Shown piece by piece: positions 1-62,972 of a stretch of DNA of 62,972 nt. The notes beneath the pieces are model-generated. The model did not search any database and was not told the DNA's origin. It saw nothing but the letters and a program-made list of their open reading frames with translations. Source of the DNA: Nitrospirota bacterium (GTDB lineage Bacteria; Nitrospirota; JACRHL01); NCBI GenBank assembly GCA_016212085.1, contig JACRHL010000003.1, positions 385,178 to 448,149 of the forward strand, in the 5' to 3' direction. Position numbers and translations under genes: made by a program. Each line of letters opens with the position of its first letter. Position 1 is the first letter of the stretch.

Positions 1-27
1 GCGTGACCGTGGCGGGCGGCGCCTGAC

Positions 28-59
28 CCTCCCCGCCCCGCCAAGGCGGGACGGGGAGG
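28..59 (+). terminator. Strong GC hairpin near the left edge
   Basis: A 15-bp stem with one mismatch (CCTCCCCG-C-CCCGCC, 28-42, with 45-59) and a two-base loop. No T-run follows, so termination is only suggested. A TGA at 24-26 closes a short open frame that enters from the left edge on the + strand, so this hairpin may follow a gene that lies mostly outside the window. Confidence 0.4.
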
Positions 60-151
60 CCAATGAACGGGATCAACGGGCGCCGGCGCGCACCGATGCG
101 CGGCCGGGCCATGACGCCCCGCGCCGGACGCGGGGCCGGAAAGGCGGAAAT

Positions 152-346
152 CTAGCTGGCGACCGGGACGCCCGCGATCATCTTCATGTGGTTGGCGTGC
201 ATGCCGGTCTTGTTGTCGATGATATCCTGGTCCATCACCGTGCCGCAGTTGATGCACTTCCAGGCGAAGAAGGTCAACGCGAAGTCGGCAAACCGCTCGC
301 TATACATGTATCCGCGGCACTTGGGGCAGGAGACGATCTCTTCCAT
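152..346 (-). CDS. Small zinc-ribbon protein, unknown function
   Basis: A 64-residue protein with two Cys pairs, CPKC (C7/C10) and CINC (C31/C34), the arrangement of a one-domain zinc ribbon that would bind one Zn ion. No signal peptide or membrane segment is visible, so it is probably cytoplasmic. It starts at an ATG preceded by AAAGG about 9 nt away. It stands alone on the minus strand, back to back with mobA. Zinc ribbons of this size often bind nucleic acid or a partner protein, but nothing here identifies the partner. The Cys spacing and clean start support a real gene; function is unassigned. Confidence 0.7.
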   Translation of the reverse strand: MEEIVSCPKCRGYMYSERFADFALTFFAWKCINCGTVMDQDIIDNKTGMHANHMKMIAGVPVAS

Positions 347-622
347 GTTCCACTACCTTTAGCTCAATTGGACGCCGACGATGGGCCGGCTCCCTTGACC
401 GAAAAATAAAGCAATTCCCGCGCCATCTCCGGAGCTTGTCCGTTGTCAACCCATAATGTCCCGGTTTTCCGCGTTTTTTCCCGCCAGACGGAAACCATCC
501 CCCACCCGCCGGACAATCCAACTGCCAAAATACCGGACGTGTTGATGACACGATTGGGCCAAAATTCCACCATGCACGGCACGGCAATTCCTATCGGTCC
601 CGGCGCCGGGGGGCTTTAGGGA

Positions 623-1252
623 ATGCAACCCCTTCACGGCATCGGCGCCGCCCTGCTGGCCGGCGGCGCGGGACGACGCATGGGGGCCGACAAGGCCACG
701 CTGCCGTTCGCCGGCGGCACCCTGGGCGGCAACGCCGCGCGCCTGCTGCTCACCCTGTTCGACGACGTGATGGTGGTGCGGCGCGGCGACCAGCCGGCGC
801 CCGCCTGGCCCCCCGGCGTGCGCGTGGTGACCGACCCGGATGACACGCCGCGCTCGGCGCTGACGGGCATCGCCACCGCCCTCCGCCACGCACGGCGGCC
901 GTGGCTGTTCGTGATGGCCTGCGACATGCCGCACCCCGATCCCAGGCTGATCGGCGGCCTGTGCCGGATGGCCCTCGCCGCCGGGCCGGAGGTGCGCCTG
1001 GTGGTGCCGGAGGCGGGGGGCGTGGTGCACCCGCTGCACGCGGTGTATCATCGCAGCCTGCTGGCGCCGCTGACCGCCGCCATCGCCCAAGGCGACCTGC
1101 GGGTGCAGGCGTTTGCCCGGCAACACGGGCTGGCCGTGGCGGAGGCCCGGTTGCGCGGCTGGGACCCGTCCCTGGCCGGGCTGGACAACCTCAACACGCC
1201 GGACGAGCTGGATCGCGCCCGGCGCCAATCAGGGGATCGCAACACCACATGA
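623..1252 (+). CDS. mobA: Molybdenum cofactor guanylyltransferase
   Basis: This enzyme attaches GMP from GTP to molybdopterin-Mo to form the bis-MGD cofactor of DMSO-reductase-family enzymes such as nitrate reductase and formate dehydrogenase; it acts in the cytoplasm. The 209-residue protein has the nucleotidyltransferase signature LAGGAGRRMGADK (residues 12-24), the metal-binding CDMP around residue 100 and a C-terminal NLNTPDEL typical of MobA. Length is normal for the family. The stop overlaps the moeA start as ATGA (1249-1252), so the two are translationally coupled in a cofactor operon. IspD- or GlmU-like transferases share the N-terminal motif, but the C-terminal motif and the moeA neighbour favour MobA. 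Confidence 0.93.
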   Translation: MQPLHGIGAALLAGGAGRRMGADKATLPFAGGTLGGNAARLLLTLFDDVMVVRRGDQPAPAWPPGVRVVTDPDDTPRSALTGIATALRHARRPWLFVMACDMPHPDPRLIGGLCRMALAAGPEVRLVVPEAGGVVHPLHAVYHRSLLAPLTAAIAQGDLRVQAFARQHGLAVAEARLRGWDPSLAGLDNLNTPDELDRARRQSGDRNTT

Positions 1253-2454
1253 TCAGCTTCGACGAGGCCCGGGAGCGCATCCTGGGCAAGGCGCCCGCCA
1301 CCCGCAACGAGCAGGTGGCCCTGCACGACGCCCTGGGGCGGGTGCTGGCGGAGGACGTGCGTGCCCGGCGCGACGCGCCGCCGTGGGACAACACCGCCGT
1401 GGACGGATACGCCGTGCGCGCCGCCGACACCGTGGGGGCGACCCCCGCCCGCCCGGTCACCCTGCGGGTGCTGGAGACGGTGGCGGCGGGGGCGATGGCC
1501 AGCCGACCGGTGGGGCCGGGCGAGGCCATCCGCATCATGACCGGCGCGCCCATGCCGCCGGGGGCCGACGCGGTGGTGATGGTGGAGGACACCCAGGGCG
1601 CGGGCGAGTGCGTGACCATCCTCCAGGCGGCGGGCACGGCGGACAACGTCCGCCCGCGTGGCGAGGACGTGCGCGCCGGCGACGTGGTGCTGGGCCCCGG
1701 CCTCACCCTGCGCCCCGGCCACCTGGGCATGGCGGCCCAGCTCGGCCGTTCGCAGATGATGGTGACGCGCCGCCCCACGGTGGGCATCCTGTCCACCGGC
1801 GACGAGCTGGTGGAGATCGACGAGTCGCCCTCGGACGAGAAGATCCTCAACGTCAACAGCCATGCCCTGGCGGCGCAGGTGCTGGAGGCCGGCGCCATCC
1901 CGGTGCGGCTGGGCATCGCCAAGGACACGCCGGAGGCGATCCGCGCCGGCATCCGGGCCGGGCTGGACTGCGACGTGCTGCTCATCTCCGGCGGCGTGTC
2001 CATGGGGGATTTCGATTTCGTGAAGCCGGTCATGGACGAACTGGGCGGTGGGCTGGAGTTCTGGAAGGTGCGCATCAAGCCGGCCCGGCCCCTGGCGTTC
2101 GGCATGATCGGCGGCGTGCCCACCTTCGGGCTGCCCGGCAACCCGGTGTCGTCCATGGTGTCGTTCGAGCTGTTCGTGCGGCCGTTCCTGCGCCGCGCCA
2201 TGGGGCACCGGGCCATCCACCGCCCCACCGTCCAGGCGCGCCTCACGGAGCCGGTGCGCAAGAAGGCCGGGCGCCGCTTCTTCCTGCGCGCGGTGCTGGA
2301 ACGGGACGAACACGGCCCCACCTGCCGCACCACCGGCCCGCAGGGCTCGGGCATGCTCACCTCCATGATGCTGGCGGACGCCCTGATGGACCTGCCGGAT
2401 GCGTGGGACGGCCCCCTGCCCGTGGGGCACGTGGTGACCCTGCATATCCTGTAG
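1249..2454 (+). CDS. moeA: Molybdopterin molybdenumtransferase
   Basis: MoeA inserts molybdate into adenylylated molybdopterin, the step before MobA. The 401-residue protein shows DGYAVR near residue 50, the MoCF-binding core with GGVSMGDFDFVK near residue 247, and PGNPVSS near 295 followed by the C-terminal beta domain (MoeA domain IV). The ATG at 1249 is chosen because it overlaps the mobA stop as ATGA and begins MISFDEAR, as in relatives; an open frame extends upstream but runs inside mobA. The length fits the family. Together with mobA it indicates that the cell makes Mo-bis-MGD enzymes, although none of those enzymes is encoded in this window. Confidence 0.95.
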   Translation: MISFDEARERILGKAPATRNEQVALHDALGRVLAEDVRARRDAPPWDNTAVDGYAVRAADTVGATPARPVTLRVLETVAAGAMASRPVGPGEAIRIMTGAPMPPGADAVVMVEDTQGAGECVTILQAAGTADNVRPRGEDVRAGDVVLGPGLTLRPGHLGMAAQLGRSQMMVTRRPTVGILSTGDELVEIDESPSDEKILNVNSHALAAQVLEAGAIPVRLGIAKDTPEAIRAGIRAGLDCDVLLISGGVSMGDFDFVKPVMDELGGGLEFWKVRIKPARPLAFGMIGGVPTFGLPGNPVSSMVSFELFVRPFLRRAMGHRAIHRPTVQARLTEPVRKKAGRRFFLRAVLERDEHGPTCRTTGPQGSGMLTSMMLADALMDLPDAWDGPLPVGHVVTLHIL

Positions 2455-2546
2455 CCCCCTTTCGGAGCGGCCCGCAACGACCGATAAGATGGCGATACCT
2501 TCCGCCCCCGCCGGGGCGTTTCCACCGTCGCACTCGGGACAGGCAC

Positions 2547-3953
2547 ATGGGCTGGCTGATCAAGCGCAAGGACAACGAGCCCCGGCGGGACACCGCCCCG
2601 CAATCCAACCCGCTCTCGGCGCCGGGCCGGGGCATCCCCCGGCATCCGGCCCTGGACGGCCTGCCGGACAACTGGCGCGCCGCCGTGGTGGCCGCCGGCC
2701 GGCTGCGCAAGTTCGGCGCCGGCGACATCATCGAATATCCGGGCGCCGAGGCGCACTTCCTGTGCCTGGTGCTGGAGGGCCGGGTGGCCCAGGTGGTGGC
2801 CACCGACGGCGTGGACACGGTGGAGATGGTCGAGGCCGGCGGCCACCTGTGGATCCAGCCGGAGGGTGACGACGCCCGCATCAAGCCCCTCGCCCAGGAA
2901 TCGGTGACCCTGCTGCTGCTCGACCCGTCCGGCCTCGACACCCTGCCGGACGAAAATCAGCTCACCGTCTACCGGGTGCTGCGCGCCCAGGCCCGCAGCC
3001 AGATGCGCGACGCCATTTTGCGCCACGCGGAAACCGGCGCCCGCGCGCGCAAGGCGCGGGCCGCGCTGAAGGTGCGCCTGAACCGGGAGCAGACGCTCAC
3101 CACCGGCACGGAGCTGATCGGCAAGATCGTCGAGCACACGCCGCGCCTGCCCGTCTACGCCACCCAGGTCATCTCCCTGCTGGCGGACGAGACCTCCACC
3201 GCCGCCTCGGTGGTGGAGATGGCCAAGCGCGACCCGGCGCTGGCCGCCGATGTGCTCAAGACCATCAACTCGCCGCTGTTCAATCTGAGCAACAAGGTGT
3301 CGGACCTGCAACACGCGGTGGTGCTGCTGGGGTTCGACCATATCCACCAGCTGGTGGTGGCCAATGGCGTGGGCGCCACCATGCCCAACACCCCCGACGC
3401 GCGGGAACTGCTGCTGCACGCCAACGCGGTATCGTTCATCGGCATGGAGGTGGCGCGCATGGCGGGTTTCGACAAGCCGGTGGTGGCCTCCACCATCGGC
3501 CTGCTGCACGGCATCGGCGGCAGCGCGAAACTGCTGCTCAGGACCCAGTTTCCGCACCTGGGCGGTTTTGTCGAGATGCTCGACGGCCCGGCGGTGGGCG
3601 CCGCGCTGCTCAAGGCCTGGGAACTGCCGGACGTGATCTGCCGCACGGTGGCGCACCAGAACCGGCCGCACTTCCTGCCGCCGGAGGACATCAGCGAGGA
3701 ACACCGCCACGAAACGGCGCTGCTCTATCTGGCGCGGCTGTGCTACCACTCCCTGTGCGGCCGCGGCATGGACGGACTGCCCAACGACTATCTGGCGGAT
3801 TACCAGGAGCTGGTGGGCATCCCGGCGCAACCCATGGACGCCTTCGTCCGCAACCGGCTGTTCCCGTCCCTGGGCCAGCGCCGGCAAACCTACCCGGAGA
3901 CCATCCGCCGCTTCTTCCAGACCTGCGAACGGCGCGTGATGGCCGGCGTGTAG
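2547..3953 (+). CDS. Cyclic-nucleotide-binding-like and HDOD domain regulator
   Basis: A 468-residue cytoplasmic protein. Residues about 30-140 form a cupin-like cNMP-binding/Crp-type sensor region (YPGAEAHFLCLVLEGRV). Residues about 195-390 form an HDOD domain, a catalytically dead relative of HD phosphohydrolases (LPVYATQVISLLAD, then DPALAADVLKTINSPLF and LGFDHIHQLVVANGV). HDOD proteins usually take part in signal transduction, often linked to c-di-GMP, motility or chemotaxis. The N-terminus is short and basic (MGWLIKRK) without a signal peptide. It lies 92 nt after moeA on the same strand but has no evident link to cofactor synthesis. Neither ligand nor partner can be read from the sequence. 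Confidence 0.85.
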   Translation: MGWLIKRKDNEPRRDTAPQSNPLSAPGRGIPRHPALDGLPDNWRAAVVAAGRLRKFGAGDIIEYPGAEAHFLCLVLEGRVAQVVATDGVDTVEMVEAGGHLWIQPEGDDARIKPLAQESVTLLLLDPSGLDTLPDENQLTVYRVLRAQARSQMRDAILRHAETGARARKARAALKVRLNREQTLTTGTELIGKIVEHTPRLPVYATQVISLLADETSTAASVVEMAKRDPALAADVLKTINSPLFNLSNKVSDLQHAVVLLGFDHIHQLVVANGVGATMPNTPDARELLLHANAVSFIGMEVARMAGFDKPVVASTIGLLHGIGGSAKLLLRTQFPHLGGFVEMLDGPAVGAALLKAWELPDVICRTVAHQNRPHFLPPEDISEEHRHETALLYLARLCYHSLCGRGMDGLPNDYLADYQELVGIPAQPMDAFVRNRLFPSLGQRRQTYPETIRRFFQTCERRVMAGV

Positions 3954-3963
3954 CCCCCGGGGG

Positions 3964-5481
3964 CTACAGGGTTCCGGTCAGCTCGATGCCGATCACGTTG
4001 CGGACGAAATCCCGGTCCTGGTAATCGATGGCATCGTTGCCGATGTTGGAGTGGGTCACCTGCCCGGTCCACGACAGCTCGGCCACCACGTTGCGGCTGA
4101 CGTTGCGCGCCAGCGCGAGGCTGGCCTGGGCGCGGTGGTCGTAGCGGGTCTTGTTGCCGGTCACCGGGTTGCCCGGCGGGTCCTGGGACCAGGTGTCCGC
4201 GTCCAGGTAGCCGCGGTATTGGTAGCGCAGGCCGGCGGTGGCATCCACCGCACCCAGCCAGGGCAGCGGGTGGGACAGCTGCACGAAGGGCTCGAACGCC
4301 GCATAGGAATATGAGCGGAAGCCGTTGCTGGCGGTCGTCAGGTCCTTCCGGTCCAGGTAGCGCAGGGCCACCGCCCCGTACCACACCCCGTCGATGAAGG
4401 CCGGGCGGGCGCCGGACAGGGAGCCCTCCCATTCGGTGCCGGACAGGTACTCGTAGCGCTGGCCCGGCGCGCTGAACAACTGGAAATGGGCCGCCGCCCA
4501 CATGCCGCTGCGGGTACCCTCCTTGAGCAGGGTGACCCGCCCCCCCAGCTCGTGGCTGGCCAGGTAGGCGCCGCCACCCAGCTCGGCGAAGCTGTAGGTA
4601 TAGTCCAGGCGCGGCCGCCAGGCGGGCTGCTGATCGGTGACGCGCAGGCGCACCCGGTGCGCCAGGTAATTGGCGCCGCTCTCCGCCGTGTGCCAACGGC
4701 CATACAGGTCGTAATGGGGGCGCAGGCGGTAACGATCGCCCAGCGGCATCTGATAGTCGGCGCGCAGGGTGACCACCGTGCGGAAGTCGTCCCGGGCGCG
4801 GCCCGACTGGTCGTCCGGCGACAGGAACACGTTGCTGTCGTAATCGACCCCCGCCGAGCCCGCCACCCGCCAGTTCCTGGGCCGGTCGCCGGGCGGGGTG
4901 GCGGACGGCGTGGGGGGGGTGGCCGTGCCGGTCACCACCGGACGGTCCAGCACCGCCAGCATGGCGCGCGCCTTGTCGGCGTCGGGCCCCTCGGCCTGGG
5001 TGGTGAGCACCCGATCGAACAGGTCACGGGCCGCCGCCACGTCACCCTGCTTGTAGCGGGCCAGGCCAGCGTTCAGGTAGGCCGCCGCGGCCACGTGGGG
5101 GGCACGCTCGGGGATGGCCAGGAACGCCGCCACGGCCTCGTCCCACATGCCGTCCGCAAAGTAGCCGGCGCCCAGGTTGTAATGGGCGCGCCAGTTGTCG
5201 GGGTCGAGCCGAACCGCTTCCGTGAAGGCCTTGCGCGCCGGCTTCGCCATGCCCGACTCGTAATAGGCCACGCCCAGCAGAAAACGCGCCTCGGCGTTGG
5301 CCGGCGCCTTTTCCACCGCCTCCTCGAGGAGCGGAATGGCGGTGCGCACCCAGCCGCCGTCGATCAGCCCCTCCGCCTCGGTGATCAGTTCGTCCACCGG
5401 CTTGGCATGGGCGTGCGGAACGCCCCCGAAACCAAGGCAGAACACCACGGTCAGCACCACGGCCCACACGGTTCGCGCCAC
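3964..5481 (-). CDS. TPR-containing outer-membrane beta-barrel protein
   Basis: A 505-residue exported protein. Residues 1-26 are a signal peptide ending in AHA. Residues about 30-175 contain TPR-type helices (SGMAKPARKAFTEAVRLDPDNW, DGMWDEAVAAFLAIPE). A linker rich in Pro/Thr is followed from about 215 to the end by alternating aromatic strands that fit a beta-barrel ending in a hydrophobic strand. This TPR-then-barrel order resembles surface lipoprotein assembly modifier (Slam)-type and exopolysaccharide-export proteins, but no specific match can be claimed. The gene stands alone, converges on the HDOD gene with a 10-nt gap, and is separated from the upstream Asp-rich gene by a terminator. 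Confidence 0.75.
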   Translation of the reverse strand: MARTVWAVVLTVVFCLGFGGVPHAHAKPVDELITEAEGLIDGGWVRTAIPLLEEAVEKAPANAEARFLLGVAYYESGMAKPARKAFTEAVRLDPDNWRAHYNLGAGYFADGMWDEAVAAFLAIPERAPHVAAAAYLNAGLARYKQGDVAAARDLFDRVLTTQAEGPDADKARAMLAVLDRPVVTGTATPPTPSATPPGDRPRNWRVAGSAGVDYDSNVFLSPDDQSGRARDDFRTVVTLRADYQMPLGDRYRLRPHYDLYGRWHTAESGANYLAHRVRLRVTDQQPAWRPRLDYTYSFAELGGGAYLASHELGGRVTLLKEGTRSGMWAAAHFQLFSAPGQRYEYLSGTEWEGSLSGARPAFIDGVWYGAVALRYLDRKDLTTASNGFRSYSYAAFEPFVQLSHPLPWLGAVDATAGLRYQYRGYLDADTWSQDPPGNPVTGNKTRYDHRAQASLALARNVSRNVVAELSWTGQVTHSNIGNDAIDYQDRDFVRNVIGIELTGTL

Positions 5482-5548
5482 GGGTCACTCTCTCTCGTCA
5501 ATGGGATCTGGCTTGGGCCGGGGCATGGCCCCCCGGCCAGTTTATACG

Positions 5549-5582
5549 AAAAAAGGGGAGCGGCAAGGTGCCGCTCCCCTTT
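5549..5582 (-). terminator. Rho-independent terminator after the Asp-rich gene
   Basis: A perfect 11-bp stem (GGGGAGCGGCA, 5555-5565, with 5569-5579), flanked by an A-run at 5549-5554 and a short T-run on the other side. Read on the minus strand it ends in U6 and closes the sigma / anti-sigma / Asp-rich unit. Confidence 0.85.
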
Positions 5583-5629
5583 GTGCCGGGTTCCGTTCGG
5601 GCGCCCCTCAAACGCGGGAACGGAGTGGA

Positions 5630-6322
5630 TCAGTGCAGGTCGTCGGCGCCGGCGCCGGCGTCGGCGTCACCCCCGTCGGCGGCGTCGTGGGCGTCATCGC
5701 CCAGGCCGTCCTCGACGTCGTCCATCGAATCGTCCATGCCGTCGTCGATATCATCGATGGAATCGCCGATATCATCGACGGAATCCTCGATATCGCCGCT
5801 CTGGTCGTCCATGTCGTCACCCACGGAGTCGTCCTGCGAGTCATTGTCCGAGTCGTCCATCGAGTCGTCGTCGGAGTCGTCCGCGGAGTCGTCACCGGCG
5901 CCTTGATGGTCATCGTCCGCCTCGCCGTCGGGGCTGTCGTCGAGGGACGCATCCGGGCTGCCACCCTGGGACGGGGTGTCGCCCACCACCGAGCTGGGCC
6001 CGACGGGCGGCGTGCCGCCGGAGCCATCGGCGACGGGCTCCTTGGCGGCGGCGCGGAACACGGCGCCGGCGCCCTGGTGACCCATGTCGCCATCGATGTG
6101 CGGCAGCTCCACGTGCACCTCATCCGAGCCCTGCGGGTCGGTGAGAACATCCACGCTGCCCGCCACGTCGTCGTCGTCCTTGACGATCTCGATGGCGATG
6201 TCCACCTGCGGCAGAATCAGGTGCTCGTCGTGCGCGGTGTCGGCGGCGAACGCCGGGCCGGCGGCGGCCAACGCGATGGCGGCGGCCAGGATCATGTTGC
6301 GGCTAAAGCTCTTCATTTCCAA
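5630..6322 (-). CDS. Secreted Asp/Ser-rich acidic repeat protein
   Basis: A 230-residue exported protein. A signal peptide (ILAAAIALAAAGPAFA) is followed by a short ordered part with VDIAIEIVKDDDD. From about residue 115 to the end it is a very acidic low-complexity tail built from DDS, DDID and SMDD units, almost free of basic residues. Such tails bind Ca or other cations or stay disordered outside the cell. It is the third gene after an ECF sigma factor and its anti-sigma factor (65-nt gap), so it may be co-transcribed and controlled by them. The TTG at 6322 has AGGAG 6 nt upstream; ATG at 6316 is the alternative. No family was recognised. Confidence 0.75.
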   Translation of the reverse strand: MEMKSFSRNMILAAAIALAAAGPAFAADTAHDEHLILPQVDIAIEIVKDDDDVAGSVDVLTDPQGSDEVHVELPHIDGDMGHQGAGAVFRAAAKEPVADGSGGTPPVGPSSVVGDTPSQGGSPDASLDDSPDGEADDDHQGAGDDSADDSDDDSMDDSDNDSQDDSVGDDMDDQSGDIEDSVDDIGDSIDDIDDGMDDSMDDVEDGLGDDAHDAADGGDADAGAGADDLH

Positions 6323-6387
6323 TCCGATCTCCTAACGTACCCATTCCAAAAAATGCCAATTTCCGAAGAAGTTATAGAACGTGCCGG

Positions 6388-7128
6388 TCAGATGCCGGTC
6401 ACCCGAAGGCCGATGGACCTTTCCCTGCGCGCGCCGCCCTTTTCGATGGCGGCGGTGACCGTCCAGTCACCGCTGACCACGCCGCGCACCTGGAGCGGGA
6501 TGAGGTTGCGCCCCTGCTTGAGGGAGCCCTCCCATTCCAGGGCCGCGGATTCCACCACCTGGCCACCCGAGACCATCCTCAGGCCCGGCGGCAGCACCAG
6601 ACTGAAGCGGACGTTTTCGACCGCCTGCGGCGAGTCGAACCAGATGCGGACCGTGGCATGCCCACCCAGGCCCAGGCTCACCGGCACGGCGACCGCCGCC
6701 GGTTGGGCCGTGGCCGCCACGCGGGCGGCCGGAACCGGGCCCTGCCGGTCGATCATCAGAAAACCGGCCAGCAGCATGGCAACCCCCGCCGTCGTGGCGG
6801 CCAGCGCCTTCACCGGCAGCGCCAGCGGCCGGAACAGGCCGGACCACCCACGCGGGGCAGCGGGGCGACGCGCCGATTCCCGGGCAATGGCCTCCGCCTC
6901 CTGGTGCAGGCGGGCCGACACCCGCTGGGAGAAGCCGGCGGGCAGGGAGACATCATCCATCTCCGCGAGCCGGCCCACCAGCTCACGGGTGGTGGCCAGC
7001 GCCTTCGCGCACCCCTCGCAGCCGTCCAGGTGCAGCCTGAGCACCTCGCGGTCGCGGGCGGAGAGCGCCCGGTCCAGGTATTCACCCAGCCGCGCGTGGG
7101 TCCATTTACATTGAGCGTCCATCATCAT
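6388..7128 (-). CDS. Membrane anti-sigma factor with zinc-finger (ZAS) domain
   Basis: A 246-residue membrane protein that should hold the ECF sigma factor encoded just upstream. Residues 1-75 form a cytoplasmic anti-sigma domain with the HxxxCxxC zinc motif (HLDGCEGC, about residues 33-40). One membrane span lies near 108-127 (ALAATTAGVAMLLAGFLMI). The remainder is a periplasmic beta-rich region of about 100 residues (FSLVLPPGLRMVSGG) that may sense the signal. The sigma gene ends 33 nt upstream on the same strand, the usual sigma / anti-sigma order. Release of the sigma factor could follow proteolysis or a conformational change; the sequence does not say which. Confidence 0.88.
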   Translation of the reverse strand: MMMDAQCKWTHARLGEYLDRALSARDREVLRLHLDGCEGCAKALATTRELVGRLAEMDDVSLPAGFSQRVSARLHQEAEAIARESARRPAAPRGWSGLFRPLALPVKALAATTAGVAMLLAGFLMIDRQGPVPAARVAATAQPAAVAVPVSLGLGGHATVRIWFDSPQAVENVRFSLVLPPGLRMVSGGQVVESAALEWEGSLKQGRNLIPLQVRGVVSGDWTVTAAIEKGGARRERSIGLRVTGI

Positions 7129-7161
7129 GCCCTCTTGAAAGGTTAGACGATCAGCCGGACG

Positions 7162-7842
7162 TCAAAGTTCCGCCACGCTCACTTTTTTTTTACAATCGGT
7201 CTCCGGCCGGGGGGGCCGGTCGGGCGCCATCAGGAACTGGCGCAGCTGCTCGCGCCCGCGGGCGATGCGGCTCTTGACCGTGCCCACCGCGAGCCCGGTG
7301 ATCTCGGCGATCTCCTCGTAGGAATCGCCCTGGATGTCGCGCAGCACCACCACCTCGCGCAGGGCGGGGTTCAGCCGGGCCAGCGCCTCGGCCACCGCCT
7401 CCCGCGCCGTTTCGCCGCGCACCCGCTCGTAGTAGCGGAACAGCGCCTCCTGGGCAATGGCGGGCGGCTCCTCGAAATCCCCTTCCGGGGCGGTATCCGC
7501 CAGATCCACCGCCTGGCGGCCGCTCTTTTTCACGTGGTCCAGCCAGGTGTTGTGCAAAATCCGGTGCAGCCAGGTGGAAAACGCCGAATTTCCGGTAAAC
7601 GTGCCGATGGACCGGAAGCCCTTGATGAGGGCCTCCTGGCACAGGTCCTCCGCCACGTGCGGATCGCCGCAGAGACGCAGCGCATAGCCGTACAGCGGGC
7701 GCTGCAACGGGCCGATGAGGCTCTCGTAAGCCTCCGCGCGACCCTCGCCCGCCAGGCGGGCGAGGGTGCGTTCTTCGGATTGACAGGAATGGGTACGTTC
7801 CATATCGGGCGGATCGGAAAGCAATCCGCGTGCCAGGGTCAT
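7162..7842 (-). CDS. ECF-type RNA polymerase sigma factor
   Basis: A 226-residue sigma-70 family protein of the extracytoplasmic function group. Region 2 spans about residues 45-115 (CGDPHVAEDLCQEALIKGF, FSTWLHRILHNTWLDHVKK). Region 4 with its helix-turn-helix spans about 155-210 (LREVVVLRDIQGDSYEEIAE then LAVGTVKSRIARGREQLR). There is no region 1.1 or 3. It heads an operon with its ZAS-type anti-sigma factor and the Asp-rich secreted protein. The C-terminus is slightly extended (KKKVSVAEL). ECF factors often control their own promoter, but no clear ECF promoter could be identified upstream. Confidence 0.92.
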   Translation of the reverse strand: MTLARGLLSDPPDMERTHSCQSEERTLARLAGEGRAEAYESLIGPLQRPLYGYALRLCGDPHVAEDLCQEALIKGFRSIGTFTGNSAFSTWLHRILHNTWLDHVKKSGRQAVDLADTAPEGDFEEPPAIAQEALFRYYERVRGETAREAVAEALARLNPALREVVVLRDIQGDSYEEIAEITGLAVGTVKSRIARGREQLRQFLMAPDRPPRPETDCKKKVSVAEL

Positions 7843-7896
7843 CTATCTTGAAATGGCGGTATTTTATCCACTTTCAAGGGCGCGACCCGCGCGGAC

Positions 7897-8712
7897 CTAC
7901 CCCATGGAGGTCTTGGCGCGGGCCCAAAGGGTCTCCCACTGCGCCGGGGTCAGTGCGCCCAGGGGCCCCTCCGCGTGGCGCTCCATGTGGGTGAACCGCC
8001 GGTAAAAGCGCTCGATGGTGGCGGAAAGCGCCTCCTCGGAGGAGAGGTCCAGCTTGCGCGCCAGGTTCACCAGCGAGAACATCACGTCGCCCAGTTCGTC
8101 CTGGGCCTCCCCCGTATCGCCCCGGTCCAGGGCCGCCTTGAGCTCGTCCAGCTCCTCGTGCACCTTGGCCCAGACCTGGTCGGCGTGGTCCCAGTCGAAC
8201 CCCGCCTTGGCCGCCTTCTTGGACACCTTGTGGGCGCGCAACAACGCCGGCAGGCTGCGCGGCACCCCGTCCAGCACCGACTCCCGGTGCTGCTTGGACG
8301 GCTCCGCCGCCTTGATGGCGTCCCAGTTCTTCAAGACCTGCTCCGGCGTTTCCGCCACCTCGTCGCCGAACACGTGCGGGTGGCGGTGCACCATCTTGTG
8401 GTGGATGGCGTCGATCACCTGCGCGATGTCGAAGGTGCCGTCCGTGCGCGCGATGTCGGCGTGGAACAACACCTGGAACAGCAGGTCGCCCAGCTCCTCC
8501 TTCAGCTCCGCCACGTCGCCGGAGCGGATGGCGTCCATCACCTCGTAGGTCTCCTCCACCAGGTAGGGGGCCACCGAATCCCGGGTCTGGACGCGGTCCC
8601 ACGGGCAGCCGTCCGGCCCGCGCAGGGTGGCGACCAAGGCCACCAGGCGCTGGAAGGCATCGCCCGCGCCCTGCGGGTTCGGGGAGGTCATGGGATCAGG
8701 ACGCATCGGCAT
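7897..8712 (-). CDS. mazG: Nucleoside triphosphate pyrophosphohydrolase
   Basis: MazG hydrolyses (d)NTPs to NMP and pyrophosphate, which removes abnormal nucleotides and affects ppGpp levels. The 271-residue protein has the usual two MazG repeats. The first carries EETYEVMDAI and EELGDLLFQVLFH; the second carries LDELKAALDRG and DELGDVMFSLVNLARKL. The paired Glu/Asp residues are the Mg-binding EExxE/ExxD motifs. Three in-frame ATGs lie at 8712, 8706 and 8691. The first two overlap the end of the upstream TPR gene; the 8691 start (MTSPNPQG) leaves a 4-nt gap. No start has a strong Shine-Dalgarno sequence. Confidence 0.93.
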   Translation of the reverse strand: MPMRPDPMTSPNPQGAGDAFQRLVALVATLRGPDGCPWDRVQTRDSVAPYLVEETYEVMDAIRSGDVAELKEELGDLLFQVLFHADIARTDGTFDIAQVIDAIHHKMVHRHPHVFGDEVAETPEQVLKNWDAIKAAEPSKQHRESVLDGVPRSLPALLRAHKVSKKAAKAGFDWDHADQVWAKVHEELDELKAALDRGDTGEAQDELGDVMFSLVNLARKLDLSSEEALSATIERFYRRFTHMERHAEGPLGALTPAQWETLWARAKTSMG

Positions 8713-9415
8713 CGGGCCAGGGGGCGTCGGCCGGCGCCTTGGGAGCGGCCGGGTGGGGCGGCGCCGTGTCGGGGTGGCCGGCGGCCCCCGTGGCGATCAG
8801 CTTCCGGGTCTCGGCCACCAGTTCGCGGATGCGGGCCGCCTCCTCCGCCTCCGGGTCCAGGCGCAGGAAATGCTCCCAGGTGTCCACCGCCCCCTGCAGG
8901 TCGCCCTTGCCGTAGCGCAGCACCGCGCCCATCTCGAACAGGGCCACCGTGTAATCGGGATCGAGGGCCAGCACCTGCCGGTAGTGGTGCAGCGCCTCGT
9001 CCGTATCCCCCAGGAAATAGGCCACGGTGCCCAGGTGGGTGCGCGCCTCCAGGTTCTTGGGTGCCACCTGCGAGGCGCGCAGGTAATAGCCGCGCGCCTT
9101 GCCATAGTCGCGCTGCTTCACGTACAGGTAGCCGACGCTGAGCAGCGCCTCGACGTCTTCCGGGTTCTGCGCGAGCTGGGCCTTGAGGGCGAGCAGGTGC
9201 GGATCGCCCTCGCCCTGTAGCGCCGCCTGGACGTCGGTGCCCCCCGCGGCGCCCGGATGCGGCGACGGTGCGGCCGCTTCCCCCCCGCGCGGGGACGGCG
9301 CCGCCGGCGGAATAGTGGGAACGGTGCTCACGTAGTAGCCCACGCCCACCACCACCATGGCGGCCACCCAGCCCAAGGCGCGCGGAACTGTCTTGATGCG
9401 GTTATCCAAGGCCAT
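8696..9415 (-). CDS. Membrane-anchored TPR protein
   Basis: A 239-residue protein with one N-terminal membrane span (about residues 13-31, GWVAAMVVVGVGYYVSTV). A Pro/Ala linker follows, then three or four TPR units between about 75 and 185 (VGYLYVKQRDYGKARGYYLRA, LGTVAYFLGDTDEALHHYRQVL). The C-terminal tail is rich in Pro and Ala. The layout resembles CcmI/NrfG-type cytochrome c biogenesis helpers and YfgM-type periplasmic TPR proteins; none can be chosen. The ATG at 9415 begins MALDNRIK; the frame stays open upstream but without a plausible start. It directly precedes mazG and is probably co-transcribed with it. Confidence 0.78.
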   Translation of the reverse strand: MALDNRIKTVPRALGWVAAMVVVGVGYYVSTVPTIPPAAPSPRGGEAAAPSPHPGAAGGTDVQAALQGEGDPHLLALKAQLAQNPEDVEALLSVGYLYVKQRDYGKARGYYLRASQVAPKNLEARTHLGTVAYFLGDTDEALHHYRQVLALDPDYTVALFEMGAVLRYGKGDLQGAVDTWEHFLRLDPEAEEAARIRELVAETRKLIATGAAGHPDTAPPHPAAPKAPADAPWPDADAS

Positions 9416-9565
9416 CTGTCTGCAAAAAAGTTCAAGTATACGCGCTTGCCGGCCGCTTCGCGAGGGGGCCGGGGCGGGGCCCTTGACCCCTCGGGGCCCC
9501 TCCCGTACCATCAGCGCACCGGGGACGCCCCGCACACCACAACCGCCTCGCTTGGGCCGCACACG

Positions 9566-10351
9566 ATGACACGCACCCCGCTCTTCCGGTCGCTCCCGGC
9601 CATCGCCCTGCTTGCCGTGCTGGTGGCGGCACCCGCCCACGCCACGCGCCCGTACCTGTTCACCGAGAGCGCCGCGCCCCTGCCGGCGGGCGGCATGCAG
9701 CTCGAGGTGGGCCTGGCCCACCAGGCGTGGGACCAGGGCAACAAGGTGTACGACCTGATGACCGAGTTCAGCTACAGCCTGTACGCCAACCTGGACCTGG
9801 AGTTGGAACTGCCGTACGAGGTCTCCGGCGGCGGCGGCACGCCGTTCTCCGACGGGGTGGGCGACATCTGGGCCAAGGGCAAGATCAACTTCGTCAAGGA
9901 GCGGGCCGCCAACCCGCTCACCCTGTCGGGGCAGTTGGGCATCAAATTCCCCACCGGCAGCGCGGTGAGCGGCACCGACGCGGTGGATGTGCGCATCGCG
10001 GCCCTGGCCAGCAAGCCGTTCGGGACCATGGTCGCCCACGCCAACCTGGCCTATACCTTCGTGGGGGACGACGGCGCCCTGGACCTGAACGACGTGATCG
10101 GCCTGGGCGTGGGCCTCGAATCCCAAACCACCGTGGACCGGTTGACGGCGGTGGGCGAGGTGGTCTGGCAGGAATCGCCGGCGCCCGGCGGCAGCGAGCG
10201 CACCCAGGTGATGGGCGGCGGCATCTACCAGCTCACCCACAACATGCGCGCCGACGCCACCTTGAGCCTGGGGCTGGCCCCCGGCTCGCCGCCCAACGAC
10301 GGCGCGCCGGACTACGGCCTGAGCGTGGGCCTGACCTACACCCATCCCTAG
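9566..10351 (+). CDS. Outer-membrane barrel protein, phenol-degradation MetA-like family
   Basis: A 261-residue exported protein. The signal peptide ends at AHA (residues 1-27). The rest is made of regularly spaced amphipathic strands (LDLELELPYEV, LSGQLGIKFPTG, VAHANLAYTFVGD, GLSVGLTYTHP) ending in a short strand, as in small outer-membrane barrels of the MetA-pathway (phenol degradation) or putative transporter group. The name of that family reflects history and does not show phenol use. The ATG at 9566 is placed by the signal peptide. It is divergent from the TPR gene across a 150-nt gap and converges on glgC. Confidence 0.72.
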   Translation: MTRTPLFRSLPAIALLAVLVAAPAHATRPYLFTESAAPLPAGGMQLEVGLAHQAWDQGNKVYDLMTEFSYSLYANLDLELELPYEVSGGGGTPFSDGVGDIWAKGKINFVKERAANPLTLSGQLGIKFPTGSAVSGTDAVDVRIAALASKPFGTMVAHANLAYTFVGDDGALDLNDVIGLGVGLESQTTVDRLTAVGEVVWQESPAPGGSERTQVMGGGIYQLTHNMRADATLSLGLAPGSPPNDGAPDYGLSVGLTYTHP

Positions 10352-10411
10352 GGGCAGTCCAACACAACGCCGCGCTTGCCTTGGTGTTGACAGGCCCTGA
10401 GCGCGCGCCGT

Positions 10412-11653
<1,242 letters not shown>

Positions 11654-11773
11654 GGCTCCATGCCCCCCTGTTTGTGGCGAAACGCGCTCCCCTCCCGCTG
11701 CCGCGGACGTGACGTTTCAATTATTGCCGATCCGGCGGCGGATTTCCTCCTCCCTCGCGAGAATTTAATGGGT

Positions 11774-11802
11774 TTGACCCGCCCCTCCGGGATTTTTATA
11801 AT
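11774..11802 (+). promoter_or_regulatory. Sigma-70 promoter for the ferredoxin gene
   Basis: TTGACC (11774-11779), a 17-nt spacer and TATAAT (11797-11802). This is a near-perfect vegetative promoter. Transcription would start near 11809 and give a leader of about 80 nt before the ATG at 11891. Confidence 0.75.
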
Positions 11803-11890
11803 TCGGGGATTCGTCCCACCGGCCACGCCGAACCCCACGGGGTGGCGCGGAGGCCCAAGCCCATACGATCAGGGAGCGCATCGGAACGGC

Positions 11891-12241
11891 ATGCCTGTCA
11901 TCCATTTCATCGACATGAACCGCAAGGTCACCTGCGTGCCCGGCGCCAACCTGCGCGAGGTGGCCCTGCGCGAGCGCTACCCGGTGTACCAGGGCATCCA
12001 CCAGCTCCTCAACTGCCACGGCAACGGCCTGTGCGGCACCTGCAAGGTGGCGGTGATCGAGGGGCGCACCATGCCCAGAAACGCCACCGAGCGGAAGCGC
12101 CTGAAGGGGGTTCCCGAGCCGTGGCGCCTGGCCTGCCAGTTCGAGGTGCTGGACAACGTGACGGTCACCACCGACGCGAAGCGCGTGGCGGAGCACGCCA
12201 AGGCCACGGCGGAGGCCGCCCGCAAGGCCAAGGCCGGCTAG
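11891..12241 (+). CDS. Plant-type [2Fe-2S] ferredoxin
   Basis: A 116-residue soluble electron carrier. The cluster ligands are in CHGNGLCGTC followed about 30 residues later by the fourth Cys in LACQFEV, the CX5CX2C...C pattern of plant-type ferredoxins. Between them lies a basic stretch (RNATERKRLKG) and the C-terminus is a Lys/Ala-rich tail (AKATAEAARKAKAG). The ATG at 11891 begins MPVIHFIDMNRKV. A strong sigma-70 promoter lies 90 nt upstream. Its redox partner is unknown; no oxygenase or reductase is adjacent. The stop overlaps the stop of the convergent gene downstream. Confidence 0.85.
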   Translation: MPVIHFIDMNRKVTCVPGANLREVALRERYPVYQGIHQLLNCHGNGLCGTCKVAVIEGRTMPRNATERKRLKGVPEPWRLACQFEVLDNVTVTTDAKRVAEHAKATAEAARKAKAG

Positions 12242-12828
12242 GCGGACAGCAGCGGCTGCCCGGCGCGGAACGCCATCATGGCCGCGTCGCGCAGCCCGTC
12301 CGGCGCCAGGATCGGCGCCGACAGCTCCCGGCGAATCCCCAATTTGACGAAATCCCGCTCCGCCACGGCGCACCAGTCCGCCCGGTGCAACGGCGTGAAC
12401 CCGGCCCAGTCCCACGGGTCCGCGCCCAGCCACAGGCCCACGCCATCGGGCCGGTCGGCGACGGGCAGCGCCCGCAGCCGTTCCCGCCACACCGGCAGCC
12501 GCTCCCCCTTCAACAGCCAGCAGGCGTTGACGGAGCGGCCCCACCAGATCAGCACGCGGAAGGCGAACACCCCATCGCGGGAAAAGTGGCGGGGGCAGTC
12601 CAGGTATTGATAGGGGGTTTCGTCCAGGTTCTCGCCGCGCGCCACCTGGAACGCCTCCGGGTCGAACCCCTCCGGCACCACCCACCCCGGCGCGTGGCCG
12701 CGCACCTCGGCCCGCAGCGTCCCGGCCAGCCCATGCAGGTTCCGGGTGAGCGTGGCGGCGGCCTGGGTCTTGGCGGCCAGCAATGGCCGGTCGCACACCA
12801 AGCGCAGTTGCCCGGGGGTCAGCTCCAT
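12238..12828 (-). CDS. Conserved-looking protein of unknown function
   Basis: A 196-residue protein beginning MELTPGQLRLV at an ATG in the minus strand. It is rich in Trp (FRVLIWWGRSVNACWLL, GADPWDWAGFTPLHRADWCAV) and has no signal peptide or obvious membrane span. No known domain was recognised. It converges on the ferredoxin gene with overlapping stops, and its upstream side carries a palindromic repeat (12899-13002). The open frame continues upstream to 13020, but that part lies in the repeat and is unlikely to be coding. Confidence 0.65.
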   Translation of the reverse strand: MELTPGQLRLVCDRPLLAAKTQAAATLTRNLHGLAGTLRAEVRGHAPGWVVPEGFDPEAFQVARGENLDETPYQYLDCPRHFSRDGVFAFRVLIWWGRSVNACWLLKGERLPVWRERLRALPVADRPDGVGLWLGADPWDWAGFTPLHRADWCAVAERDFVKLGIRRELSAPILAPDGLRDAAMMAFRAGQPLLSA

Positions 12829-12898
12829 GGCAAGGGGGGATGGGGGATGTTCGGCGGCATCCAGGGGATTGTACGGCCATTCGCCCGCGCGGGACACC

Positions 12899-13002
12899 GG
12901 GTTGCAGGTTGGACAGAGCGAAGCCCCACGCCCGGTGGCCAACGCCCCACGGCGGGCCGTGGTGGGTGCTGGGCTTCGCGGGGCTCTGCCCAGCCTACGG
13001 GC
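12899..13002. repeat. Palindromic intergenic repeat, copy A
   Basis: Imperfect inverted repeat. The left arm (12904-12931) reads like GCAGGTTGGACAGAGCGAAG. The right arm (12966-12999) is the complementary version ending in TCTGCCCAGCCTACGG. The core GGTTGG..AGAGCGAAGC is shared with the copy at 25783-25888. It fills much of the 253-nt gap 12829-13081, in which no gene is seen. Confidence 0.65.
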
Positions 13003-13081
13003 GGCCAATAAACCGGGCATCGCGGCACGGACCCCGGACCGGGAGCCGGAGCGGGGCGGTTGACGGCCAACGGACGCCCGG

Positions 13082-13555
13082 TCAGCCGGCCAGCGCCTGG
13101 GCGTAGGCCTCCAGTTGGGCGATGCAGATCCCCCACCCCTCGTGGAAGCCCATCTCCTCGTGTCGTTTGCAAACCTCCGCCGTCGGGTGCATGGCCACGG
13201 CGGTGTAGAGGGTGCCGCCGTCGGGGGCGTCCTCCATGGTAAACACGGCCGTCATGGGCAACCAGGACGTAATGGGGCGCCACCCCGCGCCGAGAACGGA
13301 CGTGAACACGATCCGCTCCTGGGGCACGACCTCCAGGAACACGCCCGGGTTGTCGCTCGTATCCCCGTCGGGCCCGCTCATGAACGTGTGGAAGGCCCCA
13401 CCGGGGCGCATGTCGAAGGCGCGCACCTCGGTGGTCCAGGGTTTCGGGCACCACCACTCCTTCAGATGCTCCGGGTTGCTCCACGCCTTCCAGACCAGCG
13501 CGCGCGGCGCCCGGATGACGCGGGAAATGGTGAGGCCGAAATTCGCGTCGGTCAT
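13082..13555 (-). CDS. AHSA1/SRPBCC-family protein (internal start)
   Basis: A 157-residue protein starting MTDANFGL at an internal ATG. AAGGAGGG lies 6 nt upstream (13562-13569), an excellent ribosome site, so it can be made on its own. The sequence has the START/SRPBCC signature SRVIRAPRALVWKAWSNPEHL with EWW, the usual opening of the AHSA1 (activator of Hsp90 ATPase homologue) group, and full family length. These small cytoplasmic proteins have a hydrophobic cavity; their ligands are mostly unknown. Its GC content matches the surrounding genome, unlike the SIR2-like frame fused upstream. I think this is the original resident gene. Confidence 0.8.
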   Translation of the reverse strand: MTDANFGLTISRVIRAPRALVWKAWSNPEHLKEWWCPKPWTTEVRAFDMRPGGAFHTFMSGPDGDTSDNPGVFLEVVPQERIVFTSVLGAGWRPITSWLPMTAVFTMEDAPDGGTLYTAVAMHPTAEVCKRHEEMGFHEGWGICIAQLEAYAQALAG

Positions 13556-14695
13556 GCTCCGCCCTCCTTGCAGGCCAACAAAATCCTCGAAGCCCCGGTC
13601 ATTCAAACGAAGGTTGTCCGACGGGAAAAAGCGGTTCACCTCCGCAAAAATAGCGCCCCCACCCGGGGCTGTACAGCAAAATACCTTATCGTAATTACGA
13701 TAATTACGTCTGCGATTGACCTGTAGAAAGAGCGTGCGGAGGTGGTGATCCGTCGCGGGAAACGAGTATCCGATGATGAAAACACTGGACGCTTTTTCCA
13801 GTGCGTCCGCCATGTCCCACCATATGTCGGAAAAAAGCGCGACGACCGGAGGCTTTTGCGTTTGCTGGAAGTTGATTTCCTGCTTCAGTTGGGTGGGAGG
13901 GACGATCATGGCCTGCTGGAACTCATCGTCGTCTGCACTTATGTTCGGGACGGGCTCTAGTAGATAGTCAGTTGCAACGTTGACCAACGGCCTGTTCCCG
14001 TTGAACTGCCAGTTCAGCGAGCCGTGAGGTTTGAGTACCCGGATACTAGTTTCTTTTCGACTCACCTCGGTCCGAATGCGTCGGTAGTGCCAGTCAAGAT
14101 CGGCCCGTTTCAACTCCCGTTCCAAAACAGTGTCGTAGTTGAGGCTGATAAAGGTTAGGGCCTCGTCGTCCGGCAATTTGAACGAATCGATCAATCGTTT
14201 ATGGACGTTGATCTCGTTGTCAGGGATTTCAAGCGCTCCTCCATAGACGGCGGACAACAAGTTACGCAAATCCCAACCCGCTAACAGTTGCAGATCGATG
14301 TCCGTTGGCGTGGGAATGGTTCGGTCCGTGCGAAAGCGTCTGGTTAAGACGTGATCGTCCCCCCTTCCTTCCGCGTTTCGGATACGCTCCAGCCAGTCTT
14401 CGCGTTCCCGCCCAAGGTCGACCAACGGGCCGTACATGCCCCGCCCGGAAAATTCCAGGTACGTCCACACCTCCTCAAGGCTGGCGCCGGTCAGGGCATC
14501 CCCGTACATCCTCCGGAATGGGTCGAGCATGATGTCGAGGGCCGGAAACTGGCCGCCTCGCAACTGCTCCTGAACGAAGCCGTTGTGGAAAAAACCGCGA
14601 TCGCCCGGCAGCTGTTGGCCACCACGCTGGAATCGCGAGCCGATGGTGGCCCCCGTTCCCAGGATCACGACCGTATTTCCAGACAATTCAGCCAC
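13082..14695 (-). CDS. SIR2-like protein whose frame runs into an AHSA1 domain
   Basis: One open frame holds two unrelated parts. The first 380 or so residues are a SIR2-like domain: NAD-binding GTGATIGS near the N-terminus, SLNYDTVLE (Asn about 190), KPHGSLNW (His about 230) and FIIGYSF. Such proteins are often NADases in phage defence. The last 157 residues are an AHSA1/SRPBCC lipid-binding-type domain. GTG at 14695 has AGGAGG 6 nt upstream and is the best start; ATG at 14710 is possible. The SIR2 part is A/T-richer than its surroundings. It has no stop before the AHSA1 start, so the product may be a fusion or a gene that lost its stop. Confidence 0.75.
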   Translation of the reverse strand: MAELSGNTVVILGTGATIGSRFQRGGQQLPGDRGFFHNGFVQEQLRGGQFPALDIMLDPFRRMYGDALTGASLEEVWTYLEFSGRGMYGPLVDLGREREDWLERIRNAEGRGDDHVLTRRFRTDRTIPTPTDIDLQLLAGWDLRNLLSAVYGGALEIPDNEINVHKRLIDSFKLPDDEALTFISLNYDTVLERELKRADLDWHYRRIRTEVSRKETSIRVLKPHGSLNWQFNGNRPLVNVATDYLLEPVPNISADDDEFQQAMIVPPTQLKQEINFQQTQKPPVVALFSDIWWDMADALEKASSVFIIGYSFPATDHHLRTLFLQVNRRRNYRNYDKVFCCTAPGGGAIFAEVNRFFPSDNLRLNDRGFEDFVGLQGGRSMTDANFGLTISRVIRAPRALVWKAWSNPEHLKEWWCPKPWTTEVRAFDMRPGGAFHTFMSGPDGDTSDNPGVFLEVVPQERIVFTSVLGAGWRPITSWLPMTAVFTMEDAPDGGTLYTAVAMHPTAEVCKRHEEMGFHEGWGICIAQLEAYAQALAG

Positions 14696-14805
14696 GGAAC
14701 CCCTCCTCATTTGGAACGAAGCGGATTTGGCTCGTCACATGCACACCGGCAAAGCGCTAACAAGCCCAGCTTAGCCGAAACCGCGACAACGCGGGATGAC
14801 AAACA

Positions 14806-14840
14806 AAAAAGCCCCCCCGGTTTCCCGGGGGGGCTTTTCG
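14806..14840 (-). terminator. Rho-independent terminator of ahcY
   Basis: Stem AAAAGCCCCCCCGG (14807-14820) with CCGGGGGGGCTTTT (14825-14838), and an A-run beyond 14806 that gives the U-tract on the minus strand. It lies 20 nt after the ahcY stop and is symmetrical enough to work both ways. Confidence 0.9.
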
Positions 14841-14860
14841 TATCCACTCGCCGGAACGGC

Positions 14861-16162
14861 CTAATACCGGTAGTAATCCGGCTTGTAGGGCCCCTCCACG
14901 GGCACGCCGATGTAGTCGGCCTGCGCCTTGGTGAGCACGTCCAGCTCCACGCCGATCTTGCCCAGGTGCAGGCGGGCCACCTTCTCGTCCAGGACCTTGG
15001 GCAGCACGTACACGCCCACCTGGTAGTTCTGTCCGCTGTTCCACAGTTCGATCTGGGCCATCACCTGGTTGGTGAAGGAGTTGCTCATCACGAAGCTGGG
15101 GTGGCCGGTGGCGCAGCCCAGGTTCACCAAGCGGCCCTGGGCCAGCACGGTGATCACCTTGCCGTCGGGGAAGGTCACCTGGTCCACCTGCGGCTTGACG
15201 TTGGTCCACGGCAGGCTGCGGATCTCGGCGATCTCGATCTCGGAATCGAAATGGCCGATGTTGCAGACGATGGCCTGGTCGGGCATGGCCTCCATGTGCT
15301 TGCGCGTGATCACGCGGGCGTTGCCGGTGGTGGTCACGAAGATGTTGCCGAGCCTGGCGGCGTTGTCCATCTTCATCACCCGGTAGCCGGCCATGGCCGC
15401 CTGGAGGGCGCAGATGGGGTCGATCTCGGTGACGATCACCTGGGCACCCATGCCCGAGAAGGCCTGGGCGCAGCCCTTGCCCACGTCGCCATAGCCCACC
15501 ACCACGGCCACCTTGCCGGCGATCATCACGTCGGTGGCGCGCTTGATGCCGTCGATGAGCGACTCGCGGCAGCCGTACAGGTTGTCGAACTTGCTCTTGG
15601 TCACCGAGTCGTTCACGTTGAACGCCGGGCACTTGAGCTTGCCCTTCTTGTGCATCTCGTACAGGCGGTGCACGCCGGTGGTGGTCTCCTCCGAGATGCC
15701 CTTCACGTCCTTCATCAGGTCCGGGTATTTGTCGTGCATGATGATGGTGAGGTCGCCCCCGTCATCCAGGATCATGTTGGGGTGCCAGCCGTTCGGGCCG
15801 TGGATGGTCTGCTCGATGCACCACTCGTACTCCTCCTCCGTCTCGCCCTTCCAGGCGAACACGGGGATGCCGGCGGCGGCGATGGCGGCGGCCGCCTGGT
15901 CCTGGGTGGAGAAGATGTTGCAGGACGACCAGCGCACCTGGGCGCCCAGGGCCGTGAGGGTCTCGATGAGCACGGCGGTCTGGATGGTCATGTGCAGGCA
16001 GCCGACGATGCGCGCCCCCGCCAGCGGCTTGGAGGCGCCAAACTCCGCGCGCAGGGCCATCAGGCCCGGCATCTCGCTCTCGGCGATGCCGATCTCCTTG
16101 CGGCCCCAGTCGGCCAGGCCGATGTCGGCCACCTTGTAATCCATCACTTGGGTCGGGGACAC
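14861..16162 (-). CDS. ahcY: Adenosylhomocysteinase
   Basis: AhcY splits S-adenosylhomocysteine into adenosine and homocysteine using bound NAD, and so clears the inhibitor of methyltransferases. The 433-residue protein has the Rossmann motif [13 protein letters not shown], the substrate-binding HMTIQTA and [15 protein letters not shown], and the C-terminal KPDYYRY that closes the cofactor site of the neighbouring subunit. The GTG at 16162 is chosen because AAGGAG lies 6 nt upstream; the ATG at 16183 lacks one. It lies downstream of metK on the same strand, so SAM synthesis and SAH removal are paired. No SAH riboswitch could be recognised in the 151-nt gap. Confidence 0.96.
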
Positions 16163-16250
16163 GGGTCTCTCCTTATCCAGCAAAAGCGGCCGGGACGCAC
16201 CAACGGGCGGCGGCCAGAGTTCGGGTTGATTCGATGTTCATAACGCAAAC

Positions 16251-16296
16251 GGGTGCCCGGCGCCGCCCCCGCTTGCAGGGGAGGCGCCGGGCACCC
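16251..16296 (-). terminator. Long perfect hairpin between metK and ahcY
   Basis: A perfect 14-bp stem (GGGTGCCCGGCGCC, 16251-16264, with 16283-16296) extended by an inner CCCC/GGGG stem. It lies 18 nt after the metK stop. Only a weak T-rich tract (GTTTGCGTT) follows on the minus strand, so it may attenuate rather than stop transcription into ahcY. Confidence 0.65.
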
Positions 16297-16313
16297 GCCG
16301 TGAGTCTTGCCGG

Positions 16314-17486
<1,173 letters not shown>

Positions 17487-17745
17487 GAATGCCTCCTAAG
17501 AACAACAACATCAACACGCCCATGGAATGGAACAGAATCGGCCGCGCGGGGATAAGGGCGTGCCGGACACGGTAACCGTTTTCCTTCAGACCGCCCGCGA
17601 CAAAACATGCCGATTAACCGTTATTTCTATCATTTGAGTGGAAAACCTGTCAAACCCCCCGCCTGGAAAATTCCGCACCGGGCCGGGCATGTCATTGTCG
17701 GCGGGGCTCTGGCATAATCTGAATATTTTTCCGGTTCCGCCGCCC

Positions 17746-19767
<2,022 letters not shown>

Positions 19768-19833
19768 CCTGAAACGCCGGCGCGGATTCGCGTTCCGCCA
19801 GGGCGCCCGGCCGGCTGACGGGGGCCGCCCCCG

Positions 19834-21102
19834 CTACATGCTGGGCATGAAGTAGGTGGCGTCGGTGCTGAAGGTGGCGCCGCCGTCGGCTCGGGTGAGG
19901 ATCAGGCGGAACGGGTACGGGCGGTCGTTGGCAAGGCCCGCGTGCTCTACCCGGAACGGCACCGCCGCCGCCTCGCCCACCCCCACGGTCACCTCGGGCC
20001 GGTGCAGGGCCACGTTGGCGGCGGGCAGCCCCTCCACGGCCACCCGCAAGGTGATGGGCACCCCCGCCTTGTTGGTCACCGCCACCTTGAAGTTGATGCC
20101 CCCGTCCACCCCGTACACCACCCGCTCCTGGTGCACCGAGAGGCGGATCGGGCTGAAGGTGGCCACCCCGTACACCAGCAAAAGGCCGGACAGCACGGCC
20201 CCCGCCAGCGGCCAGAACACCCGGGGCGACCGCACCGGGCTGCCGCCGCCCTGGATGCGGATCAACTCCCCCTGGGCGTTGCCGAAGCCGAACGACAACA
20301 GCCCGTCCTTGCCAAAGCGGCCCAGGTACGACTCGCAGGCGTCGATGCAGATGGCGCAGTTGATGCAGCGCGTGTAGATCTCCGGCTGGCGCGGGTCCAG
20401 GTCCATGGGGCACACGTCCTTGCACAGGGTGCAACGGCCGCAGTCGGCGGCGCGGGCCTCCTGGAAGCGGATGCGCAGCGTGTCGCGCCCCCGGAACAGG
20501 TATTGGTACAGCCCGTAGGCGCACATGTAGCGGCACCAGAAGTGGCGCACGAAGCCGAAATCGAGGGCGAAGAACCAGAACAGCACGACGAGGAAGCCCA
20601 GGAAGAGCTTGTCGCGCCCCAGGTCCCCGAACTGATCGAGCAGCCCGGCGGTGGGCATGAAGTAGTGCAGGGTGGTGACGGTGGCGCCCAGGGCGAACAC
20701 CAGGGTCGTGGCGCCAAAGGCCGCCCAGGCGCCGGCCAGGGCAAAGCGCCTCACCTTGGCGTGGCCGGTCACCCGCTCCGGCGCAAAGCCCGTGTCCACC
20801 CGCCGCCCCAGCAGGCGGCGGAGCATGCCGTCGAGGAACTCGGAAACCGTGTGCTGCGGACACAGCCAGCCGCAAAAACTCTGCCCCAGCGGGTAGAAGA
20901 AGGCCGAGGCCAGGAACCACAGCAGCCCCACGGCGCCCAGCACCACCCACACATCCTCCATCCACACCTGGTGGTCCGCCACGAAGAAGCGGCCGTTGGC
21001 CGCGTCGAACCACAGCAGGCCGGAGAGGGGAAACAGCACCACCAGAGCCAGGAACGCCCACTGGGACCCGTGGCGCAGGCGGATCAGCTTCCGGGTGTTC
21101 AC
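19834..21102 (-). CDS. ccoG: Cytochrome c oxidase accessory protein (FixG/CcoG)
   Basis: CcoG is a membrane ferredoxin-like protein needed to supply reduced copper during assembly of the cbb3-type cytochrome oxidase. The 422-residue protein has several membrane spans (FLALVVLFPLSGLLWF onward), the conserved SFCGWLCPQHTVSEF, two 4Fe-4S motifs (CGRCTLCKDVCP and CINCAICIDAC) near residues 215-255, and a C-terminal immunoglobulin-like domain in the periplasm. The GTG at 21102 overlaps the stop of the small upstream gene as GTGA. The oxidase genes ccoNOPQ are not in the window, so it is separated from its usual cluster or lies at its edge. Confidence 0.92.
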   Translation of the reverse strand: MNTRKLIRLRHGSQWAFLALVVLFPLSGLLWFDAANGRFFVADHQVWMEDVWVVLGAVGLLWFLASAFFYPLGQSFCGWLCPQHTVSEFLDGMLRRLLGRRVDTGFAPERVTGHAKVRRFALAGAWAAFGATTLVFALGATVTTLHYFMPTAGLLDQFGDLGRDKLFLGFLVVLFWFFALDFGFVRHFWCRYMCAYGLYQYLFRGRDTLRIRFQEARAADCGRCTLCKDVCPMDLDPRQPEIYTRCINCAICIDACESYLGRFGKDGLLSFGFGNAQGELIRIQGGGSPVRSPRVFWPLAGAVLSGLLLVYGVATFSPIRLSVHQERVVYGVDGGINFKVAVTNKAGVPITLRVAVEGLPAANVALHRPEVTVGVGEAAAVPFRVEHAGLANDRPYPFRLILTRADGGATFSTDATYFMPSM

Positions 21103-21314
21103 CCCAGGCGCCCCGCCAGGGTGCGGAACACGCCGCGCAGCACGGCGGCGGTCAGGTCGGGCACCCCCGCCAGGGTGGAGCCGTTCTCGGCCAGCCCGGC
21201 GCGCACGGCCGCCGGGTCGTCACTCCGCATCGGCAAGATGCCGCCCTCCAAATCCCGCAAGTTCACCCCTCCGATGCGTTGGGCCCCGATGCCGGCCATG
21301 GCCGGCTCCGCCAT
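21099..21314 (-). CDS. Small protein upstream of ccoG, unknown function
   Basis: A 71-residue open frame (MAEPAMAGIGAQRIGG) whose stop overlaps the ccoG start by 4 nt, which suggests translational coupling. No Cys motif, signal peptide or membrane span is present. A second in-frame ATG (MAGIGAQ) lies five codons in. There is no clear Shine-Dalgarno sequence. The coupling is the main reason to believe it; it could also be an accidental frame. Confidence 0.45.
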   Translation of the reverse strand: MAEPAMAGIGAQRIGGVNLRDLEGGILPMRSDDPAAVRAGLAENGSTLAGVPDLTAAVLRGVFRTLAGRLG

Positions 21315-21441
21315 GTGCCATGGGCGTCGCCCGTCAGTTTACACCGTTATCAAGGGGTCGCGGCGCAGCCCGCATGCCCGCATGGGACCGGCGCACAAAA
21401 TTGCCATAAAAGCCAAATTTTTTCAATACGTTGCAAGACAA

Positions 21442-21462
21442 TCCCCGGTACCGAGCCGGGGA
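21442..21462. other. Hairpin in the ccoG-thiC intergenic region
   Basis: TCCCCGG (21442-21448) pairs perfectly with CCGGGGA (21456-21462) across a 7-nt loop. The gap 21315-21657 holds this hairpin and a truncated MITE-like fragment (21499-21543). No gene is seen, and no TPP riboswitch motif was found in the thiC leader. Confidence 0.5.
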
Positions 21463-21498
21463 CGGAGCGCGATCGATACAATATTCCGGTATGGAACG

Positions 21499-23550
<2,052 letters not shown>

Positions 23551-23578
23551 CGCCCGCGCCCGCGCGGCGCGTCGGCTC

Positions 23579-23612
23579 AAGGGGCGGTCCCGACCGGGGC
23601 CGCCCCTTTTTT
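23579..23612 (+). terminator. Rho-independent terminator of thiC
   Basis: AAGGGGCGGTCCC pairs with GGGGCCGCCCCTT across a short loop (23579-23607, one wobble or bulge), followed by a run of T to 23612. It lies 28 nt after the thiC stop. Confidence 0.88.
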
Positions 23613-23675
23613 GCGCCTTGCCCACGGCCGGGAGGGGCGGCCGCGTTGCGCCTTTTGGCGGGTGACGCTACATTA

Positions 23676-23839
23676 GGGCACCTCTCAAAACCGTCGTGAG
23701 CGGTCCGAGTGCAAGGCGCCCCGAGCGGAGCGGCACCGTTACGCCGCGCAGAACCCGAGACATATCACGGTGATAGGCGAGGGTTCGAGCACCGCCCAAC
23801 GCAGCAATCGGAGCGCGCAGTAGGTTTTGAGAGGTGCCC
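23676..23839. mobile_element. MITE-like element, best copy, with target duplication
   Basis: A 164-bp element with perfect 17-bp terminal inverted repeats, GGGCACCTCTCAAAACC and GGTTTTGAGAGGTGCCC. It is flanked by a direct ATTA duplication (23672-23675 and 23840-23843). Inside, GAACCC pairs with GGGTTC around a TATCAC/GTGATA hairpin. It encodes no transposase; short open frames on the reverse strand (LEPSPITV-like) are judged spurious. It carries about 20 bp more than the 26393 copy. The 372-nt gap 23551-23922 holds this element and the thiC terminator. Confidence 0.85.
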
Positions 23840-23922
23840 ATTATTGGGTCATACCGTACCCCCCCTGCGTCCGCCCGTTCCAACGTCCGGCGGCGCCCCA
23901 TTTTTGTTCGAGGGTTTTTTTC

Positions 23923-24906
<984 letters not shown>

Positions 24907-24959
24907 TTGTACAGCTAGGTGCTCGCTCAGGAGAGAATCAACTGTGGAAACGTTAAGCG

Positions 24960-25775
24960 ATGTCGCAAACAATCAGTAGTCTGACAGGGTTCACCAAGAA
25001 GATCAGTGCCGTCATGCCAGCCGAGGACGAGCTTTTGCTCTACCGTGGCCACTCGGACCGCAAGGCGTTCATGCTTCTTCCGTCTGTCCTCAGAGATGAT
25101 AAATTCAGGAACGCTGAAGAAACGATATTGCGCGAGCTCGTCGCATCCCATCCCGCCGAGTTCATGGGCGACGCCACAACTCTCGATCAACTGGTGCGCG
25201 TGCAACACTACTCCTTGCCAACCAGGCTGTTGGACGTAACATGGAACCCGCTTGTTGCACTTTACTTCGCGTCGAATGATAAAGACGGAATTTCCGGTGA
25301 AGTAATAGTGTTCCGAGTAAAGAGGAGTAGCGTCAAATTCTTTGACAGCGATTCTGTGAGCTGCGTTGCCAACCTCGCCCACCTCAAAAATTCCGAAAAA
25401 GAAGATATTAACTTCGATCTTCCAAATGATATATTCAATACCCAACACCAAGTAGATCGGCTTCTCCATTTTATTCGAGTGGAGAAGCCTCATTTCAGCC
25501 CTGTCATTAGACCCAGTACCCTGAAGACAGTACTGTGCGTTAAGCCAAAGAAGAGCAACCGGAGAATCTTGGCTCAGTCAGGGGCATTCCTGCTATTTGG
25601 GATGACCGAATCTCTAGATGAGATGCCTGTTGATGGGATAGCGGTGGAGCGAATTCAGATCAACGGGAAGAAGAAGAAAAAAATCGTTTGGGAACTTGAT
25701 CGTATGGGGTTTAACGAAGCAAGTATGTTCCCGGAAATTGAGAAGGCAGCAGCGTACATCAAGGATAAACTATAA
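24960..25775 (+). CDS. FRG-domain protein
   Basis: A 271-residue protein with the FRG domain named for its Phe/Arg/Gly motif. LYRGHSDRK (about 27-35) and HYSLPTRLLDVTWNPLVALYFA (83-104) are the two hallmark blocks. FRG proteins are common in phage-defence islands and mobile regions; the biochemical role is unsettled. The gene is clearly A/T-richer than its neighbours, lies between two MITE-like elements and is followed by a palindromic repeat, all signs of transfer. The ATG has no Shine-Dalgarno; AGGAG instead precedes an out-of-frame GTG at 24944, whose 11-codon frame overlaps the start. Confidence 0.85.
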   Translation: MSQTISSLTGFTKKISAVMPAEDELLLYRGHSDRKAFMLLPSVLRDDKFRNAEETILRELVASHPAEFMGDATTLDQLVRVQHYSLPTRLLDVTWNPLVALYFASNDKDGISGEVIVFRVKRSSVKFFDSDSVSCVANLAHLKNSEKEDINFDLPNDIFNTQHQVDRLLHFIRVEKPHFSPVIRPSTLKTVLCVKPKKSNRRILAQSGAFLLFGMTESLDEMPVDGIAVERIQINGKKKKKIVWELDRMGFNEASMFPEIEKAAAYIKDKL

Positions 25776-25782
25776 ATTTAGC

Positions 25783-25888
25783 TCGTAGGTTTGGCAGAGC
25801 AACGCGAAACCCAACATCCGCTTAGCCCAGAGCGCAGCACAGACCAGGGGCGAGTTGGGCTTCACTTCATTCAGCACCAACCTACCGG
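25783..25888. repeat. Palindromic intergenic repeat, copy B
   Basis: Inverted repeat with left arm CGTAGGTTTGGCAGAGCAAC (25783-25802) running on to GCGAAACCCAACA. The right arm, ending CACCAACCTACCG, is its approximate complement (25853-25888). It matches copy A at 12899-13002 in the core GTAGG(T)TGG..AGAGC..GCGAA. It lies just after the FRG gene. Confidence 0.7.
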
Positions 25889-25941
25889 AGCGGTGGCATT
25901 GGTTCCGGGGTGGGCGCATTAACAATGGGAATGTCGGCGAC

Positions 25942-26391
25942 ATGACCGAGATCAACGGCACCGAAACCCACCTTCCCCCCGCCTCCCCCGAGGCGGCCCT
26001 GTCCGCCTTCTACAAGGGCTTCAACGGCCGCGACCTGGCGGCGGTGGAGGCCAACTGGCTGGCCACGGACGCGGCGGCCATGTCCAACCCGGTGGGCGGG
26101 GTCATGCGCGGGTGGGATCAGATTCGCGGGGTGTACCAGCGCATCTTCGGCGGACCGGCCACGGTGTGGGTGGCGTTCCACGATTTTACGATCCACCAGA
26201 CGGACGGCATGTTCTGCGCCGTGGGGCGGGAGCGCGGCACGTTCACGCGGGACGGGGCGACCGTTCACCTGAAAATTCGCACCAGCCGCGTGTTCGTGAT
26301 GACGCCGGACGGCTGGCGCCAGCTTCACCACCACGGCTCCATCGACGACCCCGAACTGCTCGCCCGCTACCAGATGGCGGTGCGCGGATAG
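25942..26391 (+). CDS. NTF2-like (SnoaL/DUF4440-type) protein
   Basis: A 149-residue protein with the cone-shaped NTF2-like fold pattern: an N-terminal helix (ASPEAALSAFYKGFNGRDLAAVEANW), MSNPVGGVMRGWDQIRGVYQRIF, then antiparallel strands (VWVAFHDFTIHQTDG, FVMTPDGWRQLHHHGSID). Members act as small-molecule enzymes or binding proteins; the substrate here is unknown. There is no signal peptide. GC content is that of the genome, unlike the FRG gene before it. The TAG stop is part of the apparent target site of the MITE-like element that follows. Confidence 0.8.
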   Translation: MTEINGTETHLPPASPEAALSAFYKGFNGRDLAAVEANWLATDAAAMSNPVGGVMRGWDQIRGVYQRIFGGPATVWVAFHDFTIHQTDGMFCAVGRERGTFTRDGATVHLKIRTSRVFVMTPDGWRQLHHHGSIDDPELLARYQMAVRG

Positions 26392-26392
26392 T

Positions 26393-26535
26393 GGGCACTT
26401 TTATTAACCGTCGCGAGCGCCCCGAGTGCAAGGCGGACGGAGCGCAGGACCCGAGACATATCTTGGTGATAGGCGAGGGTTCGAGCACCGCCCAACGCAG
26501 CAATCGGGGCGCGTAGCAGGTTAATGGAAGTGCCC
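26393..26535. mobile_element. MITE-like element between convergent genes
   Basis: A 143-bp copy with ends GGGCACTTTTATTAACC and GGTTAATGGAAGTGCCC, imperfect inverted repeats. The core (GAGACATATC...GGTGATAGGCGAGGGTTC) is nearly identical to the copies at 23676 and 62832. Flanks TAGT and TAGG match at three of four positions. TAG on each side also forms the stop codons of the NTF2-like gene (left) and, in reverse, the SGNH gene (right). Confidence 0.82.
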
Positions 26536-27878
26536 TAGGGCCCGAAACGCGCCGGGTCCACCGCCTTGATGACGCCGCGCAGCGGCAGTTGGGCGATGTC
26601 GCGCACGTTCAGGGGGGCGCTGTCGGCGGACCGGGTCCAGCCGTTGGCGGCGGCCACGTCGGGGCTGCCGAAGAACCACACGCCGCCGTCGCGCAGCAGC
26701 ACCAGGGCGAGGGCGTCCTTGCCCGGCACCCGCACCGCGTGCAGGCCGGGGGCCGGCGGCGCCGGCAGGTGCGCCATCACCGCCCCGGACAACGCCCGCG
26801 CGATGACGTGATAACCGCTCCCCACGGGGTGCCCGTCCGGCCCCGGCGGATAGAGCGGCCGGGGCCCCAGCGCCGCCTGTTGGAGCGCCGTCACCAGGTC
26901 CACATAGGTGGCGTTGGGCAGGCCTTCCAGAACCCCGGCCAGGGCGGCGGTGTTTTGCGCCTCGTGCGCCACCAGGCGGCGGTAATCGGCGGGGGCGTCC
27001 AGCCCCTCGGCGGCCACCTTGTCCGCATGGGCCGTCTCCTTGGTGGGGATGATGGTGAACACCACCCACGCCCCCTCCCGGGCCGCCCGCTCCGCCATGC
27101 GCCGGGCCGCCTCGGCCATGATGGCGTAGCCCGCGCCGGTGGCGGCCTGGTCCCGGTCGTTGGACATCAGGCGCGCGGCGGCGGTGAACACGGTCTCCAC
27201 CCCGTCGCCAAAGCGCACGCGCCACATCTCCCCGTCCGTGGGCGGCCAGTGGGACGGCACCGGGCCGGGTTTTTCCGGCGCCGGGCGGAAGTCCGCCCAC
27301 CGCTCGAACTCGTAGGCCAGCCGCACCGATTCCGCCGGGTCGTTGCCCGTGTAGAACGCCACCACCACCACGCGCGGCCCCAGGGCCAGCGCCTTGCCGA
27401 ACAGGTCCTGATACTGGATGGCGCCCCACCCGCCCACCGACATGTTGTACAGCACCGGCCCGCCCGCCATCCCGGCAAGGCGGCTGGGCCAGTTGTCGGC
27501 CATGGGCACGTTGGAGCCAAAGGTCTGGCTGTCGCCGATGGTCACCACGTCGGCCACTACGGGCACGGCGCGGTTGCGGAACCCCAGCAGGTCGGTGGGG
27601 CCGAACAGGGTACCCGCCTCGCCCATCAGGTTGGCCTCGGCCACCAGCGGCCGGTGGCGGGTGGCGGTGACCGGGTCGTTCAGGATCAGCCCCTCCCCCT
27701 CCCGGTCCTCCGGGCGGAACACGTTGTCGAAGAACGCGGGGACCGCCTCGCTCACCCGCACCACCCGCAGGTCCACGGGAATCCCCAGCAGGCCGGGGGC
27801 GAGCCAGCGCACCACGCCCAACGCCAGCACCAGGGTCACCAGCGCCATGAGCGCGGCGAGCAGCCATTCCTTTTTCAT
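26535..27878 (-). CDS. SGNH/GDSL-type hydrolase-like membrane-anchored protein
   Basis: A 447-residue protein. The N-terminus is an uncleaved-looking membrane anchor (LLAALMALVTLVLALGVV) or signal peptide. The SGNH blocks are visible: VTIGDSQTFG (Ser near residue 116), VGGWGAIQY for the Gly block, YTGNDP for the Asn block, and GPDGHPVGSGYH for the catalytic Asp/His pair. It is probably periplasmic. Similar proteins acetylate or deacetylate surface polysaccharides (AlgX/AlgJ-like), which fits the divergent GT39 gene next door, but the substrate is not known. The stop codon uses the last base of the MITE-like element. Confidence 0.78.
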   Translation of the reverse strand: MKKEWLLAALMALVTLVLALGVVRWLAPGLLGIPVDLRVVRVSEAVPAFFDNVFRPEDREGEGLILNDPVTATRHRPLVAEANLMGEAGTLFGPTDLLGFRNRAVPVVADVVTIGDSQTFGSNVPMADNWPSRLAGMAGGPVLYNMSVGGWGAIQYQDLFGKALALGPRVVVVAFYTGNDPAESVRLAYEFERWADFRPAPEKPGPVPSHWPPTDGEMWRVRFGDGVETVFTAAARLMSNDRDQAATGAGYAIMAEAARRMAERAAREGAWVVFTIIPTKETAHADKVAAEGLDAPADYRRLVAHEAQNTAALAGVLEGLPNATYVDLVTALQQAALGPRPLYPPGPDGHPVGSGYHVIARALSGAVMAHLPAPPAPGLHAVRVPGKDALALVLLRDGGVWFFGSPDVAAANGWTRSADSAPLNVRDIAQLPLRGVIKAVDPARFGP

Positions 27879-28024
27879 CGGGGGTCATCCTCGCGGAGGG
27901 GGTCAAAACGGTTAATGGCGGTGCCCCAGTCTAACGGCTCGGGCGGGCGGCATCCAATTCGCTCCGGCGCGGCGCGGCCATCGGCTATACTTGCGGGGTC
28001 GCTCCGATCATCCTAAAAAGCCCC

Positions 28025-29614
28025 TTGCCGTCCGTGTCCAAGCCCACAAATTTCCTCGCCATCGCCGCCCTGCTCGTCGTCCTCGCGGCCGGTTTCTGGA
28101 TCCGCCTCGCCGGGGCGCCCTATGGCCTGCCGGTGGTGACCAACACGGACGAGCTGCCCATCGCCATGAACGCCGCGCGCATCGCCGCCACCGGCGACAT
28201 GAACCCGCGCTTCTTCAACTACCCGTCGCTGACCATCTACCTGGACGCGCTGTGCTTCAAGGCGCTGTTCCTGGCGGGCAAGGCGGCGGGAAAGTACCAG
28301 TCCATGGGCCAGATGCAGCAGCCGGACCTGCTGTACGCGGGGCGCGTGATCACGGTGGTGCTGGGCACCGCCACCCTGGCGCTGGCGTTCGCCGCCGGAC
28401 GCCTGCTGTGGGGGACGGCGGCGGGCCTGGCGGCGGCGGCGCTGCTGGCCTTCTGCTATCTGCACGCGACCCTCTCCTATGTGATCGGCGTGGACGTGCC
28501 GACGGCGTTCTTCGCCACCGCCGCGTTGCTCGCGGCGGCGCTGCGCTGGCGGCGCGGCCCCCGCTGGCGCTACTACCTGGCGAGCGGGGTGCTGGCGGGG
28601 CTGGCCATGGGCAGCAAGTACACGGCCCTGTTCGCCGTGCTGCCGCTGGCCGCCGCCCACCTGGCCGCCCCGGACGACCCGCGCCCCCTCGCCGCGCGAC
28701 TGCGCGACCCACGCCTGCTGGCGGTGCTTGGCCTGACACCGCTCGTCTTCCTGGCAACCACCCCCTATGCGGTGTTGGACTGGCCCGCCTTCTTGCAGGC
28801 CCTGCGCGTGGAGGGGGCGCACTATGCGGGCGGCCACGCGGGCTCGGAAACCGGCGGCGTCAGCTACGGTGCCTACCTGGGGGTGCTGGCGCGGGAGTTC
28901 GGCATCCTCCCGTTGGCGCTGGCGGCGCTGGGGGGGGTGCTGGTGGCCGTGCGGGAGCGGCGCCTGCTCTGGGTGTTGCTGGCGTTTCCGCTGGCCTATT
29001 TCCTGTTCATCGGCCGCTATCCGGTCTACTTCGCGCGCAACCTGGCGCCGGTGGTGCCGTTCCTGGCGCTGCTGGGCGGCGCGGCGCTGCACCACGGGCG
29101 GCGGCTAGCGGCGGCGCGCGGCACCACGGCGGCGCGGGCGGCGACGCTGGCCATGGCATTATTGGTGGCGGCGGGTGCCGTGCAGCAGGGGACGCGGGCC
29201 TGGCACCAGGTGCGCTTGGTCACCCTACCCGACACCCGCTGGCAGTCGCTGTTGTGGGCGGCGGAGCACCTGCCGGCGGGCGCGCGCATCCTGCGCGAGC
29301 CCCACACCCCCAACCTGGGCCAGATCGTCCACCCCACCCGGCCGGGGCCGCGCTTCCTTGTGATGGGGGTGGGATGGTCCATCGCCACCGTCAGCCCCAG
29401 GGCCGTCGGCCTGTTCGATTTCGTGGTCCTGAGCTCCGCCATGTACGAGCGCTTCGTCGACCATCCGGAAAAATACCCGGCGGAGGCGGCGCGCTACCGG
29501 GAGCTGTTCGAAGACAACCGGCTGGTGGCGGCGTTCAAGGCCGACAACCGCACCCTGTCGGGCCCGGAGATCCGCATCTACGCCCTGCGCCACGGCCAGG
29601 GGAACCCCCCGTGA
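28025..29614 (+). CDS. GT39-type membrane glycosyltransferase
   Basis: A 529-residue integral membrane protein with about ten spans, of the dolichyl/polyprenyl-phosphate-mannose transferase (GT39/ArnT-like) type. The first periplasmic loop has the acidic motif TNTDELPIAMNAARI, followed by NYPSLTIYLDAL, both typical. It should transfer a sugar from a polyprenyl-phosphate donor to a lipid, protein or polysaccharide in the periplasm. The start is TTG at 28025 or GTG at 28034 (MSKPTNFLAIAALL); neither has a clear ribosome site. Its stop overlaps the next gene as GTGA. Confidence 0.85.
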   Translation: MPSVSKPTNFLAIAALLVVLAAGFWIRLAGAPYGLPVVTNTDELPIAMNAARIAATGDMNPRFFNYPSLTIYLDALCFKALFLAGKAAGKYQSMGQMQQPDLLYAGRVITVVLGTATLALAFAAGRLLWGTAAGLAAAALLAFCYLHATLSYVIGVDVPTAFFATAALLAAALRWRRGPRWRYYLASGVLAGLAMGSKYTALFAVLPLAAAHLAAPDDPRPLAARLRDPRLLAVLGLTPLVFLATTPYAVLDWPAFLQALRVEGAHYAGGHAGSETGGVSYGAYLGVLAREFGILPLALAALGGVLVAVRERRLLWVLLAFPLAYFLFIGRYPVYFARNLAPVVPFLALLGGAALHHGRRLAAARGTTAARAATLAMALLVAAGAVQQGTRAWHQVRLVTLPDTRWQSLLWAAEHLPAGARILREPHTPNLGQIVHPTRPGPRFLVMGVGWSIATVSPRAVGLFDFVVLSSAMYERFVDHPEKYPAEAARYRELFEDNRLVAAFKADNRTLSGPEIRIYALRHGQGNPP

Positions 29615-30474
29615 CCCGCGCCGGCCGCGCGCCCGGAGCCGCCAGGCTGATCGGGCTGGCGTGCCTGCTGGGGCTTTGCGCTGCAACGCCTCCGGCCCGG
29701 GCGGCCGCCGACCGCTACGCCCTGGTGGAGGCGGGGCGCGACTCGGACGGCACCACCGACGTGTACCTGGAGGGTACCCTGCCCCTGGCCCCCGCGCGCG
29801 CCCTCACCCTGGGGGCGGGCGCCACCCGGGCCAGCTCCCGGGACAGCGCCGACGCCACCCTGCTGCTGGCCCGCTACGCCCACGGCACCGACCGCCCGGC
29901 CTACCCGGACCTGGGCTACCAGTACTGGGGGGAGCACGGCGCGTTCACCACCCACACCGTGAGCGTGGCCGGCAACTGGCGCGGCGAACGGGGCACCCTG
30001 CGGGTGGCGCCCCAGGCGCGGCGGATCACCATCGACACCCAGCCCGGCACGCTGCCCCGGCGCACCCTGTCGACCTCCAGCGTGGGATTGGAGGGCAGTG
30101 GCACCCTGTACCTGGGCCACCATGGGGACGTGACCGGCGCCGCCACCGCCCACGCCTATGCGGACGACCCCTCGCGGCTCGCCACCCGGCGTGCCACGGC
30201 GGTCCTGTCGCGCAGCGGCCTGGCCCTCGCCTCCGGATTGCTGGACCGCTACCTGATGGCGGGCGGCGGGATCACCCTGGGCAACCTGCGCCTCGGCCTG
30301 GAACGTTCCTTCAGCGTGTACGCGGCGGACGGGAGCCACGCGGACGGAAGCGCCCTGCGCCTGGAGCTGTGGGCGCTACCGGGCGGCCTCGACCTGGGCC
30401 TCACCCTGGGCCGGGTCTCGGACGACACGGGAACGGTGCGCTACGCGCGCGCGCTGGCCGGCCACGGCTGGTAA
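29611..30474 (+). CDS. Exported beta-rich protein, probably outer-membrane barrel
   Basis: A 287-residue protein starting at GTG 29611, which overlaps the GT39 stop (GTGA). The signal peptide (LIGLACLLGLCAATPPARA) ends near residue 31. The rest alternates polar and hydrophobic residues in strands (TDVYLEGTLPLA, HTVSVAGNWRGERGTLRVAP, LRLELWALPGGLDLGLTL). It ends in W after a Gly/His turn, close to the aromatic end of barrel proteins. No family was recognised. Coupling to GT39 suggests a role in the same surface process. Confidence 0.65.
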   Translation: MTRAGRAPGAARLIGLACLLGLCAATPPARAAADRYALVEAGRDSDGTTDVYLEGTLPLAPARALTLGAGATRASSRDSADATLLLARYAHGTDRPAYPDLGYQYWGEHGAFTTHTVSVAGNWRGERGTLRVAPQARRITIDTQPGTLPRRTLSTSSVGLEGSGTLYLGHHGDVTGAATAHAYADDPSRLATRRATAVLSRSGLALASGLLDRYLMAGGGITLGNLRLGLERSFSVYAADGSHADGSALRLELWALPGGLDLGLTLGRVSDDTGTVRYARALAGHGW

Positions 30475-30612
30475 GCCCCGCGCCGCGTGAACGGCGGGCC
30501 GTTGAAAAACGCCGCCGGCATGCCTTCCGGTACCGGGATGTGGCGGCGGATTTCACGCGCGCAACCGCCTGGAATCCGGAACAGCCGGAACACCGCGCTG
30601 TTCCAGCCTCGA

Positions 30613-30644
30613 GTTGAAAAAGGCCATGGATGGGCTTTTTCGAC
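30613..30644 (+). terminator. Terminator after the GT39 operon
   Basis: GTTGAAAAAGGCCAT pairs with ATGGGCTTTTTCGAC over 15 positions with one mismatch and one wobble. The A-run and T-run allow function in both directions. It separates the barrel gene from the cheW promoter that follows. Confidence 0.75.
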
Positions 30645-30656
30645 TTCCTGCTCGAA

Positions 30657-30683
30657 TAAAGATTTTCCGGTCGCCGCCGATAA
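30657..30683 (+). promoter_or_regulatory. Sigma-28 (FliA) promoter for cheW
   Basis: TAAAGATT (30657-30664), exactly 11 nt, then GCCGATAA (30676-30683). The flagellar sigma-28 consensus is TAAAGTTT-N11-GCCGATAA, so 14 of 16 positions match. It lies 67 nt upstream of the cheW start. Confidence 0.88.
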
Positions 30684-30750
30684 CGGGAAAGGGGTGTGCC
30701 GCGCGCCGGCCACCCCACACACCCTTTGCGTTGCCCGAGGAGCACCCGCC

Positions 30751-31254
30751 ATGACCACGACGGCTATGGAAACCACCGCACCGACGCACCCGGCGGATGC
30801 GCACCCCCACGAATACCTGACCTTCACCCTCGACAGCGAGGAATACGGCGTCCCGATCCTGTCGGTCCAGGAGATCATCGGCTACCAGAAGCCGACGCCC
30901 ATTCCCAACGCCCCCAAATGGGTGTCGGGCGTGGTGAACATCCGCGGCGTGGTGATTCCGGTGGTGGACATCCGCAGCCTGCTGGGCATGGCCGCCAAGG
31001 ACTGCGGTGTGACCAGCGTGATCATCGTCACCCGGGTGGACGGCCGCACCATCGGCTCGGTGGTGGACCACGTCAACGACGTGCTGGCCTTCACCCCGGA
31101 CCAGATGCAGTCCACCCCCGAGGTGGCCGACGGCGTCCGCACCGACTCCATCACCGGACTGGGCAAGCTGGATCAGCGGCTGGTGATGCTGCTCGACATG
31201 CGCCAGGTGCTCCAGGGCAGCCACAAGACCCTGGACGCGCTGCCGGTCGGCTGA
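30751..31254 (+). CDS. cheW: Chemotaxis coupling protein CheW
   Basis: CheW links methyl-accepting receptors to the kinase CheA at the cell pole. The 167-residue protein has the SH3-like double barrel: YLTFTLDSEEYGVPILSVQEIIGY, VSGVVNIRGVVIPVVDIR with the conserved NIRG, and LDMRQVLQG at the end. A 25-residue Thr/His-rich N-terminal tail precedes the domain. The ATG at 30751 has AGGAG upstream. It is a single-gene unit behind a sigma-28 promoter, so it should be expressed with the late flagellar genes, although no other motility gene of that regulon is in the window. Confidence 0.94.
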   Translation: MTTTAMETTAPTHPADAHPHEYLTFTLDSEEYGVPILSVQEIIGYQKPTPIPNAPKWVSGVVNIRGVVIPVVDIRSLLGMAAKDCGVTSVIIVTRVDGRTIGSVVDHVNDVLAFTPDQMQSTPEVADGVRTDSITGLGKLDQRLVMLLDMRQVLQGSHKTLDALPVG

Positions 31255-31321
31255 CCCCCGCCGGCCCCACGCGGGCGGAGACGCCCCTGGGGCCATTTGG
31301 GCGGTGCCACGTGTGCGGGTT

Positions 31322-31708
31322 CTAGGACGGCACGTCCGCCGGCTGCCCGCGCCGCCGCCACAACGCCCAGCCGGTCACCACAAGCAGGGCGCCGACCCCA
31401 TCCGCCACCAGGTCCAGCGGGTCCAGTTGGCGGAACGGCACGTACCACTGGTGCAGTTCGTCCAGGCCGCCCCACACCACCGCGCACAGCAGCGTGAGCC
31501 CCAACACCCGGCCGGTGGACAGGGCCGGCCATCCGGCAAACAGGCCCCAGGCCAGCAGGTAGGCGAACACCCCGAAGATCAGGGCATGCGCGAGCTTGTC
31601 GAAATGCGGCAGGTTGGGGCCGGCCATCCGCACCGGCTGGCTCGAGAGGGTATAGATCAACACCGCGTGCAACGCCGCCGGGATCAGGAACAGGCCCGAG
31701 CGGATCAG
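31322..31708 (-). CDS. VanZ-like membrane protein
   Basis: A small protein of about 128 residues with four hydrophobic spans and the VanZ-family pattern: YTLSSQPV, PHFDKLAHALIFGVFAYLLAW and GGLDELHQWYVPFR with the conserved HxxxY-like histidine and ELHQ. VanZ-like proteins have no settled function. No ATG, GTG or TTG lies before the first span. A CTG at 31708 overlaps the miaB stop as CTGA and is proposed as the start. The alternatives TTG at 31672 and GTG at 31663 would cut the first span. Confidence 0.72.
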   Translation of the reverse strand: MIRSGLFLIPAALHAVLIYTLSSQPVRMAGPNLPHFDKLAHALIFGVFAYLLAWGLFAGWPALSTGRVLGLTLLCAVVWGGLDELHQWYVPFRQLDPLDLVADGVGALLVVTGWALWRRRGQPADVPS

Positions 31709-33012
31709 ACCGCCACCCCGATCAGGGCGCTCGCCGACGCCTGGGTGACGCGCACCTGGCGGAAGCTGCCCACCCACCCGGGATCGCCCTCGAAGTGCGC
31801 CAGGGCGCCGTTTTCCAGGCGGCCGCTCAGGCGCGCCGTGTTGCGCTTGCTCACCCCCTCCACCAGCACGTTCACCAGACTGCCCACCAGCGCCTGGTAA
31901 TGGCGCAGGGTGGTGGCCTTCTGCATCGCCAGCAGGGTGGCCAGGCGCTGGTCGCGCGTGTCGTCGTCCAGGTGGCCGTCCAGGGTCAGGGCAAGGGTGC
32001 CCGGGCGCCGCGAGTACTTGAAGCCGTACAGGTTGAAGTAGCCGATCTCGCGCACCGCGTCGAGGGTGGCCGAGAAATCGGCCTCCGTCTCGCCGGGGAA
32101 GCCCACGATCAGGTCGGTGGTGATGGCGAGGCCGGGGAGCAGGGAACGCACCCGCTCGATCTTGGCCCGGTACGCCGCATAGGTATAGCCACGGCCCATG
32201 CGCGCCAGCACGCGGTCGGACCCGGATTGCAGCGGCAGGTGCAGGTGGCGGGCCACCTTGGGGCAGTCCGCCAGGGTGTCCATCAGCCTGTCGGAAAAGT
32301 CCTTGGGGTGGCTGGTGGTGTAGCGGATGCGGCGGATGCCATCGATGGCGTGCAGGCGCCTGAGCAGGTCGGCGAAGTCGGTGCCGTGGTTCTTGCCGTA
32401 GGAGGTGACGTTCTGCCCCAGCAGGGTGACCTCCACGTAGCCCCGCTCCGCAAGCTCCCGCACCTCGGCCACCACCCCGTCCGGGTGGCGGCTCACCTCC
32501 GGGCCACGGGTGGCGGGCACCACGCAGAAGGCGCAGTGGTTGTCGCATCCTTCCATGACCGTCACCCACGCCCGGTGGGGATCGCCGCGCACCTGGGAGT
32601 CGGGCGCGTCGGGGCGGGTGTGGATGTCGATGGCGGTGACCCGCTCGCCCGCCTCCACCCGGCCGATCAGCTCCGGCAGGCGGGAGATGGCGCGGGAGCC
32701 GAACACCAGCCCCACCGAACGGTCGCGCGCCATGAGCGCCGGCCCCTCCTGCTGGGCGACGCAGCCGGCCACGGCGACGGTCCTGGTGGCGCCCGCCTCC
32801 CGTTGCAGCAGGCGCAGCCGGCCGATGTCGGAATAGACCTTGTTCTCCGCCCCCTCGCGGATGGAGCAGGTGTTCAGCACCACCAGGTCGGCCTCGTCGG
32901 CGCTGGCCACCATGGAATACCCCCCGTCGATGAGCGTGCCGGCGATGCGCTCGCTGTCCGACTCGTTCATCTGGCAGCCGTAGGTGCGGATGTAGAAGGT
33001 TTTGTTTTGCAC
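31705..33012 (-). CDS. miaB: tRNA-2-methylthio-N6-dimethylallyladenosine synthase
   Basis: MiaB adds a methylthio group to i6A37 of tRNAs that read UNN codons, using two 4Fe-4S clusters. The 435-residue protein has the N-terminal cluster Cys at C13 (YGCQMNESDS), C49 (LNTCS) and C84 (AGCVAQQ), the radical-SAM CX3CX2C at C156/C160/C163 (CDNHCAFC), and a C-terminal TRAM domain. The GTG at 33012 begins VQNKTFYIRTYG as in relatives. An extended -10 (33067-33075) lies about 48 nt upstream. The stop overlaps the vanZ-like start. Confidence 0.95.
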   Translation of the reverse strand: MQNKTFYIRTYGCQMNESDSERIAGTLIDGGYSMVASADEADLVVLNTCSIREGAENKVYSDIGRLRLLQREAGATRTVAVAGCVAQQEGPALMARDRSVGLVFGSRAISRLPELIGRVEAGERVTAIDIHTRPDAPDSQVRGDPHRAWVTVMEGCDNHCAFCVVPATRGPEVSRHPDGVVAEVRELAERGYVEVTLLGQNVTSYGKNHGTDFADLLRRLHAIDGIRRIRYTTSHPKDFSDRLMDTLADCPKVARHLHLPLQSGSDRVLARMGRGYTYAAYRAKIERVRSLLPGLAITTDLIVGFPGETEADFSATLDAVREIGYFNLYGFKYSRRPGTLALTLDGHLDDDTRDQRLATLLAMQKATTLRHYQALVGSLVNVLVEGVSKRNTARLSGRLENGALAHFEGDPGWVGSFRQVRVTQASASALIGVAV

Positions 33013-33066
33013 CGGGGTGACCGATAATGCCAGCTTCGGGTTTGTGCCGCGCACGGTAAAAAAGGC

Positions 33067-33075
33067 ATTATAACA
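33067..33075 (-). promoter_or_regulatory. Extended -10 promoter of miaB
   Basis: TGTTATAAT on the minus strand matches the extended -10 form TGnTATAAT. No good -35 is present. Transcription would start near 33060, leaving a leader of about 48 nt before the miaB GTG. Confidence 0.6.
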
Positions 33076-33132
33076 GTTTGTTTCCGGCCACGACGACCCC
33101 GTGGCCCGCCACGGAGAACGGATCCCGCCACC

Positions 33133-33555
33133 ATGCTGCCCCCCACCGCGAAACCCTATCTGGTGCGCGCCATCTACGACTGGTGCCTGGCGCAGGGGCA
33201 CAGCCCCTATCTGCTGGTGGCCGTCGCGCAGCCCGGCGTGCGCGTGCCGCAGGGGTACGAAAAGGACGGGCGCATCACCCTCAACATCAACCCGCGCGCG
33301 GTGCAGTCGCTGGAGCTGGGCATCGAGCGCATCCGCTTCTCGGCCCGCTTCGGCGCGTCGTCCCACCAGGTGGAGGTGCCCTACCTTTCCATCGTCGCCA
33401 TCTTCGCGGCGGAAACCCACGAGGGCATGGTGTTTGGCGACCCCCACACGCCCCTGGGCGAGGCCCAACCGGCGGCCACGTCCGAGCCCGCCCCGGAACC
33501 CGAGCCGGAACCCTCGCCCGACAAGGGGCCCCGGCGCCTGCGGCTGGTGGAATAG
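33133..33555 (+). CDS. sspB: ClpXP protease specificity-enhancing factor
   Basis: SspB binds the ssrA tag and brings tagged proteins to ClpXP. The 140-residue protein has the beta/gamma-proteobacterial form: KPYLVRAIYDWCLAQGHSPYLLV, GRITLNINPRAVQSLELG, IRFSARFG and YLSIVAIFA. A Pro/Glu-rich linker then leads to the C-terminal RRLRLVE, close to the ClpX-docking tail RPxLRVVK. It is divergent from miaB, with a CCGTGG/CCACGG hairpin in the leader. The form of SspB is one of the better taxonomic hints in the window. Confidence 0.93.
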   Translation: MLPPTAKPYLVRAIYDWCLAQGHSPYLLVAVAQPGVRVPQGYEKDGRITLNINPRAVQSLELGIERIRFSARFGASSHQVEVPYLSIVAIFAAETHEGMVFGDPHTPLGEAQPAATSEPAPEPEPEPSPDKGPRRLRLVE

Positions 33556-33578
33556 CGCGGGAACGGCGGGCCAGGTCC

Positions 33579-34874
33579 ATGCGGCGCATCACACCCTTCC
33601 TCACGTCCCTGCGCGCCGCGGCCGGCGCGCCGGTCATTGCGACGATCATCGCGCCGGTCGTGCTGGCGCTCGCCGTCGGCGCCGCCGTGCCGCCGGCGCG
33701 CGCCGCCGCCCCGGCCACGCCGGCGGCGGGTGCGCCGGTGGCCCTGGCCCTGCACGAGGAGGCCGCCGGCTTCAGCCAGCCGGTGCTGCTCACCCACGGT
33801 GGCGACGGCAGCGGCCGGCGCTACGTGGTGGAACAGGCCGGGCGCATCCACGTGCTGGAGCCGGACGGCACCCGGCGCACCTTCCTGGACCTGCGCGACC
33901 GGATCAGGAGCGGTGGCGAGCGCGGCCTGCTGGGGCTGGCCTTCCACCCCCGCTTCGCCAAGAACCGCCGCTTCTTCGTGTATTACACCGACACCCATGG
34001 CGACATCGTGGTGGCCGCGCTCACCACCCTGCCCGACCGTTCCGGCGGGGGCGATCCGGCCTCGCTCACGCCACTGCTCACCATCCCCAATCCCGCCGCC
34101 AACCACAACGGCGGCATGCTCGCCTTCGGGCCCGACGGCTACCTGTACATCGGCACCGGTGACGGCGGTGGCGCCGGCGACCCGTTCCAGACCGCCCAGA
34201 ACAGCGTGTCGTATCTGGGCAAGCTGCTGCGCATCGACGTGGACGGCGCCGCAGGCAAGCAGCCCTACCGCATCCCGGCCGACAACCCGTTTGCCGGGCG
34301 CACCAACTACCGGCCGGAGATCTGGGCCTACGGCCTGCGCAACCCGTGGCGCTTCAGCTTCGACCGGCGGAATGGCGACCTGTTCGTGGCCGACGTGGGC
34401 CAGGACGACTGGGAGGAGATCAACCACCAGCCGGCGGACGGCAAGGGGGGCGAGGACTACGGCTGGAGCCACATGGAGGGGCGTCACTGCTTCCCCCCTC
34501 CCAGCACTTCCAGCAAGCGCAGCTGCGACCACGGCACCCTGCCGGTGGCGGAATACGGCCACGACGAGGGCTGCTCGGTAACCGGCGGCTACGTCTACCG
34601 TGGCACGCTGATCCCCAGGCTGGAGGGCGTCTACCTGTATGCGGATTACTGTAGCGGCCACGTCTGGGGGCTCACCCGGGACGGCGACGCCTTCCTGCCG
34701 GCGCGCTACCTGGAAACGGACCTGCGAATAAGCAGCTTCGGCGAGGATGAGGCGGGCGAGCTGTACCTGCTCGACCACCGGGGCGGCGGCGTGTACCGCA
34801 TCGTCCCGGCGGGCTGGAAGCCCGCTCTGCCGGGCACGGCCGGTCACCCGACCGGTCATCCGGTGAATCGCTAG
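33579..34874 (+). CDS. PQQ-dependent soluble aldose sugar dehydrogenase
   Basis: A 431-residue exported enzyme of the soluble glucose/aldose dehydrogenase group (six-bladed propeller, PQQ and Ca cofactors). A signal peptide region (PVVLALAVGAAVPPARA) precedes the propeller from about residue 60. The active-site motif NHNGGMLAFGPDGYLYIGTGDGG is present around residue 172, with RNPWRFSFDR and DVGQDDWEEIN further on. It would oxidise sugars in the periplasm. No pqq synthesis genes are in the window. The ATG at 33579 follows sspB by 24 nt. It converges with the methyltransferase gene; the stops overlap. Confidence 0.9.
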   Translation: MRRITPFLTSLRAAAGAPVIATIIAPVVLALAVGAAVPPARAAAPATPAAGAPVALALHEEAAGFSQPVLLTHGGDGSGRRYVVEQAGRIHVLEPDGTRRTFLDLRDRIRSGGERGLLGLAFHPRFAKNRRFFVYYTDTHGDIVVAALTTLPDRSGGGDPASLTPLLTIPNPAANHNGGMLAFGPDGYLYIGTGDGGGAGDPFQTAQNSVSYLGKLLRIDVDGAAGKQPYRIPADNPFAGRTNYRPEIWAYGLRNPWRFSFDRRNGDLFVADVGQDDWEEINHQPADGKGGEDYGWSHMEGRHCFPPPSTSSKRSCDHGTLPVAEYGHDEGCSVTGGYVYRGTLIPRLEGVYLYADYCSGHVWGLTRDGDAFLPARYLETDLRISSFGEDEAGELYLLDHRGGGVYRIVPAGWKPALPGTAGHPTGHPVNR

Positions 34875-35461
34875 GGGAGCTGGAACAGCGCCCGCTGGGC
34901 GTCGCTGGGGTGGGTCTTGAAGGCCAGCGCCCGCACCTCCAGGTAGGAGGTGCCGGTGAACACGGCGCCAAACCCGCTCCGGCTCAGCACGGCCGCCAGC
35001 GATGGGGGGGTGAACCCGGTGCGGTGGGCGTAAAAGTCGTTGCCGCTGGCGGCGATCTCGGTGCCCCAGCCGTAGATCACGTCCTTCACGGTGATGGGGC
35101 CGGCGGCGGACTGGTAGAGCACGTCCTCGATGTCCAGCCCCTTGGCCACCACCTCGCGCATCACCTGGCCGATGTCCGGCACGCGCACCTCGGCAAAGCC
35201 CTCGGGGTTGAGCACGTGCAGGAAGCCCTTCAGCACGCGGGGCACATCGTGCGCGAAGTAGTGCTCCAGGTTGTGGGAGCAATACACCGCATCGTACCCG
35301 CCCGGCGCCAGCGTGTGCATCTGGCGGGAGTCGCACAGCACATCCGGGTTGCCGCGCGGGTCGATGTCGAGCAGGTCGTGGCGCCAGCCATCGTAGTGGC
35401 CGGGAATCTTGATGTCCTTGTTGTTGCCACCCACGTTCAGGACGGCCTTCCGCACGGTCAT
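34871..35461 (-). CDS. Class I SAM-dependent methyltransferase-like protein
   Basis: A 196-residue protein with a short Rossmann core: VLNVGGNNKDIKIP in place of the usual GxGxG, LLDIDPRGNPDVLCDSR for the acidic loop, and YDAVYCSHNLEHYF, the motif IV of methyltransferase-11/23 types. The first glycine loop is degenerate (NVGGNNKD), so SAM binding is likely but not certain. GAGG lies 8 nt before the ATG at 35461; an ATG two codons upstream (35467) is the alternative. Substrate unknown. It overlaps the sugar dehydrogenase stop at its 3' end. Confidence 0.75.
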   Translation of the reverse strand: MTVRKAVLNVGGNNKDIKIPGHYDGWRHDLLDIDPRGNPDVLCDSRQMHTLAPGGYDAVYCSHNLEHYFAHDVPRVLKGFLHVLNPEGFAEVRVPDIGQVMREVVAKGLDIEDVLYQSAAGPITVKDVIYGWGTEIAASGNDFYAHRTGFTPPSLAAVLSRSGFGAVFTGTSYLEVRALAFKTHPSDAQRALFQLP

Positions 35462-35594
35462 GGGCATCGCCTCGCTAGTCTTGCCGGGAGCGGCGACAGG
35501 CCGCCGTGGCCCGCGCAAGGCCGGCCGCATTCCCGATTTTCGCGATTATAGCGTGGCCCGCCGGAGGACGGCTTTCCGGCAACGGCCTGTCAGG

Positions 35595-35633
35595 CAAAAA
35601 AAAGGCGGCGGCCCCCCTGAGGGAACCGCCGCC
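35595..35633 (-). terminator. Rho-independent terminator of the FKBP gene
   Basis: GGCGGCGG (35604-35611) pairs with CCGCCGCC (35626-35633), extended by inner CCCC/GGGG pairs. The A-run at 35596-35603 gives U8 on the minus strand. Confidence 0.92.
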
Positions 35634-35653
35634 CTTGTCTCCGTCCGCCGCGT

Positions 35654-36361
35654 TTAGTGCGAGAAGCCCGCGTGCGGCGAGGCCTGCACCGCCAGCAGCT
35701 CGATCTCGAACAGCAGCGTCTCGTTGGGGCCGATGCCGTGGCCGGTGCCGCGCTCGCCGTAGGCCAAGTCCGAGGGGATGGCCACCTCGATCTTCTCGCC
35801 CTCGTGCATGAGCTGGAGCACCTCCTCCCAGCCCTTGATGACTCCGTTCACGGGGAAGCTGGCCGGCTCGTTGCGGGAGTAGGAGCTGTCGAACTCCTCG
35901 CCGTTGAGCAGCGTGCCGCGGTAGTGCACGGTCACCATGTCGGCGGGGGAGGGGATCTTGCCGGTGCCTTCCTGGATCACCTTGTACTGGAGGCCGCTGT
36001 CGGTCACCTTCACGCCCGGCTTCTGCTTGTTGGCGGCCAGGTACTCGGCGCCCTTGGCCTTGTTCTCCGCGGCGGCGCGCTCGGCGGCGGCCACCTTCTC
36101 GGTCTGGAGCGACACCATCGCCTCCTGGATCGCCTCTTCCGACAGGCGCGACTCGCGGCCGGCCATCACGTCGGCGATGGCGGCGGCCAGGGCCGCCTGG
36201 TCCACCGGGATGCCCTCGGCCTTGAGGCTGTCACCGATCTGCAGGCCCACCGCATAGCTGATCTTGGCGTCGCGGCCGTCCAGCTTCACGTCGTCCGCGG
36301 CCACCGCCTGGGTGGCCACCAGGGCGGTCAGCGCCGCCGCAAACAATCCGATCTTCATCAA
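35654..36361 (-). CDS. FKBP-type peptidyl-prolyl cis-trans isomerase, periplasmic
   Basis: A 235-residue exported isomerase of the Mip/FkpA/FklB type. The signal peptide ends at AVA (residues 1-22). The N-terminal dimerisation helix region spans about 25-120 (SYAVGLQIGDSLKAEG, EEAIQEAMVSLQ). The FKBP catalytic domain covers about 125-228, with GDMVTVHYRGTLLNGEEFDSSY-type residues, GWEEVLQLMHEGEK and IPSDLAYGERG. It helps fold envelope proteins. It has its own terminator. A candidate structured RNA ends about 77 nt upstream of its start. Confidence 0.94.
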   Translation of the reverse strand: MMKIGLFAAALTALVATQAVAADDVKLDGRDAKISYAVGLQIGDSLKAEGIPVDQAALAAAIADVMAGRESRLSEEAIQEAMVSLQTEKVAAAERAAAENKAKGAEYLAANKQKPGVKVTDSGLQYKVIQEGTGKIPSPADMVTVHYRGTLLNGEEFDSSYSRNEPASFPVNGVIKGWEEVLQLMHEGEKIEVAIPSDLAYGERGTGHGIGPNETLLFEIELLAVQASPHAGFSH

Positions 36362-36438
36362 TACATCCCCAATGAAAAGGTGTGGGTTTTGAATCCGTCT
36401 ATCTTCACACAGCTCGGGTGCGATTCCAATTCGCGGAC

Positions 36439-36663
36439 AAAAAAAAGAGCGTGGATCCTTGCCCCGGTCCGCCGGCCCTCCCTGCCGCGCGCCCGGTGCG
36501 CCGCTCCACGCCCTTCCAAGAGCTAGAGGCTCGGGCGATTTTTCATCACCCGAGGGGGACGAGGCGCACAGCCCGGTCTCTCACCCGCCGGGCCGGATGC
36601 CCCCATGCCGTGGAATGGGAGCCCGCGTCCCCCTCAGGAACCCTTTGTGGTTCCCTCGCCTCC
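36439..36663 (-). ncRNA. Candidate structured non-coding RNA, about 225 nt
   Basis: On the minus strand an extended -10 is followed 6-7 nt later by the first base of a closing stem: GCCTC (36658-36662) pairs with GAGGC (36526-36530). Inside are GGAACC/GGTTCC (36637-36642, 36649-36654), GAGGGGGACG/CGTCCCCCTC (36552-36561, 36626-36635), GCCCGG/CCGGGC (36571-36576, 36588-36593), CCCAT/ATGGG (36602-36606, 36615-36619) and CTCGGG/CCCGAG (36530-36535, 36549-36554). A 9-bp stem (36447-36455 with 36505-36513) then ends in U8 (36439-36446). It fits none of tmRNA, 4.5S, 6S, RNase P or the common riboswitches as I know them. It may be free-standing or a leader of the FKBP gene. No gene is seen in 36362-36785. 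Confidence 0.6.
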
Positions 36664-36669
36664 ACTTAT

Positions 36670-36678
36670 ATTTTACCA
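36670..36678 (-). promoter_or_regulatory. Extended -10 promoter of the candidate RNA
   Basis: TGGTAAAAT on the minus strand fits the TGnTATAAT pattern with one change. TTGTCA lies further upstream but at about 22 nt spacing, too far for a standard -35. Confidence 0.5.
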
Positions 36679-36785
36679 CCCGCGGCGCATGATGGGGTGA
36701 CAATCCGGCCCATGAACAACCCGCATATTATTGTTTTGCATGATTTTTATCATCGCCGCCCGGCACAACCGGCGCCCCGTGAAAA

Positions 36786-38069
36786 TCACCGATCCGGCGC
36801 GCTCCCCTCCACGGTGGTGATGCGCAGCTCCACGCGGCGGTTCCGGGCGCGCCCGTCGTCGGTAACGTTTTCGGTGACCGGGGCGCCCTCGCCGTAGCCG
36901 CGCGCCGTCAGCATGGCCGCGGGCACGCCCGCTTGCACCAGGTGCTGGCGCACCGCCTCGGCCCGGTGCTGGGAGAGGCGCAGGTTGTAATGCTCCGAAC
37001 CCCGGCTGTCCGTATGCCCGGCCACCTCCACCTGGAGGGCGCGCTGGGACTTGAGTGTGGCGGCCACCCCGTTGAGCACGGTCCTGGCGGGGTCCGTCAG
37101 GCGCGCCGAGTCGAAGTGGAAGTGCACCCCCTCCAGGCGGATCACCTTCACCTCCGGGCAGCCGCGCGCATCCACGCGGGTGGCCAGACGGGTGCCGGGG
37201 CACAGGTCCTGGCGGTTCACCACGCCGTCCTGGTCCGTGTCCGGCTCGCAACCGCGGTGATCCACGGTGGCGCGGGGCAGGGTGCCGGGGCACAGGTCCA
37301 TGAGGTCGATCACGCCATCCTGGTCCGTATCGGCGGGGCATCCGGCGGGGTTGACCACGGCCCCCGGCGGCGTGTCCGGGCAGCGGTCCAGGTCGTCGGT
37401 CACCCCGTCGCCATCCGTGTCGCCGGGCGGCGGCGGGGCGGGAGGGGGCGGCGCCGGGGCCTTTTTGGGGCCGCCGAAGGGCAGCACCAGGCCCACCCCC
37501 AGGCGCCAGTCCGCATAGGGCGGGGCGGTGCCAAAGGCCTCCGGCTCGCGGGTCTGGCGGTAGGCCACGTCCACCCGCATTGTCAGCGGCGACGCGGGCA
37601 GCCAGCGCACGAACCCGGCCCCCAGCTCGCCATACACCTTGGGGCCGCCGGCACCGGCCCGGTTCATCCAGGCCATGCCGGTGCCGGCGCGCGCGAACGG
37701 CGAGAAGGCGGGGGTCTGGTTGAAAAAGCGCAGCAGCGCCGCACCGGCGCCAATCTGGTAGTGCTCGCCGCCGGGGTCGCCCAGCCGGCCGAAAAAGCCG
37801 TCCGCCTCCAGGGCCCACCGGTCACCCAGGTTCATTCCGGCGGCCGCCCCCACCTGCCATCCGTCAGTGGTTTGACGATCACTGTCCGGATAGACGGCGC
37901 CCGGCGCCACCATCAGGTAGCTCCCCGGCTCGGCCCCGGCGGGGGCGGCCAGCGCCAGCCACGGCAGGGCGCACAGGGGCAGCACGGCCAGCGCGGCGCG
38001 CCACGTTCGGAACACCCTATGCCGGATCGGCGTGGTCACGGCGGAGGCATGGTGCAAGACCGGCGCCAC
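36786..38069 (-). CDS. OmpA-family outer-membrane protein with thrombospondin type 3 repeats
   Basis: A 427-residue exported protein. After a signal peptide (ALAVLPLCALPWLALAAPAGA), residues about 50-200 form an 8-strand barrel (VGAAAGMNLGDRWALEADGFF, WRLGVGLVLPFGG). A Pro-rich linker leads to three calcium-binding thrombospondin-3 type repeats (DTDGDGVTDDLDRCPD and two DTDQDGV versions) at about 218-300. The OmpA C-terminal peptidoglycan-binding domain follows (FDSARLTD, GHTDSRGSEHYNLRLSQHRA). It is an OprF-like tether between outer membrane and wall. The start is GTG at 38069 or GTG at 38039; neither has a strong ribosome site. Confidence 0.92.
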   Translation of the reverse strand: MAPVLHHASAVTTPIRHRVFRTWRAALAVLPLCALPWLALAAPAGAEPGSYLMVAPGAVYPDSDRQTTDGWQVGAAAGMNLGDRWALEADGFFGRLGDPGGEHYQIGAGAALLRFFNQTPAFSPFARAGTGMAWMNRAGAGGPKVYGELGAGFVRWLPASPLTMRVDVAYRQTREPEAFGTAPPYADWRLGVGLVLPFGGPKKAPAPPPPAPPPPGDTDGDGVTDDLDRCPDTPPGAVVNPAGCPADTDQDGVIDLMDLCPGTLPRATVDHRGCEPDTDQDGVVNRQDLCPGTRLATRVDARGCPEVKVIRLEGVHFHFDSARLTDPARTVLNGVAATLKSQRALQVEVAGHTDSRGSEHYNLRLSQHRAEAVRQHLVQAGVPAAMLTARGYGEGAPVTENVTDDGRARNRRVELRITTVEGSAPDR

Positions 38070-38187
38070 AGCCAGGATGCGTCTCCGATCCGCGAATTCG
38101 TGGCGCGCCCCGTGCTACAGTGGCCCCAGCCATGGAACGCATCGCGCCAACCCCCGACGGGCGCCCCGCCCGATTCCCCGGCCGGGC

Positions 38188-40587
38188 ATGCTAGGCCGGA
38201 TCGGCGCGTTGCGGCTGCGCCTGCGCCGCCTGGTCAGCCGCACCGAGTGGCTGGTGCGCCTGCTGCGCCTGCCACGGGAGCCGGGGCCGCATCCACCGGG
38301 GCTGATCCTGGTGCAGATCGACGGCCTGTCGCGCAGCCAGCTCGAGGCCGCCCTGCAAGCGGGCCGCATGCCGTTCCTCAGGCGCCTGCTGCGGGAGGGC
38401 GACTGGCGGCTGCACACCCTCTACCCCGGCGTTCCCACCAGCACCCCATCGGTGCAGGGGGAGCTGTTTTACGGGGTGCGCGGCTGCGTTCCCGCGTTTT
38501 CCTTCCGCGATCACGACAGCGGCGAGATCGTGCGCATGTTCGACCCCGCGCCGGCGGGGCGCCTGGAGGCGCGCCTGAGCCCTGGCGCCGATCCCCTGCT
38601 CACGGGCGGCAGCGCCTGGTCCAACATCTTCTCCGGCGGGGCGGCGGAGTCGAACTTCTGCGCGGCCACCAGCGGCTTTGGCGAGCTGCTCCGGCGCGCC
38701 AACCCGGTGGTGCTGGCGGGATTGGTCCTGTGGAACGGCGCCAGCGTGTTGCGCGTGCTGGGGCTGATCGCCGTGGAGCTGGTGCTGGCGCTGGTGGACG
38801 CGGCGCGCGGCATCCTCGCCGGCAAGGACCTGCCGCAGGAGCTGGCCTTCGTGTTCACCCGCGTCGGCGTCAGCATCCTGCTGCGCGAGGTCGTCACCAT
38901 CGGCGCCGCCGCCGATGCGGCGCGCGGCCTGCCGGTGATCCACCTGAACCTGCTGGGCTACGACGAGCAGTCGCACCGGCGCGGGCCCGACTCGGCCTTC
39001 GCCCACTGGTCCCTGAGGGGCATCGACCGGGCGGTGCGGCGCGTGGCCGGCGCCGCCCGCGTGTCGCGCCGGGAATACGACATCTGGGTCTACTCGGACC
39101 ACGGCCAGGAGCGCTCCCACCCCTACCCGCACCTGTATGGCGACACGGTGGAAAACCGCATCGCGCCCCTGTTCGGCGAACCGGCCGGACAGGCGGCGGC
39201 GGCGGACGGGGTGCAGTACACCCGCGCCCGCTGGCTGGGCGGCACCCTGGCCAAGCGCCTGCGGTTTCCCGGTCAGGCGCCGGACCGGCCGCTGATCGCC
39301 GCCATGGGCCCGGTGGGGCATGTGTACGCGCCCACGCCGGTGGCGGACCCGGAGGCCATGGCCAGGCGCATGGTGACGGAGGCCCACATCCCCATGGTGC
39401 TGATGCGCGGCCTGCCGGGCCATGCCCGCGCGGTGACCGAGTGGGGGGACTTCGAGCTGCCCCGGGACGCGGTGGTGGTGTTCGGCCCGCAACACCCGTT
39501 CGCCGCCGAGGCCGCCGCCGACCTGGCCACCCTGTGCCACCACCCGGACGCGGGCGACTTCGTGCTGTGCGGCTGGCACCGGGACGGGGCGTACGTCACC
39601 TTCCCCGTGCAGCACGGCGCCCACGGCGGGCCGGGCCCGGAGGAGTGCCGCGCCTTCGCCATCCTTCCCAGCCACGCGGCGCTGTCCAAGGGGATGCCGT
39701 TCCTGCGCGTGGCCGACCTGCGCGCCGCCGCCCTGGCGGCCCTGGGGCGGCACGCGGCGCACCGCCCTCGCCTGCGGCGCGGCGCCCGCGCGCCGCAAGG
39801 GGGGGCGGTGCGCGTGATGACCTACAACGTGCACGGCTGCGTGGGCACCGACGGGCGCCTGTCGCCCCACCGCATCGCCCGCGTCATCGCCCGCTACCGG
39901 CCCGACGTGGTCTGCCTGCAGGAGCTGGACGTGGGCCGCGCGCGCAGCGGCCGCATGGATCAGGCCCACGAGATCGCCACGGCCCTGGGCATGGACGTGG
40001 ACTTTCACGCGGCCATGGTCATCGAGGACGAACACTACGGCAACGCGGTCCTGAGCCGCCTGCCCATGCGCCGCGCCCACGCGGCGCAACTTCCCGGCGA
40101 CCCGCGCCACCCGGCGCGCGAGCCCCGTGGCGCCCTGTGGGTGGCCGTCGACGCGCCGTTCGGGCCGTTGCAGATCATCACCACCCACCTGGGCCTGGCG
40201 CCGGCGGAACGGCGCCGCCAGGCGGCCACCCTCACCGGCCCGCAGTGGGCGGGGCACCCGGATTTTGCCGGGCCCGGCCTGGTGTGCGGCGATTTCAACG
40301 CCCTGCCCGGCTCCCCCGCGCACCACCACCTGTCCCGGTCCCTGCTCGACGTGCAGGCCGTCCTGCCCGGCCACCGGCCGCGGGCCACCTGGTCCGGCCA
40401 GTACCGGCTGGGGCGCATCGATCACATGTTCCTGAACGGGAGGCTGGCGGTCACCGCCGTCGAGGTGCCGCGCACGGCCCTCACCCAGGTGGCATCGGAC
40501 CACCTGCCGCTGGTCGCCGACCTGTGCCCGGTGGACGCCACGCCCCCGCGAGGCGCGCGGCCCCACGACGTGCCGCCGGCTCAGTAG
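38188..40587 (+). CDS. Alkaline-phosphatase-type phosphodiesterase fused to EEP nuclease/phosphatase domain
   Basis: A 799-residue protein with two unrelated hydrolase domains. Residues about 40-530 are alkaline-phosphatase superfamily/type I phosphodiesterase-like: LVQIDGLSRSQL, GVPTSTPSVQGELFYG and YSDHGQE near residue 304 as metal ligands. Two hydrophobic stretches lie near 175-210. From about 541 an endonuclease/exonuclease/phosphatase (EEP) domain follows: MTYNVHGC, VVCLQELDVG, GDFNALPGS and ASDHLPLVADL, the full catalytic set. The pair suggests stepwise cleavage of a phosphodiester such as a phospholipid headgroup or teichoic-type polymer; this is inference. The ATG at 38188 is best of several. 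Confidence 0.8.
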   Translation: MLGRIGALRLRLRRLVSRTEWLVRLLRLPREPGPHPPGLILVQIDGLSRSQLEAALQAGRMPFLRRLLREGDWRLHTLYPGVPTSTPSVQGELFYGVRGCVPAFSFRDHDSGEIVRMFDPAPAGRLEARLSPGADPLLTGGSAWSNIFSGGAAESNFCAATSGFGELLRRANPVVLAGLVLWNGASVLRVLGLIAVELVLALVDAARGILAGKDLPQELAFVFTRVGVSILLREVVTIGAAADAARGLPVIHLNLLGYDEQSHRRGPDSAFAHWSLRGIDRAVRRVAGAARVSRREYDIWVYSDHGQERSHPYPHLYGDTVENRIAPLFGEPAGQAAAADGVQYTRARWLGGTLAKRLRFPGQAPDRPLIAAMGPVGHVYAPTPVADPEAMARRMVTEAHIPMVLMRGLPGHARAVTEWGDFELPRDAVVVFGPQHPFAAEAAADLATLCHHPDAGDFVLCGWHRDGAYVTFPVQHGAHGGPGPEECRAFAILPSHAALSKGMPFLRVADLRAAALAALGRHAAHRPRLRRGARAPQGGAVRVMTYNVHGCVGTDGRLSPHRIARVIARYRPDVVCLQELDVGRARSGRMDQAHEIATALGMDVDFHAAMVIEDEHYGNAVLSRLPMRRAHAAQLPGDPRHPAREPRGALWVAVDAPFGPLQIITTHLGLAPAERRRQAATLTGPQWAGHPDFAGPGLVCGDFNALPGSPAHHHLSRSLLDVQAVLPGHRPRATWSGQYRLGRIDHMFLNGRLAVTAVEVPRTALTQVASDHLPLVADLCPVDATPPRGARPHDVPPAQ

Positions 40588-43500
40588 CCGGAGATCACCG
40601 CCACGTTGCGCGGCACCCGTGGCCGCGTGGTGAGCAGGAAGTGGCGCTGCTCGCGCTGCTCGTTGCCCGCCCGGTCGGCGATGCGGACGTTCATGACCAG
40701 GCCCGTGTCCGCCGGGAACGGCGCGCCGGGCAGGGTAATGGTCCACACGCCGCCGGCGCCGGCCACCGCCAGCGGCGCCAGGTTCGCCCCGGCCGGATAG
40801 CCGGGCACGTCGAACCCCAGGGTCACGCGCAGGGTGGCCATGTCGAGGCCGCTCTCCCCGTCGTACAGGCCCAGCACGACGCGGTTCCACGACAGGGCGT
40901 TGGCGCCGCGCAGGGGGCTGGCCAGCGCCACCACCGGCAGCAGGTCGTCATCCGTGTAGCGGTTGCGGGCGCGACCGGGCAGGTCGGCGGGGGCCCCCAG
41001 GTCCACCCAGCGGGCGATGAGGCGCTTCTGCTCGTCCGTCAGTTGCGGCGCGCCGGGCGGCGGCATGGCGGCTCCGGCATAGTCCAGGTCGTCGGCGCGG
41101 GAGACGTTGGCACGGCCGTCCAGGCGGCGCCCGAACAGCTTCCACACCAGCAGGCTCTCGCGCGCCTGGAAGGCGCGGATGTACTTGCTCATCTGCGGCG
41201 CATGGTAACCGCCCTGGCCGGCGGGCGGCGCGCCGCCGAACAGCGGTGCCGAATCGTGGGCGAGGCGCCAGTAGGCGCCATAGGTCGGATCGTCGAACAC
41301 CAGGTCGGTGCCGGTGGTGTTGTTCTGGGCGGTGTGGCAGCTCAGGCACCTGGTGTCGAGGATGGGCTTGATGTCGCGCGTGAACTCGATGTCCCACAGG
41401 CCCACGTCCTGCCCCTGGGCGTTGGTGCGGTAGGCCACCACCGGGTTGCCGGCGCCGTCGCGGGTCACGTAGGGGGTTCTGGCCGCCAGATCCCACACGG
41501 CGTAGCCGGGCTGGTCCGCCTGGGTGCCGGCGAACGGCACCGCGGGGATGGCGTGGCCGTGGCAGCCGCCACAGTCGGAGCGCACCTCGCCGGGGGCCAG
41601 GTGGCGCCAGGTCTGCTCGGTGAACAGGGTCATGCCGTCGGCGTCGATGCCCTGGATCAGGAACGGCGTGTCGGCGGGAATCCGGGCCAGGAAGGAGGTG
41701 TCCGGCGAGAGCAGGCCGCACGGGCCATCGGGCACGGCGGCGTACAGGTCCGCCGGGTTCACGCGGCCCAGCGCGTCGCGCTTGAGCAGCGGCTCGTTGG
41801 GATTGCAGACCGGGGCGCCGCCGCTGGTCTTCCTGACCGGAAACTCCCCCAAAATCTTCCAGCGCTCGGAGGAGTGGGAGACGAACCCCTCCACGTGGTT
41901 GTCCAGCCGGTTGTCGAACTGCACGGTGCGCTCGTAGGCGGTGGCCAGATAGGGGCTGAGGTAGGGCTTGGGCACCGACACCAGGATGCGCGCGCCATAG
42001 ATGTCGGCGTTGTTCACCAGCCCCGCCTGGGCGCCCTGCACGGTCCAGGCGCCGGGCGGGGTTTCGCGCTGGGTGCCGTTGTCGAACTTGTCGGCCGCCA
42101 GGTTGGCGGACTCGCGGTTGTACAGGGACGAGGTGCCGATCAGCCCGAACGGTGTGCCCAGGGGCAGGCGCGCGTCGGCGCCGCCGTCGTTGGCGGTGTC
42201 GGGAATCTCCAGGGGGGCCGGCAGCGCATGGATGGCGGCATACGGCACCACCGGACGCGGCCAGATCTCGTTGAACGCGGGGTCGTTGTGCAGCACGGCC
42301 AGCTGGGTGGACGGATTGGTGATGACCGCCGAGGCGGCGCCGGCGATCAGGTACACCCCCGCGTCCAGCAGCGGGTACTTGACGCCGCCGGGGCCGCCGC
42401 CGATCACCGGGCCGGGGCTGAAGGCCACCAGCATCCCGCCACGGGGCGCCGCCGCCGGCATGCTGTAGCGGCCGGAGTTGCCCGGCGCGGCCACGTCGGC
42501 CCCGTCCGTGTGCGGCGTCATGTTCACGGTGCCGATGCGGGCGTAGGCGCGGTAGTGTTCCTGGGCCGGCAGCTGCGCCTGCTGGAAGGCGGGGTCCGGA
42601 TTGACCGCCGGCATGCGCAGCAGGGTGCCGAACCCCCACACGTTGCCGGGGTAGTAGCTGGTCACCACCACGTCGCCGGAGGCGATCTGGGTGCCGAAGT
42701 GGTCCAGCCGCTTGTGGTAGTCGTGGGGCTCCATGAACATCTTCAGGTCGCTGCCGTCCGGGTGCACCGCATACAGGGTGAGCAGCGCGTACTTCTGCTT
42801 CACCCCCGCATCGTCCCAGTTGGACAGCAACAAGCGCCCGTCGCGCAGCATGAACGGATGCTGCACCAGGTGCAGGTTGGAGTGGCCGACGGCGCGCAGG
42901 TCCTTGTTGGGGGAGGCGCCGTCGTGATCGGACATGCGGTACAACTGGGCCGCCAGCAGGTCGGTGGGCTTGGTCAGGTGTTGCAGGGTTCCCTGGCGGG
43001 GTGGAACCAGCCCGGAACGGTTGCTGGTAAAGACGATGTCGCCGCCGGGCAGCGGGGTGGCCCCCAGGTCGCGGATGCCCATGGGGATGTCGTCACCGGG
43101 AAAGGTGTTGCCCCCGTAGCGGTCGTGGGTGAAGCGGCTGGCCCCGGAGGTGAGCTGCACCTCCACCCGCTCCGGCTGCGGCCCGGCGATGCGCATCTTG
43201 AACAGAAAGGCGTCGGTGGCCAGGCCGCGGGCCGGGGCGTTCACGTTCAGGTACTTGGTGTAGTACACCCACTGGCCATTGAACGAGACCGACGGGTCCT
43301 GCACCGAGCACGACGGCCAGGCGGAGGCGGGCACGCCGCGCGCGTCCACCTCGTTCGCCTCCGCCTGGTAGGACTGGTAGCCCGGCGTGTCGCGGCACCC
43401 CACCAGGATGTCCCGGGTGCCGTCCGGGTGCAGCAGCACCAGGTCGGCACCCGGCTCGATGCCGTCCGGCAGCTCGCCCATGGGCAGGAGGACGTTGGTG

Positions 43501-43703
43501 GTGTCGGCGTCGCGCGGGTAGCGCACGTAAACGATGTCGTAGTCCACCCCCGCGGCCGCCGGGGTGGCCCGGGCCGGCGCCGGAACGCCCGCCACGGGCA
43601 ACCACCCGGCCACCGTCAGGAGCAGCGCGCACAATGGTCCCGCGATACGTCCCGGAAGCGGGACCGGCTCACACGGGAGGGGGTGTGGAGAACGGCGCCA
43701 CAT
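40581..43703 (-). CDS. Secreted HzsA-like protein with two c-type haem motifs
   Basis: A 1040-residue exported protein. A signal peptide region (LCALLLTVAGWLPVAGVPAPARA) precedes a long propeller-like part (VYVRYPRDADTTN, GGDIVFTSNRSGLVPP, LRDGRLLLSNWDD) that resembles the middle domain of hydrazine synthase alpha subunit. Two haem c sites, CGGCH (C711-H715) and CLSCH (C786-H790), lie in the C-terminal third. Close relatives of HzsA occur in many bacteria that do not make hydrazine, so hydrazine chemistry is not implied. It is probably a periplasmic or surface multi-domain redox protein. It converges on the PDE-EEP gene with overlapping ends. Confidence 0.8.
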   Translation of the reverse strand: MWRRSPHPLPCEPVPLPGRIAGPLCALLLTVAGWLPVAGVPAPARATPAAAGVDYDIVYVRYPRDADTTNVLLPMGELPDGIEPGADLVLLHPDGTRDILVGCRDTPGYQSYQAEANEVDARGVPASAWPSCSVQDPSVSFNGQWVYYTKYLNVNAPARGLATDAFLFKMRIAGPQPERVEVQLTSGASRFTHDRYGGNTFPGDDIPMGIRDLGATPLPGGDIVFTSNRSGLVPPRQGTLQHLTKPTDLLAAQLYRMSDHDGASPNKDLRAVGHSNLHLVQHPFMLRDGRLLLSNWDDAGVKQKYALLTLYAVHPDGSDLKMFMEPHDYHKRLDHFGTQIASGDVVVTSYYPGNVWGFGTLLRMPAVNPDPAFQQAQLPAQEHYRAYARIGTVNMTPHTDGADVAAPGNSGRYSMPAAAPRGGMLVAFSPGPVIGGGPGGVKYPLLDAGVYLIAGAASAVITNPSTQLAVLHNDPAFNEIWPRPVVPYAAIHALPAPLEIPDTANDGGADARLPLGTPFGLIGTSSLYNRESANLAADKFDNGTQRETPPGAWTVQGAQAGLVNNADIYGARILVSVPKPYLSPYLATAYERTVQFDNRLDNHVEGFVSHSSERWKILGEFPVRKTSGGAPVCNPNEPLLKRDALGRVNPADLYAAVPDGPCGLLSPDTSFLARIPADTPFLIQGIDADGMTLFTEQTWRHLAPGEVRSDCGGCHGHAIPAVPFAGTQADQPGYAVWDLAARTPYVTRDGAGNPVVAYRTNAQGQDVGLWDIEFTRDIKPILDTRCLSCHTAQNNTTGTDLVFDDPTYGAYWRLAHDSAPLFGGAPPAGQGGYHAPQMSKYIRAFQARESLLVWKLFGRRLDGRANVSRADDLDYAGAAMPPPGAPQLTDEQKRLIARWVDLGAPADLPGRARNRYTDDDLLPVVALASPLRGANALSWNRVVLGLYDGESGLDMATLRVTLGFDVPGYPAGANLAPLAVAGAGGVWTITLPGAPFPADTGLVMNVRIADRAGNEQREQRHFLLTTRPRVPRNVAVISGY

Positions 43704-43759
43704 GACACGCCTATTGTATCAGGCGTCCGTCCATCCGGCGGGGTGAACGGGTACCGGGT

Positions 43760-43799
43760 GGCACACCCCGGCCGGCGTCAGGACCGGCCGGGGTGTGCC
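43760..43799 (-). terminator. Perfect 16-bp hairpin after pilC
   Basis: GGCACACCCCGGCCGG (43760-43775) pairs perfectly with CCGGCCGGGGTGTGCC (43784-43799). It lies just after the pilC stop. No U-tract follows on either strand, so it may protect the 3' end or act with Rho. Confidence 0.6.
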
Positions 43800-43817
43800 G
43801 CTCGCGGGGGTGGCTGG

Positions 43818-45026
43818 CTAACCCACCACCGATGCCATCTCGAAGATGGGCAGGTACATGGCGATGACGATGAAGCCGATGGTGACGCCCAGGAACACCA
43901 TCAGCATGGGTTCCAGCATGGACGTCAGGGCGGCCACCGAGTCGTCCACCTCGTCGTCGTAGAAATCGGCGATCTTGCTGAGCATGGTGTCCATGGCGCC
44001 GGTGGCCTCGCCAACGCCGATCATCTGCACCACCATCGGCGGAAACACCTTCGACTCGGCGAGCGGCTCCGCCACGTTCTTGCCCTCGCTGATGCTGGAG
44101 CGGGCGTGGTTGATGGCCTGCTCCACGATCTTGTTGCCGGCGGTGGCGGCCACGATGGAGAGCCCCTCCAGGATCGGCACGCCGGAGCTGATGAGGGTGC
44201 CCAGGGTGCGCGTGAACTTGGCCACGCTGGCCTTGCGGATCAGGTCGCCGAACACCGGCAGTCGCAACGCCAGCCGGTCCATCTCGCGGCGCCCGACGGG
44301 GGTCTTGTAGAGGGCGCGCACGCCAAAGAAGCTGCCCACCGCGCCGCCCAGCAGGAACCAGATGTTGTCCACCACGAAGTCGCTGGCGTTCAGCACCAGC
44401 AGGGTGGGGCCGGGCAGCTCGCCGCCGGTGTCGGTGAACATCTTCGCGAACACGGGGATCACGAACACCATCAGCACGATCATCACCACCGTGGCGATGC
44501 CGACGATGGACGACGGATAGACCATGGCGCCCTTGATCTTCTTCTTCAGCTTGATGGACTTCTCCATGTGGGTGGCCAGGCGGCGCTGGATGACGTCGAG
44601 GATGCCGCCCGCCTCGCCGGCGGCGACCATGTTCACGTAGAGGTCGTCGAACACCTTGGGGTGCTTCCGCAGGGAGTCGGCGTAGGTGGCGCCCGCCTCG
44701 ACATCCATGCGCACGTCGTTGATGACCTTGGACAGGGTCTTGTTCTCGCTCTGGTCGGCCAGGATCTCCAGGCACTGCACCAGGGGGAGGCCGGCGTCGA
44801 TCATGGTGGAGAACTGGCGGGTGAAGATCACCACGTCCTTGGGCGTGACCTTCTGGCCCATGCCGGGGATCTCGATCTCCATGGCCGACAGCTTGCGCTG
44901 GATCGAGGTCGCCAGGATGTTCTGCTTGCGCAGGGTGCGGGCGACGTCCTCGCGCGATTTGCCAACCAGCTCACCCTTCTGGATGCCGCCCTGCCTGTTT
45001 CTGCCTATCCAAACGAATGTGGCCAT
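43818..45026 (-). CDS. pilC: Type IV pilus inner-membrane platform protein
   Basis: PilC is the polytopic platform in the inner membrane that passes ATPase force to the growing pilus. The 402-residue protein has two GspF domains: VIFTRQFSTMIDAGLPLVQCLEIL near residue 70 and KFTRTLGTLISSGVPILEGL near 270. Three membrane spans are visible (VVMIVLMVFVIPVFAKM, DNIWFLLGGAVGSFFGV, VFLGVTIGFIVIAMYLPIF). It is the last gene of a pilB-pilT-pilC run, 70 nt after pilT. Confidence 0.95.
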   Translation of the reverse strand: MATFVWIGRNRQGGIQKGELVGKSREDVARTLRKQNILATSIQRKLSAMEIEIPGMGQKVTPKDVVIFTRQFSTMIDAGLPLVQCLEILADQSENKTLSKVINDVRMDVEAGATYADSLRKHPKVFDDLYVNMVAAGEAGGILDVIQRRLATHMEKSIKLKKKIKGAMVYPSSIVGIATVVMIVLMVFVIPVFAKMFTDTGGELPGPTLLVLNASDFVVDNIWFLLGGAVGSFFGVRALYKTPVGRREMDRLALRLPVFGDLIRKASVAKFTRTLGTLISSGVPILEGLSIVAATAGNKIVEQAINHARSSISEGKNVAEPLAESKVFPPMVVQMIGVGEATGAMDTMLSKIADFYDDEVDDSVAALTSMLEPMLMVFLGVTIGFIVIAMYLPIFEMASVVG

Positions 45027-45096
45027 CGCTCCTCCTTCCCATCCTGGTCGTCCCGCGTCATCCCGCTCCCCGTTGCCGGCACCGCCTTGGCGGTGC

Positions 45097-46194
<1,098 letters not shown>

Positions 46195-46228
46195 AAACTG
46201 CTATCCACCCTTTCGCTCGTTCGCCGGG

Positions 46229-47974
46229 TCAGTCCGCGAACGTCGTGTTGAATACCTCGTCCACGGTGGTGATGCCGTCCAGCACCTTGACGATGCCGTT
46301 CATGCGCAGGGTTTCCATGCCGCGCTCCACGGCCACGCGCTTGATCTCGTCGCCATTGGCGCCCTTGAAGATCAGTTGCCGGATCGACTCGTCCACCTTC
46401 AGCACCTCGTACAGCGCCAGGCGCCCGCGGTAGCCGGTGCCGTTGCAGTTGGGGCAGCCCTTGCCGTGGTAGACCACCGCGCTCCGGGCCTGGTCCGGCT
46501 TCATGCCCAGGTTGACCAGGGTGGCGGGCTCCACCTTCAGCACCTCCTTGCACTGGGTGCAGATGCGCCGCGCCAGGCGCTGCGCCAGGATCAGCACCAC
46601 GGAGGAGGCCACCAGAAACGGCTCGATGCCCATGTTGAGCAGGCGGTTGATGGTGGACGGCGCGTCGTTGGTGTGCAGGGTGGACAGCACCAGGTGACCG
46701 GTGAGCGCCGCTTTCACCGAGATCTCGGCGGTCTCGGAGTCGCGGATCTCGCCCACCATGATGATGTCCGGGTCCTGCCGCAGGAAGGAGCGCAGGGCCG
46801 CCGGGAAGGTGAGGCCCACCTCCTCGCGCACGTGCACCTGGTTGATGCCCATCAGGTTGTACTCGACCGGGTCCTCGGCGGTCATGATGTTGGTGTCCAC
46901 CGTGTTGACCTGGTGCAGCGCCGAATACAGGGTGGTGGTCTTGCCGGAACCGGTGGGTCCGGTCACCAGCACCATGCCCCACGGCGAATTGATGGCCTCG
47001 GTGAAACGTTCGAAGGCGGTCTTGGAGAAACCCAGCTTGGCCAGGTCCAGGGTCAGGTTGCTCTTGTCGAGCACGCGCATCACGATCTTTTCGCCGAACA
47101 GGCAGGGCAGCGTGGACACGCGCAGGTCCACCTCGCGGTCACGCATCTTGAGCTTGATGCGCCCGTCCTGCGGCACGCGCCGCTCGGAGATGTCGAGCTG
47201 GGCCATGATCTTGATGCGGCTGGTGAGGGCGGCGCGCAGGGCCATGGGCGGACTCATCACCTCGTACAGGGAGCCGTCGATGCGGTAGCGCACGCGGAAC
47301 TTCTTCTCGTAGGCCTCGATGTGGACGTCGGAGGCGCCCTTCTTGATGGCCTCGGCCAGGATCAGGTTCACCAGCTTGACGACCGGCGCCTCCTCCATGG
47401 CCGACGAGATGGCCTGGGCGTTGAAATCGTCCGCCGCCTCCTCCACCACGTCCAGCCCGTCGGCCATGCTGTCCAGGCCGGAGAGCACCTCGTCGAGCTG
47501 GTTGGCGGAGTCGTAGTAGGCGTCCATGGCGGCGGAGATGCCCGAGGCGGACGCCAGCACCGGCTCGATCTCGTAGCCGGTCATGAACTTGATGTCGTCG
47601 ATGGCGAACACGTCGCTGGGGTCCTCCATCGCCACGGTGAGCCGGTTGCCCACGCGCTTGACGGGGATCACCCGGTACTTCTTCACCACGTCGATGGGGA
47701 TCTCGCGGATGACCTGCTGGTCGATCTTGAGCTGGCGGAGATCGACCGTGGGCAGCCGGAAATGCTGGGACAGGAACCGCATCAGGTCCGCCTCGGCGCA
47801 GCATTCCTGCTGCACCAGGGTGGCGAAGAAACGCCCACCCTCCTTCTTGAGGTGCGCCGTGACCTTGTCAAACTGATCCTGGGTGATCAGGTTGCCCTCG
47901 ATCAGGCGCTGGCCGATGCGGTTCTGGATCAAGCGGACGCTCCCGTGCTGCCCTTGCAAACGCGCCCGGTCCAC
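46229..47974 (-). CDS. pilB: Type IV pilus assembly ATPase
   Basis: PilB powers pilus extension. The 581-residue protein has the N-terminal T2SSE domain (IGQRLIEGNLITQDQFDKV), Walker A GPTGSGKTTTLYSAL, the Asp box TAEDPVEYNL, Walker B VGEIRDSETAEI and the CxxC zinc pairs ICTQC and CPNCNGTGYRGR. Length is typical. The start codon is uncertain: GTG at 47974 gives the full frame, while TTG at 47932 (MIQNRIGQRL) has GGGAG 7 nt upstream and matches the usual N-terminus better. GspE of type II secretion is similar, but the pilT and pilC neighbours favour PilB. Confidence 0.93.
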   Translation of the reverse strand: MDRARLQGQHGSVRLIQNRIGQRLIEGNLITQDQFDKVTAHLKKEGGRFFATLVQQECCAEADLMRFLSQHFRLPTVDLRQLKIDQQVIREIPIDVVKKYRVIPVKRVGNRLTVAMEDPSDVFAIDDIKFMTGYEIEPVLASASGISAAMDAYYDSANQLDEVLSGLDSMADGLDVVEEAADDFNAQAISSAMEEAPVVKLVNLILAEAIKKGASDVHIEAYEKKFRVRYRIDGSLYEVMSPPMALRAALTSRIKIMAQLDISERRVPQDGRIKLKMRDREVDLRVSTLPCLFGEKIVMRVLDKSNLTLDLAKLGFSKTAFERFTEAINSPWGMVLVTGPTGSGKTTTLYSALHQVNTVDTNIMTAEDPVEYNLMGINQVHVREEVGLTFPAALRSFLRQDPDIIMVGEIRDSETAEISVKAALTGHLVLSTLHTNDAPSTINRLLNMGIEPFLVASSVVLILAQRLARRICTQCKEVLKVEPATLVNLGMKPDQARSAVVYHGKGCPNCNGTGYRGRLALYEVLKVDESIRQLIFKGANGDEIKRVAVERGMETLRMNGIVKVLDGITTVDEVFNTTFAD

Positions 47975-48094
47975 GAAGGGGCACGCCGGCCCCGCTACGG
48001 GGCTCCCCCCCTTATCGGCAGGACGGACCGCGCCATTTAGGGATGACAGGGGCCGGGACCGCGCCGGCCGGCGGCCGTTCGGGGGGGGCTGGGA

Positions 48095-50059
48095 TCAGCC
48101 CTCGAGGCGCTCGCTCAGACGCTCCCACTCCACGCTGAGACGCGCCACCCGCGTCTCAGCGTCCGCGTGTTCCGCGAGGACGCGGTCGAAGCGCCGCGGG
48201 TCCGCGTACAGGCCGGGATCGGCCAGTTCGGCGGCCAGGGCGGCCAGTTTCGGCTCCAGGGCCTCCAGCTTCTTCTCGACCTCGCGCACCTGTGCCTCCA
48301 GGCGGCGGCGCTCCTTGCCGTCCAGGCGCGGGGAGCCGGGCGTGGGCGCCGGCTTCGGTTCGGGCTTGGGGGGCGCCTTGGCGGCGGGCGGGGCAGGTGG
48401 CGCCCCCTTGGCGGCGGGCTTGGCCGGCGCCGCATCCGCCTGGCGCTGGGCGCGGCCCGCCTGATCGCGCCGCTCCAGGTATTCGTCGTAACCGCACGGG
48501 TAGTCGGTGAGCTTGCCGCCCTGGATCTCCAGCACCCGGTTGGCCACGGCGCGGATCAGGTGGCGGTCGTGGGTGATCAGCACCAGGGTGCCGTCGAAGG
48601 ATACCAGCGCCTCCTCCAGCACGTCGCGGGAGGGGATGTCCAGGTGGTTGGTGGGCTCGTCCAGCATCAGCAGGTTGGCGGGGTGGATCAGCAGCCTGGC
48701 CAGGGCCACCCGGGCCTTCTCGCCGCCGGACAGCACGGCCACCTGCTTGAGCTGGTCGTCGCCGGTGAGCAGGAAGCGCCCCAGGATGCCGCGGATGCGC
48801 GCCACCGGGTCGCGCGGGGCCACGGCCATCACCGCCTCCATGGCCGAGTGCACCGGCGACAGGGTCTCCAGGGTGTGCTGGGCGAAGTAGGCGCGCTCCA
48901 CCTTGTGGCCCAGGATCACCCGCCCCTGGTCCGGCTCCTCCACCCCGGCGATGAGCTTCAGCAGCGTGGTCTTGCCCACGCCGTTGGGGCCCACCAGGGC
49001 CATCTTGTCACCCTTGAACAGGGTGAAGTTGAAATGCTCGAACACGCGGTTGCCCTCGAAGTGGCGGGCCAGCTCCTCGGCCACCAGCACCTCGCGCGAG
49101 CAGGGGGTGGTCTTGGGGAACTCGAAGTTCACCACCCGCTCCACCTTGGACACCTCCACCGGCTCCATGCGCTTGAGCTGCTTGACGCGGCTCTGCGCCT
49201 GGCGCGCCTTGGTGGCCTTGTAGCGGAAACGGTCCACGAACGACTGCATGCGCTCCGCCTCGCGCTGCTGGTTGCGGGCGCGGTTCTCCTCCACCTCGCG
49301 CTCCAGCTCGCGCTGGGTCAGGTAGGCATCGTAGTTGCCCGTGTACACACGCACCTTGCCGTCGATCACCGCCATGATGCGGTTGGCCACGCGGTTCAGG
49401 AAGTCGCGGTCGTGGGACACCACCAGCACGGCGCCGGGGTAGGTGTTCAAGAAGCCCTCCAGCCACTCCACCGCGAACACGTCCAGGTGGTTGGTGGGCT
49501 CGTCCAGCATGAGCAGCTGGGGCCGGGTGGTGAGCAGCCGCGCCAGCGAGATGCGCATGCGCCAGCCGCCGGAAAAACTGGCGCAGGGGCGGCTCACCTC
49601 GTCCTGGGAGAAGCCCAGGCCGGCCAGGATCTTGAGGGCTTCCGCCTCGCGGGTGTAACCGCCCAGCGCCTCCATGCGGTCGTGCAGCTCGCCGTAGCGG
49701 CCGGCCAGGGCCTCGATGTCGGCGGTGTTGGCGGGGTCGGCCATCTGCCGCTCCAGCTCGCGCAACTGGCCGTCCAGCTCGACGAGGGCGGTGTTGCCGG
49801 ACAGCACCTCGTCGAGCACGGTCACGTCACCCCGTGCCGGCGGCTCCTGCCACAGGGCGCCGATGGTCAGGCCCCGCACCGGGCGCACCTTGCCCGCGTC
49901 CGGCGCGCCTTCGCCGGCCATGGCGTGCAACAGGGTGCTCTTGCCCACCCCGTTCGGCCCCACCAGCCCGATGCGGTCGCCCCCGTTGATGGACAGCGAC
50001 ACGTCGGAGATGAGCGGCTTGCCGGCGACGCCGATCTGGACATTTTCGAGGGTGAGCAT
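48095..50059 (-). CDS. ABC-F family ATP-binding protein (YheS/Uup-like)
   Basis: A cytoplasmic ABC-F ATPase of 654 residues with two nucleotide-binding domains and no membrane part. NBD1 has [11 protein letters not shown] and signature [18 protein letters not shown]2 has [13 protein letters not shown] and [16 protein letters not shown] charged linker ([31 protein letters not shown]) joins them, which in this family touches the ribosome. An Ala/Pro-rich link and a coiled-coil C-terminal domain close the protein, as in YheS or Uup. It probably acts on ribosomes. The ATG at 50059 ([10 protein letters not shown]) is preferred over the TTG at 50080. The gap to 50373 (313 nt) holds a decayed MITE copy. 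Confidence 0.92.
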
Positions 50060-50090
50060 AAATCCGGAAACCTGGGCCAAGAGGGGACAT

Positions 50091-50236
50091 GAGCCCCTGC
50101 CGTCAACCGTCGCGAACGCCCCGGGCGCAAGGCGGACGTGAGCGCGGAACCCGGGACCTATCCATGGTGATGGGAGAGGGTTCGCGCACCGCCCAACGCC
50201 GCAACCGGAGCGCGCGGCAGGTTGATGGAAGGGCCC
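50091..50236. mobile_element. Decayed MITE-like element
   Basis: About 146 bp. The right end GGTTGATGGAAGGGCCC and the internal GTCAACCGTCGCGAACGC, GAGGGTTCGCGCACCGCCCA and CGCAACCGGAGCGCG match the family, with many substitutions. The left end is degraded. No target duplication is evident, which suggests an old copy. Confidence 0.72.
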
Positions 50237-50372
50237 ATTACTTTACCACGGCGGCCGCCGGAGCAGGCGCCCGGCCGCCCTATCGCAAGCCGCCGGCCGG
50301 GTTTATAGTCGAACTGTCGGAATTCGCGCGCGGCGCGCCCCGGCGTGGGCGCCACCTGCCAGGGAGAACGCC

Positions 50373-51686
50373 ATGACACGGACCGGTTCCATCCACGAAA
50401 CGCCGGTGGTGCGGGCGGGCATCACCATTCCCGGCATCCACCGGCTGGCCACCTACCGGGCCGAGGGCGGCTACCAGGCCCTGCGCCAGGCGCTGGCCAT
50501 GGACCCGCCGGAGGTGATCGGGATCGTCACCGACTCGGGCCTGACCGGGCGCGGCGGCGCCAACTTCCCCACCGGCCGCAAGTGGCGGGCGGTGCTGGAG
50601 GCGCCGGGCGCGGCCACGGCGGTGGTCAACGGCGACGAGAGCGAGCCCGGCTCCTTCAAGGACCGGGAGATGATGGAAACCCTGCCGCACCGGGTGCTGG
50701 AGGGGGCGCTGATCGCCGCCCACGCGGTGCGCGCCACGGCGCTGGTGGTGTTCATCCGCGGCGAGTACGACCTGGCCCGGGAGCGCATGCTCGCCGCCAT
50801 CGACGAGGCCCGCGCCGACGGCATCATCGGCGGCTGGATGCCCTTGGACGTGACCCTGCACCGGAGCGCCGGGGCCTACATCTGCGGCGAGGAGACCGCC
50901 CTCATCGAGGCCCTGGAGGGGGAACGCCCCATGCCGCGTGGCAAGCCGCCCTACCCGGCGGTGTCGGGCCTGCACGGGCTGCCCACCCTGGTCAACAACG
51001 TGGAGACCCTGGCCAACGTGCCCGCCATCGTGGCCAGGGGCGCCGCCTGGTACCGCACACTGGGCACGCCGGACGCGCCGGGCACGCGGGTGTTCTCCCT
51101 GTCCGGCAACGTGCGCCATCCGGGCAACTACGAGTGCGTGCTGGGCACGCGGCTGAGCGACCTGATCGAGGGGCTGGGCGGCGGCGTACCCGGCGACCGG
51201 CCCATCAAGGCGGTGATCCCCGGCGGCACGTCGAGCCCCGTGCTCACCGCCCGGCAACTGGACGTGGCGCTCACGCCCGCCGCGCTGACGCGGGCGGGCA
51301 GCATGCTCGGCACCGCCGCGGTGATCGTGTACGACGACACCACGTGCATGGTGGACGTGGCCGCCAACCTGTCCCTGTTCTACCGGGACGAGTCGTGCGG
51401 CAAGTGCACCCCGTGCCGGGAGGGGACGTTCCTGTTCCACGCCATCCTGACGCGCATCGAGAACGGCCTGGGCCGCCCGGACGACCTGGAACGGCTGGAG
51501 CAGATCTGCCACTACATCCCCGGCGAATCCCTGTGCGCCCTGGGCGACGCCGCGGTGGCGCCGGTGGCCTCCACCCTGAAGCACTTCCGCGGCGAGTACC
51601 TGACCCACATCCGGGAAGGGCGCTGCCCGGTGCGGCGCCAGCACGAGGTGGCCGGCCAGTGCTTTCCGGTCATCCACGCCACCTAG
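50373..51686 (+). CDS. NuoF-like NADH dehydrogenase flavoprotein, orphan
   Basis: A 437-residue protein of the 51-kDa subunit family that binds NADH, FMN and one 4Fe-4S cluster. Seen are the NADH loop GRGGANFPTGRKW (59-71), the FMN loop NGDESEPGSFKDREMM (86-101), GAYICGEETALIEALEGE (167-184), and the cluster ligands SCGKCTPCREGT with a later Cys in GESLCALGDAA. No nuoE, nuoG or other complex I gene is adjacent. It could be the flavoprotein of a separate NADH-linked formate dehydrogenase, hydrogenase or transhydrogenase. The C-terminal tail (EVAGQCFPVIHAT) is unusual. Confidence 0.88.
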   Translation: MTRTGSIHETPVVRAGITIPGIHRLATYRAEGGYQALRQALAMDPPEVIGIVTDSGLTGRGGANFPTGRKWRAVLEAPGAATAVVNGDESEPGSFKDREMMETLPHRVLEGALIAAHAVRATALVVFIRGEYDLARERMLAAIDEARADGIIGGWMPLDVTLHRSAGAYICGEETALIEALEGERPMPRGKPPYPAVSGLHGLPTLVNNVETLANVPAIVARGAAWYRTLGTPDAPGTRVFSLSGNVRHPGNYECVLGTRLSDLIEGLGGGVPGDRPIKAVIPGGTSSPVLTARQLDVALTPAALTRAGSMLGTAAVIVYDDTTCMVDVAANLSLFYRDESCGKCTPCREGTFLFHAILTRIENGLGRPDDLERLEQICHYIPGESLCALGDAAVAPVASTLKHFRGEYLTHIREGRCPVRRQHEVAGQCFPVIHAT

Positions 51687-51787
51687 GGCCTGCTGACACA
51701 CATGGCAAGAACGGCTGGCGCAGCGGGGCGGCCTGCCCGATACTTGAACCCCGATCCTCCGGTCGGCCAGCAGGAAAGGGACGGCAC

Positions 51788-52258
51788 ATGGAACAGGCGA
51801 TATTCGGCGCCGGCTGCTTCTGGGGCGTGCAGGCGGCCTTCGACCGCATGCCCGGCGTGATCGAGACCACGGTCGGCTATTCCGGCGGCACCCTCGCCAA
51901 CCCCACCTATCGCGACGTGTGCGCCGGCCGCACCGGGCACGCCGAGGTGGTGCGGGTGGTGTTCGACCCGGCCCGGGTCAGCTACGAAACGCTGCTCGCC
52001 GCCTTCTGGCGGATGCACGACCCCACCACCCGCAACCGCCAGGGGCCGGACGTGGGCACCCAGTACCGCTCGGCGATCTTTTTCCACGGCCCGGAGCAGC
52101 GCGCCGCCGCCGAGGCCTCGCGCCTGGTGGAGGACACCAGCGGCCGCCGGCTGGGCCCCATCGTGACCGAGATCACCGCCGCCGGGCCGTTCCACGCCGC
52201 CGAGGACTACCACCAGAAATACCTGGAAAAGCACGGCCAGTCCCACTGCCACAGCTAA
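51788..52258 (+). CDS. msrA: Peptide methionine sulfoxide reductase MsrA
   Basis: MsrA reduces the S-epimer of methionine sulfoxide in proteins. The 156-residue protein has the catalytic motif GAGCFWG (Cys10), FDRMPGVIETTVGYSGG, WRMHDPTTRNRQGPDVGTQYRS and FHAAEDYHQKYL, all strongly conserved. Length is at the short end of the family (no N-terminal extension), typical of cytoplasmic forms. It lies 101 nt after the NuoF-like gene. Its partner MsrB is encoded about 4.6 kb downstream on the other strand. Confidence 0.96.
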   Translation: MEQAIFGAGCFWGVQAAFDRMPGVIETTVGYSGGTLANPTYRDVCAGRTGHAEVVRVVFDPARVSYETLLAAFWRMHDPTTRNRQGPDVGTQYRSAIFFHGPEQRAAAEASRLVEDTSGRRLGPIVTEITAAGPFHAAEDYHQKYLEKHGQSHCHS

Positions 52259-52313
52259 GGCCCGCAACACCCAAGGCGACGGGCCGGTGGTGACGCCGGG
52301 CGCCCGCGGACGC

Positions 52314-52353
52314 AAAAAAGGGGCCGCCCGCACCTCGTGTTGCGGACGGCCCC
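52314..52353 (-). terminator. Hairpin terminator between msrA and the alcohol dehydrogenase
   Basis: GGGGCCGCCCGCA (52320-52332) pairs with TGCGGACGGCCCC (52341-52353) with one mismatch; the A-run at 52314-52319 gives U6 on the minus strand. It lies about 330 nt beyond the alcohol dehydrogenase stop. The 423-nt gap 52259-52681 contains this and a second hairpin (AACCGGGCCGG with CCGGCCGGGTT, near 52398-52426); no gene was recognised. Confidence 0.7.
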
Positions 52354-52681
52354 CTAACGCGGTGCCGGACCGGGGTCGGTGGGAGTCAGGATACAACCGG
52401 GCCGGGGGAGTACCGGCCGGGTTGGTGATCCGGCTCGCGTCATCGCAAAGGACGGGACAGCGCAGGGAAGATCCTCATGCCCGCAACCCGGTTGCGCGCA
52501 GGCCTTCTCCCTCTTGTGGCGCCGCCCCTGCCCTTGGTCCCCTTCCCAAGGCCTGGCCGACCGCCCCGTTCGCTGTCCATGGCTTTAAACTACCCGCCCG
52601 CGGCCGCGCCGGATATGAGCGGTGTCATCCCGGCAACAAAGTGTTCGTCACGCATGCCCATGGACAAAGGACACGGTGGGC

Positions 52682-53683
52682 TCACGGCACCAGCACGGCG
52701 GCGCCGGTCAGGCGGCCGTCGCGCAGGCGCGCCAGGGCCTCGTTGGCCTGGTCCAGCGGGAACGGGGTGACCTGCGTGCGCAGCGGCACCCGCGCCGCCA
52801 CCCTCAGGAACGCCTCGCCGTCGGCGCGGGTGAGGTTGGCCACGGATCGCACCATGCGCTCGCCCCACAGGAGGCGGTAGGGAAAGGCCGGGATGTCGCT
52901 CATGTGGATGCCCGCGCACACCACGGCGCCACCCTTGACCACGCGGGCCAGCGCCTCCGGCACCAGGGCCCCCACCGGGGCGAAGATGATGGCCGCGTCC
53001 AGGGGCGCGGGCGGCGCCGTGCCGGAATCCCCCACCCACACCGCCCCCAGCCGCAGGGCCAATTGCCTGGCCGCCGTGTCGCCGGGGCGGGTGAAGGCGT
53101 GCACCGCCGCCCCCTCCGCCGCCGCCACCTGGCAGATGATGTGCGCCGCGGCGCCAAAGCCGTACAACCCCAGGCGGCGCGCGCCGCGCACCATGCCAAG
53201 GGAGCGGAAGCCGATCAGCCCGGCACACAGCAGCGGCGCCACCGCCACGTCGTCTCCCAGGGCGGCGGGCAGCGGGAACACGTAGGCGGCGTCCGCCACC
53301 GCGTACTCCGCATAGCCGCCGTCCAGCGTGTAGCCGGTGAAGCCGGGGGCATCGCACAGGTTCTCGCGGCCGCCGGCGCAATAGGGGCAGGCGCCGCAGG
53401 TGCGGCCCAGCCACGGCACCCCCACGCGCTGGCCGGGGGAGAGGGCGGCCACCCCCTCCCCGAGCCGCTCCACGGTGCCCACGATCTCGTGACCGGGGAT
53501 GATGGGGTATTTGGCCCGCTCCAGGTCGCCGTCCACCACGTGCAGGTCGGTGCGGCACACGCCGCAGGCGGTCACGCGGATGCGCACCTGGCCGGGGCCG
53601 GGCACGGGCACCGGCACGTCGCGCAGGGACAGCGGCGTGCCGGGGGCGTCAAGCTGCATGGCGCGCATGGTTCGGCTGGGCAT
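52682..53683 (-). CDS. Zinc-dependent alcohol dehydrogenase
   Basis: A 333-residue medium-chain alcohol dehydrogenase. The catalytic zinc ligands are in ACGVCRTDLH and GHEIVG; the structural zinc Cys are in CGACPYCAGGRENLC. The cofactor Rossmann motif is GLYGFGAAAH, a variant of GxGxxG in which the third Gly is Ala. It resembles AdhP-type or M. tuberculosis AdhA-type enzymes. The ATG at 53683 begins MPSRTMRAMQLDAPG, with AAAGG 6 nt upstream. It is divergent from lon. The substrate alcohol or aldehyde is not known. Confidence 0.9.
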   Translation of the reverse strand: MPSRTMRAMQLDAPGTPLSLRDVPVPVPGPGQVRIRVTACGVCRTDLHVVDGDLERAKYPIIPGHEIVGTVERLGEGVAALSPGQRVGVPWLGRTCGACPYCAGGRENLCDAPGFTGYTLDGGYAEYAVADAAYVFPLPAALGDDVAVAPLLCAGLIGFRSLGMVRGARRLGLYGFGAAAHIICQVAAAEGAAVHAFTRPGDTAARQLALRLGAVWVGDSGTAPPAPLDAAIIFAPVGALVPEALARVVKGGAVVCAGIHMSDIPAFPYRLLWGERMVRSVANLTRADGEAFLRVAARVPLRTQVTPFPLDQANEALARLRDGRLTGAAVLVP

Positions 53684-53839
53684 GGGCGGCCTTTCGATCC
53701 GGATCGGGCCGGAGACGGACGCCCTAACTATACGGTAACCGTACCCCCACCCTCCCACGGGGGGACAAAATCGGGCAGAATGATGCGGTCCAGCCGTCGT
53801 TCACCGCCCGGGGCGCCGGGCCGATCCGAGGGGAGCCGC

Positions 53840-56275
53840 ATGAGCCACGAGGACGAGACGTCCGAAACCATCGACCCCGAGCTCATCCGCAACGGCGCGA
53901 ACGGGGACCGGCCCCCTCCCGGCCGCGACATGGTCCTGGCGCGCGACGTGCTGCCGCAGGTGCTGCCCATCCTGCCGCTCACCTCGCGCCCCATGTTTCC
54001 GGGGCTGGTGGTGCCCCTGCTCTACGAGGACCCGGAGGTGCGCGACGCGGTGCGGCGCATGGTCAAGGGCGGCAGCCCCTACATGGGCCTGCTGCTCACC
54101 CGCGACGAGGAGGGCCCCTACACACCGGACAACATGTGCCGGGTGGGCGTGGCCGCCAAGCTGCACAAGGGGGTGGACCTGGCGGAACGCGGCCTGCATA
54201 TGGTGGTGGAATGCCTGGAGCGGTTCCGGGTGGAGCGCTTCCTCACCGCCGAGCTGCCGCTCCAAGCGCAGGTCCACTACCACCTGGAGACCGGCTACCG
54301 CGACACGGTGGAGCTGAAGGCCTACACGGTCGCCATCCTCAACACCATCAAGGAGCTGCTCAAACACAACCCGCTGCACGAGGAGGAACTGAAGGTGTTC
54401 CTGTCGCGCTTCGGGCCCGGCGAGCCGGCGCGCCTGGCCGACTTCGCCGCCAGCCTCACCTCCGCCGACCGGGGCGAGTTGCAGGAGGTGCTCGAGACCT
54501 TCCCCATCTTCGACCGCCTGAAGCGCGTGCTCACCCTGCTCAAGCGCGAGGTGGACGTGAGCAAGCTGCAAAGCCGCATCCGCAAGAACATCGACGAGCG
54601 GGTGGGCGAGCACGAGCGCCAGTTCTTCCTGCGCCAGCAACTCCACGAGATCCAGCGCGAACTGGGCATGGAGGAGGACGAGAAGACCCAGGAGCTGAAC
54701 CGCATGCGGGAGCGGGTGGCCAAGCTCCGCCTCACCAAGGAGGCCAAGGAGCGCTTCGAGGAGGAGATGGAAAAGCTCGCCATCCTCGAGACGGCCAGCC
54801 CCGAGTATGGCGTGTCGCGCAACTATCTGGACTGGATCACCGGCCTGCCGTGGGGCACCTACACCCGCGACCGCTACAACCTGAAGCGCGCCCAGCGCGA
54901 GCTGGACAAGGACCACGCCGGCCTTGCCGACGTGAAGGACCGCATCCTCGAATTCATCGCCGTGGGCGCCCGCAAGAAGCAGGTGGGCGGCTCCATCATC
55001 CTGTTCGTGGGGCCGCCGGGGGTGGGCAAGACCAGCATCGGCCGCGCCATCGCCGCCGCCGTGGGGCGCCAGTTCTACCGCTTCTCGGTGGGCGGCATGC
55101 GCGACGAGGCGGAGATCAAGGGCCACCGCCGCACCTACATCGGCGCCATGCCGGGCAAGATCCTGCAAGCGCTCAAGACGGTGAAGAGCGCCAACCCGGT
55201 GATCATGATCGACGAGGTCGACAAGATCGGCACCGACTTCCGGGGAGACCCGTCCTCGGCGCTGCTGGAGGTGCTCGACCCGGAGCAGAACGTGGACTTT
55301 TTGGACCACTACCTGGACGTGCGCTTCGACCTGTCGCACGTGCTGTTCCTGCTCACCGCCAACCAGCTCGACACGGTGCCGCCGCCGCTCCTGGACCGGG
55401 CCGAGATCATCCACCTGGCGGGCTACATGACCCAGGAGAAGTTCGAGATCGCCCGCCGCCACCTGTGGCCGCGCCAGCTCAAGGCCCACGGCCTGGCCAA
55501 GGACGACGTGCGCCTGACCGCCGGCGCCGTCCGCCGCCTGATCGACAGCTACGCCCGCGAACCGGGGGTGCGCGGCGTGGAGCAGCTCCTCAAGAAAATC
55601 CTGCGCAAGACGGCACGCAACGTGGCGGCGGGGGAGGCCACGCTGCCCGTGTCCATCACCGTCCACAACCTGGAGGGGTTCATCGGCAAGCCGCGCTTCC
55701 GCGCCCTGCACCTGAACACGGGCGTGGGCGTGGCCACGGGCCTGGCCTGGACCGCCCTGGGCGGCACCAGCCTCACCCTGGAGGCGGCGGTGGTGCACAC
55801 GGACCGGCGCGACCTGAAGTTGACCGGACAACTTGGCAAGGTGATGCAGGAATCGGCCGACATCGCCCTGTCGTACGTGGCATCGCACCTGGCGGACCTG
55901 GGCGGCACGGCAGACTTTTTCGAGAACCGCTCCGTTCACCTGCACGTGCCCGAGGGGGCGGTGCCCAAGGACGGCCCCTCCGCCGGCATCAGCATGGCCA
56001 CCGCCCTGCTGTCCCTGGCGCGGAACCAGCCCCCCGCCCCCATCGCCATGACCGGCGAGCTGACCCTGACGGGCGAGGTGCTGGCCATCGGCGGCGTGCG
56101 CGAAAAACTGCTGGCCGCCAAGCGCCTGGGCATCCACGAGGTGATCCTGCCCCGGGAGAACGACACCGACGTGGCCGAACTGCCCCCCAGCGTGCCCGAG
56201 GGCCTCACCCTCCACTACGTGAAGCACTACCCCGAGGTGGCGCGCATCGCGTTCCCGAGGCGGCGCGGGAAGTGA
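53840..56275 (+). CDS. lon: ATP-dependent protease Lon
   Basis: Lon degrades damaged and short-lived regulatory proteins. The 811-residue protein has the N-terminal substrate domain ([20 protein letters not shown]), the coiled region with [17 protein letters not shown], Walker [10 protein letters not shown] near 392, Walker [12 protein letters not shown] near 454, and the protease dyad Ser714 (KDGPSAG) and Lys756 ([10 protein letters not shown]). Length is typical. The first 30 residues are an acidic tail ([15 protein letters not shown]) longer than in E. coli Lon. The ATG at 53840 has GGGAG upstream. A low-GC gene follows 35 nt later. Confidence 0.95.
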
Positions 56276-56310
56276 ATAGTCGCTAGGTGGTTTTTTTTGG
56301 GAGAAATCGC

Positions 56311-56826
56311 GTGAGAGAGGACGTCCCACAATGGAATTGGTATAATGCTCAATTTATGTTTGCATTCGAAGATCAGATTCGATCGAACCCAACCCAACCG
56401 ATAGGCAAATTTTTCGAGGACTTCAAAACGAAAAATGGGTTGGAAATGATCCCGTTCCACTTAAAAAATCCAGGCGTGGTTATCTCGCTACTGTATGCGC
56501 TGCTGGTCGTCCCGATGGAGATATGGGAGCGCGACCCGAAGCGCACAGGCTTCCCGTTCAAAACACAAGGTGAATTCCGTATCACGAAGGGAAAACATAA
56601 GGATACATGGGATTTTTTGCGCTTACTCAGGAACTCAGTATCCCATGCGCATTTCACAATTTATTCCGAAAACAATATCTACCGCTTTTGGAATTCCAAT
56701 AAAGGCAAAATTGACTTCGAAACAGAAATCACCCAGGCAGGACTCGGATTGTTCCTTACCGAAATCGGAAAATACTACGTAAATGAAGTAAAACAAAAAA
56801 GCGCACCACATTTATCGCAGCTATAG
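56311..56826 (+). CDS. Low-GC HEPN-like protein
   Basis: A 171-residue protein, far richer in A/T than both neighbours. Its central helix WDFLRLLRNSVSHAHF carries RNSVSH, the RxxxxH signature of HEPN domains, many of which are RNases in toxin-antitoxin and phage-defence systems. The rest is helical and charged (GKFFEDFKTKNGLEMIPF, ALLVVPMEIWERDPK). No partner gene is present. The GTG at 56311 has GGGAG 7 nt upstream; the GTG at 56287 has none. It lies exactly between the lon and msrB stops, so it looks like a one-gene insertion. Confidence 0.72.
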   Translation: MREDVPQWNWYNAQFMFAFEDQIRSNPTQPIGKFFEDFKTKNGLEMIPFHLKNPGVVISLLYALLVVPMEIWERDPKRTGFPFKTQGEFRITKGKHKDTWDFLRLLRNSVSHAHFTIYSENNIYRFWNSNKGKIDFETEITQAGLGLFLTEIGKYYVNEVKQKSAPHLSQL

Positions 56827-56895
56827 TGGGCACATCGGCAATCCAGCCACGAACTGCGTTCACCTCTCTAGCACATCCAATCTATACAATACAGT

Positions 56896-57294
56896 CTATC
56901 CCCGCTCCTCCAGCTTCAAGCTCGCCGAGTTGATGCAATAACGCAGCCCCGTGGGCGCCGGGCCGTCGGGGAAGACGTGGCCCAGGTGGGCGCCGCAGCG
57001 GGCGCACAGCACCTCGGTGCGGCGCATGCGGTAGCTGGCGTCGTCCCGGGTGGCCACCGCGTCCGGGGCGGCGGGCTGGAAGTAGCTGGGCCAGCCGGTG
57101 CCCGAGTCGAACTTGGCGGCGGAATCGAACAGCGGCGCGTCGCAGCACGCGCAGCGGTACATGCCGGGGGTCTTGCAGTCGAAATAGGCGCCGGTGAAGG
57201 CGGGCTCGGTGCCGTGCTGGCGGCACACCCGATACTGCTCCGGGGTGAGCCGGGCGCGCCACTCGGCGTCGCTCCTCACGATCTTGTCGGGCAT
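56896..57294 (-). CDS. msrB: Peptide methionine-R-sulfoxide reductase MsrB
   Basis: MsrB reduces the R-epimer of methionine sulfoxide and complements MsrA. The 132-residue protein has zinc Cys pairs C48/C51 and C97/C100, [18 protein letters not shown], and the catalytic Cys120 in RYCINSASL. It is full length and cytoplasmic. It is convergent with the HEPN-like gene and divergent from the NAD-GDH gene. The upstream gap of about 190 nt contains no other gene. Confidence 0.96.
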
Positions 57295-57487
57295 GGCGGT
57301 ACCTCCTGACCAATACGGATATGGGGCGCCACGGGGGGCGCGGTTGTCGATCGGACCATCTTAACCCCGGCCCGCCCCGCCGCGCCCCCGGTTTGCGCGC
57401 CGGGAACCCCCTGCTATCATTCAGGCGATGCCATCGGGGATGGATGGAGGGGGCGCGTGGTGGTCGGCCCCACACACCGAGGGAACC

Positions 57488-60400
57488 ATGCGCCAGCTCC
57501 GCGCCCAACTGATCGCCCTGCTCGACGCCACCCTGGCGGAACAGGGCGCCACGCTTGCCCCCCGCGCCAGGGCGGCCGTGGTCACCGACGCCCTGGCGCT
57601 GTTCGCCGAGGGCCGCGCCGGGGGCGTGGCGGCCACCTGGCGCACCGTGACCCGTGGCGACCTGCACCGCCACATCGTCACCATCCGCTGCCCGGACCAG
57701 GCGTTCTTTCTGGACGGCATCAAGATATACCTGTCGCGCCAGGGCATCCAGCCGCTGGCCCAGCAGGCCATGGTGTTCCTCGCCCGGCACGACCGGCGCG
57801 GGCGGGTGACGGCCATCTGCCCGCCGGAGGAGCGCCCCGGCGGCAACGAGATGCTGCTGGTGCTGCACGTGTCGGCCACCCTGGTGCCAAACGGCCGCGC
57901 CCTGTTCCGCGACCTGACCGGCATCCTGCGCGCGGTGCGCGCCTCCGTGCGCGACTTCCGCGCCATGTCCGGGCGGCTGCGGAACACGGTGCACGCCCTC
58001 GCGGGCGACGCGCCGGAAGCGGCCGCCCTGCTGGACTGGATGGCGAGCGGCCACTACCTGCTGTTCGGCATGTCCATCAACGGCGAGCACCTGGGCATCC
58101 ACGCCAACCGCCGGGTGCTGGCGCGGGTGGCGCCGGGGCTGTGGGAGGAGCTGGAGGCGCTGGAACCCGCCGCCCGGCCGGGGGTGGAGTGGCTGTTCCT
58201 GCCCGCCGCCCAGCGCTTTCTGTACAGCGTGGCCCAGCTCGAGGTGGTGCGCATCACCTGGCGCGAGGGGGAGCGGCTGGCGCGGGCACTGCTGCTCGGC
58301 CACTTCTCGCGCGCCGCGCGCCACGCCAACGCCAGCCAGGTGCCGCTGCTGGACGGCATCTGGCGGCACCTGCTGGCGCACCCGGCCCTGAGCCGGTCCG
58401 CCTATCTGGCGCGGGAGGCCCGCACCCTGTTCGACCGCATCCCCAAGCCGGTGCTGCTGGCGGTGGACCCGGAGGAGATGCTTGCCGCCCTGCGCGCCAT
58501 CGTCGACCTGGGGGCACCGGAGCGCGCCCTGGTGTTCGACTGGGGCCCGCCGCCCGGCCGGGTGCGGCTGATCCTGGCGGTGCTGGCCGCCAGCCGCTTC
58601 ACGGGGGCGGTGCAGGAGTGCGTGCTGCACGCCCTGGCCGCCAGCGGCTACACCCCGCTGCGCCACCAGTCGGCGGCGGTGGGGCAGCACCAGCTGCTGT
58701 TCGTCACCTGCCACGGCGCCCTGCCGCCCACCCTGGAGAACCTGCGGCAGACGGTCCAGGAGTGCGCCATCACCTGGGACGACCGGGCCCGCGCCACCGT
58801 GCGCGCCCACCTGACCGGCCCCGAGATTCCGGCGGCCCTCAGGGACCTGGCGCAGGTGCCGCGCCTCTACCAGGACCAGTTCGCGCCGGAGACCTTCGTC
58901 CACGACCTGGCCACCATCAACCAGGTGCGCCGCGACGGCTACCCCCACGTGCGCCTGGAGATGGCGGGGTCCGAGATGCACATCTTCACCGCCCTGCCCG
59001 TGCCCCTGGGGCGGCTGGTGACGCTGGTGCAGAACTTCGGGCTGGTGCCCCTCAAGGAGGTGGTGCTGGAGTTCCCCGGCGATCCCTCGGTGCACCTGAC
59101 CAGCCTGCATTGCAGCCACGCCACCCCCATTCCGGCGGAGGATCTACCGCGCCTCAGGGAGGCCATCGAGGCGGTGCTCGCCGACCGCGCCGACGACGAC
59201 CCGGCCAACACCCTGGTGGCCCGCGCCGGGCTGGACATCCGCGCCGTCGCCGTGCTGATCGCCCTGCGCGGGCACCTGGTGCAGCTCATCGAGGGGGCCT
59301 CCCACGGCCAGGTGACCCAGACCCTGCTGCGCCACCCGGCGGCAAGCGCCGCCCTGTTCGAGCTGTTCGCCGCGCGCCACGGCAAGCCGGACGAGGCGCG
59401 CCGGCAGGCCGCCGCCGAGCGCTTCGCCCGGGCGCTGGACACGGTGCGCGGCCTCACCGACGACCAGTGGTTCCGCGCCCTGGCCGAACTGGTGGGCGCG
59501 GGCCTGCGCAGCAACGCCTTCGTGCGGGAGCTGGCGGAACCGGTGGCCATCAAGATCGACCCCCGCAAGCTGGCGTTCGCGCCCCGGCCGCGCCCGTACC
59601 GGGAGATCTTCGTGCACGGGCGCCACGTGCAGGGGGTGCACCTGCGCGGCGGGCCGGTGGCGCGCGGCGGCCTGCGCCTGTCGGACCGTCCGGCGGATTT
59701 CCGCACCGAGGTGCTGGAGCTGATGGCCACCCAGATCGTGAAGAACGGCCTCATCGTGCCCACCGGCGCCAAGGGCGGCTTCGTGGTGCGCGGCGGCGAG
59801 GGGGCGGCGTTCGTGCAGGGGCAGTACCGCGCCTTCGCGCGCGCCCTGCTCTCCGTGACCGACAACCGGGTGGGCGACGCCATCGTGCCGCCGCCCGGCA
59901 TCACCGTGGCGCCGGAGGACGCCGCCGACCCCTATCTGGTGGTGGCCGCCGACAAGGGCACCGCGGCCTTCTCGGACCTGGCCAACGACGAGGCCCGCAA
60001 GGCGGGCTTCTGGCTGGGCGACGCCTTCGCCAGCGGCGGCAGCCACGGCTACGACCACAAGGCGTTCGGCATCACCGCGCGCGGCGCGTGGGTGTGCGTG
60101 CGCCACCACTTCGCCGCCATGGGCGTCGACCCGGACCAGGACCCGATCACCGTGGTGGGCATCGGCGACATGGGGGGCGACGTGTTCGGCAACGGCCTGC
60201 TGCAAAGCCGGAGCGCGCGGCTGATCGGCGCCTTCAACCACGCCCACGTGTTCCTGGACCCCGATCCAAGCCCGGACACCGCCTACCGGGAGCGGCGGCG
60301 CCTGTTCCGCGAACAGGGCGGCTGGGACGCCTACGACCCCGCCCGCATCAGCCCCGGCGGCGGGGTGTTCGAGCGCGCCGCCAAGGCCATCCCCGTCTCG

Positions 60401-62008
60401 CCGCAAGCGGCGGCGGCCCTGGGCGTGGCGGCGGGGGAGATGAGCGGCGAGGCGCTGATCCGCGCCCTGCTCACCGCCCCGGTGGATCTGCTCTACAACG
60501 GCGGCATCGGCACCTACGTGCGCGCCGCGTCGGAGCGCGACGACCAGGTGCGCGACCCGGCCAACAACCCGGTGCGGGTGACGGCGGAGGCGTTGCGCTG
60601 CAAGGTGGTGTGCGAGGGGGGCAACCTGGGCCTCACCCAGCGCGCGCGCATCGCCTTCGCCAGCGCCGGCGGGCACATCAACACGGACGCCATCGACAAC
60701 TCCGGCGGCGTGGACATGTCGGACCACGAGGTCAACCTGAAGATCCTGCTGGGCCGCGCCCCGGACGGCCCCGCCCCGGCGGCGCGCAACCGGCTGCTGG
60801 CCGGCCTGGGCGACCGGGTGGCCGAATTGTGCCTGGCGGGCAACCGTGCCCAGGCGCGCACCCTGTCGCTGGCCGCCGCCGAGGCGGCCCTCTACCCGCC
60901 CCGGGCGTGGCGGCTGCGCACCCTGCTGGTGAACGCCGGGCGCGTGGACCCGGCCACCGATCCCGCCATGGACGAGGCCGGCCGCGCCACCCTGGCGCTC
61001 CGGCCGCAACTGGCGGTGCTCACCGGCCACGAAAAGAACCGCATCAAGGCGGCCCTGGCGCGGGAGGGGTTCGCCACGGCCACCCCGTTCCGCGACGCGC
61101 TGCTGGCCGGCTATTTTCCCCAGCGGGTGGCGGCGCGTTACCCGGCGGCCGTTCGGGCGCACACGCTGGCGGACGAGATCGTGAACACGGTGGCCGCCAG
61201 CAGCCTGGTGGACCGCTTCGGGCTGTTTGCCGCCAGCCACCTGGAGAGCCTGATCGGCGCCTCCACCAGCCAGGTGGCGCAGGGCCTGATGGCGGCGGAT
61301 TACGTGCTCCGGGCCGACCGCCTGCGGCAGGCCATCTGGCGCGACGCGCACACCCGGACCGAGGCCGTCACCATGCAGCTGGCGCTGCAAAGCCACCTCC
61401 AGCACTTCGCCGAGGAGCTGCTCCGGCTGTGCCCGGTGGGCGACCTCTCGCGCGGCTGGCTGCGCGCCCAGCGCAGCCACTTCACCCGCTTCCGCCACCT
61501 GATCCAGGGCGACCCGGTGGATGTCGCCGGCGGTGACCTGTGCGTGATCCGCGCCGAGGCCATGGCCGCCGGCCTGGCGGAGGCGGACGCCGCCTGGCTG
61601 TGCGCCATGCCGCAACTGGCGCGCTCCGGCGTGGCGTTGCAGGCCGGGGTGTTGCACGGCGTGCCGCTCACGCGTTGCCTGGCGGCCAACCGGGCCCTGT
61701 TCCGGCTGCTGCCGTTCCTGCCGCTGGAGATGCAGCTGCGCTACCCGTCGTGGGGCACGGACCTCACCCACGCCCTGCGCGGCGAGTGGCTGCACCGCCT
61801 CACCCACATGCGCGGCCGCGCCCTGGCGCGCCTGCTCGCCGCGGGGGGGCGCGACCCCCTGGCGGCGGGCCGGCGGCTGTGGAACGGCCACCGCCACTGG
61901 CAGTCGATCACCACCGCCGGCGACCTGCTGGACCGGCCGGACGCGGACCCCATGCACGTCATCCTGCTGCTGACCCGCCTGGAATCGTTGATCGATGAAG
62001 GCGACTGA
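57488..62008 (+). CDS. NAD-specific glutamate dehydrogenase, large (180-kDa) type
   Basis: A 1506-residue enzyme that deaminates glutamate to 2-oxoglutarate with NAD. The first 700 or so residues are ACT/PAS-like regulatory regions. The catalytic core has RGGLRLSDRPADFRTEVLELMATQIVKNG (Lys-containing substrate motif), TGAKGGFVV and the NAD domain with GIGDMGGDVFGNG. A long helical tail follows. This class occurs in proteobacteria and actinobacteria and is usually hexameric and catabolic. Full-length members are about 1560-1650 residues, so this one is slightly short. The ATG at 57488 has GAGG upstream; ATG at 57428 is the alternative. It overlaps the next gene by 14 nt. Confidence 0.94.
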   Translation: MRQLRAQLIALLDATLAEQGATLAPRARAAVVTDALALFAEGRAGGVAATWRTVTRGDLHRHIVTIRCPDQAFFLDGIKIYLSRQGIQPLAQQAMVFLARHDRRGRVTAICPPEERPGGNEMLLVLHVSATLVPNGRALFRDLTGILRAVRASVRDFRAMSGRLRNTVHALAGDAPEAAALLDWMASGHYLLFGMSINGEHLGIHANRRVLARVAPGLWEELEALEPAARPGVEWLFLPAAQRFLYSVAQLEVVRITWREGERLARALLLGHFSRAARHANASQVPLLDGIWRHLLAHPALSRSAYLAREARTLFDRIPKPVLLAVDPEEMLAALRAIVDLGAPERALVFDWGPPPGRVRLILAVLAASRFTGAVQECVLHALAASGYTPLRHQSAAVGQHQLLFVTCHGALPPTLENLRQTVQECAITWDDRARATVRAHLTGPEIPAALRDLAQVPRLYQDQFAPETFVHDLATINQVRRDGYPHVRLEMAGSEMHIFTALPVPLGRLVTLVQNFGLVPLKEVVLEFPGDPSVHLTSLHCSHATPIPAEDLPRLREAIEAVLADRADDDPANTLVARAGLDIRAVAVLIALRGHLVQLIEGASHGQVTQTLLRHPAASAALFELFAARHGKPDEARRQAAAERFARALDTVRGLTDDQWFRALAELVGAGLRSNAFVRELAEPVAIKIDPRKLAFAPRPRPYREIFVHGRHVQGVHLRGGPVARGGLRLSDRPADFRTEVLELMATQIVKNGLIVPTGAKGGFVVRGGEGAAFVQGQYRAFARALLSVTDNRVGDAIVPPPGITVAPEDAADPYLVVAADKGTAAFSDLANDEARKAGFWLGDAFASGGSHGYDHKAFGITARGAWVCVRHHFAAMGVDPDQDPITVVGIGDMGGDVFGNGLLQSRSARLIGAFNHAHVFLDPDPSPDTAYRERRRLFREQGGWDAYDPARISPGGGVFERAAKAIPVSPQAAAALGVAAGEMSGEALIRALLTAPVDLLYNGGIGTYVRAASERDDQVRDPANNPVRVTAEALRCKVVCEGGNLGLTQRARIAFASAGGHINTDAIDNSGGVDMSDHEVNLKILLGRAPDGPAPAARNRLLAGLGDRVAELCLAGNRAQARTLSLAAAEAALYPPRAWRLRTLLVNAGRVDPATDPAMDEAGRATLALRPQLAVLTGHEKNRIKAALAREGFATATPFRDALLAGYFPQRVAARYPAAVRAHTLADEIVNTVAASSLVDRFGLFAASHLESLIGASTSQVAQGLMAADYVLRADRLRQAIWRDAHTRTEAVTMQLALQSHLQHFAEELLRLCPVGDLSRGWLRAQRSHFTRFRHLIQGDPVDVAGGDLCVIRAEAMAAGLAEADAAWLCAMPQLARSGVALQAGVLHGVPLTRCLAANRALFRLLPFLPLEMQLRYPSWGTDLTHALRGEWLHRLTHMRGRALARLLAAGGRDPLAAGRRLWNGHRHWQSITTAGDLLDRPDADPMHVILLLTRLESLIDEGD

Positions 62009-62750
62009 ACGCCCGTTCCAGCACACCCGGACGGACGGCGTGGTGCTGCGCGGGCGTTACCTGCCCGGCGCGGGGGCGTTGCTGGTGTTCCTGTCCGGTT
62101 TCCGCTCCGTCCACACCGGCCAGAAGGCGACCGCCGTGGCGGCACTGGCCGCGGCGCGCGGGCACGGCTGCCTGCGCTTCGACTACCTGGGGCATGGCGC
62201 GTCCGATGGCGGCTTCGAGGGGTTCCGGGTGTCGGAGGCGGTGACCGACGCCGCCGCCTGCATCCGCCTGGTCCACCACCCCGGCCAACGGCTGGTGCTG
62301 GTCGGATCGAGCATGGGGGGCTGGATCGCCCTGGAGCTGGCGCGGCGGGGCGCGGTGGCCGCCGACGGCCTGCTGCTGATCGCGCCGGCGCTGGATTTCG
62401 TGTCCAGGCGCCTTGCCGCCATGCCGGCGGACATGCGGGCCGACCTGGCGCGCGACGGCCGGGTGCGGGTGCCGGACGCCTACACGCCGGACACAAGTTA
62501 CCCCATCACCCGCGCGTTCCTGGACGACGCCCTGGCCCTGGAGCCGGGCGACCGGGCGCTGACGGTGCCCTGCCCCGTGCGCATCGTGCACGGCGACGCG
62601 GACGACGACGTGCCCATCGCCACCTCCCGGCGCCTGGCGCGGCGGGTGGCCGGCGCGACCCTGGTGGAGATCGCCGGCGGCGACCACCGGCTGTCGGACC
62701 ACCTGCCCACCCTGCTCGCGGAACTGGACCGGCTGCTGGATGTCGGCTAG
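61995..62750 (+). CDS. Alpha/beta hydrolase
   Basis: A 251-residue hydrolase with nucleophile elbow VGSSMGGW (Ser106), acid in VHGDADDDVP (about 195) and histidine in GGDHRLSD (about 231). FLSGFRSVHTGQKA gives the oxyanion hole. It resembles YqiA/ABHD10-type thioesterases that act on acyl groups, and has no signal peptide. It starts 14 nt inside the end of the GDH gene and is probably translated with it. The substrate is unknown. Confidence 0.87.
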   Translation: MKATERPFQHTRTDGVVLRGRYLPGAGALLVFLSGFRSVHTGQKATAVAALAAARGHGCLRFDYLGHGASDGGFEGFRVSEAVTDAAACIRLVHHPGQRLVLVGSSMGGWIALELARRGAVAADGLLLIAPALDFVSRRLAAMPADMRADLARDGRVRVPDAYTPDTSYPITRAFLDDALALEPGDRALTVPCPVRIVHGDADDDVPIATSRRLARRVAGATLVEIAGGDHRLSDHLPTLLAELDRLLDVG

Positions 62751-62831
62751 CAGCGGATTCCGGGCGTTTACGCGCATGAAACACGCCGGTACATCCCGGT
62801 ACCGGACGCAGGCGTGCCGAAAAACACCGTT

Positions 62832-62972
62832 GGGCACTTCTATTAACCGTCGCGAGCGCCATGAGTGCAAGGCGGACGGAGCGCAGAACCCGAGACATAT
62901 CTTGGTGATAGGCGAGGGTTCGAGCACCGCCCAACGCAGCAATCGGGGCGCGCAGCAGGTTATTAGAGGTGC
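62832..62972. mobile_element. MITE-like element cut by the window edge
   Basis: Left end GGGCACTTCTATTAACC, full core with GAACCCGAGACATATC, GGTGATAGGCGAGGGTTC and GAGCACCGCCCAACGCAG, and right end GGTTATTAGAGGTGC, where the window stops before the last two bases. The core is nearly identical to the 26393 copy, so both are recent. Confidence 0.8.

Follow-up and report, generated by a model that had tools for sequence, protein, structure and literature searches.

Orphan structured RNA candidates have been described by comparative genomics, in one study as a set of 104 motifs (PMC2864571) and elsewhere through genome-wide intergenic searches (PMC8632094). Like these candidates, the RNA described here is a conserved intergenic structured RNA that is supported by covariation and has no assigned function, but Rfam 15, which includes many motifs of this sort and is the one collection with which the comparison was made, contains no match to it, and it is represented by three sequences from a single bacterial family. 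6S RNA (RF00013) is of similar size, likewise has a closing stem and comes from one gene; it stands alone and has its own promoter, as is predicted for the RNA described here. However, 6S RNA is a long hairpin with a central bubble, whereas the RNA in our window is a four-way junction with short P2 and P4 hairpins, and the 6S model does not match it. RNase P RNA and SRP RNA share its compact multi-helix character, but these have loci of their own in the same genome with strong scores, and their models do not match here. FKBP-linked leaders and riboswitches also lie just upstream of a gene and carry a terminator-like stem; in contrast to these, the association with FKBP is lost in one of the relatives of the RNA (G003) and no riboswitch model matches it.

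Taken together, the conservation, the common fold and the promoter and terminator elements that can be read from the sequence lead us to a model in which the predicted minus-strand RNA listed in Table 1 is a real, free-standing, trans-acting structured RNA, a reading to which we assign a probability of roughly two in three (0.66). It very probably represents a previously undescribed, lineage-restricted structured RNA family, found so far in one bacterial family only. Judged against Rfam 15 it would be new as a family and ordinary as a kind, namely an orphan bacterial noncoding RNA. In its essential points the original prediction is borne out.

The window, that is, the whole stretch of 62,972 nt that was analysed, lies on contig G000:C15 of a 2.7-Mb genome and has a GC content of 69%. 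The RNA is held, on the minus strand, in a 424-nt gap between the start of the FKBP gene (36361) and the end of an OmpA ORF (36786), and its 3' end lies 78 nt ahead of FKBP on the same strand. The gap, sequence, strand and coordinates given in the original prediction all agree with the sequence, as does the extended −10 that it named (TGGTAAAAT, beginning at 36678 on the minus strand), with a pattern (TGnTAWAAT) that occurs just three times in 63 kb. GGTGG and the W-A-C/A-T stretch that follows it are also present in G002 (GGTGGTTTACT) and G003 (GGTGGAATACTAT). A sigma-70 promoter scan called nothing at the RNA locus, where the −35 element is poor; we predict a promoter at 36678 on the minus strand because of the extended −10 and its conservation in the relatives. 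At the other end, the T8 tract at 36446–36439 (−) is one of six runs of at least seven T in this GC-rich window. The terminator stem was correctly proposed to end in U8, although its length is 12–13 bp and not the 9 bp originally given. A scan for canonical short-loop terminators reported none at the 3' end of the RNA because the loop on this stem is branched and about 49 nt long, and termination at the U8 stem, though not textbook, appears likely from the sequence. The complementary strand also folds more stably than chance (z −3.2), so that energy by itself cannot decide between the two strands; the minus strand was assigned from the promoter together with the U tract and the copies in the relatives.

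Table 1. Features of the RNA locus and its flanking genes (window coordinates; P1 to P4 are helices of the predicted RNA)
Feature	Position	Strand	Basis and remarks
FKBP-type peptidyl-prolyl isomerase	35654..36361	−	Pfam FKBP_C and FKBP_N; neighbour, outside the RNA
Predicted RNA, 228 nt, from the start site (about 36665) to U8	36439..36666	−	Fold z −4.8; homologues in G002 and G003
Terminator-like element, 12–13-bp stem (36517–36505 with 36455–36443), branched loop, U8 at 36446–36439	36439..36517	−	MFE structure and T-run scan
Core four-way junction, closed by P1 (36664–36658 with 36530–36524)	36524..36664	−	MFE structure; P1[P2,P3,P4] also in constrained folds of G002 and G003
P4 hairpin, GGGUGAU-GAAAA-AUCGCCC	36533..36551	−	MFE structure; equivalent in G002 GGGCGGC/GCCGCCC, weak hairpin only in G003
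P3, long-range 10-bp helix, GAGGGGGACG (36635–36626) with CGUCCCCCUC (36561–36552), closing a variable domain	36552..36635	−	100% paired in all three sequences
P3b hairpin within P3, loop GGGUGAGAG	36569..36595	−	MFE structure; loop sequence partly conserved, stem not clearly
P3a hairpin within P3	36599..36624	−	MFE structure; 4/6 pairs standard in every copy, with no changes other than G-C/G-U
P2 hairpin, GGGAACC-ACAAAG-GGUUCCU	36636..36655	−	Three pairs changed on both sides, window versus G002/G003
Predicted promoter, GGTGG and extended −10 (TGgTAAAAT), no good −35	36670..36682	−	Sequence; kept in G002 and G003
OmpA-family outer-membrane protein	36786..38069	−	Pfam OmpA, 2.9e-23; upstream neighbour, same strand

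The RNA has a folding energy of −129 kcal/mol, compared with −107 ± 4.6 kcal/mol for dinucleotide shuffles, and none of 200 shuffles folded as well. The closing stem and five internal helices described beforehand, the perfect 10-bp helix (P3) among them, are all found in the minimum free energy (MFE) structure, whose pairing is well defined, with most pairs at a probability above 0.9.

The relatives that we compared were three genomes of the same family (G001, G002 and G003), each of another genus, and, beyond these, genomes of the same phylum only. BLASTN of the region against 60 relatives found nothing, and a single-sequence covariance model (R1), run over 41 genomes and syntenic loci, gave nothing above noise. 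Read by eye, the gap upstream of FKBP in G002 contains a 13-base identity with the window (CGTCCCCCTCGGG). The copy in this genome lies further upstream, on the same strand as FKBP, and its alignment with the window RNA begins at the promoter and covers the first 100 nt. The syntenic gap in a sister genus thus revealed a family that plain BLAST and the single-sequence model had both missed. With a two-sequence model built from the window and G002 (R2), the best match in a third genome was G003:C72:607–718 (−), with 24 bits and an E-value of 0.047. Independently of R2, the DNA of G002 used as a query matched G003:C72:508–552 (−) with an E-value of 0.016, and this match corresponds to the 3' portion of that RNA, with order and strand as expected. 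The alignment of the G002 and G003 copies scores 115, compared with 34 ± 6 for shuffled sequences (p about 3e-8), and on their sequences these two RNAs are clearly homologous. The alignment of the window with G002 has a p value of about 3e-3, and the similarity between the window and G003 is weak (p about 0.06).

Models that contain the window sequence find the window RNA by construction, and we therefore made a leave-one-out test in which a profile of G002 and G003 only was run on both strands of the 63-kb window. Its top match was the window RNA (36680–36572 (−), E 3.2e-4), covering model positions 1–107 and with them nearly the whole profile, and the second-ranked match had an E-value of 5.7; this result is to be read with the limit that the G003 copy was first found by a model containing the window sequence. 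Once the promoter columns were removed from the profile, the window RNA was still at the top, with an E-value of 0.14. The promoter and the 5' 100 nt are colinear in the three genera. A three-sequence model (R3) run over 396 genomes of the phylum found the RNA in G000, G002 and G003 only; its other matches (20–26 bits) were, among those read, in or near coding sequence and without the junction, and their number was that expected by chance. The fourth genome of the family, G001 (540 contigs, 91% complete), yielded no copy, and downstream of its OmpA homologue there is a small gap only, with no RNA. No copy was found in the regions upstream of FKBP in G001, G003 and more distant genomes.

Conserved pairing in relatives, which the original prediction had put forward as a check, is found in P2 and P3, which pair in the three genera and contain four pairs changed on both sides. 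In the alignment used (A8), the P3 interiors of G002 and G003 were cut out. P2 has three double compensatory pairs among the three genera (one G-C/C-G and two A-U/G-C), and P3, which is paired in every sequence, has one pair that reads A-U, G-U and G-C in the three genera. The four double-changed pairs compare with 2.0 ± 1.1 in shuffles, of which 36 of 500 reach four, and with 0–3 when the partners are slid; this covariation, drawn from three sequences, is supportive and modest, and not strong on its own. When P2 and P3 are imposed, all three sequences fold as P1[P2,P3,P4], at an energy equal to the MFE for the window RNA and higher than the MFE by 2.8 kcal/mol for G002 and by 3.6 kcal/mol for G003, and the z-score of the G002 fold is only −1.7. 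G003, like the window, has a separate terminal hairpin after the junction, followed by T7, whereas the G002 copy passes from P4/P1 directly to U6. The P3 interior varies in length, being about 64 nt in the window copy versus about 155–185 nt in G002 and G003. The interiors of the latter two share extra conserved elements, for example a hairpin GG(C/U)C-GUGAU-G(G/A)CC followed by UCGCUAC. The G002 and G003 copies also have in common a 3' subdomain that is absent from the window copy. Either the window copy is a short form of the family or the G002 and G003 copies have expanded. A possible correspondence between the terminator region of the window and the GGAAGGGC...GGGGCAAG part of G002 and G003 was abandoned, as the two are not spaced colinearly.

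How such an RNA could act is suggested by what has been conserved. RNA polymerase would start at about 36665 from the extended −10 promoter, and the transcript would fold as a four-way junction that is closed by P1 and has P2 and P4 as short fixed hairpins, with P3 as a rigid 10-bp helix bearing a domain of genus-dependent size. Transcription would then end at the GC-rich stem and U8, ahead of FKBP. From these elements we infer that the RNA is transcribed, acts on its own and would work in trans, with the likeliest mode being the binding of a protein, either as a scaffold or as a decoy that occupies the protein. The protein-binding step, taken alone, is a tentative proposal from the sequences; we favor it over seed pairing with mRNAs because the helices and the junction are what is conserved, with no unpaired stretch of seed length conserved among the copies. 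A more ambitious and rather unlikely extension is that the RNA could be part of a new ribonucleoprotein in a deep bacterial lineage, in which an exchangeable P3 domain is mounted on the fixed four-way junction. If this were true, the junction and a plug-in P3 domain that differs so much in length between genera would have separate roles.

Protein binding has a serious rival in base pairing to mRNAs. The RNA would then be a regulatory sRNA whose loops or single-stranded linker pair with mRNAs, for example those of outer-membrane proteins, in the manner of sRNAs known from other bacteria. A stand-alone promoter and a terminator-like end would suit such an sRNA, as would the outer-membrane genes nearby (OmpA in the window and, in G002, a divergent porin-like ORF without a Pfam match). 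However, the invariant blocks (GAGGGGG and CCCCTCGGG) lie within helices, unpaired seed-length stretches are not kept in the three copies, and the fold is very GC-rich and closed; we consider this alternative unlikely, while taking it seriously.

The regulatory FKBP leader that the original prediction had entertained as an alternative is disfavored. In that model the RNA would be a cis-regulatory 5' leader, a riboswitch or an attenuator, with the U8 stem as a regulated terminator, and the short distance to FKBP on the same strand is as expected for one; the RNA of G002 is upstream of FKBP too. However, the RNA of G003 is divergent from NnrS, and the FKBP gene of G003 is located on a separate contig, where the sequence upstream of it differs. 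In G002, moreover, the RNA and FKBP are separated by about 480 nt that contain a TTGCCA-17-TACAAT element and another T6 stem, and the FKBP gene of G001 has no such RNA element upstream. Because of the location in G003, the intervening promoter-like and terminator-like elements in G002 and the bare FKBP gene in G001, we regard a leader as improbable and a free-standing gene as the better explanation.

Less probable still is that the RNA belongs to a known family from which it has strongly diverged, for instance as a second 6S RNA or some other housekeeping RNA. The length of about 230 nt, the closed structure and the RNA's own promoter would fit, and some genomes of the phylum have a second 6S match, but the fold is a four-way junction and not a 6S bubble. 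Searching the whole window with cmscan and Rfam 15 at gathering thresholds gave 0 matches, and a search of a 451-nt piece at E ≤ 10 gave no meaningful match and no 6S, RNase P, SRP or riboswitch model. The original prediction had been unable to place the RNA among known motifs (tmRNA, 6S, RNase P, SRP and others), and this result bears it out even at that permissive threshold. The 6S RNA of the same genome is on G000:C8 (78.6 bits), its RNase P RNA (RF00010) is only on G000:C11 (307 bits) and its SRP RNA (RF00169) is only on G000:C2 (70 bits); ARAGORN, run over the window, found no tRNA and no tmRNA. On these grounds a divergent 6S, RNase P, SRP or tmRNA was rejected. A protein-coding explanation was likewise rejected, as a Pfam search of the RNA locus gave no match and no reading frame is conserved in all three copies. 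A retron-type RNA, which the paired ends had suggested, was set aside, with no reverse transcriptase recognised among the neighbours scanned. It is also very hard to believe that GC-rich intergenic DNA merely folds well here and has unrelated matches elsewhere: high GC does favor stable folds and frequent short matches, the other strand folds well too and the weak model matches elsewhere are chance matches in coding DNA, but the leave-one-out match to the window RNA, the colinearity of the promoter and the 5' 100 nt among the three genera, the upstream position shared with G002 and the double compensatory changes in P2 all speak against chance.

When a structured RNA of this size retains its fold from genus to genus, it is usually of importance to the cell. 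The RNA described here is missing from the main RNA catalogue, and its lineage is known from few, mostly uncultured genomes; a search of the full-text open-access literature, which could miss much, brought up neither this kind of RNA nor any other RNA work for the lineage. The finding overturns nothing known, and its interest is that of a well-defined new RNA to characterise.

Several features of the neighbouring DNA deserve mention in their own right. Between the RNA and FKBP of G002 (contig G002:C41, locus L105), at about 5910 to 5635 of the minus strand, there is a second candidate RNA, in which a promoter-like TTGCCA-17-TACAAT is followed by about 270 nt of structured, GC-rich sequence and then a stem and T6; it has no match in Rfam. 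At about 6275 to 6255 of the minus strand of the same locus, a putative promoter (TTGAAA-17-TTTACT) has an operator-like inverted repeat, CCACCT...AGGTGG, in its spacer. Both relatives have an NnrS gene close to the RNA, in G002:C41 as the third gene on the divergent side and in G003:C72 immediately divergent; none was seen beside the window RNA.

Within the window, a strong intrinsic terminator (GGGCGGCGG...CCGCCGCC, with T8; 35598–35650 (−)) lies directly 3' of the FKBP gene. The OmpA-family protein upstream of the RNA has thrombospondin type 3 repeats, and many more copies of this repeat type occur in large ORFs of G000:C9 and C21. Further away, the end of a long ORF with a Lon-type-protease-like C-terminus is followed, at 56290–56650 (+), by T8, an extended −10 (TGGTATAAT) and then an AT-rich ORF, which in a window otherwise of 69% GC is possibly a recently acquired gene.
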